Origin: Chryseobacterium gleum
Lineage (GTDB): Bacteria; Bacteroidota; Bacteroidia; Flavobacteriales; Weeksellaceae
NCBI RefSeq assembly: GCF_900636535.1
Contig: NZ_LR134289.1
Location: forward strand, 372,001 to 436,000
DNA length: 64,000 bases
Reading direction: 5' to 3'
The notes beneath the pieces were generated by a model. It made no database searches, was not told the DNA's origin, and saw only the letters and a list, made by a program, of their open reading frames with translations. Shown in pieces: positions 1 through 64,000 of the stretch. The position numbers and the translations under genes were made by a program. Each line of letters starts with the position of its first letter. Positions within the stretch are counted from its first letter, which is position 1.

Positions 1-771
1 ATCGGTGACTGTATTACAGAAGAAGCTCTTCCTTCCTATGAGTCATGGCTGATGGGTGTTGACGGAATCAATCAGGAAGAAAAAGTAGGCTGGGCTAACT
101 GGGTAAGAGCCTGGACCGCTGAGGAAAACAGACACGGAGATTTATTAAACAAATATCTTTACCTGTGCGGAAGAGTAAATATGAGAGAGGTTGAGATTAC
201 TACCCAATACCTTATCAATGACGGTTTTGATCTGGGAACAAGCATGGATCCGTACAGAAACTTCATTTATACAAGCTTTCAGGAAACAGCAACCAATATC
301 TCCCACAGAAGGGTAGGAACGCTGGCAAAACAATCCGGTAACGGAAAACTGGCAAAAATGTGTGGTGTTATTGCTGCAGACGAAGCCAGACATGCTAAAG
401 CATATAAGCATTTCGTAGCAAAAATTCTTGAAATAGATCCTTCGGAAATGATTCTTGCGTTTGAAGATATGATGCGTAAGAAAATTGTAATGCCTGCTCA
501 CCTAATGAGACAGTCCGGACAAAAAGCCGGAGAGCTTTGGGGACATTTCTCAGATGCTGCCCAAAGATGTATGGTATATACAGGACAGGATTATATCAAT
601 ATTATGAAAGACCTTTTGGATGAATGGAAAATTGAGCACGTAAAAGGCCTTACAGAAAAAGCAGAAAAAGCTCAGGAATACCTGATGAAGCTTCCTGCAA
701 GACTTCAGAAGATCACAGACAGGGTTTCTACTCCGGATCTTCAGTTCCAGTTTAGCTGGGTAAAGAGCTGA
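1..771 (+). CDS. Acyl-[ACP] desaturase, C-terminal part (5' truncated by window edge)
   Basis: The reading frame is open from base 1 and 256 residues are visible; the N-terminus lies outside the window. The family (FA_desaturase_2, soluble di-iron) puts a double bond into acyl chains on acyl carrier protein in the cytoplasm, so the likely role is making unsaturated membrane fatty acids. The second half of the di-iron site is visible: EENRH near visible residues 41-45 and DEARHA about 90 residues later, both ExxH ligand motifs. A strong terminator follows at 808-835, so this ends a transcription unit. The call is firm; chain-length specificity cannot be read. Confidence 0.93.
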   Translation: MGDCITEEALPSYESWLMGVDGINQEEKVGWANWVRAWTAEENRHGDLLNKYLYLCGRVNMREVEITTQYLINDGFDLGTSMDPYRNFIYTSFQETATNISHRRVGTLAKQSGNGKLAKMCGVIAADEARHAKAYKHFVAKILEIDPSEMILAFEDMMRKKIVMPAHLMRQSGQKAGELWGHFSDAAQRCMVYTGQDYINIMKDLLDEWKIEHVKGLTEKAEKAQEYLMKLPARLQKITDRVSTPDLQFQFSWVKS

Positions 772-807
772 TAAGAAGTTTATTATTATTTAAATATAAA
801 AAGTATT

Positions 808-835
808 GAGTGCCTTTCTTTTTGGCACTCTTTTT
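808..835 (+). terminator. Rho-independent terminator of the desaturase gene
   Basis: GAGTGCC (808-814) pairs perfectly with GGCACTC (824-830) around a 9-base loop and is followed by TTTTT. It lies just upstream of the promoter box of the next gene. Confidence 0.88.
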
Positions 836-841
836 ATTTCT

Positions 842-849
842 TATCTTTG
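842..849 (+). promoter_or_regulatory. Bacteroidota promoter box TATCTTTG for the 872 gene
   Basis: TATCTTTG matches the TAnnTTTG -7 box of Bacteroidota sigma factors and lies 23 bases before the ATG at 872. It shows that a longer frame opening at 806 cannot be the true start, because that start would lie upstream of the promoter and inside the terminator. Confidence 0.72.
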
Positions 850-871
850 CAAAGCTAAAAAAAACAACAAA

Positions 872-1303
872 ATGTTAAATAATAAAAAGATTGCTGTTGA
901 CTTTGACGGGACTATTGTTGATGATGCCTACCCGGCAATCGGAAAACCGAAAACTTTTGCATTCGAAACTTTAAAAAGACTTCAGGCTGAAGGATACAGA
1001 CTTATACTTTGGACATACAGACACGGAAAAACGTTGGATGAAGCTGTAGAATTCTGCAGAAAAAACGGAATAGAGTTCTATTCTGTGAACTCAAGCTTTG
1101 AAGGAGAGGTTTTTGATCCTGAAACACAGTCCAGAAAATTAGATGCAGATTGGTTTATTGATGACAGAAACTTAGGAGGATTCCCGGGCTGGGGTGAAAT
1201 CTATAACATTATTCAGGAAAGAATAGAATTCCGTGTAGAAGGAAAAGAAGTTCTTGCCTACTCAAAACTTAAAAAAGAAAAGAAAAAAGGACTTTTTTGG
1301 TAG
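872..1303 (+). CDS. HAD-superfamily hydrolase (BT0820-like), 143 aa
   Basis: A small HAD-fold phosphohydrolase. The nucleophile motif DFDGTIV is near residues 10-16 and the acidic DDRN motif near residue 105, with the metal-binding Asp pair expected of HAD enzymes. Length and sequence resemble compact Bacteroidota HAD proteins of unknown substrate. The start at 872 (MLNNKK) is chosen because the TAnnTTTG box lies at 842-849; an upstream start at 806 would add 22 residues encoded by the preceding terminator. The C-terminus is very lysine-rich. The gene stands alone between the terminator at 808 and a repeat-like spacer. Substrate unknown. Confidence 0.8.
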   Translation: MLNNKKIAVDFDGTIVDDAYPAIGKPKTFAFETLKRLQAEGYRLILWTYRHGKTLDEAVEFCRKNGIEFYSVNSSFEGEVFDPETQSRKLDADWFIDDRNLGGFPGWGEIYNIIQERIEFRVEGKEVLAYSKLKKEKKKGLFW

Positions 1304-1309
1304 AATATA

Positions 1310-1462
1310 GAAATTGGAAGCCAGATATCAGACATTAGTTTTTAATATCAAGTGCTTTTGGTCTTTTATAATTTATAGTAGAAAGTTCAGTAGATGATGA
1401 GAAGTAAAAATAAGCATAACGCTGTAGTCTAGCTTCTAACATCTAATATCTAACATCTATAT
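1310..1462. repeat. Intergenic degenerate inverted repeat, type A (AGATGTTAGA-like words)
   Basis: The left part (1312-1338) carries GGAAGCCAGATATCAGACAT. The right part (1425-1461), read on the opposite strand, carries TTAGATATTAGATGTTAGAA followed by GCTAGAC. Both arms consist of slightly varied words of about 10 bases and are complementary in sense, so the spacer could fold into a long imperfect hairpin. No ORF is present. Three elements of the same design but different words occur elsewhere in this window. Confidence 0.5.
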
Positions 1463-1465
1463 ACA

Positions 1466-2275
1466 ATGATTCAATTAAAAACGATAGACGAATTACGTCT
1501 GATGAAGGAGAGTGCCCGTTTGGTTTCTAAAACATTGGGAATGTTGGCAAAAGAAATTAAACCGGGAATTACAACCTTATATTTAGATAAACTGGCTCAT
1601 GATTTTATTAAAGATCATGGGGCTGAACCTGCATTTTTAGGGTATGGAGGATTCCCTAATTCTCTTTGTATCTCTCCGAATGAGCAGGTGGTTCATGGCT
1701 TTCCAAACAACGATGTAGTAAAAGAAGGAGATGTTCTTTCCGTAGACTGTGGAGTTATTCTTAACGGTTTTGTTGGAGATCATGCCTATACTTTTGAAAT
1801 CGGGGAAGTAAAGCCGGAAGTTAAAAAATTACTGCAGGTAACCAAGGAATCTCTATATAAGGGGATTGAGCAGTGTATCAGAGGGAAAAGAATAGGAGAT
1901 ATCTCCCATGCAATCCAGGCACACTGTGAAAAAGAAGGGTATGGAGTGGTAAGAGAACTTGTAGGACACGGTTTAGGAAGAAAAATGCATGAAGATCCAC
2001 AGGTTCCTAACTACGGAAGACAGGGAAGCGGAAAAGTAATTAAAGACGGTCTTGCCATTGCTATAGAACCGATGGTTAATATGGGAACTGAGAAAGTGAA
2101 ATTCCATAATGACGGCTGGACGGTTACTACTTTAGATAACATGCCATCCGCTCACTTCGAACATGACGTAGCGGTAATCAACGGTAAGCCGGTATTACTT
2201 TCAACATTTGAATATGTATATGAAGCTTTAGGGATTGTAAGTGATGAAGAAAAGCAGTTCCAACTTGATTTTTAA
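1466..2275 (+). CDS. map: Methionine aminopeptidase, type I
   Basis: Cytoplasmic metalloprotease that removes the initiator methionine from nascent proteins. The 269 residues show the five metal ligands in order: Asp in SVDCGV, Asp in GDHAYTF, His in GHGLGRKMHEDP, Glu in AIEPMV and Glu in FEHDVAV. There is no N-terminal zinc finger or SH3 linker, as in bacterial type Ia enzymes. The stop codon overlaps the ATG of the downstream methyltransferase by one base (TAATG at 2273), implying translational coupling. The upstream spacer is an imperfect inverted repeat. Confidence 0.96.
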   Translation: MIQLKTIDELRLMKESARLVSKTLGMLAKEIKPGITTLYLDKLAHDFIKDHGAEPAFLGYGGFPNSLCISPNEQVVHGFPNNDVVKEGDVLSVDCGVILNGFVGDHAYTFEIGEVKPEVKKLLQVTKESLYKGIEQCIRGKRIGDISHAIQAHCEKEGYGVVRELVGHGLGRKMHEDPQVPNYGRQGSGKVIKDGLAIAIEPMVNMGTEKVKFHNDGWTVTTLDNMPSAHFEHDVAVINGKPVLLSTFEYVYEALGIVSDEEKQFQLDF

Positions 2276-3042
2276 TGAAAAAATTAACGAAGCTTTTACT
2301 GAATAAAATTCCACGTCCGATGCTTATTAAAATGAGCATCTGGGCAAGGCCGCTTATTTATCAGTTTTTCAAAGGAGATCAGTTTTTAGACCCTATTGAT
2401 GGAAGATCTTACAGAAAATTTCTTCCGTACGGATATGGTAAGCAGCGTGAAAATGCTCTTTCCCCAGGAACTTTAAGTTTGGAAAGACACCGCCAGATGT
2501 GGCTCTATCTTCAGAATGAAACTGATTTTTTCATTAAAAATTATAAAGTTCTGCATATTGCTCCTGAACAGGAGTTTTTAAGGAAGTTCAAAAGAATGAG
2601 CAATCTTAACTATATCTCAGCAGATTTATATTCTCCGATTGTAGATGTAAAGGCTGATATCCTGGACCTGCCGTTTGAAAATGAAAGCTTTGATATTGTT
2701 TTCTGTAACCACGTGCTGGAACATATAGAAGACGATGCAAAAGCAATGAGCGAACTGTACAGGGTATTAAAGCCCGGCGGATGGGGAATTCTTCAGGTTC
2801 CGATGAAAAATTCACTGGAGAAAACCTATGAAGATTTTACCATTAAAGATCCTAAGGAACGCCAGAAACACTTCGGGCAATACGATCATGTCCGCTGGTA
2901 TGGAATGGATTATTTTGACCGCTTAAGAAAGGCTGGCTTTGAAACAGAACCCAATTTTTACTCACAGAAATTTTCTGAAGAAGAAATAAAAAAATATGGG
3001 CTGAGACATAATGAGATCTTGCCTGTAGTTTATAAAAAATAA
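2275..3042 (+). CDS. Class I SAM-dependent methyltransferase
   Basis: A 255-residue protein with a Methyltransf_11-type core at about residues 95-185. The nucleotide-binding part reads VLHIAPEQ, then ADLYSP, then DILDLPF, and the post-motif region is FCNHVLEHIEDD followed by ELYRVLKPGGWG. The substrate is not evident. The start overlaps the stop of map by one base, so the two are co-translated, and a bidirectional terminator follows. The N-terminal 80 residues are basic and aromatic and not typical of small-molecule O-methyltransferases. Confidence 0.85.
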   Translation: MKKLTKLLLNKIPRPMLIKMSIWARPLIYQFFKGDQFLDPIDGRSYRKFLPYGYGKQRENALSPGTLSLERHRQMWLYLQNETDFFIKNYKVLHIAPEQEFLRKFKRMSNLNYISADLYSPIVDVKADILDLPFENESFDIVFCNHVLEHIEDDAKAMSELYRVLKPGGWGILQVPMKNSLEKTYEDFTIKDPKERQKHFGQYDHVRWYGMDYFDRLRKAGFETEPNFYSQKFSEEEIKKYGLRHNEILPVVYKK

Positions 3043-3045
3043 AAT

Positions 3046-3080
3046 AAAACCCGTCTTCAACAATTGAAAACGGGTTTTAT
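3046..3080. terminator. Bidirectional terminator between convergent genes
   Basis: AAAACCCGT (3046-3054) pairs with ACGGGTTTT (3070-3078). A/T runs on both sides let it end the methyltransferase transcript on the + strand and the T9SS gene transcript on the - strand. Confidence 0.85.
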
Positions 3081-3086
3081 TTTATG

Positions 3087-3797
3087 TTATTCTTTCGTAA
3101 AAGGATAAGATTTATAATTTTCAAGAGCTAAAATATACTGCCCTTTTTGAAAACTGCTTGTATCAATGGACATATTAACACCACTCGTTATAGTTTCAAA
3201 TACCAGTTTTCCGGAGAGATCATAAATCTTAAGCCGAAGATTTCTCTCAATATTTTCAATATGTAACATCTCTTTTACCGGATTTGGATATGCTTTAAAC
3301 GTTTTTGCAGCGGCATCAGTTTCTTTAGTACTCAGTTGTGAAGTATTGTTATAATAAACTTTATTTCCTGAAGGATCCGTAATTATCAGTGTTTTGAGGT
3401 TACCGTTTGTAATAATCTGATAGCTGTATATAGATGCATAAGCTCCTGAAATGTAAGTGTCACAGTTTTTCTGATCGTAGGCACGAACAGCTGATGCATT
3501 TCCGCCATTATAAAACAAAAGAGTACACGAGCTGGCTGTTTTGATAAGATTGTTACTTCCGGGCATAACTCCAAAACTCATCATGGATGTATTGTAATAC
3601 CTTGAATTGATAACATAGCTTGTACCTCCCGCTGAATTGAATGTGGTAGCAGGAACTCCGTTATCTATTAAAGGGGTATTGGTTGTCTGGCCGCTGTTAG
3701 ATACCATCTTGGAAATATACCAGTTATTGGAAAGTAGTTCAGAAGTTTGCTGGGCAGTCAGTAAACCGCCTGCTAAAAGGAATAGAATTTTTTTCAT
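3087..3797 (-). CDS. Secreted protein with T9SS type A C-terminal sorting domain
   Basis: 236 residues. An N-terminal signal peptide (MKKILFLLAGGLLTAQQ) leads a 130-residue body with no family I recognise, rich in Asn, Tyr and Ser. The last 75 residues form a type A sorting domain: FKAYPNPVKEMLHIEN, then LKIYDLSGKLV, then a final beta segment. This tail sends proteins across the outer membrane through the type IX system of Bacteroidota, so the product is probably surface-attached or released. It is a single-gene unit between two terminators. Function of the body is unknown. Confidence 0.85.
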   Translation of the reverse strand: MKKILFLLAGGLLTAQQTSELLSNNWYISKMVSNSGQTTNTPLIDNGVPATTFNSAGGTSYVINSRYYNTSMMSFGVMPGSNNLIKTASSCTLLFYNGGNASAVRAYDQKNCDTYISGAYASIYSYQIITNGNLKTLIITDPSGNKVYYNNTSQLSTKETDAAAKTFKAYPNPVKEMLHIENIERNLRLKIYDLSGKLVFETITSGVNMSIDTSSFQKGQYILALENYKSYPFTKE

Positions 3798-3882
3798 AGG
3801 TTAAAAGTTTCCGGTAAAGATATAAAGAATTTCTTCTTTATCTGTTTTGCCAGTATAGTTAAAGTGAAGATTTTAAATAAAC

Positions 3883-3915
3883 AAAAAACCGTCTCTATTA
3901 TGAAGACGGTTTTTG
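3883..3915 (-). terminator. Terminator of the SMR exporter gene
   Basis: AACCGTC (3887-3893) pairs with GACGGTT (3905-3911). On the minus strand the stem is followed by a T-rich tail, and it lies directly after the stop at 3946. Confidence 0.8.
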
Positions 3916-3945
3916 TTTTTAAATATTGATTGAAGTTATGCGCTT

Positions 3946-4278
3946 TTAGTGTGATGAAGACACGGCTTTTAAACCTACTACAGAACCAATAAGGGTTACA
4001 ATAAAGAATATTCTCCAAAAACTTACAGGATCTTTAAAGAAGATAATTCCCATTAAAGCAGTTCCCACCGCTCCGATACCCGTCCAAACCGCATAAGCTG
4101 TCCCGATAGGTAAAGTCTGGGTTGCTTTAATCAGTAAAAGCATACTGATAGTCATTGTTACCAGAAAACCGGCAAACCAGTAATAGGATTCTGTTCCGGA
4201 AGTTTCTTTTGCTTTTCCCAGACAAGATGCAAACGCGACTTCAAATAACCCGGCTACAATTAATATAATCCAATTCAT
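3946..4278 (-). CDS. SMR-family small exporter, Gdx/SugE (guanidinium) type
   Basis: 110 residues with four predicted transmembrane helices, the usual SMR length. The conserved Glu of helix 1 is in AGLFEVAFA. Helix 3 carries GTAYAVWTGIGAVGTA, the sequence that separates Gdx/SugE guanidinium exporters from EmrE-type drug exporters in this family. It would act as an inner-membrane dimer exchanging protons for a small cation. It stands alone as one gene, not as a paired heterodimer. No guanidine riboswitch was recognised upstream; the upstream spacer instead holds a degenerate inverted repeat. Confidence 0.88.
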   Translation of the reverse strand: MNWIILIVAGLFEVAFASCLGKAKETSGTESYYWFAGFLVTMTISMLLLIKATQTLPIGTAYAVWTGIGAVGTALMGIIFFKDPVSFWRIFFIVTLIGSVVGLKAVSSSH

Positions 4279-4345
4279 TTTTTTAATTTTTCTACTGCAA
4301 AGTTCAGAATTTGGAGGCAGAAAAAATTTTACAATTGTTAAAAAA

Positions 4346-4493
4346 TGAAGGCAAGCTGGAAGTTATTGTCTCATAAGATAATTAGCAAACATTTTTTAGA
4401 TAAAGTTCTTAGAAGCATTAATTAATAAAAATGAGCAGGATTTCTTAATGGACTATCATAACTTCCTTCTTCCATCCTCCAGCTTCCATCCTC
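4346..4493. repeat. Intergenic degenerate inverted repeat, type B (GGAAGCTGGA words)
   Basis: The left arm contains AAGCTGGAAGTTAT (about 4353-4366). The right arm (4456-4492), on the opposite strand, carries AAGCTGGAGGATGGAAG and then AAGGAAGTTAT. The two arms share AAGCTGGA and GGAAGTTAT, but the right arm has about 14 additional bases of the same GGAAG-type word. The spacer between the SMR and Crp genes otherwise holds no ORF. Confidence 0.55.
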
Positions 4494-4503
4494 AAAATCA
4501 AAA

Positions 4504-5067
4504 TTATTTTATCTCCGCCCTTATTCTGCTCAAACTTACCTGGGTAATTCCAAGATAAGACGCAATATAACCCAGCTGAACCCTCTTAAGCAATTCAGGC
4601 TGATAGGTCATAATATCCTTATAACGTTCCAAAGAGGTTTTGAACTGTCTGGAAATGATCAGTTCCTCGGATTTGATCATTTCAGCTTCTGCCAGTTTTC
4701 GTCCCCAGTTAGCGATATGAATATCCTCATTAAAGAGTTTTTTGAGGTTCTCCGTTTCCATTCTGTACAAATCGCAGTCTTCCAGAAGTTCTATACTTTC
4801 ATAGCCGGGCTTATCCTCTACATAGCTTTTCATGGATAATATACATTGGCCTTCGCTTCCAAACCAGAATGTAATATCATTTTCAGACGTTGAAGAATAG
4901 GCACGTGCAATTCCTTTCCTGATAAAATACAGATAGGGAACCACTTTATCTGCTTCCATCAGGCAGAAACCTTTAGGATGCGAAACTTCAGTGATATACT
5001 TTTTTAAACTGTTTTTTGATGCTTCAGGAAGAAGGTAAATCTGGTCAAGAATCTGGTCTATATTCAT
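4504..5067 (-). CDS. Crp/Fnr-family transcriptional regulator
   Basis: 187 residues. The N-terminal cyclic-nucleotide-binding-like beta barrel spans about residues 20-115 (VPYLYFIRKGIARAYSS) and the C-terminal winged helix includes LGYIASYLGITQVSLSRIRAEI, a recognition helix typical of Bacteroidota Crp-like proteins. The cAMP-contacting RxS motif is not evident, so the ligand is unknown. The gene is monocistronic, with its promoter side facing era. Its target may be the adjacent exporter gene; that is inference from position only. Confidence 0.85.
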   Translation of the reverse strand: MNIDQILDQIYLLPEASKNSLKKYITEVSHPKGFCLMEADKVVPYLYFIRKGIARAYSSTSENDITFWFGSEGQCILSMKSYVEDKPGYESIELLEDCDLYRMETENLKKLFNEDIHIANWGRKLAEAEMIKSEELIISRQFKTSLERYKDIMTYQPELLKRVQLGYIASYLGITQVSLSRIRAEIK

Positions 5068-5263
5068 AAAGATGAATTCTAATTTTCAAAAATATCAGTT
5101 TTAGGTAATGCAATACAAAATAATCGGATATTTTTTAACCTTGCAAAATATCCGTTTTTGTATTTATTTTTAAAATTTCTTTTATTACAGCCACTTAAGG
5201 TTATATAACTCTCTTTTTTCTTCTAAATATTGAGATAAACTGTAAAGACCGATTTTGTTTTAC

Positions 5264-5271
5264 TAACTTTG
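5264..5271 (+). promoter_or_regulatory. Promoter box TAACTTTG of era
   Basis: An exact TAnnTTTG match 20 bases before the ATG of era at 5292. Confidence 0.7.
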
Positions 5272-5291
5272 CAGTTCGTAATATTATTTTT

Positions 5292-6167
5292 ATGCACAAA
5301 GCTGGATTTGTAAATATAGTTGGAAAGCCCAATGCCGGAAAATCGACTTTGCTTAACCAATTAATGGGTGAAAAGCTGGCGATTGTAACGCAGAAAGCGC
5401 AGACAACCCGTCACAGAATTTTTGGTATTTATAATGAAGATGATCTTCAGATCGTATTTTCTGATACTCCAGGAGTATTGGACCCAAAATACGGGCTGCA
5501 GGAAAAAATGATGGACTTTGTAAAAGACTCTCTGCAGGATGCTGATGTTTTCCTGTTTATTGTAGATGTTACCGATAAAGCAGAACCGTCAGAATTTTTA
5601 ATTGAGAAACTGAATAAAATTCCTGTACCTGTCCTTCTTCTGCTGAATAAAGTAGATCAGACGGATCAGGCAGGTCTTGAGAAATTGGTGGAAGAGTGGC
5701 ACAACAGAATTCCAAAGGCGGAAATTTTGCCTATTTCTGCTTTGAATGCTTTCAATACAGAAGTGATTCTTCCTAAAATAAAATCGTTACTTCCTGAGAA
5801 TCCTCCTTACTACGATAAAGATCAGTTCACAGACAAGCCTGAAAGGTTTTTTGTTAATGAGACCATCCGTGAGAAAATTCTTCTGAATTATGATAAAGAA
5901 ATTCCATACTCTGTAGAAGTGGTTACAGAGCAGTTCAAGGAGAAAGAAGGAATTATCTTTATTGATTCTATTATTTATGTAGAAAGAGATACCCAGAAAG
6001 GAATTATTATCGGCCACAAAGGGGAAGCTATCAAAAAAGTAGGAACTGAAGCAAGATTGGACCTTGAAAAATTCTTTACTAAAAAAATCCATTTAAACTT
6101 ATTTGTAAAAGTGAAAAAAGACTGGAGAAAGAATGACAGGGATCTCAAAAATTTCGGTTACAGATAA
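5292..6167 (+). CDS. era: GTPase Era
   Basis: Essential ribosome-assembly GTPase that binds 16S rRNA near its 3' end during 30S maturation. All G motifs are present: GKPNAGKST (G1), DTPGV (G3) and NKVD (G4). The C-terminal KH domain carries GHKGEAIKKVG followed by LFVKVKKDWR. The length of 291 residues is normal. It is preceded by its own TAnnTTTG box and followed after 66 bases by a DoxX gene with no terminator between, so co-transcription is possible. Confidence 0.97.
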   Translation: MHKAGFVNIVGKPNAGKSTLLNQLMGEKLAIVTQKAQTTRHRIFGIYNEDDLQIVFSDTPGVLDPKYGLQEKMMDFVKDSLQDADVFLFIVDVTDKAEPSEFLIEKLNKIPVPVLLLLNKVDQTDQAGLEKLVEEWHNRIPKAEILPISALNAFNTEVILPKIKSLLPENPPYYDKDQFTDKPERFFVNETIREKILLNYDKEIPYSVEVVTEQFKEKEGIIFIDSIIYVERDTQKGIIIGHKGEAIKKVGTEARLDLEKFFTKKIHLNLFVKVKKDWRKNDRDLKNFGYR

Positions 6168-6233
6168 ACTAAAACGGCCGGAATCCCGTTGTATTAAAAG
6201 ATTTTTATTACCTTAGTATAAATTTTTTAGTAG

Positions 6234-6662
6234 ATGAACTATAATAATTCAAATTCAGGCTCAATACCTAAAGATATTGTTTTATTGGTGGTGAGAGTAT
6301 TTGTCGGTTTTGCAATGCTTTCTCATGGTTTTCCAAAGCTTCAGATGCTATTGGAAGGTGGTAAAATCGAGTTTTTCGATTTTATGGGACTGGGACCACA
6401 GGTATCGCTAATTCTTACGGTTTTTGCTGAATTTGTTTGTTCTATACTACTTATATTAGGACTTTTTACAAGAGTTGCTTTGGGATTCCTGATTTTTACC
6501 ATGATCATTGCTGGTTTTATAGTGCATGGTGCAGATCCTTTTGAAAAGAGAGAACTGGCACTGGTCTATCTGTCTGTTTATCTTCTGCTCATGGTAATAG
6601 GAGCCGGAAAAGTTTCCGTAGATCATATGATAGAAAAAAGAAAAAGAGCTTCAGACTGGTAA
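6234..6662 (+). CDS. DoxX-family membrane protein
   Basis: 142 residues with four hydrophobic segments. The DoxX signature FVGFAMLSHGFPKLQ is at about residues 24-38, and the C-terminal helix is followed by a basic tail (EKRKRASDW). The family comprises small inner-membrane proteins, some linked to thiosulfate:quinone oxidation or oxidative stress, but the role here cannot be told. It may be co-transcribed with era, and its transcript would end at the hairpin 6691-6717. Confidence 0.85.
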   Translation: MNYNNSNSGSIPKDIVLLVVRVFVGFAMLSHGFPKLQMLLEGGKIEFFDFMGLGPQVSLILTVFAEFVCSILLILGLFTRVALGFLIFTMIIAGFIVHGADPFEKRELALVYLSVYLLLMVIGAGKVSVDHMIEKRKRASDW

Positions 6663-6690
6663 TTTAAAGGATAAAATGCAAAATAAAGAA

Positions 6691-6717
6691 AGGCACTTCA
6701 TTTGAAGTGCCTTTTTG
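6691..6717. terminator. Bidirectional terminator between doxX and the GG-leader peptide gene
   Basis: AGGCACTTCA (6691-6700) pairs with TGAAGTGCCT (6703-6712) and is followed by TTTTTG on the + strand. The minus-strand side is also T-rich, so it can end both convergent transcripts. Confidence 0.88.
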
Positions 6718-6720
6718 TTT

Positions 6721-6873
6721 TTAAGGTCTGCAAGAAGGCAAGCAATCCCATATAGGAGAACCTGTTGGTGTTCTGGCAACTATACAAGCTACATATCCTG
6801 TATCACATAATGGAGCATTTCCTCCGATAATAGTCTTTAGATTTCTCTTTGTTAGTTTGCGTAAATTTTTCAT
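6721..6873 (-). CDS. Small double-glycine leader peptide, bacteriocin-like, 50 aa
   Basis: Read directly from the minus strand: ATG at 6873, stop at 6721. The N-terminal 18 residues are MKNLRKLTKRNLKTIIGG, a basic amphipathic leader ending in a double glycine, the site cut by C39-type peptidase/ABC exporters. The remaining core has 32 residues with four cysteines (positions 23, 30, 44, 48), enough for two disulfides or thioether rings. Bacteroidota carry many such bacteriocin-like precursors of unknown activity. No exporter, modification enzyme or immunity gene is nearby. It could be an antimicrobial or a signalling peptide. Confidence 0.78.
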   Translation of the reverse strand: MKNLRKLTKRNLKTIIGGNAPLCDTGYVACIVARTPTGSPIWDCLPSCRP

Positions 6874-6965
6874 ATTATTTTTAATTTGTAAAGTAAATGT
6901 AATAAAAAATAGTTATGACACCAAAAGGAGTCTTAATTTTAATGTTAAAATTCTTTTAAATTCAC

Positions 6966-6973
6966 TACATTCG
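6966..6973 (+). promoter_or_regulatory. Probable promoter box TACATTCG of the S9 peptidase gene
   Basis: TACATTCG is one base off TAnnTTTG and lies only 7 bases before the ATG at 6980. Transcription would begin at or next to that codon, so either the message is leaderless or the in-frame ATG at 6989 is used. Confidence 0.4.
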
Positions 6974-6979
6974 TAGAAA

Positions 6980-9391
6980 ATGAATTATATGAAGATAAAA
7001 CTGACTATTTGCCTTCTGGCATTTCTCAATTTTTACGATGCACAGGAAAATATTACGTACCAGAAACCTTCTGCTGAGATTTTAAAGCTTGCAGACTATG
7101 AAAGGCCTCCAGTTGTTCTGATGAACAGCAAAAAAGACTGGGTAGTTTTTACGTATCGTCCAACATATAAAACACTGGAAGATCTGAGCCAGAATGAAAT
7201 GAAGCTTGGCGGACTCAGAATCAACCCGGTTACCAATATCTCAAGCAGCATGACCTACTCAAATAATCTGAAGATCAGAAAGATCAATGATAAAAATGAG
7301 ATTCAGGTAAAAAATCTGCCTTCCAATCCGAAAATTGCATACGTTTCGTTTTCTCCGGATGAAAAGAAACTCGCTTTTACCAATACAACCAATAAAGGCG
7401 TAGAGCTTTGGATTGTAGATATGGAAACCGCTTCTGCAAAAAAAATTACAGCTGATAATCTGAATGCCAATTTAGGAATGCCTTATTTATGGTATAATGA
7501 TTCTCAAAGCTTTCTGATCAGAACACTTCCGCAAAACAGACCGGCCCTTATAGATGCAGCCAAAGATCTTCCTACAGGCCCGATTGTTTCAACGGCTGAT
7601 GGTAAAGTTTCCCAGAACAGAACATACCAGGATCTTCTGAAAAATCCTCAGGACGAAAAAAACTTTGAAACACTTACTGCTTCTGAACTCTATAATGTAG
7701 ACCTTACAGGAAATCTTAAGAAATTCAAAGATCAGGATATGTTTGCAGGCTTAAGTTTTTCTCCTGACGGAAATTACCTGATGGCTACCGTAATTAAAAA
7801 ACCTTTTTCCTATATCGTGCCGCTTAGCAGATTCCCATCAGCAACGATTGTATATGATATGAAAGGAAATGCTGTAAAAACAGTGAATGAAGTTCCTTTG
7901 AATGAAATCATGCCGAAAGGATTTTCATCAGTAAGAACCGGAAAGAGAGATATGACATGGAGAAATGATGCTCCCGCAACTCTTACCTATGCTGAAGCTC
8001 TGGACGGAGGTGATCAGTCAAAAGCAGCAGATTACAGAGATGAGATATTTACTTGGGAAGCACCTTTTACTGCAGCTCCGAAATCTTTCTTTAAAACAAA
8101 GCAGAGATATGAAGATGTAGTCTGGACAAATGACCATTATGCCATTGTTTCTGAAGGCTGGTACGATACAAGAAATACAAAATCATACCTGATAGATCTT
8201 ACTAACGGAGAATCTAAAGTTTTTGATGACAGGAATTATCAGGATGTTTACAGCGATCCCGGGAACTTTAACACAACGAAAAACCAATACGGGAGATATG
8301 TAGTGGATATGAAAGGCGGAAAAGCTTACCTGATAGGAGATGGCTTTACCAAAGATGGTCAGCACCCGTTCATAGATGAAATGGATGTTAAATCATTGAA
8401 GAAGAAAAGGCTTTATACTTCTAACCTTAAAAATGCAAAAGAGACCATCGTAGATATTCTTAATCCTTCAAAAGGTGAGATTTTAACCACTCAGCAGTCT
8501 CCAAGCCAGTATCCGAATTATTTTAAAAAGAATATTAAATCAAATAAAGCGGAAGCTGTAACCAACTTTGCAAATCCTTTTGAAAGTATCAAAGACGTTT
8601 ACAAAGAAGTGATTACTTATAAAAGAAATGATGGTGTTACTTTAACAGGAACTCTTTATCTTCCCGCTAATTACGACAGAAAGGCGAAAAAAGAAAAACT
8701 ACCTTTACTGATCTGGGCTTATCCGACAGAATATAAAGACAAAAATACAGCAGGGCAGAACACCCAAAACCCTAATGAATTCACATTCCCATATTACGGA
8801 TCTTTCGTATACTGGACCACGAAAGGATATGCTGTGCTTGATGATGCTGCTTTCCCTATTATTGGTGAAGGAAAAACGGAACCGAATGATACGTTTATCC
8901 CGCAGTTGGTAGCCAATGCAGCAGCAGCCATTGATGCTGTGGATCATCTTGGGTATATTGACAGGAAGAAAGTGGCTGTAGGAGGACATTCATACGGCGC
9001 TTTCATGACGGCAAACCTTCTGACCCATTCTGATCTTTTTGCATGCGGAATTGCAAGAAGTGGTGCTTATAACAGAACGCTGACACCTTTTGGATTCCAG
9101 AGTGAGCAGAGAAATTACTGGGATGTTCCGGAAATTTACAATACGATGTCTCCGTTTATGCATGCAGATAAAATGAAGACTCCGCTTCTTCTGATACATG
9201 GCGATGCAGATAACAATCCGGGAACTTTCACTTTACAGACTGAAAGATACTTCCAGGCATTGAAAAATCTGGGTGCTCCTGTAAAAATGGTCCTTCTTCC
9301 AAAAGAAGCCCACGGATATCAGGCAAAAGAAAATATCTTACACCTTTTATGGGAACAGGATCAGTTCCTTGAAAAGTGTCTGAAGAAATAA
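6980..9391 (+). CDS. S9-family serine peptidase (prolyl oligopeptidase type), secreted
   Basis: 803 residues with an N-terminal signal peptide (KIKLTICLLAFLNFYDAQ). The first 550 residues form WD40-like beta-propeller repeats (VSFSPDEKKLAFT, LSFSPDGNYLMAT). The C-terminal alpha/beta-hydrolase domain has the nucleophile elbow GGHSYGAF near residue 671, the acid in LLIHGDADNNP and the His in KEAHGYQ. The likely job is oligopeptide cleavage in the periplasm, feeding the amino-acid diet common in this group. The start may be 6980 or the in-frame ATG at 6989. A strong terminator ends the single-gene unit. Confidence 0.9.
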   Translation: MNYMKIKLTICLLAFLNFYDAQENITYQKPSAEILKLADYERPPVVLMNSKKDWVVFTYRPTYKTLEDLSQNEMKLGGLRINPVTNISSSMTYSNNLKIRKINDKNEIQVKNLPSNPKIAYVSFSPDEKKLAFTNTTNKGVELWIVDMETASAKKITADNLNANLGMPYLWYNDSQSFLIRTLPQNRPALIDAAKDLPTGPIVSTADGKVSQNRTYQDLLKNPQDEKNFETLTASELYNVDLTGNLKKFKDQDMFAGLSFSPDGNYLMATVIKKPFSYIVPLSRFPSATIVYDMKGNAVKTVNEVPLNEIMPKGFSSVRTGKRDMTWRNDAPATLTYAEALDGGDQSKAADYRDEIFTWEAPFTAAPKSFFKTKQRYEDVVWTNDHYAIVSEGWYDTRNTKSYLIDLTNGESKVFDDRNYQDVYSDPGNFNTTKNQYGRYVVDMKGGKAYLIGDGFTKDGQHPFIDEMDVKSLKKKRLYTSNLKNAKETIVDILNPSKGEILTTQQSPSQYPNYFKKNIKSNKAEAVTNFANPFESIKDVYKEVITYKRNDGVTLTGTLYLPANYDRKAKKEKLPLLIWAYPTEYKDKNTAGQNTQNPNEFTFPYYGSFVYWTTKGYAVLDDAAFPIIGEGKTEPNDTFIPQLVANAAAAIDAVDHLGYIDRKKVAVGGHSYGAFMTANLLTHSDLFACGIARSGAYNRTLTPFGFQSEQRNYWDVPEIYNTMSPFMHADKMKTPLLLIHGDADNNPGTFTLQTERYFQALKNLGAPVKMVLLPKEAHGYQAKENILHLLWEQDQFLEKCLKK

Positions 9392-9400
9392 ATTACGAAA

Positions 9401-9433
9401 GAGACTGTTTATCATAAACAGTCTCTTTTTTTT
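9401..9433 (+). terminator. Terminator of the S9 peptidase gene
   Basis: GAGACTGTTTAT (9401-9412) pairs with ATAAACAGTCTC (9414-9425), followed by eight T. Confidence 0.9.
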
Positions 9434-9455
9434 AATAAATCTTAATGGCTTAAGA

Positions 9456-10145
9456 TTAAAGATATTTCAGAATCTCATCAACACTCTTAAGCTCCATAAA
9501 ACTCGGATGTTCCAGGTTAACATCATGCTGTTCATGGCTCCATGTGATATGATAAGGGATGTGAGCTGCAAAACCTCCGATTTCCAACACCGGCAAAACA
9601 TCTGATTTAATAGAATTTCCAAGCATCATAAAATTTTCAGGTTTGCAGTCAAGGTGCTTCAGAAGCTTTTTATAATCATGCTCCTTTTTATCACTCATAA
9701 TTTCTATGTGATGGAAATACTCCTGTAATCCTGATTTTTTCAGTTTCCGTTCCTGATCCAGAAGATCTCCTTTGGTGGCTACAACAAGCCTGTATTTTCC
9801 TTTTAAGCTTTCAAGAGTTTCTGTAACTCCATCCAGGAGTTCAATGGGTTTCTGAAGCTGTTCCTGTCCCAATTGTATAGCTTTATTAACCAGTTCCAAT
9901 GGCGCCGTATTATTGGAAACCCTGCTGATGGTTTCAATCATGCACAGCATAAAACCTTTTACCCCGTAACCATATAAATGAAGATTCTGCATTTCTGTTT
10001 TAAATAATTCCTGTGATACAGAATGCTGTGGAAGGTAATTTTCGAGCAGCATGCAAAACTCTTTTTCCGCTTCCTGAAAATACGGTTCATTGATCCAAAG
10101 GGTATCATCAGCATCAAATGCAATGGTTGTGATATGATTATTCAT
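9456..10145 (-). CDS. HAD-family hydrolase (phosphatase-like)
   Basis: 229 residues from the ATG at 10145 (MNNHITTIAFDADDTLW); an upstream in-frame ATG at 10172 would add nine residues. Motif I is DADDTLW, motif II LVVATKG (Thr in place of the more common Ser), motif III the Lys in KKEHDYKK, and motif IV LGNSIKSDV. A helical cap lies between motifs I and II. Typical of YjjG/Gph-like phosphatases; substrate unknown. It is divergent from the Crp gene at 10222, and the shared 76-base spacer holds a perfect palindrome that might serve both. Confidence 0.85.
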   Translation of the reverse strand: MNNHITTIAFDADDTLWINEPYFQEAEKEFCMLLENYLPQHSVSQELFKTEMQNLHLYGYGVKGFMLCMIETISRVSNNTAPLELVNKAIQLGQEQLQKPIELLDGVTETLESLKGKYRLVVATKGDLLDQERKLKKSGLQEYFHHIEIMSDKKEHDYKKLLKHLDCKPENFMMLGNSIKSDVLPVLEIGGFAAHIPYHITWSHEQHDVNLEHPSFMELKSVDEILKYL

Positions 10146-10200
10146 TTTTGTTTTGTAATTTTCTGATCTCAAAATTCAGTATAAAAACCCAACAAGCAAA

Positions 10201-10212
10201 GGACATTTGTCC
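10201..10212. promoter_or_regulatory. Perfect palindrome GGACATTTGTCC, candidate operator
   Basis: GGACA and TGTCC are separated by two T bases, 10 bases before the ATG of the Crp gene and within the divergent spacer. ACATTTG within it also resembles a promoter box. Confidence 0.4.
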
Positions 10213-10221
10213 CGGATCAAT

Positions 10222-10785
10222 ATGTTACGCACCAATCAGACCTTTTTAAGCTATTTTGAAGCGCTTTATCATAAACAGGAGAGTGGCAGAGATATTCTGT
10301 TGAAAACTTATCCCAGGGGAGAGCAGATTCTGGTACAGGGGCAGTTTATTCTCAAGCCTATGATTATTAAGGAAGGAATTACCAAATGCTATTTTACGGA
10401 AGAAAACGGAAAAGAATATATCGTAGAGTTTTCCGGAAGCGGTGAAATTGTCGGAGAAATAGAGATGATCAAAAATACACCCTGTTTATGCAGTATCGAA
10501 ACACTAACTGAAGTTTCCGTCTATGAGATTGCCATTCCGTATTTCAGATTTTTGCTTAAAAATGATATTGCTTTGAATAATTTATTGCTGGATATTTTTG
10601 CGGAACGAATTATCAATACTTCCAGCAGGGCATCTTATCAACAGCTTTATACAACAGAGCATACTTTAACACAATTACTGAAAATGCAGGCCAAAGAAGG
10701 AATTCAGATTTCAAAAGAAGATATGGCCGCTTACCTGGGAATTACAGTAAGAAGTCTGAATAGAATCTTAAAAGACTTAAAATAA
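10222..10785 (+). CDS. Crp/Fnr-family transcriptional regulator
   Basis: 187 residues from the ATG at 10222; a TTG at 10207 lies inside the palindrome and is unlikely to be the start. The N-terminal cNMP-binding-like barrel (ILVQGQFILKPMIIKEGITKC) is followed by a dimer helix and a winged helix (ISKEDMAAYLGITVRSLNRILKDL). Distinct from the 4504 Crp paralogue. The palindrome 10-20 bases upstream suggests autoregulation, and the divergent HAD gene could share control. Confidence 0.85.
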   Translation: MLRTNQTFLSYFEALYHKQESGRDILLKTYPRGEQILVQGQFILKPMIIKEGITKCYFTEENGKEYIVEFSGSGEIVGEIEMIKNTPCLCSIETLTEVSVYEIAIPYFRFLLKNDIALNNLLLDIFAERIINTSSRASYQQLYTTEHTLTQLLKMQAKEGIQISKEDMAAYLGITVRSLNRILKDLK

Positions 10786-10920
10786 TTTTTCAGAATAAAA
10801 AATGAAATTGTTAAGTGCCGATAAGATTGGATTGATGTATATTTTTAGGGGTGAACTTTGGTAAACAACGAAATTGAATAATTCATTTGTGAATCTACAG
10901 GGGTTGTGTTTGAAATTTAG

Positions 10921-10928
10921 TAGTTTTG
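10921..10928 (+). promoter_or_regulatory. Promoter box TAGTTTTG of the GNAT gene
   Basis: A TAnnTTTG match 26 bases before the ATG at 10955. Confidence 0.6.
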
Positions 10929-10954
10929 TGTGAAATAAAGTCGAATATTCATCC

Positions 10955-11458
10955 ATGGAAAAATTAAAGTTCAGGAATGCTGAATTGTCAGATTTGAACA
11001 AAATCGTAGCCATTTATAATTCAACAATTGCCTCAAGGATGGTCACTGCAGACATGGAAGAAGTTTCTGTGGAAAGCAAGCTAAAATGGTTTGAAGAGCA
11101 TAATCCTCAGACAAGACCGCTTTGGGTAGTTGAAGATGAACAGAATCAGGTCATTGGATGGGTAAGCTTCAGTTCATTCCATGAAAGAGCAGCATACAAG
11201 GGTACGGTAGAGGTAAGCATTTATCTGGATGAGTCCTGCAGAGGAAAAGGATATGGGAAAACCATTCTGCAGTATTGTATTGATAACGCAGAGAAATTTG
11301 GAGTACTTAATCTGGTTGCCCTTATTTTCCTTCACAATGAACCCAGCTTAAAGCTCTTCAGGCATTTCGGATTTGAAGATTGGGGAAACCTTCCTAATGT
11401 AGCAGTTTTGGACGGAATAGAAAGAAGCCTGGTCATATTGGGAAGAAGAATTAGTTAA
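10955..11458 (+). CDS. GNAT N-acetyltransferase, phosphinothricin-acetyltransferase-like
   Basis: 167 residues of single-domain GNAT fold. Motif A is VEVSIYLDESCRGKGYGKTIL, whose RGKGYG loop binds acetyl-CoA pyrophosphate. The N-terminal FRNAELSDLNKIVAIYN, the PLWVVEDEQNQVIGWVSF strand and the C-terminal LFRHFGFEDWGNLP resemble PAT/Yncl-type enzymes acting on phosphinothricin, methionine sulfone or similar amino acids. True substrate unknown. It is a single-gene unit closed by a compact hairpin shared with the convergent GLPGLI gene. Confidence 0.87.
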   Translation: MEKLKFRNAELSDLNKIVAIYNSTIASRMVTADMEEVSVESKLKWFEEHNPQTRPLWVVEDEQNQVIGWVSFSSFHERAAYKGTVEVSIYLDESCRGKGYGKTILQYCIDNAEKFGVLNLVALIFLHNEPSLKLFRHFGFEDWGNLPNVAVLDGIERSLVILGRRIS

Positions 11459-11463
11459 ATATA

Positions 11464-11486
11464 AAAGCGGCTGGGGGCCGCTTTAT
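11464..11486. terminator. Bidirectional terminator, GNAT / GLPGLI genes
   Basis: AAAGCGGC (11464-11471) pairs with GCCGCTTT (11477-11484) around a GC-rich loop. It lies between two convergent stops. Confidence 0.8.
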
Positions 11487-11491
11487 TTGTA

Positions 11492-12313
11492 TCAGTTGAA
11501 TTCAGGTTGTTTATCTTTTTCAATATAGATATAACGGCCCTTGATTCCGTTTTGGAGCATTTCCTTTTTTTTATTGAGTTCTTCTACAGATTCTATCGTT
11601 TCATTTTTAAAGTTACTCTTTTCTCCGTTCTGTATCCTCTCGGAAAAAATTCTTGTAGGATTTTGGTAGATGTCCTCAATGTATTTATTAAATTTCTCAT
11701 TGGTTATCGGGATAGCCAGTTTGCCGTAATGCGTTTCTACAAAATCTTGGGTATCGTAGTCTGTAGTAAGTTTTTCATTATTAATCAGTTTATAGACAAA
11801 GTTTTGATCCGTGTCTTCCAAGATAAAGATGAGACCGGGAAGACCTCTGAATTTATAAGGACCTTCCTGTATATTCACTTCGTTGGAAAACCAGGCGTTC
11901 CAGGTTCTGCCTCCGAAATCTGTACTGGCTTTCTGAAGCTTATACCCATTGTATTCTTTAGTCTCCTGAATGATCTGCCATTTCATTTCATCATTTGTTT
12001 TTACCACAAAATAATCAAAAAAATCTCTGTACCAGTTATTTTTAAAAGAATCCGGTTTTCTTTCCACCACCTGGTCTGTTTTCGTACTGTACCGGGAAAT
12101 CTGCTGATTTGCATGTTTATTTTTTTCATCATAATCAGCAAAGCCTTTATCATAAAATTTGACAGACCCGGGACTGACATCCAGATTCATAAGGGTTATT
12201 AAATATTGCTGTGATGGATTTTTGCGGTACTGAAGTTCGTAAGTAAATCTGTTAGTTTGAGATTGGAAAAAAGAACCTGCATATAAGGCAAGGAAAATCA
12301 GTGTTTTTTTCAT
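11492..12313 (-). CDS. GLPGLI-family secreted protein
   Basis: 273 residues with a signal peptide (MKKTLIFLALYAGSFFQSQ). The family name motif is present at about residue 158 as FRGLPGLIFILEDTDQNF, preceded by NAWFSNEVNIQEGPYKF, which is usual for the family. GLPGLI proteins are abundant in Bacteroidota, envelope-located and of unknown function; some sit next to TonB-dependent transporters, but none is here. It shares its terminator with the convergent GNAT gene. Confidence 0.88.
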   Translation of the reverse strand: MKKTLIFLALYAGSFFQSQTNRFTYELQYRKNPSQQYLITLMNLDVSPGSVKFYDKGFADYDEKNKHANQQISRYSTKTDQVVERKPDSFKNNWYRDFFDYFVVKTNDEMKWQIIQETKEYNGYKLQKASTDFGGRTWNAWFSNEVNIQEGPYKFRGLPGLIFILEDTDQNFVYKLINNEKLTTDYDTQDFVETHYGKLAIPITNEKFNKYIEDIYQNPTRIFSERIQNGEKSNFKNETIESVEELNKKKEMLQNGIKGRYIYIEKDKQPEFN

Positions 12314-12349
12314 TTCTATTGATGGTTATCGACACCAAAAATAATGAAA

Positions 12350-12377
12350 AAGCGCAGATTTTTTACATCTGCGCTTA
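12350..12377 (-). terminator. Terminator of the MATE gene
   Basis: AGCGCAGAT (12351-12359) pairs perfectly with ATCTGCGCT (12367-12375). On the minus strand it follows the MATE stop codon and is trailed by T-rich sequence. Confidence 0.82.
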
Positions 12378-12380
12378 GTT

Positions 12381-13757
12381 TTATTGTGCTTTTGTCTGCA
12401 TATTCTGCTTAATTCGTTTTGCGGACATGTTTAAAAATCGTTTTACGAGGAAAACTGCAGATACTGTCAGTCCTAGTCCCAGTGCGATCCACATTCCGAA
12501 TGCACCCATTTTTAAGGTAACACAGAAGAAATATCCCAATGGAATTGTAATCACCCAATAGGCAATAAAAGTATAAATAGACGGTATTTTAACGTCTTGT
12601 AGTCCTCTCAGCATTCCCAGAGCTGTTACCTGGATTCCGTCAGAAAGCTGGAACAACGCTGCAATAATCATAAGCTTTGCAGCCAGGGCAATAACTTCCA
12701 CTTCTTCTTTTTTCGTAAAGAAAGTCGGGAGTATATTTCTACCTAAAATAAACACCAACCCGCAGATGCACATGAAAATAAAGGCGATCTTCAAGTTGTT
12801 GATTCCTACTTTTCTCAGCTCAACAAAGTTCTGTTCTCCCAACTTTCTTCCAATCATTACCGTAGAGGCAACACTGAACCCAACACACAGGTTAAAGGTG
12901 AATGAAGCCATGCTTAGTGCAATCTGGTGAGAAGCAATATCGTGGGCAGAAATCAACCCGCAGATAAATGCTGCTCCGGCAAAAGCTGTTACTTCAAAGA
13001 ACATCTGTAAAGCTGTAGGCAGTCCAAGTTTCACCATCTTATCAAACATCTGTTTTGAAAAGCCCTGAATTTTTAAAGAAAAATCTTTAATATAACGTCT
13101 TGTTCTTTTTTCTTTAAGCAATACAAAATAAAGGAAAACAACCATGAAAATTCTGGAAATCAGAGTCGCCAAAGCTGATCCTTTTACACCCATCGGCGGA
13201 ATCCCCCAAAGTCCTTTGATGAAAACATAATTCAAGGCAATATTGATGATATTGGCAATAATGGTTGCTTTTGTAACCCCAATCGTGTATGATAGTCCTT
13301 CAGATACTTCACGAAGCGTCTGAAATGCCATAAATGGAATCATACTGATCACCATGATGCTTAAGAAGCTTACTGTATCAGGAATAATCTTGGCAGGCTG
13401 CCCTGAATGATAGAGCAGTGGCATTCCCAGCAGTAAAATGGCCATCAGAATAATCCCGACAGACATATTGATGATAAAACCGTGGCTGAACACAGAGTTG
13501 ATCGTAGCATGATCTTCTCTGGAGTGTGCCTCCGAAACCAGCGGCGGGATGGCAAATGAAAATCCAAGGGCCAATACAAATATGGAGAAAAATACAGCAT
13601 TTCCCAATGAAACGGATGCCAGCGCATCGGCACCCAATAATTTTCCGACAATAATATTATCGAATAAGTTTACTGAAACCTGCCCTACCTGGGTAAGCAT
13701 CACAGGCAGAGCCAGAGTCAGGCATTCCTTCGTATAGTTTTTGTTTAAAAAGCTCAT
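12381..13757 (-). CDS. MATE-family multidrug efflux transporter (NorM-like)
   Basis: 458 residues with 12 predicted transmembrane segments in two homologous halves. The N-half opens with LALPVMLTQVGQVSVNLFDNIIVGKLLGADALASVS, a clear MatE start, and the C-half repeats with LPTALQMFFEVTAFAGAAFI. NorM-type proteins expel cationic drugs and dyes in exchange for Na+ or H+ at the inner membrane. It is a single gene with its own terminator and no adjacent regulator. Confidence 0.92.
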   Translation of the reverse strand: MSFLNKNYTKECLTLALPVMLTQVGQVSVNLFDNIIVGKLLGADALASVSLGNAVFFSIFVLALGFSFAIPPLVSEAHSREDHATINSVFSHGFIINMSVGIILMAILLLGMPLLYHSGQPAKIIPDTVSFLSIMVISMIPFMAFQTLREVSEGLSYTIGVTKATIIANIINIALNYVFIKGLWGIPPMGVKGSALATLISRIFMVVFLYFVLLKEKRTRRYIKDFSLKIQGFSKQMFDKMVKLGLPTALQMFFEVTAFAGAAFICGLISAHDIASHQIALSMASFTFNLCVGFSVASTVMIGRKLGEQNFVELRKVGINNLKIAFIFMCICGLVFILGRNILPTFFTKKEEVEVIALAAKLMIIAALFQLSDGIQVTALGMLRGLQDVKIPSIYTFIAYWVITIPLGYFFCVTLKMGAFGMWIALGLGLTVSAVFLVKRFLNMSAKRIKQNMQTKAQ

Positions 13758-13802
13758 AATATTTTAAGATTCATATAGTTTATTATTCAAATAAGGATAA
13801 AA

Positions 13803-13834
13803 AAAAATTTGCAGTGGTAACACTGCAAATTTTT
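13803..13834 (-). terminator. Terminator of the sigma-54 response regulator gene
   Basis: ATTTGCAGTG pairs with CACTGCAAAT (13821-13830) around GTAA, with flanking A and T runs; it lies just past the stop at 13858. Confidence 0.85.
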
Positions 13835-13857
13835 ATAATATGGTAAATAATAGCTTA

Positions 13858-15042
13858 TTATTTCCTTACAAAACTTGCAACGTCGCTTTCTGAAACAGTA
13901 TTTCCACCAAGAATAATCAATCTTTCAACAACATTTCTTAATTCCCTGATATTCCCTGTCCATGAAAGGGCTTTTAAAGCGTCAATAGCTTTATCGTCAA
14001 ACTTCTTTGCAGCAGTACCATGCTCATCAGCAATCATTCCCGCAAAGTGCTCAACCAATAACTTGATATCTTCCTTTCTTTCATCCAATGGCGGAACATA
14101 AATTTCAATTACAGAAAGTCTGTGATAAAGGTCTTCTCTGAATTTCCCTTCTTCTATTTCTTTCTGCATATTTTTATTGGTTGCCGCAATTACTCTTACG
14201 TCAACTTTAATTTCTTTATCACTTCCTACAGGTGAAACTTTGCTTTCCTGCAGTGCTCTCAATACCTTAGCCTGAGCGATAAGGCTCATATCTCCAATTT
14301 CATCAAGGAAAATAGTACCACCGTTAGCCTGTTCAAATTTTCCCTGTTTATCCTTAATAGCACCCGTAAAAGAACCTTTTACGTGACCGAAAAGTTCAGA
14401 TTCAATAAGTTCAGATGGAATGGCAGCGCAGTTTACTTCTACCATTGGGCCTCTTGCACGCTCACTTTGATTGTGGATAGCATGGGCTACCAATTCTTTT
14501 CCCGCACCGTTAGGTCCTGTGATCAGTACTCTGGCGTCAGACGCAGCTACCTTTTCGATCATATCCTGGATTTTCTGAAGAGCAGGAGAGGTACCGATCA
14601 TCTGGTACTTTTTGCTTACTTTTTTCTTTAAGGTTTTATTTTCAGTCTGAAGATTCTTGTTTTCTTTTTTCAGAGTTTCCTTTACCAATGCATTTTTCAC
14701 ACTTGTAATAAGCCTGTTGATATCAATTGGTTTGGAAATAAAATCATATGCTCCTTCTTTCAAACAGGAAACGGCAGAATCGATGTCTGCGTGCCCTGAG
14801 ATCATGATAAAAGTAGTTTCTGGTTTTAATGCAAGACTTTGTTTCAAAAGCTCCGTTCCTGAAAGCTTAGGCATTTTGATATCAGAAATCACCAGTGCGA
14901 AATCTTCTTTTTCTACCTGTTTGTAACCTTCAAGGCCGTCTTCGGCAATAACAAATTCATAATCGGTTAGTTCATCCGAAAGAATACTGTGAAGTACTCC
15001 CGAGATTGCTTTTTCGTCTTCTACTATAAGGATTTTTTGCAT
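13858..15042 (-). CDS. Sigma-54-dependent response regulator without a C-terminal HTH
   Basis: 394 residues. Receiver domain 1-120 with phospho-acceptor Asp in ALVISDIKMP. A coiled linker (KENKNLQTENKTLKKKVSKK) leads to an AAA+ domain: Walker A variant GPNGAGKE, sigma-54 contact loop GSFTGA (usually GAFTGA), Walker B GGTIFLDEIGD, and arginine-finger region FREDLYHRLSV. The chain ends at SESDVASFVRK straight after the R/lid segment, so the Fis-type DNA-binding domain of classical NtrC proteins is missing. Related Bacteroidota proteins that I remember end at the same place, so this looks family-typical rather than truncated. No histidine kinase is adjacent. Confidence 0.9.
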   Translation of the reverse strand: MQKILIVEDEKAISGVLHSILSDELTDYEFVIAEDGLEGYKQVEKEDFALVISDIKMPKLSGTELLKQSLALKPETTFIMISGHADIDSAVSCLKEGAYDFISKPIDINRLITSVKNALVKETLKKENKNLQTENKTLKKKVSKKYQMIGTSPALQKIQDMIEKVAASDARVLITGPNGAGKELVAHAIHNQSERARGPMVEVNCAAIPSELIESELFGHVKGSFTGAIKDKQGKFEQANGGTIFLDEIGDMSLIAQAKVLRALQESKVSPVGSDKEIKVDVRVIAATNKNMQKEIEEGKFREDLYHRLSVIEIYVPPLDERKEDIKLLVEHFAGMIADEHGTAAKKFDDKAIDALKALSWTGNIRELRNVVERLIILGGNTVSESDVASFVRK

Positions 15043-15098
15043 AGTTGCAAATTTAAATTTTTTGTTTCAATTATTAGCAAAAACTGTACCTAAATATT

Positions 15099-15758
15099 CT
15101 ATTTTGAATAGTCTCTTCTTCCAAAAATGGCAGATCCAACCCTCACAGAGTTAGCTCCGCATTCAATCGCTATTGGGAAATCATCACTCATTCCCATAGA
15201 TAAGGTATTTAATGCTTTTAATTGATTGAATTCATCAAAAAGACCTTTCAGGATTAAAAACTCATTTCGTACCTGCTGTTCATCATCCGTGAATGTAGCC
15301 ATTCCCATTAAGCCGGTAATTTCAACATTAGGAAACTGCCCATCCCTATATTTCCCGAACAGGTCTCTGGCTTCTGAAATGTCAAGTCCGAACTTGCTTT
15401 CTTCAGCCGCAATTTTTACCTGTAAAAGAACTTTAATGATTCTGTTATTTTTTCCTGCTTCTTTATTGATTTCTGCCAATACTTTTTCAGAATCCACACT
15501 TTGTATAGTATCTATAAAAGGAGCAATATATTTTACTTTGTTGGTCTGTAAATGGCCAATCAGATGCCATTGGATGTCCTGAGGAAGAAGGGGAGCTTTT
15601 TCCATCAGTTCCTGAACCTTATTTTCTCCGAAAACTTTTTGTCCAAGATCATAAACTTCCTGAACGGCGGATGCTGGATGTGTTTTAGAAACAGCAACCA
15701 GCTGCACAGTGGATGGCAGCTGGTTTTTTATTGCGTTATAGTTCTCTTTAATACTCAT
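15099..15758 (-). CDS. YggS-family PLP-binding protein (PLP homeostasis)
   Basis: 219 residues of alanine-racemase-like TIM barrel. The PLP lysine is in VQLVAVSKTHP, followed by the family motifs FGENKVQEL, WHLIGHLQTNK and, at the C-terminus, SMGMSDDFPIAIECGANSVRVGSAIFG. The family buffers pyridoxal phosphate and has no proven catalytic activity. It lies upstream of the sigma-54 regulator on the same strand, 56 bases away, with no clear terminator between, so the two may be co-transcribed. Confidence 0.94.
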   Translation of the reverse strand: MSIKENYNAIKNQLPSTVQLVAVSKTHPASAVQEVYDLGQKVFGENKVQELMEKAPLLPQDIQWHLIGHLQTNKVKYIAPFIDTIQSVDSEKVLAEINKEAGKNNRIIKVLLQVKIAAEESKFGLDISEARDLFGKYRDGQFPNVEITGLMGMATFTDDEQQVRNEFLILKGLFDEFNQLKALNTLSMGMSDDFPIAIECGANSVRVGSAIFGRRDYSK

Positions 15759-15823
15759 AAATACAAATGTCCGAAAATTCTCTGAATGTTCAAAGTTCAG
15801 TGATATCAGTTCTGAAGTGTTAC

Positions 15824-16690
15824 TTAATTTAATACCTCATTGATTTTAGGATACTGAGAAATTTTTCTGAAAACAAACTTGTTGCTCTTCTGTAATTTTT
15901 CAATAAACAGATCCAGTTCGTTGATGGAATCTGCATCTCTCAGATACTGGTCATGGGTAAGGAAAACAAGGTGTCTTGAAGTCTTTTCAAGATCGTTTAA
16001 GAAAATACTGTCTACTTTCTTAATCATAACTTCATGACTTCCTTTTAAAGTCATTTTTTGAGAAGGTCTCCATTCCAGATCCCATCCGATTACTTTATAG
16101 CCCGCTTTTTTAAGACCGTCTGCAGCAGCAGTAGAACTTTTGATATCAGTTACATTAATGTTGTTCAACCTCCAGATATTTCTTCCGGGAGTTCTTGCTA
16201 TTTTATCAGTAAGCCTCAGGCTGTCTTTGGCAATGTCAAAATCGTGAACTACAGCATCAGCATTTTTATAAAAGTCGGTATACTTGTTATGGGCATGGGT
16301 AAAGCTGTGATTAGCCAGTTCTATCAGCGGATTTTGCTTAAGCAGCAACAGATCGTCTTTCTGTTTTTTGCTTCCATATGCATGTTTCCCAACCAGAAAG
16401 GCAGTTGCACAAACGTTTCTTTTGTCCAGAATCTTTAAGAGATTTTCGGTGCCCTGGTTGGGACCGTCATCAAAGGTAAGGTAGATCACTCTTTTATCCG
16501 GGTCTACGCTTTCATCGTCCATCTTGGGGACTATTTCTGCGGCAGGATGTTCCTGTGAACTGACGGCGGAGTCAGTATTCACTTCACTCTTGAAATTACA
16601 GCTGTTCAATAAAACCGAAGTTGCACTCACCAATGCAAACATCCCGAGAAAAGTCTTATTTTTTGACTTTCCCGCAAAAATTTTTCTCAT
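15824..16690 (-). CDS. Polysaccharide deacetylase (NodB-homology) lipoprotein
   Basis: 288 residues. A long basic N-terminus leads to a lipobox LLNSC near residue 31, so it is probably anchored to an envelope membrane. The NodB domain starts with YLTFDDGPNQG (catalytic Asp pair) and continues with ELANHSFTHAH (metal-binding HxxxH) and RTPGRNIWRLN; a late LTHDQYLRD follows. The likely activity is de-N-acetylation of a cell-surface or peptidoglycan sugar. The spacer upstream (16691-16972) holds no gene that I can recognise. Confidence 0.88.
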   Translation of the reverse strand: MRKIFAGKSKNKTFLGMFALVSATSVLLNSCNFKSEVNTDSAVSSQEHPAAEIVPKMDDESVDPDKRVIYLTFDDGPNQGTENLLKILDKRNVCATAFLVGKHAYGSKKQKDDLLLLKQNPLIELANHSFTHAHNKYTDFYKNADAVVHDFDIAKDSLRLTDKIARTPGRNIWRLNNINVTDIKSSTAAADGLKKAGYKVIGWDLEWRPSQKMTLKGSHEVMIKKVDSIFLNDLEKTSRHLVFLTHDQYLRDADSINELDLFIEKLQKSNKFVFRKISQYPKINEVLN

Positions 16691-16972
16691 AAAAATAATG
16701 GAATTTTAAATTGTTAAAAATCGTTAAAAATAACAATTGAAAGTTAACAAATTATATGCCATGCTGTGCATCTGATTTCCTTTTTAAGCTTATTTTAAGA
16801 ACTTTATTTTAAGGGATATTTCAATTTTATAGAATGTTATAAATTTATAATTTCCTTTTCTTTGATTTTTAACATTTATAAATACGAAACCGATAGCTTT
16901 TCTCTATATTTGTTAAGATTTCAATATCCTTCATTTATTGGGGAATTATTTTATTTTAACAAAATCAGAGGT
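16691..16972. other. AT-rich spacer without recognisable gene
   Basis: 282 bases between the deacetylase start and the DUF72 stop. There is no ORF of note. A TATATTTG box occurs on the + strand at 16905-16912 but points at no gene. The spacer probably contains the promoter of the deacetylase on the minus strand; no hairpin of terminator quality was seen for the DUF72 unit. Confidence 0.4.
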
Positions 16973-17701
16973 TTATTCTAAAATGTTTTTCAAATACAAT
17001 GAATTGTTAATCGCAGCGGTTCCCCAGGTATTATTGAAGAATATATAAGCTGTTTTCCCGCTGTTTCTAATTTTTTCCGCAAGTTTATCCATAAAATCCC
17101 TGCTGTACTCAGATTTATAAAGAATGGGTTTCCCATGAAGTCTGTAATAAAGAATATCCGGATGATTGATGATTACATCCTCAGGAAGATCACCGGGAAA
17201 GCTTACTCCGGAAAAAATGATATCATGGTCTTTTAAAAGATCAAATATTTCTTTTTGCCACCATGAGTTGTGACGGAATTCGATGACATTCAGAAATCGA
17301 TGATCAATATTGTTGATGATTCTTTCTGTGTTCTCAGTTGAATTTTTAAAGGAAGGAGGAAGCTGATAGAGAAATCCGGAAAGTTTCTCCTTGAGATTAC
17401 TCTCAATATGACTGCAAAAGAGGGCAATTTCTTCTTTTGAGTTTTCAAGCCGGTTCTGATGGGTAACGGATTTTGGAATTTTAATAAAAAATCTGAATTC
17501 GTCCGGAGTTTCATCATACCATTTCGACAGTGTTTTTGAGGTTGGTTTTCTGTAAAAAGTAGAATTGATTTCTACAGAATTGAATGTTTTTGAGTATAAA
17601 GAAAGAAAATCTTTACTTTGGGCATTTTCAGGGTATAAAGACCCTTTCCAGTCGTTATTATAAAATCCCGAACACCCTATGTAAAGATTTTCTTTTTTCA
17701 T
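16973..17701 (-). CDS. DUF72 (YecE-like) protein
   Basis: 242 residues of the DUF72 TIM-barrel family: IGCSGFYNNDWKGSLYP at the start, FNSVEINSTFYRKPT, then FIKIPKSVTH, NVIEFRHNSWW, and the closing YIFFNNTWGTAAINNSLYL. The family function is not known. The start is four bases after the stop of the copper ATPase on the same strand, so it belongs to the copper operon by position; whether it contributes to metal handling is unknown. Confidence 0.9.
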   Translation of the reverse strand: MKKENLYIGCSGFYNNDWKGSLYPENAQSKDFLSLYSKTFNSVEINSTFYRKPTSKTLSKWYDETPDEFRFFIKIPKSVTHQNRLENSKEEIALFCSHIESNLKEKLSGFLYQLPPSFKNSTENTERIINNIDHRFLNVIEFRHNSWWQKEIFDLLKDHDIIFSGVSFPGDLPEDVIINHPDILYYRLHGKPILYKSEYSRDFMDKLAEKIRNSGKTAYIFFNNTWGTAAINNSLYLKNILE

Positions 17702-17705
17702 AATG

Positions 17706-20552
17706 CTATTTTATATCCAGATCCACGGAGTTTAATCTCAATGAATTCAGAATCACGGAGAGGGAACTGAAGCTCATTGCTGCAGCTGCAATCATCGGCG
17801 ATAACAGAATTCCAAAGAATGGATACAATAATCCTGCCGCAACGGGAACCCCGAGTACATTATAAATAAAAGCAAAGAATAAGTTTTCTTTAATATTTTT
17901 GAGAAGCTTTTCGCTGAGTAGTTTGGCTTTCGCTACCCCTAAGATATCGCCTTTTAATAAAGTGATCTCAGCACTTTCGATGGCAACATCCGTTCCTGTT
18001 CCCATAGCAATTCCCACATCAGACTGGGCCAGGGCAGGGGAGTCATTGATTCCGTCCCCGGTCATGGCTACTATTTTTCCTTGCTGCTGCAGTTTTTTCA
18101 CTTCATTCAGCTTATCTTCGGGAAGACAATTTGCTTTGAAATGTTTGATTCCTAATTCATCAGCTACAGCTTTGGCAGTGTGTTCGTTGTCCCCGGTCAT
18201 CATGATCACATCGATGCCTTCGCTCATTAATTGTTTAACAGCTTTCTTAGAGCTTTCCTTGATTTTATCCGTAAAACTAATGAATCCAAGTACTTGCTGG
18301 TCTTGTGCGACATAAGAAATCGTATGTGCTTTGGACTGTACTTCTACTGCTTTTTGTTTTAAAGTTTCAGGAATCTGGATCTGATGTGAGGCCAGCAGAC
18401 TTTCATTTCCTAAATACGCTGTTTTTCCATTAATATTTCCTTTCACTCCTTTTCCGGAAATGTTTTCAAAACGGTCTACTTTTTCAGCAATTGTATTTTC
18501 ATCCTTTGCTCTTTTTATAACAGCATTGGACAGTGGGTGTTCAGAATTCTGGTTCAAAGAAAAAGCCAGTTTTAAAATGTGACTTTCATCTCCATTTACC
18601 GTTTCAATATGTTCTACTGAAGGTTTCCCTTCTGTTAAAGTTCCTGTTTTGTCAGTGATCAGAACATTCACCTTGTTCATTTGCTCAAGTGCTTCAGCAT
18701 TTTTGATCAGAATTCCGTTTTTAGCACCTTTTCCGATTCCTACCATTAGCGACATTGGCGTTGCCAGTCCCAATGCGCAGGGACAAGCTACAATGAGTAC
18801 AGCAACTGCATTGACGAAGGCAAATAAGCTTCTTTTTCCTTCCGGACCGAAAAACTGCCACAGAACAAAGGTAAGCGCAGCAATAAGGATCACGACAGGA
18901 ACAAATACTTTTGAGACTTTATCCGTAAGTTTCTGAATAGGGGCCTTACTTCGGCTGGCTTCATTAACCATTTTAATGATCTGTGAAAGCAGGGTTTCGT
19001 CACCTACTTTTTCCGCTTTCATGATGAATACCTGATTTCCGTTTATTGTTCCTGATGATACTTTGTCATCAACATTTTTTTCAACCGGAACAGGCTCCCC
19101 CGTGATCATGCTTTCGTCTACAACAGAACTGCCTTCAGTGATTTTTCCGTCTACCGGAATTTTTTCACCGGGTTTCACTTTTAATAAATCTCCTATTTTT
19201 ACCTGTGAAAGTAACACTCTTTTTTCTTCACCGTTCACCATAAGATTGGCTTCATCCGGCGAAAGGTTCATCAATTCTTTGATGGCATTCCCTGTTTTTT
19301 TATGAGCAGCAGCTTCCATCAGCTGACCTAAAATAACAAGCGTTAAAATCACACAGACCGCTTCAAAATACAGCGGAATTTCATGATTATGTCCACGGAT
19401 TTCATGTGGAATGATATCCGGGAAAATTAAAGCAGCAATACTGAAAATAAATGCCGCAGCTACGCCCAGGGCAATAAGGCTGAACATATTAAGATTCCAT
19501 GTTTTGAAAGAAACCCAGCCTCTTTTTAATAAGAACCACCCGGAATAGAACATCACCGGAAGAGTAAGAGCAAGCTCAATAAATCCCTGAATCTGATGGG
19601 AAAAAGGGAAGTTGATAAACATTCCTCCCATCGAGAGAATGAAAACCGGAATGGTGAATGCTAATGAAATAATGAATTTTCTTTTTAAGATAGTATAGGT
19701 TTCATCTTCTTCATCATCACCGCTGTCAGGCATTCTGACGAGATCCATTCCACAGATCGGACAGTCTCCCGGTTCATCCCGGATAATTTCCGGGTGCATA
19801 GGACAGGTATATTTAGCGGTTTTCTTTTCAGGGTATTTTACAAGGTCCATTCCACACACCGGACATCCGACATTGGAATCGTAAGTCTTATCTCCTTCGC
19901 AATACATCGGACAGTAATATCTACCTGCCATTTCATCTGTTACTTTAGGTGCGTCATGATGATGGTTGTGAGAGTGGGAATGGGAATGATACTGATGAGT
20001 GCCTGCTTTCTGAACTAGTTCTTCAGTGATAGGTTCCAAATGCATATGGCAAACCGGACAGTCTCCCTTTTCATCATACACTTTATCTCCTTCACAAAAC
20101 ATGGGGCAATAATATTTTCCAATGCTGTCTTTAAAGTTTTCAGGAAGATGGGCTGCAGAATAAGCCGGTTTGTGATGAGGATCTTTGGCCAGCTTTTCTT
20201 CAATGGGTACAAGATACATATTGCATACAGGGCATCTTTCTCCCTGTTTGAAATAGACTTTATCTCCCTCGCATTCCATTGGGCAATAGTATACTGAAGA
20301 CGGTGATATGCGATCCTGGGGCTTTACAAAGGTTTTTTCAGGATTATCAGGATCTTCAAGCCTGTATTTTCCTATTTTTGCCAGTGCATCATTTAAAACG
20401 GAAAGCTTCACTCCATGGTCAGAAGTGATGGTTGCGGTATTGGTTTCCAGGTTTACATCGGCTTTCACTCCATCAATGCTGTTCAGCTGATTTGAAATCT
20501 TTTTCTGGCAGCCTGAACAGGTCATTCCGAGTATTTTATACTGTTGTTCCAT
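17706..20552 (-). CDS. copA: Copper-type P1B ATPase with four tandem Cys-rich metal-binding repeats
   Basis: 948 residues from the ATG at 20552 (an in-frame ATG at 20582 would add ten). An HMA domain with GMTCSGC (Cys12, Cys15) is followed by four HMBD-type repeats, YxCPMxCEGDK...CPVCxM (about 88-116, 147-175, 211-239) and YTCPMHPE...CPICGMDL (247-274). A His-rich [12 protein letters not shown] stretch lies between repeats 2 and 3. The pump follows: TGE at 484, ion site CPC at 590-592, DKTGT at 634-638, [11 protein letters not shown] near the end. It exports copper or silver across the inner membrane. Downstream of a CxxC-AraC regulator and upstream of DUF72. Confidence 0.94.
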
Positions 20553-20634
20553 GATTCTTAAATTTATACTACAAATTTCCAAAATGGAAAAGTAAGGTTG
20601 TTATAAATTTAAGGATAATAGTTATAAAATTAGG

Positions 20635-20727
20635 TTGGAGAGTTTGAGAGTGGGAGGGTAAGGGTTTGAGCGTTTTTAGGTGAAAAAGGAATATTTAACC
20701 CCTGAAATACCTAAACGCCCAAACGTA
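20635..20727. repeat. Intergenic degenerate inverted repeat, type D (GGGTTTGAGCGTTT words)
   Basis: The left arm ends with GTTTGAGCGTTTTTAGGT (20664-20681). The right arm ACCTAAACGCCCAAAC (20709-20724) is its complement except for one mismatch and a two-base gap. The left arm extends upstream as GAGAGTTTGAGAGTGGGAGG, repeating a GAGNGTTTGAG-like word. It separates the AraC-type regulator from the copper ATPase on the transcribed minus strand, so it would be folded in any read-through transcript. Confidence 0.6.
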
Positions 20728-21288
20728 TTAAAGATTGTCAAGCGCTTTGCGGTGATGCTCTTTCAGTTTTTTGAATTCTGTAGGGGTAAATCCGGTTACA
20801 TTCCGGAATTGGGTAGAAAGATGCTGAACACTTTTATAGCCTAGTTTTCCTGCAATTTCAGTAAGATTGAATTCGTTATAGAGTAAGAGTTCTTTTACTT
20901 TTTCAATTTTCTGAAGAATGAAGAACTGTTCCAAGGTAATATTTTCATTCTGTGAAAATGTTTTTGAAAGGGAACTGTAATCTTTATGAAGTTTTGAGCT
21001 TAAAAATTCAGAAAGCAGGAAATTTTCTGCAATATCCAGCTCGCTGACCTTTGTAATGATCAGGTTTTTGATTTTTTCAACAAGCTGATGGGCAGAATCC
21101 ATAATTCTTTCGAAACCTGTATTCAGTAATTCTTTCTCTATAGACTTCATTTTTTCCGGAGAAATCTCATTTTCGGTTTCTATTTCTCCCAGCAGAATAT
21201 CTTTGATCTTCACATCTGCATTACGGAAAATGTTTTCCACTGCCGCAATGCACCTGTTGCAGACCATATTTTTTATGAAAATTTTCAT
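20728..21288 (-). CDS. AraC-type regulator with N-terminal HMA-like metal-binding head
   Basis: 186 residues. The first 65 form an HMA-like fold whose metal motif reads NMVCNRC (Cys10, Cys13) in place of MTCxxC. The C-terminal 100 residues are a double HTH of AraC type (FILQKIEKVKELLLYNEFNLTEIAGKLGYKSVQHLSTQFRNVTGFTPTEF, read in parts). Metal on the CxxC head would modulate DNA binding, so this is a plausible copper sensor for the ATPase gene that follows on the same strand. The start overlaps the thioesterase stop by four bases (ATGA). Confidence 0.86.
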   Translation of the reverse strand: MKIFIKNMVCNRCIAAVENIFRNADVKIKDILLGEIETENEISPEKMKSIEKELLNTGFERIMDSAHQLVEKIKNLIITKVSELDIAENFLLSEFLSSKLHKDYSSLSKTFSQNENITLEQFFILQKIEKVKELLLYNEFNLTEIAGKLGYKSVQHLSTQFRNVTGFTPTEFKKLKEHHRKALDNL

Positions 21289-21680
21289 AGGCCGCTGTTT
21301 AACCTGTCTTTTACAAATTCGATTCTGGTTTTGCCATGAGGAGCAGGATTGCCATCTGCATCAAGGTTTACCATTACAATTTTGTCTACGGTAATAATCG
21401 TTTGATGAGTCATTTTATTTCGGACATCACATTTTAATGTAATAGAGGAGGATCCGAAATGGGTAGCCTCAATTCCTATTTCTATAATGTCTCCCTGTTT
21501 GGCGGAGCTGACAAAGTTGATTTCGGAGATAAACTTAGTCACCACTTTTGTATTTTCCAATTGGATAATTGCATACAGCGCTGCTTCTTCATCAATCCAT
21601 TGAAGGAGTCTTCCCCCGAAAAGTGAGTGGTTAGGATTTAAATCTTCGGGTTTTACCCATTTTCTTGTATGATAGTTCAT
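21285..21680 (-). CDS. Acyl-CoA thioesterase, hotdog fold
   Basis: 131 residues of the 4HBT/YciA-like family: NPNHSLFGGRLLQWIDEEAALYA near the start carries the catalytic hotdog helix, then VTKFISEINFVSSAKQGDIIEIG. Hydrolyses acyl-CoA thioesters in the cytoplasm; chain preference unknown. A minus-strand TAAATTTG box at 21700-21707 lies 20 bases upstream. It overlaps the regulator gene by four bases, so the two are translationally coupled although no functional link with metal is evident. Confidence 0.9.
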   Translation of the reverse strand: MNYHTRKWVKPEDLNPNHSLFGGRLLQWIDEEAALYAIIQLENTKVVTKFISEINFVSSAKQGDIIEIGIEATHFGSSSITLKCDVRNKMTHQTIITVDKIVMVNLDADGNPAPHGKTRIEFVKDRLNSGL

Positions 21681-21699
21681 CTTTTAATAATTTGCAGTA

Positions 21700-21707
21700 C
21701 AAATTTA
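21700..21707 (-). promoter_or_regulatory. Promoter box TAAATTTG of the thioesterase/regulator unit
   Basis: On the minus strand this reads TAAATTTG, a TAnnTTTG match 20 bases before the ATG at 21680. Confidence 0.6.
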
Positions 21708-21775
21708 CTGTTAAAAGCTGATCTTTTCAAAACAATAGCATTTATTGATCTGAAAAGAATCATTCATTTTCTCAA

Positions 21776-22189
21776 TCATTTTCTTTTGGAACGCATGGCT
21801 TTGGTTTTTGCTATGGAGGAATCATTCAGTAATTTTTCATATTCTTTACTTTCCATAGGAACCAGGGCAACTTTTCCTTCTAAGTTATGATGAAATCCGA
21901 AACCGTACTTTTTTGCTAAAGGAGAACAGCGGAGACAAGGCTGTCCCTTGGAGAAGAACTTTTCCCTTTCATGCTGTCTTTCACTTTCCGGAATGTCATT
22001 TTTAATGGCATAACACTCAAAAATAATATCATCTGAAGAATATTGATAGGGATTCTTTATGAGTTTTTCATATTGAAGATTGGCCAGTGTTTTTTCTTTC
22101 TTTTCAGCAGGAATTTTCGCCTGGGAAGCAGGGCAGTCTTCAGCAACTTCAATAAGCGTATTGATATAATTGGTGGTGTGTTGTTTCAT
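21776..22189 (-). CDS. DUF6157-family protein
   Basis: 137 residues. The pattern YINTLIEVAEDCP, then ANLQYEKLIKNPYQYSSDDIIFE, FFSKGQPCLRCSPLAKKYGFGFHHNLEGKVAL and a closing KAMRSKR is, from memory, that of the DUF6157 family; no function is known. Conserved residues include SKGQPCLR and GFHHN. No membrane segment or signal peptide. It is a single-gene unit divergent from the RRM protein gene. Confidence 0.8.
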   Translation of the reverse strand: MKQHTTNYINTLIEVAEDCPASQAKIPAEKKEKTLANLQYEKLIKNPYQYSSDDIIFECYAIKNDIPESERQHEREKFFSKGQPCLRCSPLAKKYGFGFHHNLEGKVALVPMESKEYEKLLNDSSIAKTKAMRSKRK

Positions 22190-22484
22190 ATTTTCTGGGA
22201 GTTAAAAGTTAAAAAAAATTATGACAGATACTTAAATGTTAAATAATTTAACTAAAAGAATTAATGTGGTGTAAGTTGTTTTATATCAATTGTTTATGTG
22301 GTTTATTTATTGTGTTTAGCAATCCCGATTCAACATAATGTGAGAAATATGTAAAAAAAGCTTTGATTTGAAATTTTTAATTGTATCTTGCATACGTTTA
22401 TATTTGGAATCAATATTTGTTCATTAATTTATGTTGTTTTTCTTTTATATACCAAATTTTTATTAATTTTTTAATTTATTTAAA
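22190..22484 (+). promoter_or_regulatory. AT-rich leader region of the RRM gene
   Basis: 295 bases without an ORF. TATCTTGC (about 22384-22391) resembles the TAnnTTTG box with one base changed and would give a 5' leader of about 90 bases, extremely U-rich up to the ATG. Long leaders are common for cold-induced RNA-binding protein genes, but no defined element was recognised. Confidence 0.4.
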
Positions 22485-22835
22485 ATGAACATTTTTGTTT
22501 CAAACATCAATTACGCAACTAAAGAGTATGAGTTGCACGATCTATTCGCAGAATTTGGAGATGTATCATCAGCTAAAATCGTTACAGACAGAGAAACTGG
22601 TCGTTCCAGAGGTTTCGGTTTCGTAGAGATGGGTGATGATGAAGGAAAGCAAGCTATTGAATCTCTTAACCAAAAAGAATTCAACGGAAAAACTTTAAAC
22701 GTATCTGAAGCTAAACCAAGAGAAGAAAAACCAAGAAGAAGCTTCGATAATAACAGAAGCGGAGGTTACGGTAATAACAACAACAGAGGCGGAGGCTATG
22801 GTAACAACCGTGGCGGAGGCGGAAATCGTTGGTAA
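22485..22835 (+). CDS. RRM RNA-binding protein with Gly/Arg-rich tail
   Basis: 116 residues. A single RRM domain occupies residues 1-80: RNP2 is IFVSNI and RNP1 is RGFGFVEM, with the YELHDLFAEFGDV helix between. The last 35 residues are low-complexity, rich in Gly, Asn and Arg, with RGGGYGNN-type repeats. Cyanobacterial and Bacteroidota homologues bind single-stranded RNA and many are cold-induced. It is followed immediately by a strong terminator. Confidence 0.93.
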   Translation: MNIFVSNINYATKEYELHDLFAEFGDVSSAKIVTDRETGRSRGFGFVEMGDDEGKQAIESLNQKEFNGKTLNVSEAKPREEKPRRSFDNNRSGGYGNNNNRGGGYGNNRGGGGNRW

Positions 22836-22843
22836 AAATAATG

Positions 22844-22868
22844 AAGCGGCTTTTAAGCCGCTTTTTTT
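22844..22868 (+). terminator. Terminator of the RRM gene
   Basis: AAGCGGC (22844-22850) pairs with GCCGCTT (22857-22863) and is followed by a T run. Confidence 0.9.
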
Positions 22869-22969
22869 GTGAAATTTAATCTCCGGTCAGGTTTCGTAAG
22901 AATCCAAAATTATATTCTTAGATGACTGATATAATTTTCTGTGTTGTAGAATGAAGTAATATTAATAAA

Positions 22970-22992
22970 AATAGGATATCGCAGATATCCTA
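22970..22992 (-). terminator. Terminator of the DUF4153 gene
   Basis: ATAGGATATC (22971-22980) pairs with GATATCCTAT (22984-22993). It lies immediately past the minus-strand stop at 22997 and its minus-strand exit is T-rich. Confidence 0.75.
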
Positions 22993-22996
22993 TTTT

Positions 22997-24781
22997 TTAT
23001 TTTAATCTTATAAGTAAATAAGCATTTTGATAATAAATGGTTGACATGTTATTATCTGAATACAGTTCCCGTGTAATTTCACTGAAAATAAGTTTGACAT
23101 GGTATTTGCCTAAATCAGATTCCATTGCTATTTCAGGGACTTTTATGATGCCTTGCTTGTTTTTGTTTTGATCAAACAGCTTAATGATTTGTGGTCCGAA
23201 ATCTATTTCCTCTTTGGAATTTAGCCTTAATTTTAATGAAGATTTTTTGAAGAGGTAATCTGTAAGCTCAAACTGGTCATCATTGAGCTTTTTTGGACTT
23301 TTGCTGTAAGGATAGAAAGAAAGCAGATACTGGTAGTTTCCAATTTCCACAACCTGTTTTTCAGAAACAAGAGATTGTTTGTTCATTTTATATACTTTGT
23401 TTTCTACCGTGACATTCACATCTGAAAATCTTTTTTGAATATTATATCGTATACTGTAAAATGTACCGAAATCAATATGAGCTGCTAATTCATCCTGATC
23501 TTCCTTATTTAGTAAAGTTGATAAAAATTCTCCCTGCTTTCTTTCAGCCAGAAATTCAAATTTATCGGCAATTTCATCACGGATTGTATCGGTAATTTTC
23601 TTCTGGAAATTAATTTTACCGTCACTGATCAGCTGGTTTTGGTTTAAAATATTGATAAGTTCCGTTTTCTGGCTTCTTTTCGCAACGCTGAAGGCATTGA
23701 GGTAAGGAAAAACCAGAGCAAAAGCGCCAAACAGAAATAAACTTATCGGAATGAATTTTATGGTTGCTCTTTTGCTGAAAATGAAGTAAGCTACAACACT
23801 TAACAGCCATAAGGCAAGCAGGAGAACAAAGTATCTTGGTTCTGTATAACCGTATGCCAGAATTCGGGTAAAGATCGCTGTAAAAAGCAGTATAATCAAA
23901 GGAACAATCGTATAATAAAATGCTTTTGAGAATATCCTGACCCATGATTTTGAGTTTTCTTCTTTCAGTGGATGTACCAGAAGCAATGCAAGAATACCAA
24001 CAATGCTATATGCTAAAACAAGGTAAGTAACCCAACCTCTCGGAAGTTGCCAGTTGATAAGTATTTTAGCGGAATAGAAGTAAAGAATCACTGCATAAAT
24101 AAGCAGTAAAGGAATTAAAATAAACTGAGTGAAAAACTTCAAAACAACCGGATAAGTTCCGTCTTTTTCAAGATCATTTAAACCTTTATCATTAAATAAA
24201 AGAAAGATAAAGCTGCTTCCGAAAATAGTCAGGACAAAAAAAGTATCTCTATAAATTCTATCATGAAAATTAAAGTCAAAAAGCTTATCAACTGCTAAGA
24301 TGGCCAATTCAACTCCTCCGGTCAGAACTCCTGTAAATACAGCGGTAAGAAAGATATTGACAAAGAGATTTTTATTATACTGCCAGAATCTGAGTTCTCT
24401 GTCTTTCTCCAGAAACGGAATAAAAGAAACCAGTAAGTGGGAGAGAAGCGCTGTAACAGCAATGATATAAGCGTAGACTTCGGTGAAATAATTCTTTTTA
24501 TCAGGCAGGATGAAGTAAAAGCCAATAAGGAAAATAATACCGGAAATCTGCAGTAGTAATTCTTTCCCGATTCTCTGTGACAGCATTTTTAATGCAAACA
24601 TCAGAGAAATTCCAAGACACGCACAAATGGTAAATTTTATATAAGAGGTAATTTCAGTGTGTTCCGTTTCTATAATGCATATAGCACCAATAGAAGCCAG
24701 TAAAGCCATTACCAGAATCATCGGATACCGGAAAATGGCTTCATTGGCCCGGCTTACTGTTTCCTGGAATTTTGTTTTCAT
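22997..24781 (-). CDS. DUF4153 polytopic membrane protein
   Basis: 594 residues. About 11 hydrophobic segments cover residues 15-370, and a soluble C-terminal part of about 220 residues follows (DIRDEIADKFEFL-type helices, then beta-rich). The TM region with GVELAILAVDKLFDFNF and the RELRFWQYNKNLFVNIFLTAV stretch matches DUF4153 proteins of Bacteroidota, whose role is unknown. It is preceded on the same strand by the BlaI-type regulator (23-base gap) and PAP2 genes, forming an operon ending at the 22970 hairpin. Confidence 0.8.
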   Translation of the reverse strand: MKTKFQETVSRANEAIFRYPMILVMALLASIGAICIIETEHTEITSYIKFTICACLGISLMFALKMLSQRIGKELLLQISGIIFLIGFYFILPDKKNYFTEVYAYIIAVTALLSHLLVSFIPFLEKDRELRFWQYNKNLFVNIFLTAVFTGVLTGGVELAILAVDKLFDFNFHDRIYRDTFFVLTIFGSSFIFLLFNDKGLNDLEKDGTYPVVLKFFTQFILIPLLLIYAVILYFYSAKILINWQLPRGWVTYLVLAYSIVGILALLLVHPLKEENSKSWVRIFSKAFYYTIVPLIILLFTAIFTRILAYGYTEPRYFVLLLALWLLSVVAYFIFSKRATIKFIPISLFLFGAFALVFPYLNAFSVAKRSQKTELINILNQNQLISDGKINFQKKITDTIRDEIADKFEFLAERKQGEFLSTLLNKEDQDELAAHIDFGTFYSIRYNIQKRFSDVNVTVENKVYKMNKQSLVSEKQVVEIGNYQYLLSFYPYSKSPKKLNDDQFELTDYLFKKSSLKLRLNSKEEIDFGPQIIKLFDQNKNKQGIIKVPEIAMESDLGKYHVKLIFSEITRELYSDNNMSTIYYQNAYLLIRLK

Positions 24782-24803
24782 GATTTGGTGTTTTTAAGGT
24801 AGA

Positions 24804-25301
24804 TTACTCTTTTTTCTTTTTCTTCTTTTTGTCCTTGTCTTTTTCTTTCTCTTTCTCCTTTCCTTTGGCCTTCTTCTCCTTTTTCGGACTTAAGATTTCT
24901 TCAGCCAACTCAAACTTTGGTTCTTCGGTTTTAGCAGGCTTTATTTCGATTTTAAGATCAAAATAACCTTTCATATCTTCCTGGGAAATTAATTTTTCGC
25001 TTAATAAAAGTTCCAGGATTTCCTTTCCTGAATCACTGAAAAAATTATGAGAAAGCTCTTTCAGCAGGAATTTTTTATACTCTTCCAATGGAACAATCGT
25101 GGTATATTTGAAGATTCTTCCTTCTTTTACAGTTGATAAATAGCCTTTTTCAACTAATATTTTCAAATAAGTGGAAACCGTATTCTGATGGGGTTTCGGT
25201 TCCGGATGCTGTTCCATAACGTCCTTCAGATAGAAAGATCCCATTTTCCAAAACAGCTTCATAAAGTTTTCTTCTGCGGCAGTAAGATGATGTATTTTCA
25301 T
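24804..25301 (-). CDS. BlaI/MecI/CopY-type regulator with long charged tail
   Basis: 165 residues from the ATG at 25301 (MKIHHLTAAEENFMKLFWKM); a longer frame upstream would overlap the PAP2 gene. The winged helix includes HQNTVSTYLKILVEKGYLSTVKEGRIFKYT, the BlaI-type recognition helix and wing. The C-terminal 35 residues are an uninterrupted Lys/Glu/Asp run ending in seven Lys and a Glu. No BlaR-type M56 sensor protease is adjacent. BlaI repressors are normally released by proteolysis; how this one is controlled is unclear. Confidence 0.85.
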   Translation of the reverse strand: MKIHHLTAAEENFMKLFWKMGSFYLKDVMEQHPEPKPHQNTVSTYLKILVEKGYLSTVKEGRIFKYTTIVPLEEYKKFLLKELSHNFFSDSGKEILELLLSEKLISQEDMKGYFDLKIEIKPAKTEEPKFELAEEILSPKKEKKAKGKEKEKEKDKDKKKKKKKE

Positions 25302-25309
25302 AGAGTATT

Positions 25310-25912
25310 CTAATGTTGAAATTGAATATTGCAATAAAGATAGATAAAAGATACCATAAAAGCTATTCCAGCTCCCATAAATACTTCTTTTATGGTGTGT
25401 CTTTTTAATATAACCCGGGTGATTCCAACCAAAATTGCGATTCCCAGCCATACCAGACCTATTTTCCAGTCAAGCGAGAAAAACAGAGCTGCTACAAATA
25501 TATTAAATGCTGTATGCATCGAACTTTTGATAAACAGATTGCTGATCTGAAGCGCAAATAAAAGAATCAAAATGAAAAGCATAACAAGATCAATATATCC
25601 GTTTCTGACATAATTAAAAATAAGATAGGCAATTACACAAACTGCAATAAATATATACAGCGTTTTTCTCTGAACACGGTTGGAAACATCCATGTTGGTA
25701 TATCTTCCCGTCTTTACATTCCAGACCAGCCATATGATGATCGGCACAATGATCATTAATAATATAGGAATAAAGTACAGCATGGAATCTTTAAGAGAAT
25801 ATTCTCTGATACTCATATATACAAAAAACAGGATCAGAGAGACCAGAGGATTAAAAAAATCAGAGATGACTCTTGAAATTTTGTGCAGTAATGAAGACTT
25901 CTTTCCTTCCAT
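25310..25912 (-). CDS. PAP2-superfamily membrane phosphatase-like protein
   Basis: 200 residues with six hydrophobic helices. The phosphatase signature is modified but recognisable: a KSSMHTAFN segment stands where PSGH is expected, and TRVILKRHTIKEVFMG stands where SR-x5-H-x3-D is expected, with Glu in place of the Asp. Lipid phosphatase or undecaprenyl-PP phosphatase-like activity is plausible. It is the first gene of the PAP2-BlaI-DUF4153 unit; its stop lies nine bases before the regulator start. Confidence 0.75.
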   Translation of the reverse strand: MEGKKSSLLHKISRVISDFFNPLVSLILFFVYMSIREYSLKDSMLYFIPILLMIIVPIIIWLVWNVKTGRYTNMDVSNRVQRKTLYIFIAVCVIAYLIFNYVRNGYIDLVMLFILILLFALQISNLFIKSSMHTAFNIFVAALFFSLDWKIGLVWLGIAILVGITRVILKRHTIKEVFMGAGIAFMVSFIYLYCNIQFQH

Positions 25913-26451
25913 AATCAGGTTTAATGATCAAATATACCATTATAACCTCAAAAAGCAACTAAGAAGAATGGTGGGGAACTGACGGGTAGCAGAGAATTTA
26001 TTTGATTATCAATTGCTTTTCAGACGTAAAATATTTATCAGTTTTTCAATCCTGCTTTTACATTTACTGATGAAAATAAGGATAGGTTTGAAATTTAAAC
26101 CTTTCTTCATTAAAAAAAAGATGCTGTTGAAATAACCAAAAGCTATGTTAACAATAATTAAAAATGAAACAGATTGATGGATGAATATGAAACATTTCTG
26201 ATGCTTCATATTTATTGTTGTTTTATGAAAGCCTTATAAACAGGCATGTTTTATAGTTGTGATCGTCATGAAGAATAAGAGATAACACCGTTTTATCAGG
26301 ACCTGCAGGGCTCGAAAATTAAGAATAATCCATTCAGCCCGCAAATAGATTTTACAGAAAAATTGAAAAGTTATCTATGTATAGAATAAAAACAAAGTTT
26401 TTTTCATAATTTTGCTCAACTATTTCATCATAAAAAAGCAAGAGCTAACAC
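25913..26451. other. Spacer of 539 bases without recognisable gene
   Basis: Short frames on both strands (for example 26009-26209 minus, 66 residues) have no recognisable features. The right end holds the pdhA promoter. No hairpin of terminator quality, tRNA or repeat was seen. The middle (26230-26370) is locally richer in G and C than its surroundings. Confidence 0.4.
26407..26414 (+). promoter_or_regulatory. Promoter box TAATTTTG of the pdhA operon
   Basis: An exact TAnnTTTG match 38 bases before the pdhA ATG at 26452. Confidence 0.65.
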
Positions 26452-27453
26452 ATGAAAGAATTTTCTAAAGAGGTATACCTGAAGTGGTATGAAGATATGA
26501 CAATGTGGAGAAGGTTTGAAGACAAATGCCGTTCTCTTTACCTAAAACAAAAGATCAGAGGATTTTTACATTTGTATAACGGTCAGGAAGCTATCCCTGC
26601 CGGGTTTACACATGCAATGGATCTGACAAAGGACAGTATGATTACTGCTTACAGATGTCACATTCATCCAATGGCGATGGGAGTGGATCCTAAAAGAATC
26701 ATGGCGGAACTTTGTGGTAAAGCTACTGGTACATCCGGAGGTATGGGTGGATCTATGCACATTTTCAGTAAAGAACACCGTTTTTACGGAGGGCACGGTA
26801 TCGTTGGAGGACAAATCCCTTTAGGTGCAGGTATTGCTTTTGCTGATAAATATTTCGACAGAAAGGCTGTAAACATCTGTTTCTTCGGAGACGGTGCTGC
26901 AAGACAAGGTTCTTTACACGAAACATTCAACATGGCGATGAACTGGAAACTTCCTGTAGTATTTGTTGTAGAAAACAACCAGTATGCAATGGGAACTTCA
27001 GTAAAAAGAACTGCCAACCACGAAGATATCTATAAATTAGGATTAGGATATGAAATGCCTTGCCTTGCTGTAGATGCAATGGATCCTGAAAAAGTGGCAG
27101 AAGCTGCTTACGAGGCTATTGAAAGAGCAAGAAGAGGAGATGGACCTACTTTCATCGAAGCAAGAACTTACCGTTATAGAGGACACTCTATGTCTGATGC
27201 TGAGCCATACAGATCTAAAGAAGAAGTTGCTCTTCATAAAAATGATGACCCAATCGAATTGATAAAACACAGAATTTTAGAAAACGGATGGGCTACTGAA
27301 GCGGAGTTGGAAACTATCGATAACAAATCGAGAGATTTTGTTGAAGAGTGTATTGAGTTCATGGAAAACTCTCCATATCCGGATCCGGAAAAAATCTATG
27401 AGTATGTATATGCTCAGGAAGATTATCCATTCCTAGACAAATTAGAAAACTAA
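26452..27453 (+). CDS. pdhA: Pyruvate dehydrogenase E1 component, alpha subunit
   Basis: 333 residues. The thiamine-diphosphate motif begins at GDGAARQGSLHETFNMAMNWKLPVVFVVENN (GDG...NN, residues about 146-176). Earlier are GFLHLYNGQEA, TAYRCH and GGSMHIF; the late YRYRGHSMSDAEPYRSKEE contains the regulatory-loop equivalent. It forms an alpha2beta2 E1 with a beta subunit that is not in this window. It decarboxylates pyruvate and hands the acetyl group to E2. A 108-base spacer with an inverted repeat separates it from the E2 gene. Confidence 0.95.
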   Translation: MKEFSKEVYLKWYEDMTMWRRFEDKCRSLYLKQKIRGFLHLYNGQEAIPAGFTHAMDLTKDSMITAYRCHIHPMAMGVDPKRIMAELCGKATGTSGGMGGSMHIFSKEHRFYGGHGIVGGQIPLGAGIAFADKYFDRKAVNICFFGDGAARQGSLHETFNMAMNWKLPVVFVVENNQYAMGTSVKRTANHEDIYKLGLGYEMPCLAVDAMDPEKVAEAAYEAIERARRGDGPTFIEARTYRYRGHSMSDAEPYRSKEEVALHKNDDPIELIKHRILENGWATEAELETIDNKSRDFVEECIEFMENSPYPDPEKIYEYVYAQEDYPFLDKLEN

Positions 27454-27465
27454 AAGATAATGAGT

Positions 27466-27552
27466 TAATTTGACAATTTGAGAATTTGAAAATGCGATAG
27501 ATTATGTCCTTTTTTAATTTTCAAATTTTCAGATTGCTAAATTTTCAAATTA
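27466..27552. repeat. Intergenic degenerate inverted repeat, type C (AATTTGAA words)
   Basis: The left arm (27466-27494) is an eight-base period: AATTTGAC, AATTTGAG, AATTTGAA. The right arm (27514-27552), on the opposite strand, repeats AATTTGAAAATTTAGCAAT and TGAAAATTTGAAAATT. The arms are complementary with a 20-base loop, so the pdhA-pdhC intercistronic RNA would fold into a long AU-rich hairpin. Confidence 0.65.
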
Positions 27553-27561
27553 AAATAAATT

Positions 27562-29163
27562 ATGGCAGAAGTAATTACGATGCCCCGCCTGTCCGACACG
27601 ATGACGGAAGGTAAGGTGGCAAAATGGCATAAAAAAGTAGGGGATAAAGTAAAAGAAGGAGATATTTTAGCTGAAATTGAAACTGATAAAGCAGTTCAGG
27701 ATTTCGAATCTGAAGTAGAAGGTACCCTTTTATACATTGGTGTAGAAGAGGGAGGTGCTGCTGCTGTAGACTCTGTTTTGGCAATTATCGGAAATGAAGG
27801 AGAAGATATTTCAGGATTGACAGGAGGAGCTGCTGCTCCAAGTGCCGGCTCTGAAGAGAAAAAATCAGAAGAACAGCCTAAAGCTGAGGCTCCTGCCACT
27901 GAATCTGCTGCTGCAGAAGTTCCGGCTGGAGTAGAAATTATTACAATGCCTAGACTTTCTGATACAATGACAGAAGGTAAGGTGGCTAAATGGCACAAAA
28001 ATGTAGGCGATACAGTAAAAGAAGGAGATCTTCTTGCTGAAATCGAAACAGATAAAGCAGTACAGGATTTCGAATCTGAATTCAATGGAGTATTATTGAA
28101 GCAAGGTGTAGAAGAAGGAGGAGCTGCTCCGGTTGATTCCGTGTTAGCAATCATAGGTCCTGCTGGAACAGATGTTTCCGCGGTAGGTGCTCCAAAAGCT
28201 GCGGGCCAGTCAACGGCAAAACCGGCTGAGCAAAAAGCTGAAGCTAAAACAGAAGAAAAAGCTGCGCCTGCTGTAAACACTTCATCTTCGGACAGAGTTG
28301 CAATCTCTCCACTGGCTAAAAAAATGGCTCAGGATAAAGGAGTTGATATCAACAGTATTCAGGGATCCGGTGAAAACGGAAGAATCGTTAAAAAAGATAT
28401 TGAAAACTATCAGCCAGCTGCGAAACCAGCTGCTTCAGCTCCTGCGGCAAGCGCTGCTCCGGCTGCAGTAAGTTTCGTACAAGGTGAAGATACAGAGACT
28501 CCTAACTCTCAGGTAAGAAATGTTATCGCGAAACGTCTTTCTGAAAGTAAATTCTCTGCGCCTCATTACTATCTGATGGTTGAGATCAATATGGATAAAG
28601 CGATTGAGGCCAGAAAAGAAATCAATTCTTTACCGGATACTAAGATCTCTTTCAATGATATGATCATCAAAGCAACTGCCATTGCTTTAAGAAAACACCC
28701 TCAGGTAAATTCAAGCTGGGCAGGGGACAAGATCATTCACAGAGGAAATATCAACATCGGTGTAGCAGTAGCTATTCCGGACGGATTGGTAGTTCCGGTA
28801 TTGAAAAATACAGACCAGATGACTTATACACAGATTTCTGCAGCTGTAAAAGATATGGCTTCAAGAGCTAAAAACAAAGGTCTTAAAGCTAACGAAATGG
28901 AAGGATCTACATTCTCTATTTCCAACTTAGGAATGTTTGGTATCGAAACATTTACAAGTATCATTAACCAGCCAAACTCTGCTATCCTTTCAGTAGGAGC
29001 AATCATCGAGAAACCAATCGTTAAAGATGGTCAGATTGTAGTTGGAAACACCATGAAACTTTCATTGGCTTGTGACCACAGAGTAGTAGATGGTGCTACA
29101 GGTGCTCAGTTCTTACAGACATTAAGAACCTATTTGGAAAGTCCATTAACATTGTTACTGTAA
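27562..29163 (+). CDS. pdhC: Pyruvate dehydrogenase E2, dihydrolipoamide acetyltransferase with two lipoyl domains
   Basis: 533 residues. Two lipoyl domains lie at about 3-77 and 128-203; each has the lipoylated Lys in EIETDKAVQDFESE. Ala/Pro/Glu linkers join them. A peripheral-subunit-binding domain follows (ISPLAKKMAQDKGVDINSIQGSGENGRIVKKDI). The catalytic domain (about 300-533) ends in CDHRVVDGATGAQFL, with the CAT-type HxxxD active site, and a conserved leucine-rich end. It transfers acetyl to CoA and scaffolds the complex. Encoded next to pdhA, with pdhB and lpd elsewhere. Confidence 0.95.
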   Translation: MAEVITMPRLSDTMTEGKVAKWHKKVGDKVKEGDILAEIETDKAVQDFESEVEGTLLYIGVEEGGAAAVDSVLAIIGNEGEDISGLTGGAAAPSAGSEEKKSEEQPKAEAPATESAAAEVPAGVEIITMPRLSDTMTEGKVAKWHKNVGDTVKEGDLLAEIETDKAVQDFESEFNGVLLKQGVEEGGAAPVDSVLAIIGPAGTDVSAVGAPKAAGQSTAKPAEQKAEAKTEEKAAPAVNTSSSDRVAISPLAKKMAQDKGVDINSIQGSGENGRIVKKDIENYQPAAKPAASAPAASAAPAAVSFVQGEDTETPNSQVRNVIAKRLSESKFSAPHYYLMVEINMDKAIEARKEINSLPDTKISFNDMIIKATAIALRKHPQVNSSWAGDKIIHRGNINIGVAVAIPDGLVVPVLKNTDQMTYTQISAAVKDMASRAKNKGLKANEMEGSTFSISNLGMFGIETFTSIINQPNSAILSVGAIIEKPIVKDGQIVVGNTMKLSLACDHRVVDGATGAQFLQTLRTYLESPLTLLL

Positions 29164-29183
29164 TTTCTGAATTAAAAATATTG

Positions 29184-29210
29184 AAACCTCCCAAACCGGG
29201 AGGTTTTTTT
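29184..29210 (+). terminator. Terminator of the pdhA-pdhC unit
   Basis: ACCTCCC (29186-29192) pairs with GGGAGGT (29198-29204), followed by T7 and GTG. The same hairpin and tail recur at 60120, 62862 and 63065. Confidence 0.88.
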
Positions 29211-29232
29211 GTGAATTGAACGGATGCAATAA

Positions 29233-29325
29233 TACATAAAACCTAACTTTTCTGCCCAAAATCTGGAAGCAATAATTAAAAAAATTAACAGAAAAGACGT
29301 AATTGAATGGATTACCGAAATCTAA
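29233..29325 (+). pseudogene. Possible gene remnant, 30 codons without a start
   Basis: An open frame runs from an in-frame stop to TAA at 29323 and would encode NFSAQNLEAIIKKINRKD followed by VIEWITEI. It has the composition of a real helical protein and is followed by its own terminator (29351), but contains no ATG, GTG or TTG. It may be the decayed 3' end of a gene. No family is recognised. Confidence 0.25.
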
Positions 29326-29350
29326 ACATCTTAAAACTAAAATAAAATAT

Positions 29351-29376
29351 AAACCGCTTCAAAAAGCGGTTTTTTA
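29351..29376 (+). terminator. Second terminator upstream of lolD
   Basis: AAACCGCTT (29351-29359) pairs with AAGCGGTTT (29364-29372), followed by T-rich sequence. It is the second terminator in the pdhC-lolD spacer, so something short may be transcribed between them. Confidence 0.8.
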
Positions 29377-29392
29377 TTTGAAGGCAATTCAC

Positions 29393-29400
29393 TATTTTTG
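29393..29400 (+). promoter_or_regulatory. Promoter box TATTTTTG, almost at the lolD start
   Basis: The box ends only four bases before the ATG at 29405. Bacteroidota transcripts usually begin a few bases past this box, so the lolD message is probably leaderless or nearly so. Confidence 0.55.
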
Positions 29401-29404
29401 AATC

Positions 29405-30073
29405 ATGATTAAAGCAAGAAATATCCATAAGTCTTATGGGAATTTAGAAGTACTGAAAGGAGTTGATATTCACATCAAAACAGGAGAGGTGGTTTCTATT
29501 GTAGGAGAATCAGGAGCAGGAAAATCTACACTGCTGCAGATTTTAGGAACACTGGATCATCCGACCCAATCCGGTAAGTATGATACTGAAATTGAAATAG
29601 CGGGAGAATCATTTATCAATATGAATGATAAACAGTTATCAAAATTCAGAAATCAGAATATCGGTTTTGTATTTCAGTTTCATCAGCTTCTTCCTGAGTT
29701 TACCGCTCTGGAAAACGTATTGCTTCCGACAAAAATAGCCGGAGCCAATGAAAGAGAAGCTATTGAAAAGGCATATGCTTTATTTGAAGACTTAAAGATA
29801 GAACAGAGGCTGAATCATAAACCTAACCAGCTTTCCGGTGGAGAAGCACAAAGGGTAGCAGTAGCGAGAGCTTTAATCAATTCACCAAAAATTATTTTTG
29901 CAGATGAGCCAACCGGTAACCTGGATTCCAAAAATGCGGATGACCTTCACAGATTGTTTTTTGATCTTAGAGACAAATACAATCAAACATTTGTGATCGT
30001 TACCCACAACCCGAATCTTGCAGAAATTACTGACCGCAAACTCGTGATGAAAGACGGAATGATCATAGAATAA
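29405..30073 (+). CDS. LolD-like ABC transporter ATP-binding protein
   Basis: 222 residues, a complete ABC ATPase: Walker [11 protein letters not shown]-loop [18 protein letters not shown], signature [15 protein letters not shown], Walker [14 protein letters not shown] and H-switch VIVTHNPN. The [21 protein letters not shown] start and [11 protein letters not shown] region match the LolD/MacB class; in Bacteroidota these power lipoprotein release or MacB-type export. The membrane partner is not adjacent; the next gene is an L,D-transpeptidase-like lipoprotein 16 bases downstream. Confidence 0.88.
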
Positions 30074-30089
30074 CAGTATACTAAACAGG

Positions 30090-30668
30090 ATGATGAAATA
30101 CTATATTTTTCTTCTTTTAATTGTAATTTCCTGCTCAAAGGCTGAGTCTCAGCAGTTGAATTCACTTAATGTGCCACAGGCAAGAATTTTGGAAATTAAG
30201 AATTATATTAAAGGAAAAGAGTATAATCAGGAACTGGCTGTTTTTATCAATTTTAAAAAACCTTCCGGTAAATACCGTTATTTCATTTATAACCTGAAAA
30301 ATAACAGGATTGTACAGCAGGCTGTAGTTTCCCATGGCTCAGGTTCTGTTATACCAAAATCAGACGCCTTAAAATTCAGTAATATTGAAGGCTCTTATCA
30401 GTCTTCACTTGGAAAGTATGTCATTGGAGAAAGCTATGTAGGAAAGTTTGGCAAAGCCTATCGGTTGACAGGGTTGGACTCTACCAACAGTAATGCCATG
30501 CAGAGAGCTATCGTTCTTCACTCTTACGAATGTGTTTCCGATATGGAATCTGAAACTCCGGCATGCCTGAGTTTAGGTTGTCCTATGCTGTCGGTAAATG
30601 CTTTTAAAGAAACTGCTAAATACATTGATCATTCCAAAAAGCCGATGATCTTATATGCATTCTATTAA
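30090..30668 (+). CDS. Murein L,D-transpeptidase-like lipoprotein (YkuD_2 type)
   Basis: 192 residues with an N-terminal lipobox FLLLIVISC, so it is likely a lipoprotein. The catalytic domain shows IVLHSYECVSD and LSLGCPMLS, where His and the SxGC Cys form the L,D-transpeptidase centre. It lies 16 bases after the LolD-like gene and 21 bases before radC, so it sits in an operon. It probably cross-links or edits peptidoglycan; the substrate is not known. The initial Met may be the second of two adjacent ATGs. Confidence 0.86.
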   Translation: MMKYYIFLLLIVISCSKAESQQLNSLNVPQARILEIKNYIKGKEYNQELAVFINFKKPSGKYRYFIYNLKNNRIVQQAVVSHGSGSVIPKSDALKFSNIEGSYQSSLGKYVIGESYVGKFGKAYRLTGLDSTNSNAMQRAIVLHSYECVSDMESETPACLSLGCPMLSVNAFKETAKYIDHSKKPMILYAFY

Positions 30669-30689
30669 TTCATAATATTTTAATTTTTC

Positions 30690-31367
30690 ATGGCTATAAA
30701 ATTTCTTGCAGAAGATGACAGACCCAGAGAAAAGTTTTTGCAGAAAGGCAAAAGCTCGCTTTCTGATTCTGAACTGTTAGCCATCATCATGGGAAGTGGA
30801 AATAAGGACGAAAATGCTGTAGAGCTTGCAAGAAAAATTCTCAATTCTGTTAATAACAGCTGGCATCAGCTAAGCTTGCTTTCTGTTAAAGATCTGATGA
30901 AATTCAAAGGAATCGGAGAGACAAAGGCTATTTCAATCATTTCAGCCTTAGAAATCGGAAAGAGAAGAGCTGTACAGGAAATCCCTGAAAAAACGATAAT
31001 AGGTAACAGTCATGATGCTTATGCAGTTCTTAGAAACCAGCTTTCCGATCTGAGAACAGAAGAATTCTGGGCCATCTTCCTGAACAACAATAATAAAGTG
31101 ATTCATATCTCCCAACTTACACAGGGTGGGATCAGCCAGTCTATTGTAGATGTAAGAACTCTTTATAAAGGAGCTTTGGATCATTTTTCAACAGGAATTA
31201 TCATTGCGCACAACCATCCTTCCGGAAGTTTAAAACCAAGCAGGGAAGATATTAATATCACACAGAAAATAAAAGAAGCCGGAAATACGTTAAGCATCCA
31301 GCTTTTAGACCATATTATTGTCACACAGGAGTCTTATTTTAGCTTTTCGGATTCAGGATTACTATGA
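30690..31367 (+). CDS. radC: RadC-family JAMM/MPN protein
   Basis: 225 residues: an N-terminal helix-hairpin-helix-like region (LLSVKDLMKFKGIGETKAISII) and a C-terminal JAB/MPN metalloprotease-like domain with IIIAHNHPSGSLKPSREDI (HxH...S..D) and an upstream Glu in RTEEFWAIFL. RadC was once linked to DNA repair, but its biochemical role is not settled. Its stop overlaps the next gene start by four bases (ATGA at 31364). Confidence 0.93.
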   Translation: MAIKFLAEDDRPREKFLQKGKSSLSDSELLAIIMGSGNKDENAVELARKILNSVNNSWHQLSLLSVKDLMKFKGIGETKAISIISALEIGKRRAVQEIPEKTIIGNSHDAYAVLRNQLSDLRTEEFWAIFLNNNNKVIHISQLTQGGISQSIVDVRTLYKGALDHFSTGIIIAHNHPSGSLKPSREDINITQKIKEAGNTLSIQLLDHIIVTQESYFSFSDSGLL

Positions 31368-32278
31368 TTAGAAGATTAAAATACCATGAAATTGACTTTG
31401 TTAAATATGCTCGATGTTTAGAAAATTCCGAACAAAGAAAATATTCTGCTACAAAGCATTTTTTAGATACTACTTCTACAATGCCCTGGGAAATTCTTGT
31501 TTATAAAGATTACGAAGCAGTAATGCCTGTTCCTTTTGTAAGAAAATACGGGATGAAAATTGTACATAATCCTAAGCTTTGTCAGCAGCTTGGTGTCTTT
31601 TCTGCCAAAGATAATTTGGATGTAAATGAGGCTTTTTTAGAATATCTGGAAAAAAATTACATGATCCGGGCATATCCTTTTAATGATGTTAATCAACTTC
31701 GTACAAAGATCAGAATCAAGAAAAACTTTTTATTATATCCTGACGCTTATGAGAAAGTGTACGCAAAATATTCACCCAAAAGAAAAAGAAAACTTCGGTT
31801 AGATGAAGCTGTTTTAAAAGATTCTGAAATCAAAACGATATCTTTTGACAAAGCCAGAGCTTTCATTGAAGCTAACACAATAGGGCTGAGCAAGGAAGAT
31901 GACCTGCCTGAGTTCATGAGGATTTTTGAGAGCTTTTACAATCTGGGATATCTGAAATTTACCGCATTTTACTATCAGCAGAAGATTATCAATGTAATTG
32001 CTACTTATTCCGATTGCAATATGGTAGCGCTTTTAGGTAATTTCAATGATAAGAATTATGTGAAGTTATCGGGAGCATCTGTATTGATTGATTATCTCAT
32101 TAAAGAAAATATTGAAACTCATATTTTTGATTTTGAAGGAGGCGAACTTCCCAATATTGAAGAATTTTTCAGAGGATTCCGGCCCGAGTTGAGACCTTAT
32201 GGCATTATTGAGAATTCAAAAATAAACCTTTTTAAAAAGCTGGCCTATCTTATCCTGAAAGGGAAATCTTTTTTATGA
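31364..32278 (+). CDS. FemAB/GNAT-like acyltransferase, function unknown
   Basis: 304 residues resembling FemAB-type double-GNAT proteins: a N-terminal half with EAVMPVPFVRKYGMK and a basic KYSPKRKRKLRL segment, then the second GNAT half (YLKFTAFYYQQKIINVIATYSDCNMVALLGNFND, then LIDYLIKENIETHIFDFEGGELPNIEEFFRGF). The end pattern DFEGGELPNIEEFFRGFR is common to Bacteroidota proteins of this type. Coupled to radC by a four-base overlap. Exact reaction unknown. Confidence 0.7.
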   Translation: MIRRLKYHEIDFVKYARCLENSEQRKYSATKHFLDTTSTMPWEILVYKDYEAVMPVPFVRKYGMKIVHNPKLCQQLGVFSAKDNLDVNEAFLEYLEKNYMIRAYPFNDVNQLRTKIRIKKNFLLYPDAYEKVYAKYSPKRKRKLRLDEAVLKDSEIKTISFDKARAFIEANTIGLSKEDDLPEFMRIFESFYNLGYLKFTAFYYQQKIINVIATYSDCNMVALLGNFNDKNYVKLSGASVLIDYLIKENIETHIFDFEGGELPNIEEFFRGFRPELRPYGIIENSKINLFKKLAYLILKGKSFL

Positions 32279-32351
32279 TGAAAAGCATTGTTTAGATTGG
32301 TTCTAATTAGGTAATAATCAGTAACTTTATAAAATCCTTAGTAAAACAGTT

Positions 32352-33284
32352 ATGTTACAACAGATTCGTCAGTACAAATTATCATATATGCTTTATAACC
32401 TGTTTAAAAAGAGTAAATTAAAGCATAATATTCCATTGTATAAGAAATACGGAATCAATAAGAGCTATTTTTCAAGCATTTCCAGTAAAGATTTTGCCCA
32501 CCTTCCGGCCAGTGAGAGGACGGTAGATTATACAAAGCTTAAAGAAACTCCGTTTTTTAATAAGCTTTCCGAAGAAAATAAAGAAAGTGCTCTTCAATAC
32601 GACGATAACGGGTACATGATTCTGAGGAATTATCTTACTCCGGAAACGGCAGATCAGATCAATTTTGAAATTGATAAACTGATGAAGGACGGAACTTTAA
32701 AGTTTATTTATGGAGGAAAGCTGATGTTTGCCATTCATCATTCGGAAATCATTAAAAATATAGGAAGTGATCCGGAACTGTTAGACTTTTTATCCGTTTT
32801 ACTGGACGGAAAATCCAAACTTTTTCAGAGCATCAATTTTATTAACGGTAGCCAGCAGAAAACACACTCAGACAGTATCCATATGACTACTTATCCGTTG
32901 GGAGGACTGCTTGGGGTCTGGATTGCTCTGGAAGATGTGGATGAAAGCAACGGAGCTTTGCATTACATTCCTAAAAGCCATAAACTTCCTTATTTTCTGA
33001 ATTCTGATTACGATAACGAAGGCACTGCCTTGAAAATCGGCAAGAAAAGCTACAGGGCTTACGAAACTTTCCTTGAGGAAAAGGTAAAAGAATTAGGCTT
33101 AAAAAAAGAAATATTTAAAGCAAAAAAAGGAGATTTATTAATCTGGCATGCCAATATTCTTCATGGAGGAGAACCTCATACAGATAAAGACAGAACCAGA
33201 AAAAGCCTTGTATACCACTTCTTTGATGAAAACAGTGTCTGCTACCATGAAGTAACACAAAGACCGGCCCTGTTTGAACTATAG
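32352..33284 (+). CDS. Phytanoyl-CoA dioxygenase family (PhyH) protein
   Basis: 310 residues. The double-stranded beta-helix non-heme Fe(II)/2-oxoglutarate fold shows THSDSIHM (HxD iron motif) near residue 174, the core GVWIALEDVDESNGALHYIPKSHKLP, and the distal His in LIWHANILHGGEPHTDKDRTRKS, where Arg likely holds 2-oxoglutarate. Substrate unknown. Neighbours (FemAB-like and a polytopic membrane protein) suggest a surface-molecule or lipid modification role; that is inference. Confidence 0.85.
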   Translation: MLQQIRQYKLSYMLYNLFKKSKLKHNIPLYKKYGINKSYFSSISSKDFAHLPASERTVDYTKLKETPFFNKLSEENKESALQYDDNGYMILRNYLTPETADQINFEIDKLMKDGTLKFIYGGKLMFAIHHSEIIKNIGSDPELLDFLSVLLDGKSKLFQSINFINGSQQKTHSDSIHMTTYPLGGLLGVWIALEDVDESNGALHYIPKSHKLPYFLNSDYDNEGTALKIGKKSYRAYETFLEEKVKELGLKKEIFKAKKGDLLIWHANILHGGEPHTDKDRTRKSLVYHFFDENSVCYHEVTQRPALFEL

Positions 33285-33366
33285 TATACTGATCCTTTAG
33301 TAAACTTTCCTGGGAATACAGATTAAAAGATAGTTTTTTACATTTGTATTCATATAATATCAGTAT

Positions 33367-34542
33367 ATGGAAAAAAAGAACGGTATTCTTGTTTTTATCT
33401 TTTCAATCTACGTATGCTTCATGTCATACTACCTGTATACCAACCACTATTACAATACTGATATGGAAGCCTATATGGGGCTAATTTATAAAACGGAATA
33501 TCCTGATATGAAAATTGAAGATATTCATAAGAAGGTATACCATGAATTGAGGGAAAAGAATCCTGATTTTGCCGGACTTGGACCTGTAAATCCTATAGCG
33601 GAAGAAGTAGCAGAAGGGGAAAGCACCTATTATAAAATTATTTCACAAAATCCTAAGGCCTACGAAGAAGAGCTGCAACTTTTTGTGGTGAAGCCTTTCT
33701 ATAACTTTATCGGCTGGTCATTCTTTAAACTTGGTTTGAGTGCTTCTGCCTCGATCTCTTTAATTTCGGCTATTTCTTATGCATGTATTCTTATTCTGAT
33801 TTTCAGTTTTTTAATAAGGATTTTGAAAAATTATCCGCTTGCTTTTATCCTCACTATTTTAATTTCGATGTTCAAACCTTTGCCGGAATCTGCCCGGCAC
33901 GTTTCTGCGGATTCTTTATCATGCCTTCTTCTTCTTCTCAGCTTCTATATTTTTTTAATGAGGAAGAATATTTTCTGGGCAGGTATAGTAGGCATGCTAT
34001 GTGTGCTTACAAGACCTGAATATTTTATTTTGTATTCATTCCTGTATGTCTTTGTTTATTTATATAGAAACAGGTTTCAGATTAAAACAGCGCCGTTATT
34101 GATATCATACGGATATTTGTTTCTTTCTTTCTGTTTAATACAAGCTTTTAATCAGGTGTCGTGGTCTACGCTTTTTATGAATCAGTTTACGAAAGTTCAG
34201 ATTTATCCCGTTTCACAGCCTGATCCGTTCTCCTTTTCAGATTATATTCATTTTATTAAAAGTAATATAATGCTGGAATTCAATTCTTCCTATTTTCCAA
34301 TCTTACTGATTTTTATAGTGGTCATTCTGACCAATCATTTTTCTTTCCGCAATAAAAAAAATCAGGCTCAGGTCTTGTTTTTTGCTGTTATTTATGGAAC
34401 TGTTATGTTGAGATTTCTGATTTTTCCGGCTCTGGTAAACAGGATGATGGTTGGCTTTTATCTTATCATTATTCTCTCTTTGATCTATATACAAATTTCT
34501 AAAGTGGATATCTTTAAAAACTCTTTAGAAGACGGAAAATAA
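33367..34542 (+). CDS. Polytopic membrane protein of unknown function
   Basis: 391 residues with about 10 transmembrane helices. The first helix is followed by a long exposed loop (residues 32-105, with TNHYYNTDMEAYMG and KIEDIHKKVYHEL), and a further C-terminal set of helices. The short NTDMEAYMG after helix 1 is reminiscent of GT39/PMT-like or ArnT-type membrane glycosyltransferases, in which an acidic motif sits in the first external loop, but the match is weak. No assigned family. Confidence 0.6.
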   Translation: MEKKNGILVFIFSIYVCFMSYYLYTNHYYNTDMEAYMGLIYKTEYPDMKIEDIHKKVYHELREKNPDFAGLGPVNPIAEEVAEGESTYYKIISQNPKAYEEELQLFVVKPFYNFIGWSFFKLGLSASASISLISAISYACILILIFSFLIRILKNYPLAFILTILISMFKPLPESARHVSADSLSCLLLLLSFYIFLMRKNIFWAGIVGMLCVLTRPEYFILYSFLYVFVYLYRNRFQIKTAPLLISYGYLFLSFCLIQAFNQVSWSTLFMNQFTKVQIYPVSQPDPFSFSDYIHFIKSNIMLEFNSSYFPILLIFIVVILTNHFSFRNKKNQAQVLFFAVIYGTVMLRFLIFPALVNRMMVGFYLIIILSLIYIQISKVDIFKNSLEDGK

Positions 34543-34546
34543 TTAG

Positions 34547-34554
34547 TAATTTTG
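34547..34554 (+). promoter_or_regulatory. Promoter box TAATTTTG of the 34567 gene
   Basis: An exact TAnnTTTG match 12 bases before the ATG at 34567. It rules out the upstream TTG at 34552, which is part of the box. Confidence 0.65.
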
Positions 34555-34566
34555 CAGTCTAAAATT

Positions 34567-35079
34567 ATGACGAGTCTCTCAGGATATTTACCATATGCAT
34601 TTGCATTGATTATTGCGATTCCTTTTCTGGTTTTGCTCAGACAATTTGTACACTCATACATTACTCTTAAGAACCAGGAAATCAAATTACTTACCGTGAA
34701 ATCAAATTCAGAGAACAAAGCACATTCCTATGAAAGAATGACACTGTTTCTGGACAGGATTAAGCCTTCAAACCTTATTCATAGATTTGACAGAGGGCTG
34801 GCCGTTCATGAGTTTATTTTCCTTACAGAAAAAGCGATCAATGAAGAGTTTGAATATAACTCATCCCAGCAGTTATACATTACAAAAAATTCATGGCAGA
34901 ATATTGTAGACTCAAAAAATGCAATTATAGAACTACTTCATAAAACCTATGACGGGCTGAAGGGAGAGGTTCAGCTGGATGAATTCAAAACGGTTTTCAT
35001 CATGAATTATATGGAAGGCAACGATTATATTGCCGAAACAATAGAAGATTTAAGAAAAGAAATTTTAATAATAACTTAA
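34567..35079 (+). CDS. Conserved flavobacterial membrane-anchored protein
   Basis: 170 residues from the ATG at 34567. A single membrane helix (YAFALIIAIPFLVLLRQFV) precedes a helical cytoplasmic part with SYERMTLFLDRIKPSNLIHRF, then FLTEKAINEEFEYNSSQQLYIT and NSWQNIVDSKNAI. From memory this arrangement is conserved in Flavobacteriia next to inorganic pyrophosphatase genes, but the function is unknown. The pyrophosphatase gene starts 17 bases after its stop. Confidence 0.72.
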   Translation: MTSLSGYLPYAFALIIAIPFLVLLRQFVHSYITLKNQEIKLLTVKSNSENKAHSYERMTLFLDRIKPSNLIHRFDRGLAVHEFIFLTEKAINEEFEYNSSQQLYITKNSWQNIVDSKNAIIELLHKTYDGLKGEVQLDEFKTVFIMNYMEGNDYIAETIEDLRKEILIIT

Positions 35080-35096
35080 AAAATAACAGATAAATA

Positions 35097-35708
35097 ATGA
35101 TTCCAAATTTTAAAGCACATCCATGGCACGGAATTTCTGCAGGAGAAGATGCGCCAAATGTTGTAAACGTATTTGTGGAAATTGTTCCTTCAGATACTAT
35201 TAAATATGAAGTAGATAAAGAAACAGGATATTTAAAGGTAGACAGGCCGCAGAAATTTTCTAACATTATCCCTGCTTTGTATGGGTTTGTTCCAAGAACA
35301 TACTGTGATAAAGAAGTAATGAGACTTGCTGTAGAATCAGGAGCTGATGATGTTACAATGGGAGATCATGATCCGCTTGATATTTGTGTTTTAAGTTCTC
35401 ACAACATCCACGCCGGAGGTCTTTTGATGGAAGCTATTCCAATTGGTGGTTTTAAAATGATCGACGGAGGTGAAGCGGATGATAAAATTGTTGCAGTAAT
35501 GATCAATGATCACGCTTTCGGGCATTTCAGAGATATTTCTGAATTACCTGAAGCAGAAGTGAAGAGATTAATGCACTATTTCCTTACGTACAAAAACTTA
35601 CCGGATGAGCCTGCAAAATGCAGAATCCAGGAAGTTTACGGTGCAGAACATGCGAGAAAAGTGATTAAAGCTTCTCAAATAGATTATGCAGATAAATTCG
35701 GAGGATAA
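35097..35708 (+). CDS. ppa: Inorganic pyrophosphatase, soluble family I
   Basis: 203 residues. The family I signature DHDPLDICVLS contains the metal-binding Asp cluster (canonical DxDPxD), and further catalytic regions are NVFVEIVPSD, IPALYGFVPRTYCDKE and KIVAVMINDHAFGHF. Hydrolyses cytosolic PPi to phosphate to pull biosynthesis forward. A membrane ion-pumping pyrophosphatase is encoded only 2 kb away (37647), so this chromosome segment keeps two PPi-consuming enzymes close together. Ends at a strong terminator. Confidence 0.95.
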   Translation: MIPNFKAHPWHGISAGEDAPNVVNVFVEIVPSDTIKYEVDKETGYLKVDRPQKFSNIIPALYGFVPRTYCDKEVMRLAVESGADDVTMGDHDPLDICVLSSHNIHAGGLLMEAIPIGGFKMIDGGEADDKIVAVMINDHAFGHFRDISELPEAEVKRLMHYFLTYKNLPDEPAKCRIQEVYGAEHARKVIKASQIDYADKFGG

Positions 35709-35730
35709 AATTCTTTCCAAAAGCATACAA

Positions 35731-35759
35731 AAAGCAGATGAATTTTCATCTGCTTTTTC
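35731..35759. terminator. Bidirectional terminator, ppa / amidohydrolase
   Basis: AAAGCAGATGAA (35731-35742) pairs with TTCATCTGCTTT (35745-35756), with T runs on both exits. Confidence 0.87.
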
Positions 35760-35780
35760 TTTATGTATACTCTTGATGTA

Positions 35781-37511
35781 TCAATAAATTGAGACTCTTT
35801 TGTACACGGAGTTTCCTTCTTTTATAGTTTCAAGAACTTTGATCTTTCTAAGATTTTCAGGATTTATCGTTAAAGGATTCTGATCCAGAATAACAAAGTC
35901 CGCTATTTTACCTGCTTTAATAGATCCTTTTCTATTTTCTTCCTGCAACTGATAAGCTCCGTTAATGGTAATCGCTTTTAGAGCTTCAATGGGAGAGATT
36001 CTTTCATTCGGTCCTAAAATCATTCCTGAGCGCGTTTTTCTATTCACTGCTGCGTATACTGCCGTTATCAGATCTGGTGGAGTAACCGGAGCATCATGAT
36101 GAATCGTAAACGTAATGCCTGCTTTTAATGCAGAGTTGGCCGGACTTATAAAAGCTGCTCTTTCGGGACCAAAAACACTTGAGTAATGCCAATCTCCCCA
36201 TAAATAAGCATGAGTAGAAAAGTAAGAAGGAATTACCCCTAATTCTTTTATCTTTTGAATATGATCAGGACGGCTGTTTTGTACATGAATTAATGTTGCG
36301 CGCAATTCCGGCTGGTAAATATTTTCATCTTTTAACCTTTTGATAACGCGTATAGCCTGATCAATTGCTGCATCTCCGTTTACATGAAGCTGCGCAGTGA
36401 TATGATTTTGGAAAAGTGTTTTCAGATCGTTATATAACGTTTCATCCGTAAAAATGGGAAATCCTTTATAGTCTTTAGACTGACCTTCCGGCGGAACTAA
36501 ATAAGGCTGTGTCAACCAGGCTGTTTTTCCCTGAGGAGAACCATCATTAGAAAATTTGAAGCCAGCCAGTTTCAAACGATTTTCATACTTCATATACTTT
36601 GGCTTGAAATTGTTGAAATCTTTTTTGAAATATTCATAATCAGGAAAGTAAACAATATCGGCTTTAAAAAGATGTTGAGAAGCTGCCTTTTCTAACAAAA
36701 CTACACTTTCTCCCATAGTTCTTCCATCACAAATAGTCGTTTGCCCATAGCTGAGCCATTCATCCTGGGCTTTCATCAGGTTTTCCATGGCATGAGCCTG
36801 GGTATCTTTGCCTTTACTCATTTTTTCCGTTAAGGTCAGCAACGCTGTGAAACTGGCATTCTCTTCCAACTTTCCATTCAGTTTTCCTGTTGCTTTATCT
36901 CTTCCGATGTGTCCTCCTTCAGGATCTTTTGATGATTCTGTTATTCCCAGAAGTTGCAGCATTGCACTGTTTGCTACACTGGCATGACCTGAGGCGTGAA
37001 TGACAATGATAGGATTGGTTTTGCTGATGACATCCAGTTCTGTTCTTGTAGGATGACGGTGTTCCGCCATTATTGCATCATCATAACCATTTCCGATAAT
37101 TGGCTGTTGAACTGAGATTTTATTGTCTTTGATGTAGTTTTTAAACGTAATCTGTAAATCTTTAATAGAATTTACAGTGCCATAAGGTTCGGGGGACAGA
37201 TCTACAGCGTCCATAATCCCGGCTCTTGATGTAAGATGTCCATGAACATCTATAAAACCAGGAAGAAGAGTCTTTCCATTTAAGTTAATCAATTTAGTGG
37301 CTGATCCTGAAAAACGCTCTGCATCTGATTTTGTTCCTGCAAAAAGTATTTTTCCGTCTTTAACGGCTACTGCTTCAACCTGGGGAGAAGAATCCTCCAT
37401 TGTTATAATAGGTCCTCCGAAATATAGTATTTCAGCTTTTTCCTGTGGCATCTTATGATGACAGCTGCTTATGCCTGCAGATAGGATAAGGGTGTATAGT
37501 ATCTTTCTCAT
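35781..37511 (-). CDS. YtcJ-like amidohydrolase, lipoprotein
   Basis: 576 residues with a lipobox near the N-terminus (LILSAGISSC). The amidohydrolase (Amidohydro_3) barrel shows GFIDVHGHL (metal HxH), then a bridging region, VNGDAAIDQAI, and a later TFTIHHDAPVTPPDLITAVYAAVNR typical of N-substituted formamide deformylase/YtcJ proteins. The substrate is unknown. Single gene, convergent with ppa. Confidence 0.88.
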   Translation of the reverse strand: MRKILYTLILSAGISSCHHKMPQEKAEILYFGGPIITMEDSSPQVEAVAVKDGKILFAGTKSDAERFSGSATKLINLNGKTLLPGFIDVHGHLTSRAGIMDAVDLSPEPYGTVNSIKDLQITFKNYIKDNKISVQQPIIGNGYDDAIMAEHRHPTRTELDVISKTNPIIVIHASGHASVANSAMLQLLGITESSKDPEGGHIGRDKATGKLNGKLEENASFTALLTLTEKMSKGKDTQAHAMENLMKAQDEWLSYGQTTICDGRTMGESVVLLEKAASQHLFKADIVYFPDYEYFKKDFNNFKPKYMKYENRLKLAGFKFSNDGSPQGKTAWLTQPYLVPPEGQSKDYKGFPIFTDETLYNDLKTLFQNHITAQLHVNGDAAIDQAIRVIKRLKDENIYQPELRATLIHVQNSRPDHIQKIKELGVIPSYFSTHAYLWGDWHYSSVFGPERAAFISPANSALKAGITFTIHHDAPVTPPDLITAVYAAVNRKTRSGMILGPNERISPIEALKAITINGAYQLQEENRKGSIKAGKIADFVILDQNPLTINPENLRKIKVLETIKEGNSVYKRVSIY

Positions 37512-37646
37512 AAATAATTAATTCAAATCATAGTGAGAAACAAATTTACAAAATAATAGATTATTATTAATGAATTTTATGGTGTGTTTATAATTTCATT
37601 ATATTTATAAGACTAATCTCAATTTTTTAATATAAAATAATAAACT

Positions 37647-40376
37647 ATGGATCTATTTGTGTTAGTGCCAATTTTTGGTGTCATAGCTTTGCTTTATACA
37701 TTTCTTCAGAGCAACTGGGTCAATAAACAGAATGCCGGAAATGAAAAAATGAAAACAATCAGCGGGCATATTGCAGACGGTGCAATGGCTTTTCTAAAGG
37801 CTGAATACAAAATCTTAACGTACTTTGTTGTAGTGGTTGCTATTTTACTGGCAGTGATGGGGTCTAGTAATGCCAATTCACATTGGAGTATAGGAATCGC
37901 TTTTGTGGTGGGGGCTATATTCTCTGCCTGTGCAGGATTCATCGGAATGAAAATCGCTACTAAAGCTAATGTCAGAACGGCAGAAGCGGCAAGAACTTCA
38001 CTGTCTAAAGCTCTTAAAGTATCCTTTACCGGAGGTTCAGTAATGGGAATGGGGGTTGCCGGACTAGCTGTTTTAGGTTTGGGAGCCTTATTTCTGATTA
38101 TTAAACAGATTTTTGCGCCGGATGCTACAGTAGATTCTCATGAAATGGAAAGAACCATTGAAATTCTCACCGGATTTTCTCTTGGTGCAGAATCCATAGC
38201 GCTTTTTGCAAGAGTAGGAGGTGGTATTTATACAAAAGCAGCAGACGTAGGTGCCGACCTTGTGGGAAAAGTTGAAGCCGGAATCCCGGAAGATGATCCC
38301 CGAAATCCCGCAACCATTGCAGATAACGTAGGAGATAATGTGGGAGATGTAGCAGGAATGGGAGCTGACCTTTTCGGATCTTATGTGGCAACGGTTTTAG
38401 CTACCATGGTATTGGGTAGAGAAACCGTTTCTGATGATGCTTTCGGAGGTTTTGCCCCGATTCTTTTACCGATGCTTATTGCAGGAACAGGAATTATATT
38501 TTCAATGGTCGGAACTTTATTTGTAAAAGTAAATGATAATGAAGGTTCATCCACTTCAAGTGTTCAGAATGCGCTTAACCTTGGAAACTGGGGAAGTATT
38601 GTGATTACTGCTATTGCTTCTTACTTTCTGGTAACATATATCCTTCCTGAAAAAATGGTTCTCAGAGGCCATGAATTTACCAAAATGGGAGTGTTCGGGG
38701 CCATAATGGTCGGACTGGTTGTAGGAACTTTAATGAGTATTATTACAGAATATTATACAGCAATGGGTAAAAGACCGGTTTCCAGCATTGTGAGACAGTC
38801 TTCTACAGGACATGCAACCAATATCATCGGAGGGCTATCCGTTGGGATGGAATCTACCTTGCTTCCGATTATTGTATTGGCAGGAGGTATCTATGGTTCT
38901 TATCTCTGTGCGGGACTTTATGGAGTAGCTATTGCAGCAGCCGGAATGATGGCTACTACAGCCATGCAACTTGCCATCGATGCGTTTGGTCCTATTGCCG
39001 ATAATGCGGGAGGTATTGCTGAGATGAGTGAGCTGCCGAAAGAAGTAAGAGAGAAAACAGATATTCTGGATGCTGTAGGAAATACAACGGCTGCTACCGG
39101 AAAAGGATTTGCTATTGCTTCAGCTGCTTTGACTGCTTTAGCCTTATTTGCGGCATTTGTAGGAATCGCAGGAATTGACGGTATTGATATTTACAGAGCA
39201 GACGTTCTGGCGGGACTATTTGTTGGCGGAATGATTCCTTTTATTTTCTCATCATTGGCAATCACAGCAGTTGGACAGGCAGCTATGGCAATGGTAGAAG
39301 AAGTAAGGAGACAGTTTCGTGAAATTCCGGGAATTCTGGAAGGAAAAGCACAACCTGAATATGAAAAATGTGTTGCTATTTCTACAGATGCATCCATCAG
39401 AAAAATGATACTTCCCGGTGCGATAGCCATTATTTCTCCCTTACTGATCGGATTTATTTTCGGGCCTGAGGTTTTGGGAGGATTCCTGGCGGGGGCCACT
39501 GTTTGCGGAGTTTTGATGGGAATGTTCCAGAATAATGCCGGAGGTGCCTGGGATAACGCCAAAAAATCATTTGAAAAGGGAGTGGACATCAACGGACAAA
39601 CCTATTACAAAGGTTCAGAGCCTCATAAAGCTTCCGTAACCGGAGATACGGTAGGAGATCCGTTTAAAGATACGTCAGGCCCTTCTATGAATATCCTGAT
39701 CAAATTAATGTCAATCGTTTCTTTGGTTATTGCGCCTACTTTGGCTGTGCTGCATAAAGATAAAATTGAAGCGAACAGAAAAGCAAAGATTGAAAGTCTT
39801 ACCGGAGTAACCGGCACTGCTACTGTCGTTACAGATACTAAAGCAGTACAGGTGATTCCCAGTCAGGTTCAGGGACATCTTAATGAAAACGGGGACTTTG
39901 TGTATGAAACGGGAAATATTCAGAAAATAAAACTGGAGGGTGGAAAAACAATTGCTATCGGAGACGGAAGCCAGCTTTATCAGCTGTATAATGTGGTTAA
40001 GCAAAAAGATAAATCTGCCCTGGATCCTAATAAGTGGTACACGATAGAAAACCTTTATTTTGAAACAGGTTCAAGCGATTTAAAACCAGGCTATGAACTT
40101 CAGTTAAACACGCTGGCTGAAATTTTAAATGCTTACCCCAACCTTAAAATAAAATTAGGAGGTTATACAGATAACAGTGGGAATGAAGAAAGTAATCTTA
40201 GCCTGTCTAACCTGAGAGCACAAACAGCGAAGCTTAAATTACTTGAGCTAGGGGTTTCAGCAGACAGAATAGAAGCAGAAGGCTACGGATCTCAGCATCC
40301 TGTATGTGAAGCTAATGATACAGATGAGTGTAAAGCAAAAAACAGAAGAATTGATGTAAGGGTTCTGGCTCTTTAA
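37647..40376 (+). CDS. hppA: Membrane ion-pumping pyrophosphatase fused to a periplasmic OmpA domain
   Basis: 909 residues. Residues 1-705 are a complete K+-dependent membrane PPase with about 16 helices: catalytic core [43 protein letters not shown] (residues about 200-245, read in parts) and [10 protein letters not shown], whose Ala after GNTT indicates K+ dependence. After a 90-residue linker, residues about 800-909 form an OmpA domain: [34 protein letters not shown] and NRRIDVRVL, with the Asp and Arg that hold diaminopimelate in OmpA-type domains. The frame is continuous. Ion (Na+ or H+) not decided. Confidence 0.93.
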
Positions 40377-40397
40377 AATCAATATTAAAATAATAGG

Positions 40398-40427
40398 AAA
40401 GCATCGCTTTGGCGGTGCTTTTTTTAT
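40398..40427 (+). terminator. Terminator of the hppA gene
   Basis: AAAGCATCGC (40398-40407) pairs with GCGGTGCTTT (40412-40421), one G-T pair, followed by T7. Confidence 0.82.
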
Positions 40428-40534
40428 TATATTTTTTTGTCATTTAGATCAAAAGACAACAGCAAAAATAAAATATCCATCATCATCTGTGCAAATCTGT
40501 GTGATCTGCAGGAAAAAACAAATATGTGAAATGA

Positions 40535-41674
40535 TTAAAGGTTCTTTCTCAAATATTCCAGTGCCTTAATAATCAGTTCATCTTTTTTAGCAAAACTGAA
40601 CCTGACATAATCCGAATTCTGTCTCGAATTATAAAAAGCCGAAAGTGGGAGACACGAAACCTTTTTCTCAATCGTCAGCCACTTTGAAAACTCTACATCG
40701 GTCATGTTTTTAGAAATATTTCTGAAATTAACAACCTGAAAAACACTTCCTTCCGCTTGTTGTTCGATCTGAAAAGGGGTTTCTTTAATCATTTCATTAA
40801 AAATATCTCTTTTCTTCTGCATGAGCTTTTTATTGATATCCGGATTAAATACATCAAGATATTTTGCGATCGCAAATTGAGCCGGAGCATTGGCGCCGTA
40901 GGAAATATATTGTTGATGGCATCGAAATTTCTTTGTTAAAGCTTCAGAAGTGAGCATATAGCTTACTTTCCACCCGGAAGTATGAAACATTTTGCCAAAA
41001 GAAAAAATACAGAAGGTCTTTTCCCTGAGCCCCGGATGAATGAAAGAACTGTAGTGTTCCGTTTCATCGTAGCAGTAAGTATCATATATTTCTTCGGAAA
41101 TCAAATAGATATTCTGGTCTTTAATCAGTTCATATAACTGATGCCAGTCTTCCTTTGTCCATATTTTTCCGGTTGGATTCTGGGGAGAATTGACAATGAT
41201 TGCTTTTGTTTTTTCAGTAATACAGTTTTTAAACAAGTCCCAGTTGATGGTAAAGTCTTCTTGAAGATCATAATAAACAGGAATTCCCCCATTCATGACA
41301 ACAGCAGGTCCATAGGTATAATAAGACGGCTGAATAATGATCACTTCATCATTCTGATTAATAACAGATTTGAGGGAGGTATATAAAGCAAAGGTTGCAC
41401 ATGGTACAACAGTAACTTCATTGGTTGTAATAGAAATTTTATGGAGTCTTTTTGCGTTGAAACGGATAATACTTTCAATCAGGAGAGGGTTTCCTGCGAG
41501 AGGTTCATAATGATGGGTCTGCTCGTCTGCAGCTTCTTTTAAAAATACCCTTAGGCGTTCATCAATATCAAAATCGGGAAGTCCCAGAGAAAGATCAAAG
41601 CTTCCGTGTCTGGCTGCCAGTTCAGACATTTCCGTAAAAAAGGAGTAATGTGTAAATCCGTAAATTTTATCCAC
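40535..41674 (-). CDS. PLP-dependent aminotransferase, methionine aminotransferase type
   Basis: 379 residues, fold-type I class I/II. PLP-related motifs are NSPQNPTGKIW, SEEIYDTYCYD (Asp and Tyr), and SFGKMFHTSGWKVSY with the Schiff-base Lys. The early LSLGLPDFDIDERLRVFLKEA and HYEPLAGNP match YbdL/methionine-glutamine transaminases, used in methionine salvage in Bacteroidota. Expected cytoplasmic dimer. It faces the hppA terminator convergently. Confidence 0.9.
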   Translation of the reverse strand: MDKIYGFTHYSFFTEMSELAARHGSFDLSLGLPDFDIDERLRVFLKEAADEQTHHYEPLAGNPLLIESIIRFNAKRLHKISITTNEVTVVPCATFALYTSLKSVINQNDEVIIIQPSYYTYGPAVVMNGGIPVYYDLQEDFTINWDLFKNCITEKTKAIIVNSPQNPTGKIWTKEDWHQLYELIKDQNIYLISEEIYDTYCYDETEHYSSFIHPGLREKTFCIFSFGKMFHTSGWKVSYMLTSEALTKKFRCHQQYISYGANAPAQFAIAKYLDVFNPDINKKLMQKKRDIFNEMIKETPFQIEQQAEGSVFQVVNFRNISKNMTDVEFSKWLTIEKKVSCLPLSAFYNSRQNSDYVRFSFAKKDELIIKALEYLRKNL

Positions 41675-41834
41675 CTATTTTGTATTTAAATCAAATATAA
41701 TAAAATTTTAATATCGAATTATTTTTTAAGCTGATTTATTATTAAATCCATAATAAATTGTTTATTCTTTTGTCATATTTATTAATCATATTATGGTTGG
41801 ATAAAAATTGTTATTTTTAAGAAATTTATTCTTT

Positions 41835-42875
41835 ATGAAAAAAATACTTATTCCGTTATTTGCAATGGCGATGATGACCAGTTGCGGAACGGCAAAAATA
41901 TCTGACGGAAACGCTTCACATCCCGTTTCAACAAAACATAATAAAGCATTTAACAATGCCTATAAAGAAATTAATGCAGCGGATTTAAAGAAAAACCTGT
42001 ATGTGATTGCAGCAGATGATATGGAAGGACGTGACACCGGAAGCAAAGGGCAGAAAAAAGCGGGTGAGTATATCGTTAACTATTATAAAAGCTTGGGAAT
42101 TTCAGCGCCTAAAGCACTACATTCTTACTATCAGAAAGTTCCGGCTGAATTCATGAAAAAAAGAGGAGGAGGAAACCTTCCTGATTCCGAAAATATTCTT
42201 GCCTTTATCGAAGGAAGTGAAAAACCTGAGGAAATTGTGGTGGTCTCTGCCCACTATGATCACGTAGGGACCAAAAACGGAGTAGTATACAACGGGGCAG
42301 ACGATGACGGAAGCGGAACTGTAGCTGTAATGGAAATTGCCAAAGCATTCCAGCAGGCTAAAAAAGCAGGAAAAGGGCCTAAAAGATCTGTTTTGTTCCT
42401 ACATGTTACCGGAGAAGAGCATGGGTTGTTTGGCTCAGAGTTTTATTCAGAAAATCCTGTTTTTCCATTAGCCAATACTGTTGCAGATCTTAATATAGAT
42501 ATGATAGGACGTGATGATCCTGCCAACAGGGGAAAACAGTATGTGTACGTAATTGGTTCTGACATGTTAAGTTCTCAGCTTAAAGTAATTAATGAAGCTG
42601 CAAATAAAAGAACGAACAACTTGGAACTGAATTACAAATATGATGATTTAAATGACCCTGAGCAGTTGTATTACCGTTCAGACCACTATAATTTTGCCAA
42701 GCATAATATTCCTGTAGCATTTTTCTTTGATGGTATTCATGAAGACTATCATAAGCCAACAGATGATCCTGAAAAGATTGATTATCAGTTGCTGGAGAAA
42801 AGAACCCAACTTATTTTCACCACTGCATGGGACATTGCCAACAGGGAAGAAAGACTGGTAGTTGACAGAAAATAA
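41835..42875 (+). CDS. M28-family Zn aminopeptidase-like lipoprotein
   Basis: 346 residues from the ATG at 41835 (MKKILIPLFAMAMMTSC, lipobox MTSC); an in-frame ATG at 41808 lies upstream and is less likely. The M28 core has metal ligands in VVVSAHYDHVG, NGADDDGSGT, LHVTGEEHGLFGS, DLNIDMIGRDD and a late FFDGIHEDYHKPTDDPEK. Lipidation would place it on a membrane in the envelope, where it would release amino acids from peptides, consistent with the S9 peptidase elsewhere in this window. Confidence 0.9.
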   Translation: MKKILIPLFAMAMMTSCGTAKISDGNASHPVSTKHNKAFNNAYKEINAADLKKNLYVIAADDMEGRDTGSKGQKKAGEYIVNYYKSLGISAPKALHSYYQKVPAEFMKKRGGGNLPDSENILAFIEGSEKPEEIVVVSAHYDHVGTKNGVVYNGADDDGSGTVAVMEIAKAFQQAKKAGKGPKRSVLFLHVTGEEHGLFGSEFYSENPVFPLANTVADLNIDMIGRDDPANRGKQYVYVIGSDMLSSQLKVINEAANKRTNNLELNYKYDDLNDPEQLYYRSDHYNFAKHNIPVAFFFDGIHEDYHKPTDDPEKIDYQLLEKRTQLIFTTAWDIANREERLVVDRK

Positions 42876-42948
42876 TCAGGAAGTTTAATCCTTGCTTAAG
42901 GTTTAAAGCTTTGGTAAGGATTAAAAACAGACTCAAAAAATCAGGGAT

Positions 42949-43323
42949 ATGAAACCAACAGTTAAATCCATCAGACCTTTTATTGGTGCAAAGGACTTTA
43001 AGATCAGCAGAGACTTTTACAGGGATCTGGGATTTGAAGAAATTGTTCTGGAGCCAAAACTCTCCCTGTTTATAAGGGAAGAAATAGGCTTTTATCTTCA
43101 GGATTATTATACAAAAGACTGGGTTGACAATACTATGGTTTTTATGGAAGTTGACAACACCGATGAGTTTTGGAAAGAACTTTTGTCTTTGAGACTTACA
43201 GAAAAATATAAAAATGTGAAGCTTACTCCCGTAAGAACAATGGATTGGGGGAAAGAATGTTTTGTACATGATCCGTCGGGAATTTTGTGGCATTTCGGTG
43301 AGTTTTTTAAGAAAGAAATATGA
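42949..43323 (+). CDS. VOC/glyoxalase-superfamily protein
   Basis: 124 residues with paired beta-alpha-beta-beta-beta modules (IRPFIGAKDFKISRDFYRDLGFEEI at the start and TPVRTMDWGKECFVHDPSGILWHFGEF at the end). Metal-ligand spacing of true glyoxalase I is not clear, so it may be a bleomycin-resistance-like or unassigned VOC member. The stop overlaps the endonuclease V start by four bases (ATGA), so the pair is co-translated. Confidence 0.8.
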   Translation: MKPTVKSIRPFIGAKDFKISRDFYRDLGFEEIVLEPKLSLFIREEIGFYLQDYYTKDWVDNTMVFMEVDNTDEFWKELLSLRLTEKYKNVKLTPVRTMDWGKECFVHDPSGILWHFGEFFKKEI

Positions 43324-43820
43324 TTTACGCATTTGATACCTACTATTATGAAGATTATGCCAATACCGTATGTATTGCATTTGAAGACTGGACATCTGAA
43401 AAAGAAGTGGAAACCTTTATAGAACAAACACCTGTAAGTTCGGAATATGAAAGTGGAGCCTTTTACAAGAGAGAATTACCCTGCATTTTGAGTCTGCTGA
43501 CAAAAATTGCATTAAGGCCAGGAGATATTATCATTGTTGACGGATATGTTACTTTGGATAATGACGGGAAAATAGGACTGGGAGGACATCTTTACGAAGC
43601 ATTGGAAATCAAATGTCCTATCGTTGGAGTGGCAAAAAATGAATTCACAACTCCGGATTCTCAACGCAGAAGCGTATTCCGTGGAGAAAGCAAAACTCCG
43701 CTTTTTGTTACTGCCAGGGGAATTGATGTGGATGAAGCTAAACTGATGCTGGAAAAGATGCATGGCAATTACAGAATACCAACACTGCTGAAAAAACTGG
43801 ACCAGCTGAGCAGAGCATAA
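43320..43820 (+). CDS. Endonuclease V-family protein, short form
   Basis: 166 residues, shorter than the usual 220 of Nfi. The RNase H-like core shows AFDTYYY (first acidic position), IIVDGYVTLDNDGKIGLGGHLYEAL and PIVGVAKNEF, where the Nfi equivalents are VDGxGxxHPRxxGxAxHLG and TIGVAKS. The His of the canonical motif is replaced by the N/D region here. It would nick DNA near deaminated bases or act on inosine in RNA, but specificity is unsure. Coupled to the VOC gene. Confidence 0.72.
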   Translation: MIYAFDTYYYEDYANTVCIAFEDWTSEKEVETFIEQTPVSSEYESGAFYKRELPCILSLLTKIALRPGDIIIVDGYVTLDNDGKIGLGGHLYEALEIKCPIVGVAKNEFTTPDSQRRSVFRGESKTPLFVTARGIDVDEAKLMLEKMHGNYRIPTLLKKLDQLSRA

Positions 43821-43866
43821 GAAGTTTAAAATCTTACCCTTACAAGTAAGATTTTTCTGTATTTTT

Positions 43867-43886
43867 AATATACCAATCGGTATATT
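43867..43886. promoter_or_regulatory. Operator 1 of the thiolase gene, perfect palindrome
   Basis: AATATACC, four bases AATC, then GGTATATT: eight-base arms, no mismatch. It lies just upstream of the TATCTTTG promoter box at 43892-43899. The pattern is that of TetR-family operators in Bacteroidota fatty-acid genes. Confidence 0.65.
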
Positions 43887-43891
43887 TTTAT

Positions 43892-43899
43892 TATCTTTG
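43892..43899 (+). promoter_or_regulatory. Promoter box TATCTTTG of the thiolase gene
   Basis: An exact TAnnTTTG match flanked by two palindromic operators. Confidence 0.68.
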
Positions 43900-43942
43900 T
43901 TAAGTTCCCTTGCAGATAAAAAGGGATTTTTTTTAATTTAAA

Positions 43943-43960
43943 ATATACTGATCGGTATAT
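43943..43960. promoter_or_regulatory. Operator 2 of the thiolase gene, near-perfect palindrome
   Basis: ATATACTGATCGGTATAT, one arm position mismatched. It lies 17 bases before the thiolase ATG, centred about 75 bases from operator 1, and shares the ATATAC...ATCGGTATAT half-site with it. Confidence 0.62.
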
Positions 43961-43976
43961 AGTAAAATTTAAATCT

Positions 43977-45152
43977 ATGAAAGAAGTATTTATTGTAGCA
44001 GCAAAACGAACCCCTGTTGGTGGTTTTATGGGAAGCCTTTCCGGCTTTACAGCTCCTCAGCTTGGGGCTATTGCCATAAAGAACAGCTTTGAAAGCCTTG
44101 GACTTACTCCGGAACATATTGACAGTGTATATATGGGAAATGTACTGAGTGCAGGACTTGGGCAATCGCCGGCAAGACAGGCTGCAATTTTTGCAGGAAT
44201 TCCTGTTGATAAAGACGCCACAACAATCAACAAGGTTTGCGCATCAGGAATGAAAGCGGCCATGATTGGGGCTCAGCAGATCCAGCTTGGATTGGAAAAT
44301 ATCGTTATGACAGGAGGAATGGAAAGTATGAGCAATGTTCCGCATTACGTAAAACTACGGCAGGGAAACAAATTAGGAGATACCAGCCTCACTGATGGAT
44401 TGATAAAGGACGGACTGTGGGATGTCTATAATGATTTTCACATGGGAAGTGCAGCAGAATTAGGTGTGAAAAAGTATGGATTAACAAGGCAGCAGCTTGA
44501 TGAATATGCACTGTTTTCCTATCAGAGGGCGCAGGAAGCAGCCCAAAATGGTAAATTTGGTAATGAACTGATCCCAATATCGATTGAAAGTAAAAAAGGA
44601 ACAATAACTGTTGATAAAGACGAAGATATTGACAAATTGATTCCGGAGAAAATTTCTCTCCTTAAACCTGCATTTGAAGCAGACGGAACACTGACCGCTG
44701 CCAACTCCAGTAATCTGAACGACGGAGCAGCAGCCATCCTGTTAGGCTCTCAGGAAGCTATAGAGCGCTATCATCTGAATCCTTTGGCCAGAATCGTAGC
44801 TTATGCTGATGCAGCCCAGGCTCCGGAATGGTTTACCACTTCTCCGTCTGTAGCGATTCAGAAAATCCTGAAACAGACAGGCCTCACTTTATCCGATATT
44901 GATTATTTCGAAATCAATGAAGCCTATTCCTCTGTTATTTTATCTAACCAGCAGATTCTCGGCTATGATCTCAGCAAAGTGAATGTATATGGTGGGGCAG
45001 TTGCTTTGGGACATCCAATTGGCGCTTCAGGAGCAAGAATCGTTACCACTCTTGTCAATGTACTTCGTCAGGAAAAAGGAAGATACGGTATAGCTGCCAT
45101 CTGTAATGGAGGAGGAGGCGCTTCAGCAATTCTTATTGAAAATATAGGTTAA
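43977..45152 (+). CDS. Acetyl-CoA C-acyltransferase (thiolase II)
   Basis: 391 residues. The nucleophile Cys is in TINKVCASGMKAA (about residue 88), the catalytic His in GGAVALGHPIGASGARI and the second Cys in AAICNGGGGASA. This is a complete degradative or biosynthetic thiolase interconverting acyl-CoA and acetyl-CoA. It is alone as a transcription unit, under two TetR-like operators, so it may belong to a fatty-acid degradation regulon. No acyl-CoA dehydrogenase gene is nearby. Confidence 0.94.
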   Translation: MKEVFIVAAKRTPVGGFMGSLSGFTAPQLGAIAIKNSFESLGLTPEHIDSVYMGNVLSAGLGQSPARQAAIFAGIPVDKDATTINKVCASGMKAAMIGAQQIQLGLENIVMTGGMESMSNVPHYVKLRQGNKLGDTSLTDGLIKDGLWDVYNDFHMGSAAELGVKKYGLTRQQLDEYALFSYQRAQEAAQNGKFGNELIPISIESKKGTITVDKDEDIDKLIPEKISLLKPAFEADGTLTAANSSNLNDGAAAILLGSQEAIERYHLNPLARIVAYADAAQAPEWFTTSPSVAIQKILKQTGLTLSDIDYFEINEAYSSVILSNQQILGYDLSKVNVYGGAVALGHPIGASGARIVTTLVNVLRQEKGRYGIAAICNGGGGASAILIENIG

Positions 45153-45534
45153 ACAGTTTAATACTTAGATTACTATTATATAGAACAGGCCTATCTTGAA
45201 ATTCAGGATGGGTCTGTTTATGTATAGTATACTGATAATCTGTTTTAAATTGTATTTTCTTTTAATTATAAGAAGTTATTTTTGAATGAATGATAAATAT
45301 CATTGCTTTATTATTTTTATTAATTCTAAATAAATATAAATTTGTCTCAAGAAAAAAAGATAATATTTTAAAGGCTTCCCCTAATAATTCAGTAGGAAGA
45401 AGATACAACAGACACATCATATCTAAATCATATCCATATCAATTTTTGTTTTTTTATCGACAGGCTTTTTACCTGTCGGTTTTATTTTTAAAAAACTGTA
45501 AAGGCTTCTGTTTAAGCTTATGAAAGAATGCACA
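45153..45534. other. Spacer downstream of thiolase, possible short transcript
   Basis: 382 bases. An imperfect hairpin at 45185-45222 could end the thiolase transcript. A TATTTTTG box (45277-45284) is followed by a clear terminator at 45458-45490, with no convincing ORF between. A 77-codon frame from 45290 runs through the terminator and is not supported. Confidence 0.4.
45458..45490 (+). terminator. Terminator of the possible short transcript
   Basis: CGACAGG (45458-45464) pairs with CCTGTCG (45472-45478), followed on the + strand by GTTTTATTTTT. The orientation fits transcription from the left, not from the convergent helicase gene. Confidence 0.6.
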
Positions 45535-48500
45535 TTATGAGCCGGATCCAAGTAAATCCATGAGATCCTGCTTAGACAATCCCTGAAGTTTCTTTCCATC
45601 GGTAGTGAGCAGATTCTGAGCCAGTTGCTTTTTCTTTTTCTGAAGCGTAAGGATTTTTTCTTCAACGGTATTGGAACAGATCATCCGTATAGCAATTACA
45701 TTTTTGGTCTGTCCTATACGGTAACTGCGGTCAATGGCCTGATTTTCCGCTGCAGGATTCCACCATGGGTCTACAAGGTAAATATAATCAGCCTGGGTAA
45801 GGTTGAGGCCAACGCCGCCAGCCTTTAAGCTGATAAGAAATACCCGGATATCTTCATTGTTCTGAAAATGCGTTACCTTTTCTCCCCGGTCTTTCGTCTG
45901 CCCTGTTAAATATTCATACCCGATATTGTGTTGTTCCAATTCTGCTTTTATCAGATCCAGCATTCCGACAAACTGTGAGAAAACAAGGATTTTATGGTCT
46001 TTTGACTTTCCAAGGATCTGCTCCGTCAGAATTTCAATTTTAACGGCGTTTTCACCGGAATATCCCTCTTTCATCAAAACAGGGGAATTACAGATCTGTC
46101 TGAGCCTTGTAAGTCCCGTAAGAACGTGCATGCTGTTTTTGTTCAGGTCATCGTCATCATTGGCTGCAACAAATTCACGGAGCTCTTTTTCATAGGCATC
46201 ATAAATCTTGCGCTGTTCCGTATTCATTTCACAGTAAATGACTGTTTCTGTCTTCTCCGGAAGCTCTTTGGCAACCTGTTTCTTCGTTCTTCTGAGGATG
46301 AAAGGTTTTATTTTTTGCTGAAGTTCCATAGCGCGTTTGCTGTATTCAAACTTATCAATGGGAATGGCATAAATATCTTTAAAATACTGCTTGCTACCCA
46401 ACAATCCGGGACAGGCAAAAGACAACTGGCTATATAGGTCAAAAGTACTGTTTTCCACAGGAGTACCGGTCAGTACAATCCTGTTTCGTGATTGAAGCAG
46501 ACGCGCGGCTTTATATCTTTCAGAATTCGGATTTTTAATAACCTGCGATTCGTCCAGAAATACATAATTGAAATTAAAACCTTTCAGAAACTTAATGTCT
46601 GAAAGCAGCATTCCGTATGTGGTGAGAACAACTTCGTATTCGGAAATATGAGCAGTTGCTTTAGGCCGGTCTGCACCATAGTGAAGCAGAACCTTTACAG
46701 ATGGTGCAAATCTGCTGATCTCTTCCTGCCAGTTGAACAGCAGGGAAGTAGGAACCACAACCAGGTTGGTGGTATGCCCTCTTTTTTCTCTCTGGGAAAG
46801 AATGAAAGCAATGATCTGGATCGTTTTTCCAAGACCCATATCATCTGCAAGACATCCGCCGAAGTTGAAATCATCCAGAAAGTTGAGCCAGTTAAGCCCG
46901 TCATGCTGGTAATCCCTGAGTTCTGCTTTCAGTTCAGCAGGAATAGCTGTTTCCGGAATATCCTTTACTTTTGAAAACTTTGCAGAATAGGAGGTAAGCT
47001 CTTCCTGAATTTCTTTGCTCAGGATTTCTTTTTCGAACAGCGATGTCACTTCCGTAAAATTGATTTTAGGAATTTTCAGGATTTCTTCATCAATTTCTCC
47101 TGCCCGGAAACAGGCGGATATCTTTTCCATCCATTCTTCAGGGAGAATTCCCATGCTGCCGTCATCTAACTGGACGAATTTACTCTTGTTCCGGATCGCA
47201 CGGTGAAGTTGTTGTAAAGAAGCTTCCTTAGGACCAAATCCTACTTTTAATTTAGCATTAAACCAATCCAGTCCGCTGGTGATCTGAATATTGATTTTAG
47301 CCCGGTGGGCGTTTAATTTATTGTTTTTTAATTCGTTAAATCCAAGAATCGTTATACCTTCATTTCGCCAGGTCTCAAAAGCATCGAGAAACCAATTGTT
47401 ATTCAGGAACTTATCTCTGTGAAGATAAAAATACTGATACCCATCCATCTGATCCTCAAAATCAGGATGCTGCTGCATAATCAGGGAGGTAAAACGGGCT
47501 TCTGCTGATTCGTTTCTTTCTATTTTAAATGGATTGCCATTCTGATCAGTATCAAAAATCTGCTTTCTTGAATATACCGGAACTTCTATGTCACCATATT
47601 TCATGACCGGTGTAATTCCTATATAATTTTCCTGCTGGCGAAGATAAATGACTTTTTCAACCTGATAATTCTTATCTTCAAGCTGTACTTTCGTTGCGGG
47701 CTGTATATAGCTATAATTGATGTGGATACGTTCTTCAATGGCTGATAGGATATTCTGCATAAATGCCTCGTATTTTGAAGAATGAACCAGTAAAATCTCA
47801 TTATTAGCCTTAAAAAACCTTATGATTTTGAGCATGTCCGGATCATCTACAAAGCTGAAAATGTTACGGTTATATACAAAATATTCATTTCTGAGAACAA
47901 CATTTTTAAAAGGGACAGACACATCGTTGAATTGCAATTCTCCTGTTATTTCATAAAACGGATCTTTCTTAAATACAGATAATTGTACCTCGGCATCTAA
48001 AGTGTTTAATTCAACTCTAAAAAGTGATTTTGCAGAAACCGTTTCTGCGATTTCCCGGTCATGATAATAGACTTCAAGTTCCAGAGGGTTCTGTACAATG
48101 AGCTTTAAAGCTTCCAGTTCTGCCGGATTGTAATCTTCATTGTAATTGTTCTGAAAGGAAGTAATGGCTGTGTAAAACTTAATGTCTGCAGGTTGTTCTG
48201 CTTTCCATATCAGCTCCATGGCATCGATAGGGGAAACCGGATTTTTTATTTTTCCGGACTGTGTTGTTTCTGCTTCCATCAGCGAAAAGGTCAGGTGATT
48301 ATAATACCTGTGTTTGCCAATTACCAGAATTTGTTTTTTAGCCGTTTCCTGAACAGCCAGTTCATCTAGTTTCGAGGAAAACTGAGGCAGCAAATCCCTT
48401 TTTAAAATGACATCATCTACAGGAAGCATTTCCTTGATTTTGGGAACTATCTCAATTCTGCCATCAGTATATTGCAGTTCAAAATACTGATCCAGATCCG

Positions 48501-48876
48501 GTTCGTTTTCAAGACCATATCCTTTTGCTTTGGGAAGAAAGGTCTTTTTACGGAGTATATCATCGAAAAACAGCCTGTAATTCTTATCTTCTATGATACA
48601 ATGGATAATTTCTGCCTGATGAATGCAAAGCTGCTTTTTTTCATTGTTACAGGTACAGGAGCAAAGCAATGAACTTCCGATTCTGGTAATGTTTACCATC
48701 GGAAAATCATATAAAGTAGACTGTTTGGTAAATATTCCGGTGTCTTTTTCAATGGCAACGGGGGAGATGTCCCGAAAATCCCTGATTCCGATAAATGTGC
48801 TGTCTGAGGTATGTTTCAGCAGGTCGTATACGGAAAGTGTACTGATATTGACGTTGTCAAGAATATATTCTGCCAT
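45535..48876 (-). CDS. SNF2-type helicase with N-terminal SWIM zinc motif
   Basis: 1113 residues. A SWIM motif (CSCTCNNEKKQLCIH, CxCx6CxH) is near residue 75. The Swi2/Snf2 helicase core covers about 600-1100: LADDMGLGKTIQ (Walker A), VVPTSLLFNWQEE, FLDESQVIKN (DESQ instead of DEAH, common in this group), LTGTPVENS, then LVFSQFVGML and DRSYRIGQTKNV (motif VI). The long N-terminal region is beta-rich. RapA/HepA-like bacterial SWIM helicases remodel nucleic acid-protein complexes; the role here is unknown. It is divergent from an SDR gene. Confidence 0.88.
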   Translation of the reverse strand: MAEYILDNVNISTLSVYDLLKHTSDSTFIGIRDFRDISPVAIEKDTGIFTKQSTLYDFPMVNITRIGSSLLCSCTCNNEKKQLCIHQAEIIHCIIEDKNYRLFFDDILRKKTFLPKAKGYGLENEPDLDQYFELQYTDGRIEIVPKIKEMLPVDDVILKRDLLPQFSSKLDELAVQETAKKQILVIGKHRYYNHLTFSLMEAETTQSGKIKNPVSPIDAMELIWKAEQPADIKFYTAITSFQNNYNEDYNPAELEALKLIVQNPLELEVYYHDREIAETVSAKSLFRVELNTLDAEVQLSVFKKDPFYEITGELQFNDVSVPFKNVVLRNEYFVYNRNIFSFVDDPDMLKIIRFFKANNEILLVHSSKYEAFMQNILSAIEERIHINYSYIQPATKVQLEDKNYQVEKVIYLRQQENYIGITPVMKYGDIEVPVYSRKQIFDTDQNGNPFKIERNESAEARFTSLIMQQHPDFEDQMDGYQYFYLHRDKFLNNNWFLDAFETWRNEGITILGFNELKNNKLNAHRAKINIQITSGLDWFNAKLKVGFGPKEASLQQLHRAIRNKSKFVQLDDGSMGILPEEWMEKISACFRAGEIDEEILKIPKINFTEVTSLFEKEILSKEIQEELTSYSAKFSKVKDIPETAIPAELKAELRDYQHDGLNWLNFLDDFNFGGCLADDMGLGKTIQIIAFILSQREKRGHTTNLVVVPTSLLFNWQEEISRFAPSVKVLLHYGADRPKATAHISEYEVVLTTYGMLLSDIKFLKGFNFNYVFLDESQVIKNPNSERYKAARLLQSRNRIVLTGTPVENSTFDLYSQLSFACPGLLGSKQYFKDIYAIPIDKFEYSKRAMELQQKIKPFILRRTKKQVAKELPEKTETVIYCEMNTEQRKIYDAYEKELREFVAANDDDDLNKNSMHVLTGLTRLRQICNSPVLMKEGYSGENAVKIEILTEQILGKSKDHKILVFSQFVGMLDLIKAELEQHNIGYEYLTGQTKDRGEKVTHFQNNEDIRVFLISLKAGGVGLNLTQADYIYLVDPWWNPAAENQAIDRSYRIGQTKNVIAIRMICSNTVEEKILTLQKKKKQLAQNLLTTDGKKLQGLSKQDLMDLLGSGS

Positions 48877-49009
48877 AAAATTGATAGAACAAACTTACAA
48901 AAAACAAATCTATTTCATATCCGTTTTGGCTACAGCTTACCCCATTTTGGCAACTCCCGGTTTTCTTCCAATGCAGAACTTTGTCATGTAATTTTAAAAC
49001 AAGAAAAAA

Positions 49010-49807
49010 ATGAAAACAATTTTTATAACAGGTGCTTCTACAGGATTAGGAAAAGCAACTGCCCAATTATTTCAAAACAAAGGATGGAAGGTAATCGCTA
49101 CCATGAGAAATCCTGAAGCAGCAGCTGATCTTGCTGCTTTGGAAAATGTAACTGTACTTCCGCTGGACGTTACCAATCCGGAACAGATCAAGTCAACCGT
49201 TAAGCAGGCTCTTGAACTGGGAGACATTGATGTGGTTTACAACAACGCAGGATATGGGCTTATAGGACCTTTGGAAGCGCTTTCTGATGATCAGATCGTA
49301 AAACAGCTGGATACTAATTTATTAGGAGTTATCCGGGTAACCCAGGCATTTATTCCTTATTTCAGAGAGAAAAAGAACGGAATGTTTATTTCCACCACTT
49401 CAATTGGAGGTCTGATTGCTTTTCCGTTAGGTTCTACTTATCATGCAACCAAATGGGCACTGGAAGGCTGGAGCGAAAGCCTTGCTTTTGAGCTTAATCC
49501 ATTTGGTATAGACATTAAAACCGTGTCTCCGGGAGGTATCAAAACAGATTTTGTAAGCCGTTCCCTGGACTCAGCATCCACTCCGGCGTATGATGAAATG
49601 ACGAATTCCCTGTTTTCTAAGATGGGAGAGATGATGGAAACTGCTTCTACACCGGAGCAGATTGCAGAAGTGGTATATGAAGCAGCTACAGACGGTAAAA
49701 AACAGTTGAGATACGTTGCCGGTGAAGACGCAAAAGCATTATATGCACAGCGTATTGAAGTAGGAGATGAAGCTTTCAGAGAAGAATTCCGTAAGCAGTT
49801 TATGTAA
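49010..49807 (+). CDS. Short-chain dehydrogenase/reductase
   Basis: 265 residues with a Rossmann core: GASTGLGK (cofactor loop), VYNNAGYG (NNAG), ISTTSIGG catalytic Ser region and YHATKWAL with Tyr and Lys (YxxxK). The fold is a complete classical SDR; substrate unknown. It is followed 76 bases later by an AraC-family regulator reading the same way, an arrangement in which the regulator often controls the neighbouring enzyme. Confidence 0.92.
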   Translation: MKTIFITGASTGLGKATAQLFQNKGWKVIATMRNPEAAADLAALENVTVLPLDVTNPEQIKSTVKQALELGDIDVVYNNAGYGLIGPLEALSDDQIVKQLDTNLLGVIRVTQAFIPYFREKKNGMFISTTSIGGLIAFPLGSTYHATKWALEGWSESLAFELNPFGIDIKTVSPGGIKTDFVSRSLDSASTPAYDEMTNSLFSKMGEMMETASTPEQIAEVVYEAATDGKKQLRYVAGEDAKALYAQRIEVGDEAFREEFRKQFM

Positions 49808-49883
49808 TCCGAAACTTAAAAGGCAGTATAAAGTAAATCACATTTATGCTGTCTTTTCCTCTAATAATTTATAACTTTATATC

Positions 49884-50798
49884 ATGGAAAAGAAAGACAA
49901 CGTCCCTTTGAAAATTTCATCCATATCGGAACTGCATGATATCCTGCAGCTTCCCAAACCTCTTCATCCGTTGGTAAGCCTTGTTGATAATACAAAAATG
50001 AAGGTCAATAAAGAGATGTTGAAGAGAAGTTTTACTCTGGATTTTTATAAAATTTCGTATAAATATTCTACCAACGGAAAAATGGGCTATGGACAGGGAT
50101 ATTATGATTTCAATGAAGGAGGAATGATGTTTACGGCTCCGGGACAGGTCCTTTCAACTGAAGAAAATGCCGAATATTCCGGCTATACTTTACTTGTACA
50201 TCCTGATTTTATCAGAAGTTATCCTCTCGCCAGAAACATTAAGAACTTCGGTTTCTTTTCTTATGATACCAATGAGGCGCTTCACCTTTCTGATCAGGAA
50301 AAAACAACAATAACGGGACTTCTGGATAACATCAGATATGAGCTGAATACAGCGATTGATGAAGTAAGCCAGGATGTTATCATTTCTTATATTGAAGTAC
50401 TTCTCAATTACAGCAATCGCTTTTATAAAAGACAGTTTATTACAAGAAAGGCTGTCAATCATGATCTGCTGACGAAAATGGATACTGTGCTGGAAGATTA
50501 TTTCAACAAGCAGGAAACGCTGAACAAGGGACTTCCTACCGTTGAATTTCTGGCTTCCACGTTGAATTTATCACCTCATTACCTAAGTGATATGCTCCGT
50601 AATCTTACCGGGCTGAATGCTCAACAGCATATTCATGAAAAACTGATTGAAAAGGCTAAAGAATATCTTACTACTACAGGTTTCTCCGTATCAGAGGTAG
50701 CCTACGCACTCGGATTTGAACATCCGCAGTCGTTCAATAAACTGTTTAAAAAGAAAACAGATAAAACACCGTTGAGTTACAGACAATCATTCAATTAG
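49884..50798 (+). CDS. AraC-family regulator
   Basis: 304 residues. The last 100 carry the double HTH: LPTVEFLASTLNLSPHYLSDMLRNLTG and the second helix pair FSVSEVAYALGFEHPQSFNKLFKKKTDKTPLSYRQ. The N-terminal 180 residues are an effector-binding cupin-like part (GYGQGYYDFNEGGMMFTAPGQ). Probably regulates the upstream SDR gene, with which it shares orientation. A terminator follows at 50807. Confidence 0.88.
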   Translation: MEKKDNVPLKISSISELHDILQLPKPLHPLVSLVDNTKMKVNKEMLKRSFTLDFYKISYKYSTNGKMGYGQGYYDFNEGGMMFTAPGQVLSTEENAEYSGYTLLVHPDFIRSYPLARNIKNFGFFSYDTNEALHLSDQEKTTITGLLDNIRYELNTAIDEVSQDVIISYIEVLLNYSNRFYKRQFITRKAVNHDLLTKMDTVLEDYFNKQETLNKGLPTVEFLASTLNLSPHYLSDMLRNLTGLNAQQHIHEKLIEKAKEYLTTTGFSVSEVAYALGFEHPQSFNKLFKKKTDKTPLSYRQSFN

Positions 50799-50806
50799 AG
50801 ATATTT

Positions 50807-50834
50807 ACCCGGCTCCGATACCGGGTGTTTTTTT
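50807..50834 (+). terminator. Terminator of the AraC gene
   Basis: ACCCGG (50807-50812) pairs with CCGGGT (50821-50826), followed by T7. Confidence 0.82.
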
Positions 50835-50864
50835 GTCCATACCTGCTAGTGATTGGTAGTGAAC

Positions 50865-51474
50865 TTATTGTTTTTCCCTAATCAGTTTTTCAATTGTAAG
50901 CTTCGCATTATTCCATTCATCATCGAGAATACTGTAATAGGCAGCATTTCTTGTAGTTCCGTCACTCGATACCTTGTCTTTTCGTAAGATACCTTCGAAT
51001 ACACCACCAATCTTTTCAATGGCTTTTCTTGACCTGAAATTATTGTCTTTTGTTTTTAATTGTACTCTGTTGGTTTTCAGAGTATCAAAACAGAAGGTTA
51101 AAAGCAATAGTTTACATTCAAGATTAATGGCTGTTCCCCAGAACTCTTTTGTAATCCACGTCCATCCGATTTCCAGTTTTTTATCGGAAGGATAGATTTC
51201 AAAAAAACGAGTAGAGCCTATCAGTTTCTGAGTTTCTTTATGACGTATTACAAACGGATATTGATTTCCGGTTTCTCTTTCACTAAGGGCAAACTCATAA
51301 GTTTTATAAAATATAGTTCTGTCTGAGCAGTCTGTAGGAATCAGGTCCCAAAGTTCTTTATCTGCAGCCGCAGCATATAACGCTTCAAAATGTTCTTTTT
51401 CAAGAGGTATCAGTTCAACTGTTTTTCCTTCTAAAATTGTTGGATAGGGAATCCATTTCTCTTTTATGGTTCAT
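50865..51474 (-). pseudogene. GNAT acetyltransferase with a frame break at its start
   Basis: The frame ending at 50865 codes, without a stop, for about 197 residues of a GNAT protein of the RimJ/ribosomal-Ser acetyltransferase type (KWIPYPTILEGKTVELIPLE ... GSTRFFEIYP ... EIGWTWITKEFWGTAINLE ... RSRKAIEKIGGVFEG). The only in-frame start codon is a TTG deep inside, and an upstream TGA closes the frame. An ATG at 51474 (MNHKRE) lies one base out of frame, so a 1-base insertion or 2-base deletion in the A-rich GAGAAATGG tract would explain it. It is either a pseudogene or a start-region slip. Confidence 0.6.
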
Positions 51475-51623
51475 TTTTATGAACGAAATTAATGAAAATT
51501 GAAGATCTGTAAACCAAAAGCAAAATGATATTCTACCAAAACGTCAGGTGATTTATTCTTTATTGGTTAAAATGGAACGTAAAAATGACAAAAACGGATT
51601 ATATTTTAACTGATGTGTGTGTT

Positions 51624-51631
51624 TAACTTTG
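51624..51631 (+). promoter_or_regulatory. Promoter box TAACTTTG of the MFS gene
   Basis: An exact TAnnTTTG match within the first codons of a longer frame starting at 51613. The real start is therefore the ATG at 51658, 26 bases after the box. Confidence 0.68.
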
Positions 51632-51657
51632 CCATGGAATTTTATCACCCTGTTATA

Positions 51658-52818
51658 ATGAATGAGAGAGAATCTTTTAATGCGAAAATGCCCACAGCCT
51701 GCTTTTTACTTTTCTTTGCCCACGGACTTGTTTTTTCTTCCTGGGCCAGCCGGATTCCCATCATTAAAAATGCCCTTTCTATCAGCGAGGCAGAATTAGG
51801 GACACTTTTGCTTCTGATGCCGATCGGGCAGCTTTCCACAATGGTTCTGGCCGGGAAGCTGATCAGTATATACGGAAGCAGCGGGATTATTAAAAGATGT
51901 TTTTTGCTATATCCTTTTTTTCTTTTACTGATTGGGTTATCACCTTCCTACTGGACTCTTGCAATTGTTCTGTTCTTCTTCGGGGTATCCGGGAACATGT
52001 GTAATATAGCCATCAATACTCAGGCAATAGAAATAGAATCTCTTACTAAAAGAACTCTTCTTTCATCTTATCATGGCGCATGGTGTTTTGCCGGGCTTAC
52101 AGGAGCAGTTCTCGGTTTATTGATGATTAATCTGCATGTGGGTACATTCTATCATTTCATGATTACTTTTATGCTTGTAGGAATACTATGGTTATACAGC
52201 AAACAGAACCTGACCAATATTATCCATAAAGCGGAACCGCAGACCCGTTCAATCTTTAAATCCGTAAATCCAACACTGGTTGGGCTGGGAATTATAGGCT
52301 TCCTGAGTATGGCGATTGAAGGCGCTATGTTTGACTGGAGTGGAGTTTATTTCCAGACTATAGTTAAAGCACCTGAAAACCTTGTTATACTGGGGTATAC
52401 GAGTTTTATTTTAATGATGACTTTAGGTAGGTTTATCGGAAACAGAATTATTGAGAAATATGGGAAAAAGATTGTTCTGCAATGTTGCGGGTTGCTGATG
52501 AGCGGAGGACTTTTTCTTAGTGTTTTCTTCCCGGAGCTCTGGATTTGTATCATTGCTTTTATGATCATCGGGCTTGGAAGTTCCCTGAGTGTTCCCTCTG
52601 TTTATAGTACGGTAGGAAAGGTGAGTACGGTAGCGCCGAGTATAGCATTGTCTTTTGTCTCCAGTATTTCATTTTTAGGATTTTTAATAGGACCGCCTCT
52701 TATCGGGTATATTGCCGGAAGTTTTGATCTCAGATATTCATATGCTCTTTTCGCCTGTTTTGGAATTTTGCTGGCTGTAATGGCCGGGCAGATGAAAGTA
52801 TTCAGAAATAAGAATTAA
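51658..52818 (+). CDS. MFS transporter, YbjJ-like
   Basis: 386 residues from the ATG at 51658 (MNERESF). About 12 transmembrane segments in MFS order: FLLFFAHGLVFSSWASRIP at helix 1, ISEAELGTLLLLMPIGQL at helix 2, YHGAWCFAGLTGAVLG in the middle and SFVSSISFLGFLIGPPLIGYIAG near the end. The AWCFAG/GPPLIG elements place it with YbjJ-type sugar or unassigned MFS proteins. Substrate not clear. The upstream GNAT gene is divergent. Confidence 0.88.
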   Translation: MNERESFNAKMPTACFLLFFAHGLVFSSWASRIPIIKNALSISEAELGTLLLLMPIGQLSTMVLAGKLISIYGSSGIIKRCFLLYPFFLLLIGLSPSYWTLAIVLFFFGVSGNMCNIAINTQAIEIESLTKRTLLSSYHGAWCFAGLTGAVLGLLMINLHVGTFYHFMITFMLVGILWLYSKQNLTNIIHKAEPQTRSIFKSVNPTLVGLGIIGFLSMAIEGAMFDWSGVYFQTIVKAPENLVILGYTSFILMMTLGRFIGNRIIEKYGKKIVLQCCGLLMSGGLFLSVFFPELWICIIAFMIIGLGSSLSVPSVYSTVGKVSTVAPSIALSFVSSISFLGFLIGPPLIGYIAGSFDLRYSYALFACFGILLAVMAGQMKVFRNKN

Positions 52819-52825
52819 CCTTGGT

Positions 52826-52859
52826 AAATTCTGGCATGTGTTACAGGTTTTCTGACATG
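52826..52859 (+). promoter_or_regulatory. Two direct repeats CTGRCATG upstream of the AraC gene
   Basis: AAATTCTGGCATGT (52826-52839) and TTTTCTGACATGCT, with core CTGGCATG at 52831 and CTGACATG at 52852, are 21 bases apart, two turns of the helix. The same AAATTCTGACATGT occurs at 53805, before the HD gene. Confidence 0.5.
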
Positions 52860-52936
52860 CTCTGTTTTGATAAAGTTGGGTAAACTTGCAGTTCAAATTA
52901 TAGGCAAAACTTTTATCTTTATCAAAAAATCATTCT

Positions 52937-53794
52937 ATGAAACTGGCTTCAGAAATATTATCGGAACCTTCTATTGAGCATTCTTTTTCTGTAAAACGGT
53001 TACATGATCAGCTGCTCTATTCGGGGGATTTCGTAAGGCTCAGTTATCATCATATTATTATGATAGAAAGTGGCAGAGGGATGTTTATGGTAGATCAGCA
53101 TTCTTTTGAAATATCAGGACAGGAAATTTTTTTGCTTTCCAAGGGACAGGTCTGCAAATTTAAAAACGACTTGTCTGTACGAGGCTATCATATTTCTTTT
53201 GGAGATTGCTTTTGGGAGAAAGTTCCTTCCAGTGCCAGCAATTGTAAAGCTGTTTTGTTTAATAATGCTTCGGCAAATCAAAGGTTAGAACCAGATCACA
53301 CTGAAAAAGAGGAATTTTTGAACCTGTTTAAAATTTTATTTACAGAATACAAAGCAGATTCCTATACCAATCAGATGGATGTGCTGGCAGCTTATTTAAA
53401 GATTATTATGATCAAGCTGGCCAATGTGAAAATTGTGAAAGAGATAACTTTTGATAGTCAGGATTATATTATCTATCGCAAATTTATGGAACTTCTGAGT
53501 AGCCGGTTTCATACCCTTCATGCCGTCAGTGACTATGCTGACAGATTGAATATTACATCGCGAAGACTTAGTGAGCTCTGTAAGCGTTGCAGCCATAAAA
53601 GTGCAAAAGAAATTATTAACGGGCAGATTATAGCGGAAGCCAAAAGACTTTTACAATTCAGTTCATATACGGTAAAAGAGATTGCTTATCAGCTTAATTT
53701 TACTACTTCTGAACAGTTCAGTCACTTTTTTAAAAAAAACACAGACATATCTCCTGCAAACTACCGCAGCATTTTCATTCATACCAAAGTATAA
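52937..53794 (+). CDS. AraC-family regulator
   Basis: 285 residues. The C-terminal double HTH has LHAVSDYADRLNITSRRLSELCKRCSHKSAKEIING and SSYTVKEIAYQLNFTTSEQFSHFFKKNTDISPANYR. The N-terminal cupin part includes ESGRGMFMVDQHSFEISGQEIFLLSKGQ. Directly repeated CTGRCATG boxes lie before this gene and one before the HD gene that follows, so it probably controls both itself and that gene. Confidence 0.88.
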   Translation: MKLASEILSEPSIEHSFSVKRLHDQLLYSGDFVRLSYHHIIMIESGRGMFMVDQHSFEISGQEIFLLSKGQVCKFKNDLSVRGYHISFGDCFWEKVPSSASNCKAVLFNNASANQRLEPDHTEKEEFLNLFKILFTEYKADSYTNQMDVLAAYLKIIMIKLANVKIVKEITFDSQDYIIYRKFMELLSSRFHTLHAVSDYADRLNITSRRLSELCKRCSHKSAKEIINGQIIAEAKRLLQFSSYTVKEIAYQLNFTTSEQFSHFFKKNTDISPANYRSIFIHTKV

Positions 53795-53804
53795 AATAGA
53801 TTTG

Positions 53805-53821
53805 AAATTCTGACATGTCAT
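53805..53821 (+). promoter_or_regulatory. AAATTCTGACATGT motif before the HD gene
   Basis: A 14-base motif identical but for one base to that at 52826, embedded in the palindrome TGACATGTCA (53811-53820). It lies about 70 bases before the HD-domain gene. Confidence 0.5.
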
Positions 53822-53886
53822 CAGTATGTATTGATATTCCCCGGGACCAGTAATCAGGATACCTTTGGATAAAATTATTTAAAACT

Positions 53887-54537
53887 ATGTCAGTAAATCG
53901 TATGAAAGAAGTTGCAGGAATAATAATTCCAGACAGTAAAATCGCTACAGAAGCTACAGAACTTTTATTGGAGCACGGTACAGAATTTATCTATAATCAC
54001 TCTTTACGTGTTTTTTTATTCTCTTCATTAAATGCAAAGCGGGAAAATAAGACTCATGATTCAGAGCTGTTGTATGTAGCCTCTGTATTTCATGATCTTG
54101 GGCTTGTTCCCCATTACAGCAGCCCTGATCTCAGATTTGAAGTTGATGGTGCCAATGCTGCAAGAGATTTCTTAAAAGGTCATGGTATTGCTCAGGATAA
54201 ACTTCAGCTGGTATGGGACACCATTGCCCTTCATACCACTATCGGAATTGCAGAACACAAAGAAAATGAAGTAGCTTTAATGTACTCGGGAGTAGGTCTT
54301 GATGTGATGGGAGAAGGGTATGAAAATCTGAGTGACGAGCATCGGGAAGAGATTATTAAAATTTTTCCAAGGAATGATTTCAAAAAGAAAATTATTCCCA
54401 CTTTTTTCAGTGGCTTTGAGCATAAAACAGAAACCACTTTTGGAAATATAAAAGCGGATGTATGTGCTTTCATGATTCCGAATTTTAAAAGGAAAAATTT
54501 CTGTGACTGTATTTTACATTCCCCATGGGCTGAATAA
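53887..54537 (+). CDS. HD-domain protein, cyanamide hydratase-like
   Basis: 216 residues. The HD metal-binding core reads YNHSLRVFLFS, VASVFHDLGLVPHYSS and then the second metal-site region TIALHTTIGIAEH. The layout RFEVDGANAARDFLKGHG and the alternation of HxxHTT matches cyanamide hydratase/HD-phosphohydrolase-like proteins. A substrate cannot be given. It is downstream of an AraC regulator with a matching DNA motif. The unit ends at a compound hairpin. Confidence 0.82.
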   Translation: MSVNRMKEVAGIIIPDSKIATEATELLLEHGTEFIYNHSLRVFLFSSLNAKRENKTHDSELLYVASVFHDLGLVPHYSSPDLRFEVDGANAARDFLKGHGIAQDKLQLVWDTIALHTTIGIAEHKENEVALMYSGVGLDVMGEGYENLSDEHREEIIKIFPRNDFKKKIIPTFFSGFEHKTETTFGNIKADVCAFMIPNFKRKNFCDCILHSPWAE

Positions 54538-54564
54538 CAGAAGAACTCTGCCATTAAAGGTATG

Positions 54565-54605
54565 CAGCCCTGTTTATCGCGGATAATCAGGGCTGTTTAA
54601 TTTTT
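54565..54605 (+). terminator. Terminator of the HD gene
   Basis: CAGCCCTG (54565-54572) pairs with CAGGGCTG (54588-54595); inside, TTATC pairs with GATAA. T-rich tail. Confidence 0.8.
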
Positions 54606-54619
54606 ACAGCTATGAAATT

Positions 54620-55009
54620 CTATATCCATCGTTCTATAAGATGAAGCCAAAGGGCTTTTTCTTCATGCAGCAGAAAAACGGCTGATGATGCTCTTCTGGT
54701 AACAGTTACTCCCGTAACCTGGGTTTCCGTGTAGGTAGCAAGTCCATGATGTTCAGAATGATTTACTTCTATATTTTCTACGTGAATGGTACGTTGCGGA
54801 AATTTACCGAATACAGTTGGAAGCCAGTCGGATAGCATGGATAAAGTGACTGTGTCACCATTTCCATTGATCATTCTGAATTCCGGTGAGAATCCTGACA
54901 ATAGTTTTCTGTGAAGATTTTCCCGGTTTTCTGTTTTGCCCTGGAACCATTTCTCAATATTCTGATGGAATTCTATAATTTCCATGATAATTTTTTCTGT
55001 ATTGTTCAT
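54620..55009 (-). CDS. DUF4440/SnoaL-like protein
   Basis: 129 residues with an NTF2-like cone fold: EIIEFHQNIEKWFQGK at the start, LSGFSPEFRMINGNGD, then the two beta strands HHGLATYTETQVTG and SSAVFLLHEEKALWLHLIERWI. Such DUF4440 proteins are of unknown activity. It lies 25 bases downstream of the MFS pump gene on the same strand and is probably its operon partner. Confidence 0.72.
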   Translation of the reverse strand: MNNTEKIIMEIIEFHQNIEKWFQGKTENRENLHRKLLSGFSPEFRMINGNGDTVTLSMLSDWLPTVFGKFPQRTIHVENIEVNHSEHHGLATYTETQVTGVTVTRRASSAVFLLHEEKALWLHLIERWI

Positions 55010-55034
55010 ATTTAAATGTATTGTATTTTTTGAA

Positions 55035-56423
55035 TTAATCTGTATGTTGAATCAAAATTTTTCTTAATCTATTTCCTGCCCATATTCCAATACACTGAAA
55101 AATGCCAATCATTCCTATGGCGACAGTAAATGCTTCTGTGAAGCCCATGACTTTTATCAGATTGAAAAATAAAGTGCCAATAATGGCTCCTCCTGTAACA
55201 CTTCCAATCTGGATTCCTATGCTGACGAGTCCTGAAGCCTGCCCGGCTTTGTCCCTGGAAACCAAAGAGATGGCTGTCCGCATCATGACGGGCATCACCG
55301 TACCATGACCAAATCCGGCTATGAACAGGGTCGTATGGGTGATAAAAGATGGTTTTTGCTGAAAATAAAAAGCTGCTGCACTTCCTACAAAACCTATTAT
55401 TAACAATCCCAATCCTGCATTGATCATTTTTACAGGTGTCATTTTTATCCGGGAACTCACTAAAGGGGCCAGGAAAAAAGCCAATCCATAGGGAACTATA
55501 GCGAGTCCTGCCTGCATTGAGTTTTGATGAAGAAATTGCTGAAGATAGTAAGGATAGCATATAAATAAACCCGCGGTGAAATTGTAGAAGAAAATAATCA
55601 GAAGGCTTAATGCAAAAGGTTTCTGCTGTAACAATGCCGGATCTATCAGCACCGGATGATTTTTCTGAAGTTTTTTTCTTTCATATCTTAAGAATAAAAT
55701 AAATAATAAGATCCCAGAAAAAAGAATCCCGAAAATCCACCAGACCCATTCATATTTCTGTCCGAAAATAAGAGGGCAGATGAGCATAAGCAAAGCGAGA
55801 ATTAACAGTAAAGCGCCTATAAAATCAATCCCTGTTTGTTCTTTTTTGTTACTGTTATCCATTGTAAAATGAATGCCAATAATACAGATAACCGTGATTG
55901 GTACATTCACAAGAAATACCATTTCCCATGAAAAATTTCCCCAATGCATGCTTAAAAGCGCTCCGCCAAGCAATTGTCCGATAACTGAAGCAAGCCCGAA
56001 TACTGAACTGAAAAGATTTACAGCCTTAGGCTGTTCCTGACTGTTGAAAAGATCTTTTATAGAAGCCAATACCTGGGGGGCAAGCAGTGAAGCCCCGATA
56101 CCCTGAAACATTCTGAATGCAATCAGCCATGTAATATCAGGAGAAAATGCGCAGGCGAGAGATGAACCCAAAAAAGTGTACAATCCCCATACAAATACCT
56201 TTTTACGGCTGTAAATATCACCCAGCCGTCCTCCGCAAACCACAAGTGCTGCATAGGTAAGGCCGTAAATGGCAATAACCATCTGGAGCTCATGATCACT
56301 GGCGCTGAACGCTTTTTTTATAGAAGGCAGGGCCATATTGACAATAAAATAATCCAGTGGCGAAAGAAAGGCTCCTATGATCAGAAAGTTGAGCGCCTGC
56401 CACCGTTTTGGATTTACATTCAT
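55035..56423 (-). CDS. DHA2-type MFS drug exporter (EmrB/QacA-like)
   Basis: 462 residues, 14 predicted transmembrane helices. Helix 1 reads FLIIGAFLSPLDYFIVNMALPSI with the Asp of DHA2 motif D1, then IYGLTYAALVVCGGRLGDIYSRKK (motif A) and FQGIGASLLAPQVLASI (motif C-like). A drug/H+ antiporter or a related exporter. The start is divergent from the AraC gene at 56495, its likely regulator, and it is followed by DUF4440. Confidence 0.92.
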   Translation of the reverse strand: MNVNPKRWQALNFLIIGAFLSPLDYFIVNMALPSIKKAFSASDHELQMVIAIYGLTYAALVVCGGRLGDIYSRKKVFVWGLYTFLGSSLACAFSPDITWLIAFRMFQGIGASLLAPQVLASIKDLFNSQEQPKAVNLFSSVFGLASVIGQLLGGALLSMHWGNFSWEMVFLVNVPITVICIIGIHFTMDNSNKKEQTGIDFIGALLLILALLMLICPLIFGQKYEWVWWIFGILFSGILLFILFLRYERKKLQKNHPVLIDPALLQQKPFALSLLIIFFYNFTAGLFICYPYYLQQFLHQNSMQAGLAIVPYGLAFFLAPLVSSRIKMTPVKMINAGLGLLIIGFVGSAAAFYFQQKPSFITHTTLFIAGFGHGTVMPVMMRTAISLVSRDKAGQASGLVSIGIQIGSVTGGAIIGTLFFNLIKVMGFTEAFTVAIGMIGIFQCIGIWAGNRLRKILIQHTD

Positions 56424-56467
56424 AATTTTTTATACAAAAATACCCGCTAAATATTCTGTTAAAATTG

Positions 56468-56475
56468 TACTTTTG
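56468..56475 (+). promoter_or_regulatory. Promoter box TACTTTTG of the AraC gene
   Basis: An exact TAnnTTTG match 20 bases before the ATG at 56495, and part of the short divergent spacer with the exporter gene. Confidence 0.65.
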
Positions 56476-56494
56476 GAGGAAAATAGGGTATAAT

Positions 56495-57343
56495 ATGAAA
56501 GGGCTTCCGCTTGAAGAGATTGATGTAAAAGACATAGAATTAAAAGGAGAAGAGATCATGTTTAAAACAAAAACTTTTCTTTCGTTTGTTTATGTTGTCA
56601 GAGGGAGGGGTACACTTAGGTATGATGAACGTAGTATTACTTTCTCTCAGGGTAAGCTTTTCATTATCCCGCAGCAGGAAGTATATTGTTTTCAAAGTGG
56701 AGGATCCCGCCTGATTAGTATTCAGTGTCCGGTTGAGTTTATTGACAGAATCCGGTTGGAAGCAGACCGGATTGAGAGCTGTGAAAATTTGTATAAACTG
56801 CAATACATCAGCCATAATTATCACGCAAGGGCTGGCTGTGTTTTCAGGAATAAAAATGATGAACAGTTTGCGGAAACCCTTGTTCTGCAGATTGCCAATG
56901 AGTTTAAAAACAAAGCTGATGACTATCTTATTATCCGAAATTGCATGTCGATCCTTCTGAATCTTATTGCCCGGAATATCCTTCAGAGTGAAACTTCAGA
57001 CCTTCAGGAAAACCGGAAAGCATTTTCCATCATGAAAATCATCGCTTATATTCAGCAGCATATAAAAGACCGTGAGAAAACAGGAATTCATGTTATTGCT
57101 GATCATTTTGGAATTTCAGGGAACTATTTCGGGGAATATTTTAAGCAGCAGACCGGAATTTCCTATCAGGATTATCTGCTGGACTATAGACTGAAGCTGG
57201 TAGAGACCTATTTGAAATACAGCAGTGTGCGATTAAGTGAAATTGCCTATGAACTCCAGTTCAGTGACGAAAGCCATCTTTCCAAACTTTTTAAAAAACA
57301 TAAGGGAGTAACTCCGGGAAAATACAGGAAAAATTTAAAATAA
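56495..57343 (+). CDS. AraC-family regulator
   Basis: 282 residues from the ATG at 56495; an in-frame TTG at 56465 overlaps the promoter and is unlikely. C-terminal HTH: IHVIADHFGISGNYFGEYFKQQTGISYQDYLLDYRLK and SSVRLSEIAYELQFSDESHLSKLFKKHKGVTPGKYR. The cupin part reads FKTKTFLSFVYVVRGRGTLRYDERSITFSQGKLFIIPQQE. Divergent from a DHA2 exporter with 71 bases between the starts, so it likely regulates that exporter. Confidence 0.88.
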   Translation: MKGLPLEEIDVKDIELKGEEIMFKTKTFLSFVYVVRGRGTLRYDERSITFSQGKLFIIPQQEVYCFQSGGSRLISIQCPVEFIDRIRLEADRIESCENLYKLQYISHNYHARAGCVFRNKNDEQFAETLVLQIANEFKNKADDYLIIRNCMSILLNLIARNILQSETSDLQENRKAFSIMKIIAYIQQHIKDREKTGIHVIADHFGISGNYFGEYFKQQTGISYQDYLLDYRLKLVETYLKYSSVRLSEIAYELQFSDESHLSKLFKKHKGVTPGKYRKNLK

Positions 57344-57645
57344 CTAAGTTCTTTGAAAAGGATTTTCCCTTCAAAATAATATAAGTTAGCTTTATATCGG
57401 TTTCAGCTATTTTGTTTAAAGAGAACTATGTCATCACTTTACCGGGTAATTATGAATTGTTTTACATTGCTTTGCTGTGCATGAAGCAAATGAATGGGTA
57501 TCATCAGAAAAAGAAAAGTTAATTTTCTCATATCACAGTATATTAAATGTAAACAGTGAATTAATTCTGAAAATAAAGCTAATCAGATTTTTTTAGCCTT
57601 GCAATGAAATTTTTTTCAGAGGCTGAATTATTTCCTGGCTTGTTT
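57344..57645. other. Spacer without recognisable gene
   Basis: 302 bases. The longest open piece is an 18-codon frame at 57428. No clear hairpin, promoter box or repeat was seen. Confidence 0.4.
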
Positions 57646-57888
57646 CTATAAAACCTGGAGTCCTTTAAAAACTTCAACAATCGCTTCTATAAGCCCTTTA
57701 TCTATATTTTTTTCTGAAGCGGTATCTGGAAGAAGAGCTCTTAAGTCACCCTGGTCGTCACGCTCAATAACAACTTCGGTTCCATCAACATCCACATACA
57801 GTTTATAACCATAAGAGAAAGTAGCAAGCTTTCCGTTGAAAAGCAGGTCCTGTCCTTTATAAGTTACCGGTACTTCAAATTCTTCCAT
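57646..57888 (-). CDS. Small acidic protein of unknown function
   Basis: 80 residues from the ATG at 57888 (MEEFEVPVTYKGQ); another in-frame ATG at 57906 would add six residues, and I cannot decide between them. The sequence is beta-rich (VPVTYKGQDLLFNGKLATFSYGYKLYVDVDGTEVVIERD) and acidic, with a final helix LIEAIVEVFKGLQVL. No family recognised. No signal peptide. Confidence 0.6.
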   Translation of the reverse strand: MEEFEVPVTYKGQDLLFNGKLATFSYGYKLYVDVDGTEVVIERDDQGDLRALLPDTASEKNIDKGLIEAIVEVFKGLQVL

Positions 57889-58080
57889 TGCTGTGAGGTT
57901 TTTCAATTAAAATTCCGATAAAGGTCGTAAATTTTAATGGATATTATCAAATAAATGGGTAATGATAAAGCTTATTTATGTTGAGGCTTAAAATTTCATA
58001 TGATAATCAGTATCTTTATCTTCGTTATAAAAAACATTCTGTACAAAAGAATAAAAGAAGTAGTTTGAATTTTAAAAATC

Positions 58081-59376
58081 ATGAAAAGTAAAATCACCCT
58101 GTTCTGGCTGAGACGTGATTTAAGGCTGGAAGACAATATCGGACTTCACCATGCACTTCAATCAGATGCTCCGGTAATGCCTGTTTTTATATTTGATACC
58201 GATATTCTCGGAAAACTGGAAGATAAAGAAGACCGAAGGGTTGATTATATCCATCAGGCTTTGACGGATATCAATATTTCATTAAAAAAATACCATTCAA
58301 AGCTCAATACCTACTATGGCAAACCTATAGAAATATTCAGAAAATTGTCTGAAGAATATGATATTGAAAGTGTATTCTGTAACCGTGATTATGAGCCGCA
58401 GGCGATTGAAAGAGACAAGGAAATCTATTATTTTTTTACTGAAAAGAAAATTCCTTTTAAAGCCTGTAAAGACCAGGTAATTTTTGATAAAGACCAGATT
58501 GTTAAAAAAGACGGCACTCCATACACGGTGTACACACCCTATGCAAAGAAGTGGCGTGAGTTATTAACGCCTGAACATTATCAGGCTGTTGAATTAAATT
58601 TTAAAAACCTCTTTTCACAGGAATACTCTGATATCCTGACGTCAAAGGAAATTGGTTTCAAAAAAACAGATTTTAAATTTTCAAAGCCTGTTCTGGATGC
58701 TTCCATTATTGATGATTATGACCAATACCGTGATTATCCGGCATTACAACATACAACACAGCTGGGGATTGCTTTGCGTTTTGGAACCATCAGCATCAGA
58801 AAATGTGTGGCTTTTGCATTGAAGCATAATGCCGTCTGGCTTTCGGAACTGATCTGGCGTGAGTTCTTTATGCAGATTTTATATCATTTTCCGCGAGTTG
58901 TTCATCAGTCTTTTAAAGAAAGGTATGATGATATTCAATGGCGGAATAACGAAAAAGAATTCAGGCACTGGTGCGAAGGAACAACAGGATATCCCATAGT
59001 AGATGCCGGGATGAGAGAGCTTAACCAGACAGGATATATGCATAACCGCGTGAGGATGATTGTGGCCAGTTTTTTATGTAAACATCTGCTGATAGACTGG
59101 AGGTGGGGCGAAGCCTATTTTGCTTCAAAGCTGAATGACTATGACCTTGCAGCCAATAACGGAAACTGGCAGTGGGCGGCAGGAAGCGGTTGTGATGCCG
59201 CTCCTTATTTCAGAGTTTTTAATCCGACAACTCAGACTGAAAAATTTGATAAAGACCTGCAGTATATTAAAAAATGGCTTCCTGAATGGAATACCCCTGA
59301 ATATCCTTCACCTATAGTAGAACATACCTTTGCCCGTGAAAGAGCCTTATCTGAGTACAAGAAAGCATTAGCATAA
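58081..59376 (+). CDS. phr: Deoxyribodipyrimidine photolyase
   Basis: 431 residues. The N-terminal antenna domain starts LFWLRRDLRLEDNIGLHHAL. The FAD domain carries LSELIWREFFMQILYHFPRVV, GYPIVDAGMRELNQTGYMHNRVRMIVASFL, LNDYDLAANNGNWQWAAGSGCDAAPYFRVFNP. Light-dependent repair of UV-induced pyrimidine dimers. Single gene. The conserved Trp and Asn residues of the electron path seem present. Confidence 0.95.
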   Translation: MKSKITLFWLRRDLRLEDNIGLHHALQSDAPVMPVFIFDTDILGKLEDKEDRRVDYIHQALTDINISLKKYHSKLNTYYGKPIEIFRKLSEEYDIESVFCNRDYEPQAIERDKEIYYFFTEKKIPFKACKDQVIFDKDQIVKKDGTPYTVYTPYAKKWRELLTPEHYQAVELNFKNLFSQEYSDILTSKEIGFKKTDFKFSKPVLDASIIDDYDQYRDYPALQHTTQLGIALRFGTISIRKCVAFALKHNAVWLSELIWREFFMQILYHFPRVVHQSFKERYDDIQWRNNEKEFRHWCEGTTGYPIVDAGMRELNQTGYMHNRVRMIVASFLCKHLLIDWRWGEAYFASKLNDYDLAANNGNWQWAAGSGCDAAPYFRVFNPTTQTEKFDKDLQYIKKWLPEWNTPEYPSPIVEHTFARERALSEYKKALA

Positions 59377-59579
59377 TGTAATCAATAAAAATTTTACCGG
59401 GCCCTGGCGAATTATCTGATATGAACTCTTAACTCCGGATATTATATAATGCACATATAAAACTACGGTATTTCGTATTTGTTTACAAAACGATATATTT
59501 TGTAAATTTCTGATAATTAATTACTTGAAATTTTGTGCGTATTTGTTGAATATAAAGTATGGTAATAATAAAATAAATT

Positions 59580-59966
59580 ATGAATACTAAAGAATTCAAA
59601 ACCTTTGATATGCCTTGGGAAAAGGTATACGGATATGTACAATCTGTGAAAAGCGGTGATTTGGTCTGGATCTCAGGACAACTGGGACATGATATGGAAG
59701 GGAATCTTGCAGAGGGAATGGAAAATCAATTCAGGCAGACGTATCAGAATATAGGTAAATTACTAAGTGAATATGGGTTAAATGCCAGTCATATCACGGA
59801 GGAAGTGATCTACGTAACGGATATGCAGGAAGGGTTTGCAAACCGACAGACTTTGGGAAAAGAATTTTATGGTGAATCCTGTATTGTTGCCAGCACTATT
59901 GTTGGAGTGACTGACCTGGCTTTGCCGGGCCAGAAAGTAGAAATTAAAATTACAGCAAGAGCTTAA
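59580..59966 (+). CDS. RidA-family protein
   Basis: 128 residues of the YjgF/RidA family (trimeric enamine/imine deaminase fold). The early VQSVKSGDLVWISGQLG and the end VASTIVGVTDLALPGQKVEIKITARA are typical. The catalytic Arg of authentic RidA (usually in the segment R...) is in SKxxNR or equivalent and cannot be placed with certainty, so whether it deaminates 2-aminoacrylate is unclear. Single gene. The region downstream is the left flank of the AT-rich island. Confidence 0.88.
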   Translation: MNTKEFKTFDMPWEKVYGYVQSVKSGDLVWISGQLGHDMEGNLAEGMENQFRQTYQNIGKLLSEYGLNASHITEEVIYVTDMQEGFANRQTLGKEFYGESCIVASTIVGVTDLALPGQKVEIKITARA

Positions 59967-60119
59967 ATATAAATCTCCATTATTGACGATAATGGCAAAA
60001 CAGCAAAATGATGGTATGAGAAATAGATGGGCTTATGATTGAAATCATATACCTATGATATAAGTGCTTACTAAATTTGGCCCATTGAAAATTTCATATT
60101 TCTGACAAATTACAGTATG

Positions 60120-60148
60120 ACCTCCCAGTGATTCGGGAGGTTTTTTTT
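60120..60148 (+). terminator. Terminator at the left edge of the island
   Basis: ACCTCCC (60120-60126) pairs with GGGAGGT (60135-60141), followed by T8 and GTGG. Nearly identical to the hairpin at 62862-62889 on the other side of the kinase cassette. Confidence 0.82.
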
Positions 60149-60368
60149 GTGGAAGATTCTGTGGTATAATTTGTTTTTAAGTAGCCCGGCTTAAAATCAG
60201 GTTGACGTGATTGTTTCTAGACGTGGAATAATGGAGGTTACATATTCTGTTTTTTTCTTATCAAACAATTAATAAAGTTAGAAATCCGAAACTGGTTAAT
60301 CCGAGAAGAAAGGCAGAGTCGGATATGTTCTTTACGGTAAACCATAAAACGCTTGTCGTAAATAGGTG

Positions 60369-60376
60369 TATTTTTG
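60369..60376 (+). promoter_or_regulatory. Promoter box TATTTTTG of the DUF2441-like gene
   Basis: An exact TAnnTTTG match 21 bases before the ATG at 60398. Confidence 0.55.
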
Positions 60377-60397
60377 TTCTTTAAATTATAAACTTAT

Positions 60398-60958
60398 ATG
60401 CCAGAATTTTACACAGTATCCAGAGATGATATTTCAAATATTAAACAATTTAAATTATCAAAAAAAGAGGATATTAACATAGATTTAATCGAAGTGGTTG
60501 ATATATTTTCTCAAAGTGATGCTCTTGCTGTTATTGATAACTTATACCCACACGGAATATCAAGACACGGCATGCAGTACTTATATGGAAGCATTGATCA
60601 CGTTTATGATCAATACCACCATTCATATGTATCAAATTATCATGCGATAGAGATTATTTTTGAGCTTATTCGGCTATTGAAATTTCCTTCTAACCCATCT
60701 AGATTTACATCTACATATGCTTGGGAGACATTTGAAGATGCGATTAGGTTTAAGCTAGAAAATTGTAATGGTTGTGGAGATATTTATAAAGTGTCCTGTG
60801 AAAATTATTTTAAAGCAGATATGAACTTGTTACTATTAGGATCTATACCGGGTGCTATGATATTTGCAGAAAAATATTGGAAAGGGGAAAGTACTAAAAA
60901 TCCATTATGGGAATGTCTTCTTTATGGGCCTGTGAATATTTTAGGAAAGGTAAATTAA
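60398..60958 (+). CDS. DUF2441-like protein
   Basis: 186 residues, AT-rich codon use unlike the upstream core genes. The pattern FYTVSRDDISNIKQF, then PHGISRHGMQYLYG, then PSNPSRFTSTYAWETFEDAIRF, then VSCENYFKADMNLLLLGSIPGAMIFAEKYWKGES, matches what I remember of DUF2441, whose fold resembles ADP-ribosyl transferases; catalytic residues are not assigned. Faces the kinase operon convergently; a shared hairpin lies between. It might be a partner, effector or unrelated cargo. Confidence 0.6.
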   Translation: MPEFYTVSRDDISNIKQFKLSKKEDINIDLIEVVDIFSQSDALAVIDNLYPHGISRHGMQYLYGSIDHVYDQYHHSYVSNYHAIEIIFELIRLLKFPSNPSRFTSTYAWETFEDAIRFKLENCNGCGDIYKVSCENYFKADMNLLLLGSIPGAMIFAEKYWKGESTKNPLWECLLYGPVNILGKVN

Positions 60959-60970
60959 GATTATAAATTT

Positions 60971-60998
60971 AATACTCCCCAAATCATTGGAGAGTATT
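60971..60998. terminator. Hairpin between convergent DUF2441-like and kinase operons
   Basis: AATACTC (60971-60977) pairs with GAGTATT (60992-60998), with CC/GG inside. AT-rich exits on both sides. Confidence 0.55.
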
Positions 60999-60999
60999 A

Positions 61000-61185
61000 T
61001 CATTTATTTCTGCTATTTTTCTTATGAACCTTTATTCTGCCATTTGGCAGTTGCTCAATTTCAAAATTGCCATTAAATGTAGTTACATTAGCTTGCTTTA
61101 GTAATTTGTCATAAGACACATCACTATAAGGGTTAGAAATTGATTTTCTAGTTTTAGGGTTGTATGTAATTTTTTTAGGAGTCAT
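61000..61185 (-). CDS. Small basic protein, 61 aa, third gene of the kinase operon
   Basis: The start at 61185 (MTPKKITYNPKTRKS) lies 11 bases before the kinase stop, so translation is coupled; an upstream ATG at 61200 is inside the kinase frame and less likely. Basic overall, with Lys/Arg clusters at both ends (KVHKKNSRNK at the C-terminus). No family recognised. Could be a phosphorylation target, a toxin/antitoxin-type small protein or a nucleic-acid-binding peptide; nothing in the sequence decides this. Confidence 0.55.
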   Translation of the reverse strand: MTPKKITYNPKTRKSISNPYSDVSYDKLLKQANVTTFNGNFEIEQLPNGRIKVHKKNSRNK

Positions 61186-62218
61186 TCCAATTAGGATCAT
61201 GTAAACATGTATATAGCAAATTATATGCCTCGTTTTTACTGTCTAATGTTTTGCAATATACGGTTTTTCGTCTATTATTTTTTAACGATTGGATTGAAAA
61301 TTTATTGTTAACATAGTTGCATGTTACAATGCAATTTGGTTTGGTCCACTGTTCATAATTAGTATCTATTTTTACATATTGCCAATCCGTTGCTATATCA
61401 ATTTTACTAAGATCATTTAATATATCAATTACAGAATCATATCTTTCAGCAGGATTTGCTTTTAGACATTTTTTAATTACATTTCTTAAAGGCTTTGGAA
61501 TATGCGGTAAATAATTAGATCTATCAGGAAATCTTTCCCTTGTTATATTATTTATAAAGTTATTGTCATTGCGAACACCTCTTGATAAGAAAGCATTGTT
61601 CATTTGGTTTATGAATTCAATGTCACCATTACACATTCTATAGATGGCAATTCCCGCTTGGTATATATCAAACTTTAAGTTGTGATTAGCCTGGCTAAAT
61701 AGCTCAGGTGGTGCATATACGGGAGTTGTTCCATTTACAGTTGCAAATCCATAAACGCCCATATACTCTGCTAATCCAAAATCAGATATTAATGCCTTGT
61801 CTGACTGATCCACCAATATATTTTCCAACTTTACATCAAAGTGCATAAGCCCTTTCGAGTGTATATTATTCAGCCCGGATAAAAATTGTAACGAATACCT
61901 TATGATCTCTCTAGAAGTAAGGTATCTACCATCAATTATTGACTTTAAAGAACCTTTTGGGTAATATGGCATTGCTAAATATACGAAGTCTGCATCTTGT
62001 GATCCATACATGATTTTAACAATATTGTGATGATTGGTGAGGTATATTTTTTTTGATTCTTCAAAAAATAAATCCTTATCAGTAAAATTGGTTTGAGGTA
62101 TCTTTTTAATAACAATCTCCGCATTTAACTGATGGTCTGTTGCTAGGAAGACTGTTGCTTCACCCCCATTTCCAATCTGAGCCCCTAAAGTAAAATTAAG
62201 AATTGAATTTGTAAACAT
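61175..62218 (-). CDS. Serine/threonine protein kinase, non-RD, central gene of the cassette
   Basis: 347 residues. The kinase domain covers 8-270: glycine loop IGNGGEATV (15-23), ATP Lys38 in VIKKIP, catalytic loop HFDVKLENIL (126-135) with Asp128, Lys130 and Asn133, DFG at 146-148, APPE at 169-172. The Arg of HRD is Phe, so it is a non-RD kinase. A 75-residue C-terminal tail of unknown fold follows (from about 273), beta-rich, with YVNNKFSIQSLKNNRRKT. No membrane segment or PASTA repeats, so it is a cytosolic kinase. Preceded by a 161-aa gene, four bases away, and overlapped by the 61-aa gene. Confidence 0.9.
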   Translation of the reverse strand: MFTNSILNFTLGAQIGNGGEATVFLATDHQLNAEIVIKKIPQTNFTDKDLFFEESKKIYLTNHHNIVKIMYGSQDADFVYLAMPYYPKGSLKSIIDGRYLTSREIIRYSLQFLSGLNNIHSKGLMHFDVKLENILVDQSDKALISDFGLAEYMGVYGFATVNGTTPVYAPPELFSQANHNLKFDIYQAGIAIYRMCNGDIEFINQMNNAFLSRGVRNDNNFINNITRERFPDRSNYLPHIPKPLRNVIKKCLKANPAERYDSVIDILNDLSKIDIATDWQYVKIDTNYEQWTKPNCIVTCNYVNNKFSIQSLKNNRRKTVYCKTLDSKNEAYNLLYTCLHDPNWNDS

Positions 62219-62222
62219 GTAG

Positions 62223-62708
62223 TTATAGTTTTAAAGCAGCATTTGCTGCAAGTATTGATTCTCTTTCTTCAAGTGATAAATTGCCCCATCCAATTTCTGT
62301 AGGAAAATTAATGAAATTAAGTTCACCTCTCGCGTATAATTTAAAATCCTCCTTTTGTATATCTAAGAGATGGTAAATGTCAGAAATTTGTCCAGCTTTA
62401 TTCTTTTCTACCGACGAGTTAGCTATTGCTTCCTGTAATACACCTTCGATATAAGTTCTCTGAATCATTAGTTTGTCATATGTGCTCCCATATTCATTAA
62501 TTTTAATTACTGCTTTTTTAACTTCATAAAGATTAATAATATCAATTATCGTGTTGCGAGTGAAATTAAGAGCTTCAGGCCAATTTAAAGATTGAGGTAC
62601 GTGCAATATAGAAATATCTCGATAAGTTAGGTTGTTATCAGGATCTTCTTCTTCTATACTATAGTATATTTTGTTATTAGATCGAACTCTAAATCCTATT
62701 GATGTCAT
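62223..62708 (-). CDS. Unknown 161-aa protein, first gene of the kinase operon
   Basis: Start at 62708 (MTSIGFRVRS); an in-frame ATG at 62750 would add 14 residues and is less likely. The predicted order of secondary structure (beta: IGFRVRSNNKIYYSIEEE; beta: AVIKINE; helix: RTYIEGVLQEAIANS) resembles RNase H-fold proteins such as RuvC-like or DUF3010-like families, but the usual first catalytic Asp is absent, so I do not call it a nuclease. Ends in LSLEERESILAANAALKL. Stop is four bases before the kinase start. Confidence 0.6.
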   Translation of the reverse strand: MTSIGFRVRSNNKIYYSIEEEDPDNNLTYRDISILHVPQSLNWPEALNFTRNTIIDIINLYEVKKAVIKINEYGSTYDKLMIQRTYIEGVLQEAIANSSVEKNKAGQISDIYHLLDIQKEDFKLYARGELNFINFPTEIGWGNLSLEERESILAANAALKL

Positions 62709-62757
62709 AATGGTTATGTTTTTAACTTCGAATGTACAAATAATTAACACTTAGTCC

Positions 62758-62808
62758 TTACGGTTTTCCGTAGAGTTATGACTACAATCATAACCGTAAA
62801 AATACGGA
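62758..62808. repeat. TACGG double-palindrome element, copy 1
   Basis: TACGGTTTTCCGTA is followed 20 bases later by CCGTAAAAATACGG: one palindrome with TACGG outside and one with CCGTA outside, with AGAGTTATGACTACAA between. It lies just upstream of the kinase operon start and about 50 bases before a terminator. Confidence 0.65.
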
Positions 62809-62861
62809 GGTATTATATTTGAAAACGATAATTAAAATTGTTTGAAAAGAGACATTTTTTT

Positions 62862-62889
62862 ACCTCCTGATGTGTTGGGAGGTTTTTTT
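62862..62889 (+). terminator. Terminator-like hairpin 1 of the array
   Basis: ACCTCC (62862-62867) pairs with GGAGGT (62878-62883), followed by T7 and GTGG. Matches the hairpin at 60120-60148. Confidence 0.78.
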
Positions 62890-62940
62890 GTGGATTTTTA
62901 ATAGATCAGTTTCTGTAGTACAATTGTTCTCTGTTTTGAG

Positions 62941-62948
62941 TAGTTTTG
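62941..62948 (+). promoter_or_regulatory. Possible promoter box TAGTTTTG in the array
   Basis: A TAnnTTTG match between terminators 1 and 2, about 125 bases before terminator 2. No gene follows. Confidence 0.3.
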
Positions 62949-63064
62949 GGGTAAAGAAGGTGGATAATTGCTGCCAGAAGTTTTTTATGACCATGATCAT
63001 AAATCATTTAATAGAGAATTATTAATTTTGAACTGTTAATAAAATTTTTAACATAAGTTTTTAT

Positions 63065-63090
63065 ACCTCCTGTTTGCCCGGGAGGTTTTT
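63065..63090 (+). terminator. Terminator-like hairpin 2 of the array
   Basis: ACCTCC (63065-63070) pairs with GGAGGT (63081-63086), followed by T-rich sequence. Confidence 0.75.
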
Positions 63091-63174
63091 ATTTGATATT
63101 TAAATCTGAATTCTATAATTCATCGTATATTAAGATACAACTCATATTTTTTTGAGTTCATGGTTATTAGTTTT

Positions 63175-63202
63175 ATCCCCGGAGAAATCCGGGGATTTTT
63201 TT
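63175..63202 (+). terminator. Terminator-like hairpin 3 of the array
   Basis: ATCCCCGG (63175-63182) pairs with CCGGGGAT (63189-63196), followed by T7. Confidence 0.8.
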
Positions 63203-63315
63203 GTGGATAGCTTTTCAGGATTGCCTTAGAATTATTTGATAAAATTTATTCAGGACGTATTCGGTTGAGGCTGGTAGGATTAAGGTTCACAGATTGAGTA
63301 CACGGAAGCTATCAA

Positions 63316-63423
63316 ATGAATTTATTTGAAGATATTGCAGAACTGATGAGCCTTTACCAGGCTATGGACAATAGTAGGAATAGATTTGGAAGATTTTATT
63401 TTATGCTAATTACAAATAAGTAA
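63316..63423 (+). CDS. Possible 35-codon ORF, very weak
   Basis: MNLFEDIAELMSLYQAMDNS begins a 35-codon frame from the ATG at 63316 to TAA at 63421. It has a plausible protein-like composition (acidic N-terminal helix, aromatic C-terminus) but no family and no ribosome-binding site. May be random or a decayed remnant. Confidence 0.2.
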   Translation: MNLFEDIAELMSLYQAMDNSRNRFGRFYFMLITNK

Positions 63424-63432
63424 TATGCTCAA

Positions 63433-63482
63433 TTACGGTTTCCCGTAGAGTTATTACTACAGCCAGTCCGTATATTTACGGA
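63433..63482. repeat. TACGG double-palindrome element, copy 2
   Basis: TACGGTTTCCCGTA followed by CCGTATATTTACGG, with AGAGTTATTACTACAG between. Same architecture and spacing as copy 1, diverged in the spacer after CTACA; about 40 bases before a terminator-like hairpin. Confidence 0.65.
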
Positions 63483-63520
63483 GTTTTAAATAACAACAAG
63501 TACAGAAAGTTTTTTTAATG

Positions 63521-63547
63521 TCCCTGGCTATGGCTGGGGATTTTTTA
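63521..63547 (+). terminator. Terminator-like hairpin 4 of the array
   Basis: TCCCTGGC pairs with GCTGGGGA (63533-63540) with G-T pairs, followed by T6. Confidence 0.6.
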
Positions 63548-63587
63548 TGTTTGTATAATACAAGTTTCTACTGATTTACAGAATCAC

Positions 63588-63605
63588 CTCCTGCAGGAGT
63601 TTTTT
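63588..63605 (+). terminator. Terminator-like hairpin 5 of the array
   Basis: CTCCTGCAGGAG is a 12-base perfect palindrome followed by T6. Without a clear loop it is a weaker terminator candidate than the others. Confidence 0.4.
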
Positions 63606-63727
63606 GATGTTTTAAGATAAAATGTTAACAAGGTGGGTTATTAATATACTTGTTCGGTTGTCAGATTTTTAAAAAAAAGATACCACAAAAAACAACTTTT
63701 CATTAAACAGTGATGATAGTGGCATGT

Positions 63728-63782
63728 GTATTGTTGGTGTTAATGCAGGTTTTTAAAAATGAAACCTACACAACACCACATC
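63728..63782. other. Long imperfect hairpin in the noncoding region
   Basis: AGGTTT (63747-63752) pairs with AAACCT (63762-63767). Outward, TG pairs with CA and TGGTGTT (63735-63741) with AACACCA (63772-63778), with small bulges. It is not followed by a T run, so it is not a terminator. Confidence 0.5.
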
Positions 63783-63810
63783 ATTTATCTATACTTAATC
63801 ACACACTTTA

Positions 63811-63839
63811 AACTTCATTTTTTGATGAAGTTTTTTTAT
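63811..63839 (+). terminator. Terminator-like hairpin 6 of the array
   Basis: AACTTCAT (63811-63818) pairs with ATGAAGTT (63825-63832), followed by T-rich sequence. Confidence 0.75.
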
Positions 63840-63883
63840 TTTTGACTCGTTTGTGGTTTATTTATGAACTAATCAGTCTGTAT

Positions 63884-63911
63884 ACCCCTCTCTTTCTGAG
63901 AGGTGTTTTTG
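63884..63911 (+). terminator. Terminator-like hairpin 7 of the array
   Basis: CCTCTC (63887-63892) pairs with GAGAGG (63898-63903), followed by TGTTTTTG. Confidence 0.7.
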
Positions 63912-64000
63912 TCTGTAAGTACTATGAATAAAGGGATTGTGCTAAATTTCTTAATGCATCACTAAATAATGAAATATTTTATATATTTAAGTGTTCGATT

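Follow-up and report, generated by a model that had tools for sequence, protein, structure and literature searches.

A membrane pyrophosphatase fused to an OmpA domain in Chryseobacterium gleum, and a possibly exchangeable periplasmic C-terminus in Bacteroidota pumps

The window analysed here is a stretch of 64,000 nucleotides of Chryseobacterium gleum, in which one gene encodes, in a single continuous frame of 909 codons, a full membrane pyrophosphatase (mPPase) joined to an OmpA domain (Table 1); the open reading frame call and Pfam agree on this point, which was the starting claim of the first-pass annotation. The fused gene is the sole mPPase match in its own genome (5.6 Mb, single contig), and the nearest named homologues of its product are from Chryseobacterium. 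A soluble pyrophosphatase, previously placed 2 kb away, does lie 1.9 kb upstream, with the addition that an amidohydrolase-like gene on the opposite strand separates the two. Among 28 loci of the window's family, the Weeksellaceae (L067-L094), the DUF7935 gene, the soluble pyrophosphatase and the mPPase are direct neighbours in 14; since these 14 include six of the 11 family loci whose mPPase has no OmpA tail, the gene order appears to be independent of the tail. No separate OmpA gene was seen near the 11 tail-less mPPases, two of these loci spanning only 5 kb and L067 including 0.3 kb upstream. No mPPase was found in five genomes listed under genus code g9 of the family, nor in G130, which belongs to the window's genus.

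Table 1. Features of the fused gene and its neighbours, in window coordinates. The 214 fused OmpA regions include the window's own, and about 120 of them are near copies of the window's protein; statements that rest on PMC10897367 refer to the available part of that paper.
Feature	Position	Strand	Evidence
DUF7935 gene, conserved neighbour of soluble pyrophosphatase	34552..35079	+	PF25589, 100.8 bits
Soluble family I pyrophosphatase	35097..35708	+	PF00719, 148.9 bits; NF001886, 308.8 bits
Amidohydrolase-like gene	35781-37511	opposite	named by eye; between soluble pyrophosphatase and mPPase
Fused gene, mPPase + OmpA tail, 909 aa	37647..40376	+	single open frame, ATG start; PF03030 + PF00691
mPPase domain, residues 12-695	37680..39731	+	PF03030, 907.2 bits (cut-off 29.7), profile 1-645 of 645; Foldseek 4a01
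Glu182, position 5.43, semi-conserved ion-gate glutamate	38190..38192	+	alignment to VrPPase; 47/47 fused family rows
Ala482 to Gly485, positions 12.46 to 12.49, K+-dependent type	39090..39101	+	residues 478-487; rule of PMC10897367
Helix 16, residues 658-702, catalytic residues to periplasm (predicted)	39618..39752	+	model; motif positions, charge count
Basic helix 704-719 and disordered linker 717-741	39756..39869	+	pLDDT <50 at 717-741; mean identity 0.31 at 723-748
Small beta-beta-beta-alpha module, residues 743-785	39873..40001	+	model; conserved residues in family rows
OmpA domain, residues 804-900	40056..40346	+	PF00691, 64.9 bits (cut-off 27.2); fold matches 3td3, 5wtp, 5u1h
Asp842, predicted peptidoglycan-binding Asp	40170..40172	+	47/47 family rows, 214/214 fused regions
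Arg857, predicted peptidoglycan-binding Arg	40215..40217	+	47/47 family rows, 214/214 fused regions
Cys887 to Cys895, candidate disulfide of exported domain	40305..40331	+	both Cys in 47/47 family rows

The fusion is not peculiar to this genome. An mPPase was found in 80 of the 148 family genomes searched: 66 as frames of at least 906 aa, 11 as full frames of 728-777 aa, one cut by a contig end and two as fragments. We read 59 of these loci, namely 47 of the 66 with long frames (window included), all 11 with short ones and the one cut by the contig end, leaving out the two fragments; the OmpA tail is present in all 47 long frames read and in none of the 11 short full-length ones. Both Pfam domains also occur in each of the 120 best homologues of 8000 scored, which range from 93 to 100% identity, the window's own protein being one of them. 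Thirteen sequences from the genus, 907-911 aa long, give dN/dS values of about 0.02 in the pump, 0.17 in the linker, 0.11 in the small module and 0.06 in the OmpA domain, which are only rough because synonymous sites are nearly saturated; by these sequence-based estimates the OmpA tail is under purifying selection. An error of sequencing or assembly that joined two genes, raised by the first-pass annotation as one way in which its reading might fail, can be dismissed with near certainty, as no point was found in its favour and against it stand the recurrence of the open frame in 47 family loci (window included) and in all 120 listed homologues, and purifying selection on the tail.

A model was calculated with AlphaFold2 from 49 aligned sequences (mean pLDDT 86.3, pTM 0.75), a prediction that had been proposed as a check; pump, helix, disordered stretch, small module and OmpA domain appear in it as separate parts. 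Foldseek matches the pump to the mPPase structures 4a01 and 4av3 (TM-score 0.87-0.88 by target length; 4a01, 0.88). The conserved catalytic motifs of mPPases were located in the pump and aligned to VrPPase (4a01). With the full PF03030 profile and Ala482 at position 12.46, they uphold the earlier description of the core as a complete K+-dependent mPPase: in the available part of PMC10897367 an alanine at 12.46 denotes K+-dependent pumps and a lysine K+-independent ones, and the residue in the window is not a lysine.

As to the ion, all 47 fused family rows have Glu at 5.43 and Gly at 6.53 (Gly244), and position 6.57 is Ala248, aligned opposite a Glu of VrPPase 4a01. The pump has therefore the gate of the Flavobacterium johnsoniae type, with Glu at 5.43 and none at 6.53 or 6.57: as far as the accessible parts of PMC10897367 and PMC6882861 describe it, the K+-dependent H+-PPase of that organism has the same semi-conserved glutamate at 5.43, and the window's protein shares this residue and, by prediction, the K+ dependence. 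On the basis of these gate residues we predict that the window's protein is a K+-dependent H+ pump of this type. NCBIfam names it 'sodium-translocating'; a Na+ pump was considered and judged unlikely, because the gate residues point to H+, and the name is likely to be wrong for this clade.

The active site of mPPases is cytoplasmic. Since a catalytic motif of 14 residues (666-679) is found near the start of helix 16, and since Lys and Arg number 26 in the predicted inside loops vs 7 in the outside ones when the 16 helices are taken to alternate in direction, the first one starting outside, the end of helix 16 is predicted to face the periplasm, and the C-terminus of the protein with it, as had been assumed at first for the chain end. 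The helix that follows helix 16 is at odds with this simple charge rule: its 20 residues, which were excluded from the 26 vs 7 count, include 5 Lys+Arg and 3 Asp+Glu, and it is unusual for an outside segment. What had been described as a 90-residue linker exists as a stretch of sequence, but it is not a plain linker: in the model the basic helix leads into a disordered segment of about 25 residues, which is followed by a beta module, small and conserved. Across the fused family rows the inter-domain stretch measures 79 to 133 residues; in the 47 rows residues 723-748 are variable (mean identity 0.31), and in the module G749, Y753, G756, G772 and S775 are kept in every row.

The fold of the terminal domain is matched by Foldseek to the OmpA domains 3td3, 5u1h and 5wtp (TM-score 0.78-0.81 by target length; 3td3, 0.80). 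The expected Asp and Arg, already recognized at first sight, are confirmed by the PF00691 match and aligned in all 47 fused family rows; presumably they bind peptidoglycan, as the corresponding residues do in A. baumannii OmpA. Both are also kept in OmpA fusions on other cores, K+-dependent with E6.53 (14/14) and K+-independent (5/5). OmpA domains in general conserve this Asp and Arg, and their conservation thus shows a retained domain, not its ligand. Cys887 and Cys895 may form a disulfide. The tail has seven other matches in its own genome, the best being a protein of 443 aa (L177) that shares 45% identity with the tail query (169 residues) along residues 47-166 of the latter. As in the window's protein, a hydrophobic stretch similar to a transmembrane segment is followed in L177 by a similar-looking segment and then by OmpA; unlike the window's protein, L177 has no pump, and its N-terminal part resembles DUF937. 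In Hymenobacter, two OmpA proteins match the tail from its residues 743 and 748 onward, the small module included. Judging from these sequence matches, the tail has the look of a prefabricated building block for periplasmic proteins of Bacteroidota.

We read the protein, with a probability of about 0.7, as a K+-dependent, H+-pumping mPPase with a periplasmic C-terminus to which a flexible arm and an OmpA domain are attached, the tail tethering the pump to the wall. The OmpA domain would bind peptidoglycan; the pump dimer, with its two tails, would be held to the wall by OmpA, and in this position would use cytoplasmic PPi to export H+. Because the fusion is real, the C-terminus is predicted to be periplasmic, the OmpA fold is recognized and Asp and Arg are present in 214/214 regions, a peptidoglycan tether appears to be the best single reading of the OmpA tail, and the invariance of Asp842 and Arg857 next to a linker that is free to vary counts in its favour. 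A tether to the cell wall was also the proposal of the first-pass annotation, and as a reading of this particular tail it stands on the fold and on the Asp/Arg pair; it does not stand as a general need of the pump, as relatives carry YceI, FKBP or Cys-rich tails, and the 11 family loci without an OmpA tail mark the tether as dispensable. For the further suggestions of a coupling to envelope mechanics or of a bridge to the outer membrane this analysis offers no support.

The variety of tails emerges from wider samples. Almost every genome of the phylum sample has an mPPase match (381 of 395, with 150 of the matches listed), as opposed to 80 of 148 in the window's family. An even sample of the class, 144 Bacteroidia genomes of which 137 have an mPPase, yielded 31 frames of at least 862 aa, whose tails are YceI in 21, Cys-rich in 5, OmpA in 3 (the window, L019 and L202) and FKBP in 2. 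These types were assigned by reading, by Cys count and with profiles built here; the OmpA and YceI detectors derive from the fused tails themselves, and Pfam confirmed single cases and totals. Thus, in 39 long tails of the class and order samples, Pfam recognizes YceI in 22, FKBP_C with FKBP_N in 3 and OmpA in 1, and our own profile recognizes YceI in 21; ten tails scanned singly gave YceI in 2, FKBP in 2, BON with OmpA in 1 and nothing in 5. All 31 frames of at least 862 aa and 39 of the 40 fetched frames of 795-861 aa were read (L263 is without the motif), leaving out a few more of 795-861 aa and all shorter ones; L213, with ambiguous letters, was kept out of both the tails and the tree. Because tails were chosen by frame length, these counts do not give the share of each type among all mPPases. 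An OmpA domain at the C-terminus of mPPases, whose spread had been left for a search, is therefore found beyond the window, and it is a minority tail in Bacteroidia; the idea that it might be the usual one was rejected on the 3 of 31 long frames of the class sample.

Among the 39 tails of frames of 795-861 aa, 29 are Cys-rich; this set gave no Pfam match at 0.001, and a single weak NCBIfam match (TIGR04117). In 78 pooled tails (L184-L262) 35 are Cys-rich, and 15 share the pattern [MLIF][ST]xE[EQA]Cxx[YMHT]C[DK]xx[GK]C[ST]xE[EQ]. YceI-fused mPPases occur in many family codes of the class (L184-L197, L201, L203-L208). A PF01880 (desulfoferrodoxin) domain is found at the C-terminus of two listed mPPases, P0203 and P0221, and in Rubricoccus marinus the C-terminus bears BON followed by OmpA (P0121 = L055). 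The Rubricoccus protein resembles the window's in being a K+-dependent mPPase with a C-terminal OmpA, and differs from it in its E6.53 core, in the BON ahead of OmpA and in its place in the tree, apart from the window. L009 has a Cys-rich stretch in the arm as well as OmpA, and its g11 relatives L029 and L068-L071 a Cys-rich tail only.

The history of the tails was followed on trees of pump cores, which are quick trees with SH-aLRT support only. On 91 chosen cores, a tree in which long branches meet, 18 changes are needed to account for the label OmpA-fused vs unfused, and starred branches force 15 of these. On 77 chosen cores the seven tail types need 29 changes (minimum 6, shuffled mean 44.3) and the OmpA label alone 14, all these counts being blind to gain vs loss. 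Close relatives may have different tails: L078 (OmpA) is beside L223 (Cys-rich), and L193 (YceI) is beside L072 and L077. The number of changes, intermediate between the minimum and the shuffled mean, and the differing neighbours indicate that tails cluster and yet were often gained, lost or swapped. A single origin of mPPase-OmpA is unlikely in view of the 18 and 14 label changes. The window's family occupies two places in the pump tree, so that whole-gene transfer is possible and may contribute to the pattern.

In light of these data we consider it reasonably probable that the periplasmic C-terminus of Bacteroidota mPPases is an exchangeable socket, refitted over and over with envelope modules that are not related to one another: OmpA, YceI, FKBP together with its N-domain, the Cys-rich motif, PF01880, and BON with OmpA. 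The OmpA tail would then be one fitting of this socket, with no part in the mechanism of pumping. No obvious common ligand is apparent for the other modules at this attachment point, and this counts against the tether explanation. By a different reading, which we regard as possible, if somewhat doubtful, the pump is only an abundant membrane anchor on which periplasmic domains hitch-hike for display, and neither the pump nor its position is affected by the OmpA tail. In its favour, the modules listed above are all unrelated and share one attachment point, the linkers are variable, and the FKBP-fused pumps of L199 and L200 are each followed directly by a free FKBP gene. OmpA is itself an anchor, and hence an odd domain to display on one; moreover, a lipoprotein signal would seem a cheaper way to the same end. 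The free FKBP genes (L199:5773-6486 and L200:5812-6543) are possibly the source of the fusion, which would then look like the joining of the pump to the gene downstream of it.

Two other readings concern what the tail does to, or away from, the pump. It might be a regulator whose ligand state alters pump activity near the ion exit, since it starts at the periplasmic end of helix 16, the helix that bears the gate lysine 16.50 according to the available part of PMC10897367. This is unlikely, with about 25 disordered residues between tail and pump and with an inter-domain length so variable in the family as to argue against tight coupling. Still more improbable is that the tail is cleaved off and acts as a free periplasmic OmpA protein: the disordered arm would be accessible to proteases, but it is so poorly conserved that no shared cleavage motif is evident.

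The wall tether itself lends itself to a direct test, namely whether cutting the tail would free the pump in the membrane. More generally, mPPases have so far been studied as bare pumps, and the PDB matches of the pump are mPPase chains of 729-774 residues that show no second domain. Should periplasmic modules be present on many Bacteroidia pumps, then a second half of the working enzyme has received hardly any attention, and the kind of module gives a hint as to the place in the envelope at which the pump, driven by PPi, does its work. If the socket holds, the pump would serve broadly as a platform in the inner membrane, bringing wall-binding, lipid-binding, folding or metal/thiol functions to the site of H+/Na+ export.

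Among known systems, the MotB and PomB stators, which are linked to ion flow and have a periplasmic OmpA domain, offer an analogy for an inner-membrane protein of this kind. The tail matches PomB and MotB chains of the PDB weakly by sequence; the stators are driven by ion flow, whereas the membrane part of the window's protein is a pump driven by PPi. By this analogy, the tail may work like a MotB/PomB-type anchor, although the protein is not a member of that group.

The fusion of mPPase and OmpA as such is already in print, in another clade: the available part of a 2024 review (PMC11210485) reports an OmpA-like domain on the m-PPases of Paucibacter and its Burkholderiales relatives, predicted to be K+-insensitive, and leaves its role open. 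The m-PPase of Paucibacter sp. KCTC 42545 (UniProt A0A0U2VTE8, 810 aa) has, like the window's protein, a C-terminal OmpA-like domain; by this description its core is predicted to be K+-insensitive, whereas the core in the window is of the K+-dependent type (A12.46 in place of K12.46). Within the literature covered, to which most subscription papers did not belong, OmpA was found as an mPPase tail only in this review, and no YceI or Cys-rich tail was found. What is new here is the K+-dependent, family-wide version of the fusion and, above all, the pattern of an exchangeable socket. In the 91-core tree the window's core belongs to a different deep clade from the K+-independent fusions. Of the latter, a probe search found P0241 and P0244, and the 80 named loci to which P0244 led include three fused ones (Lysobacter, Methylibium and Glaciimonas). 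In five K+-independent fusions the arm is shorter than in the window's protein, which also has the extra module, and the OmpA domain is without part of its conserved C-terminal half, with Asp and Arg kept. In one betaproteobacterial locus (L158:6238-7737), a free OmpA-domain protein of 499 aa is encoded just downstream of an unfused mPPase.
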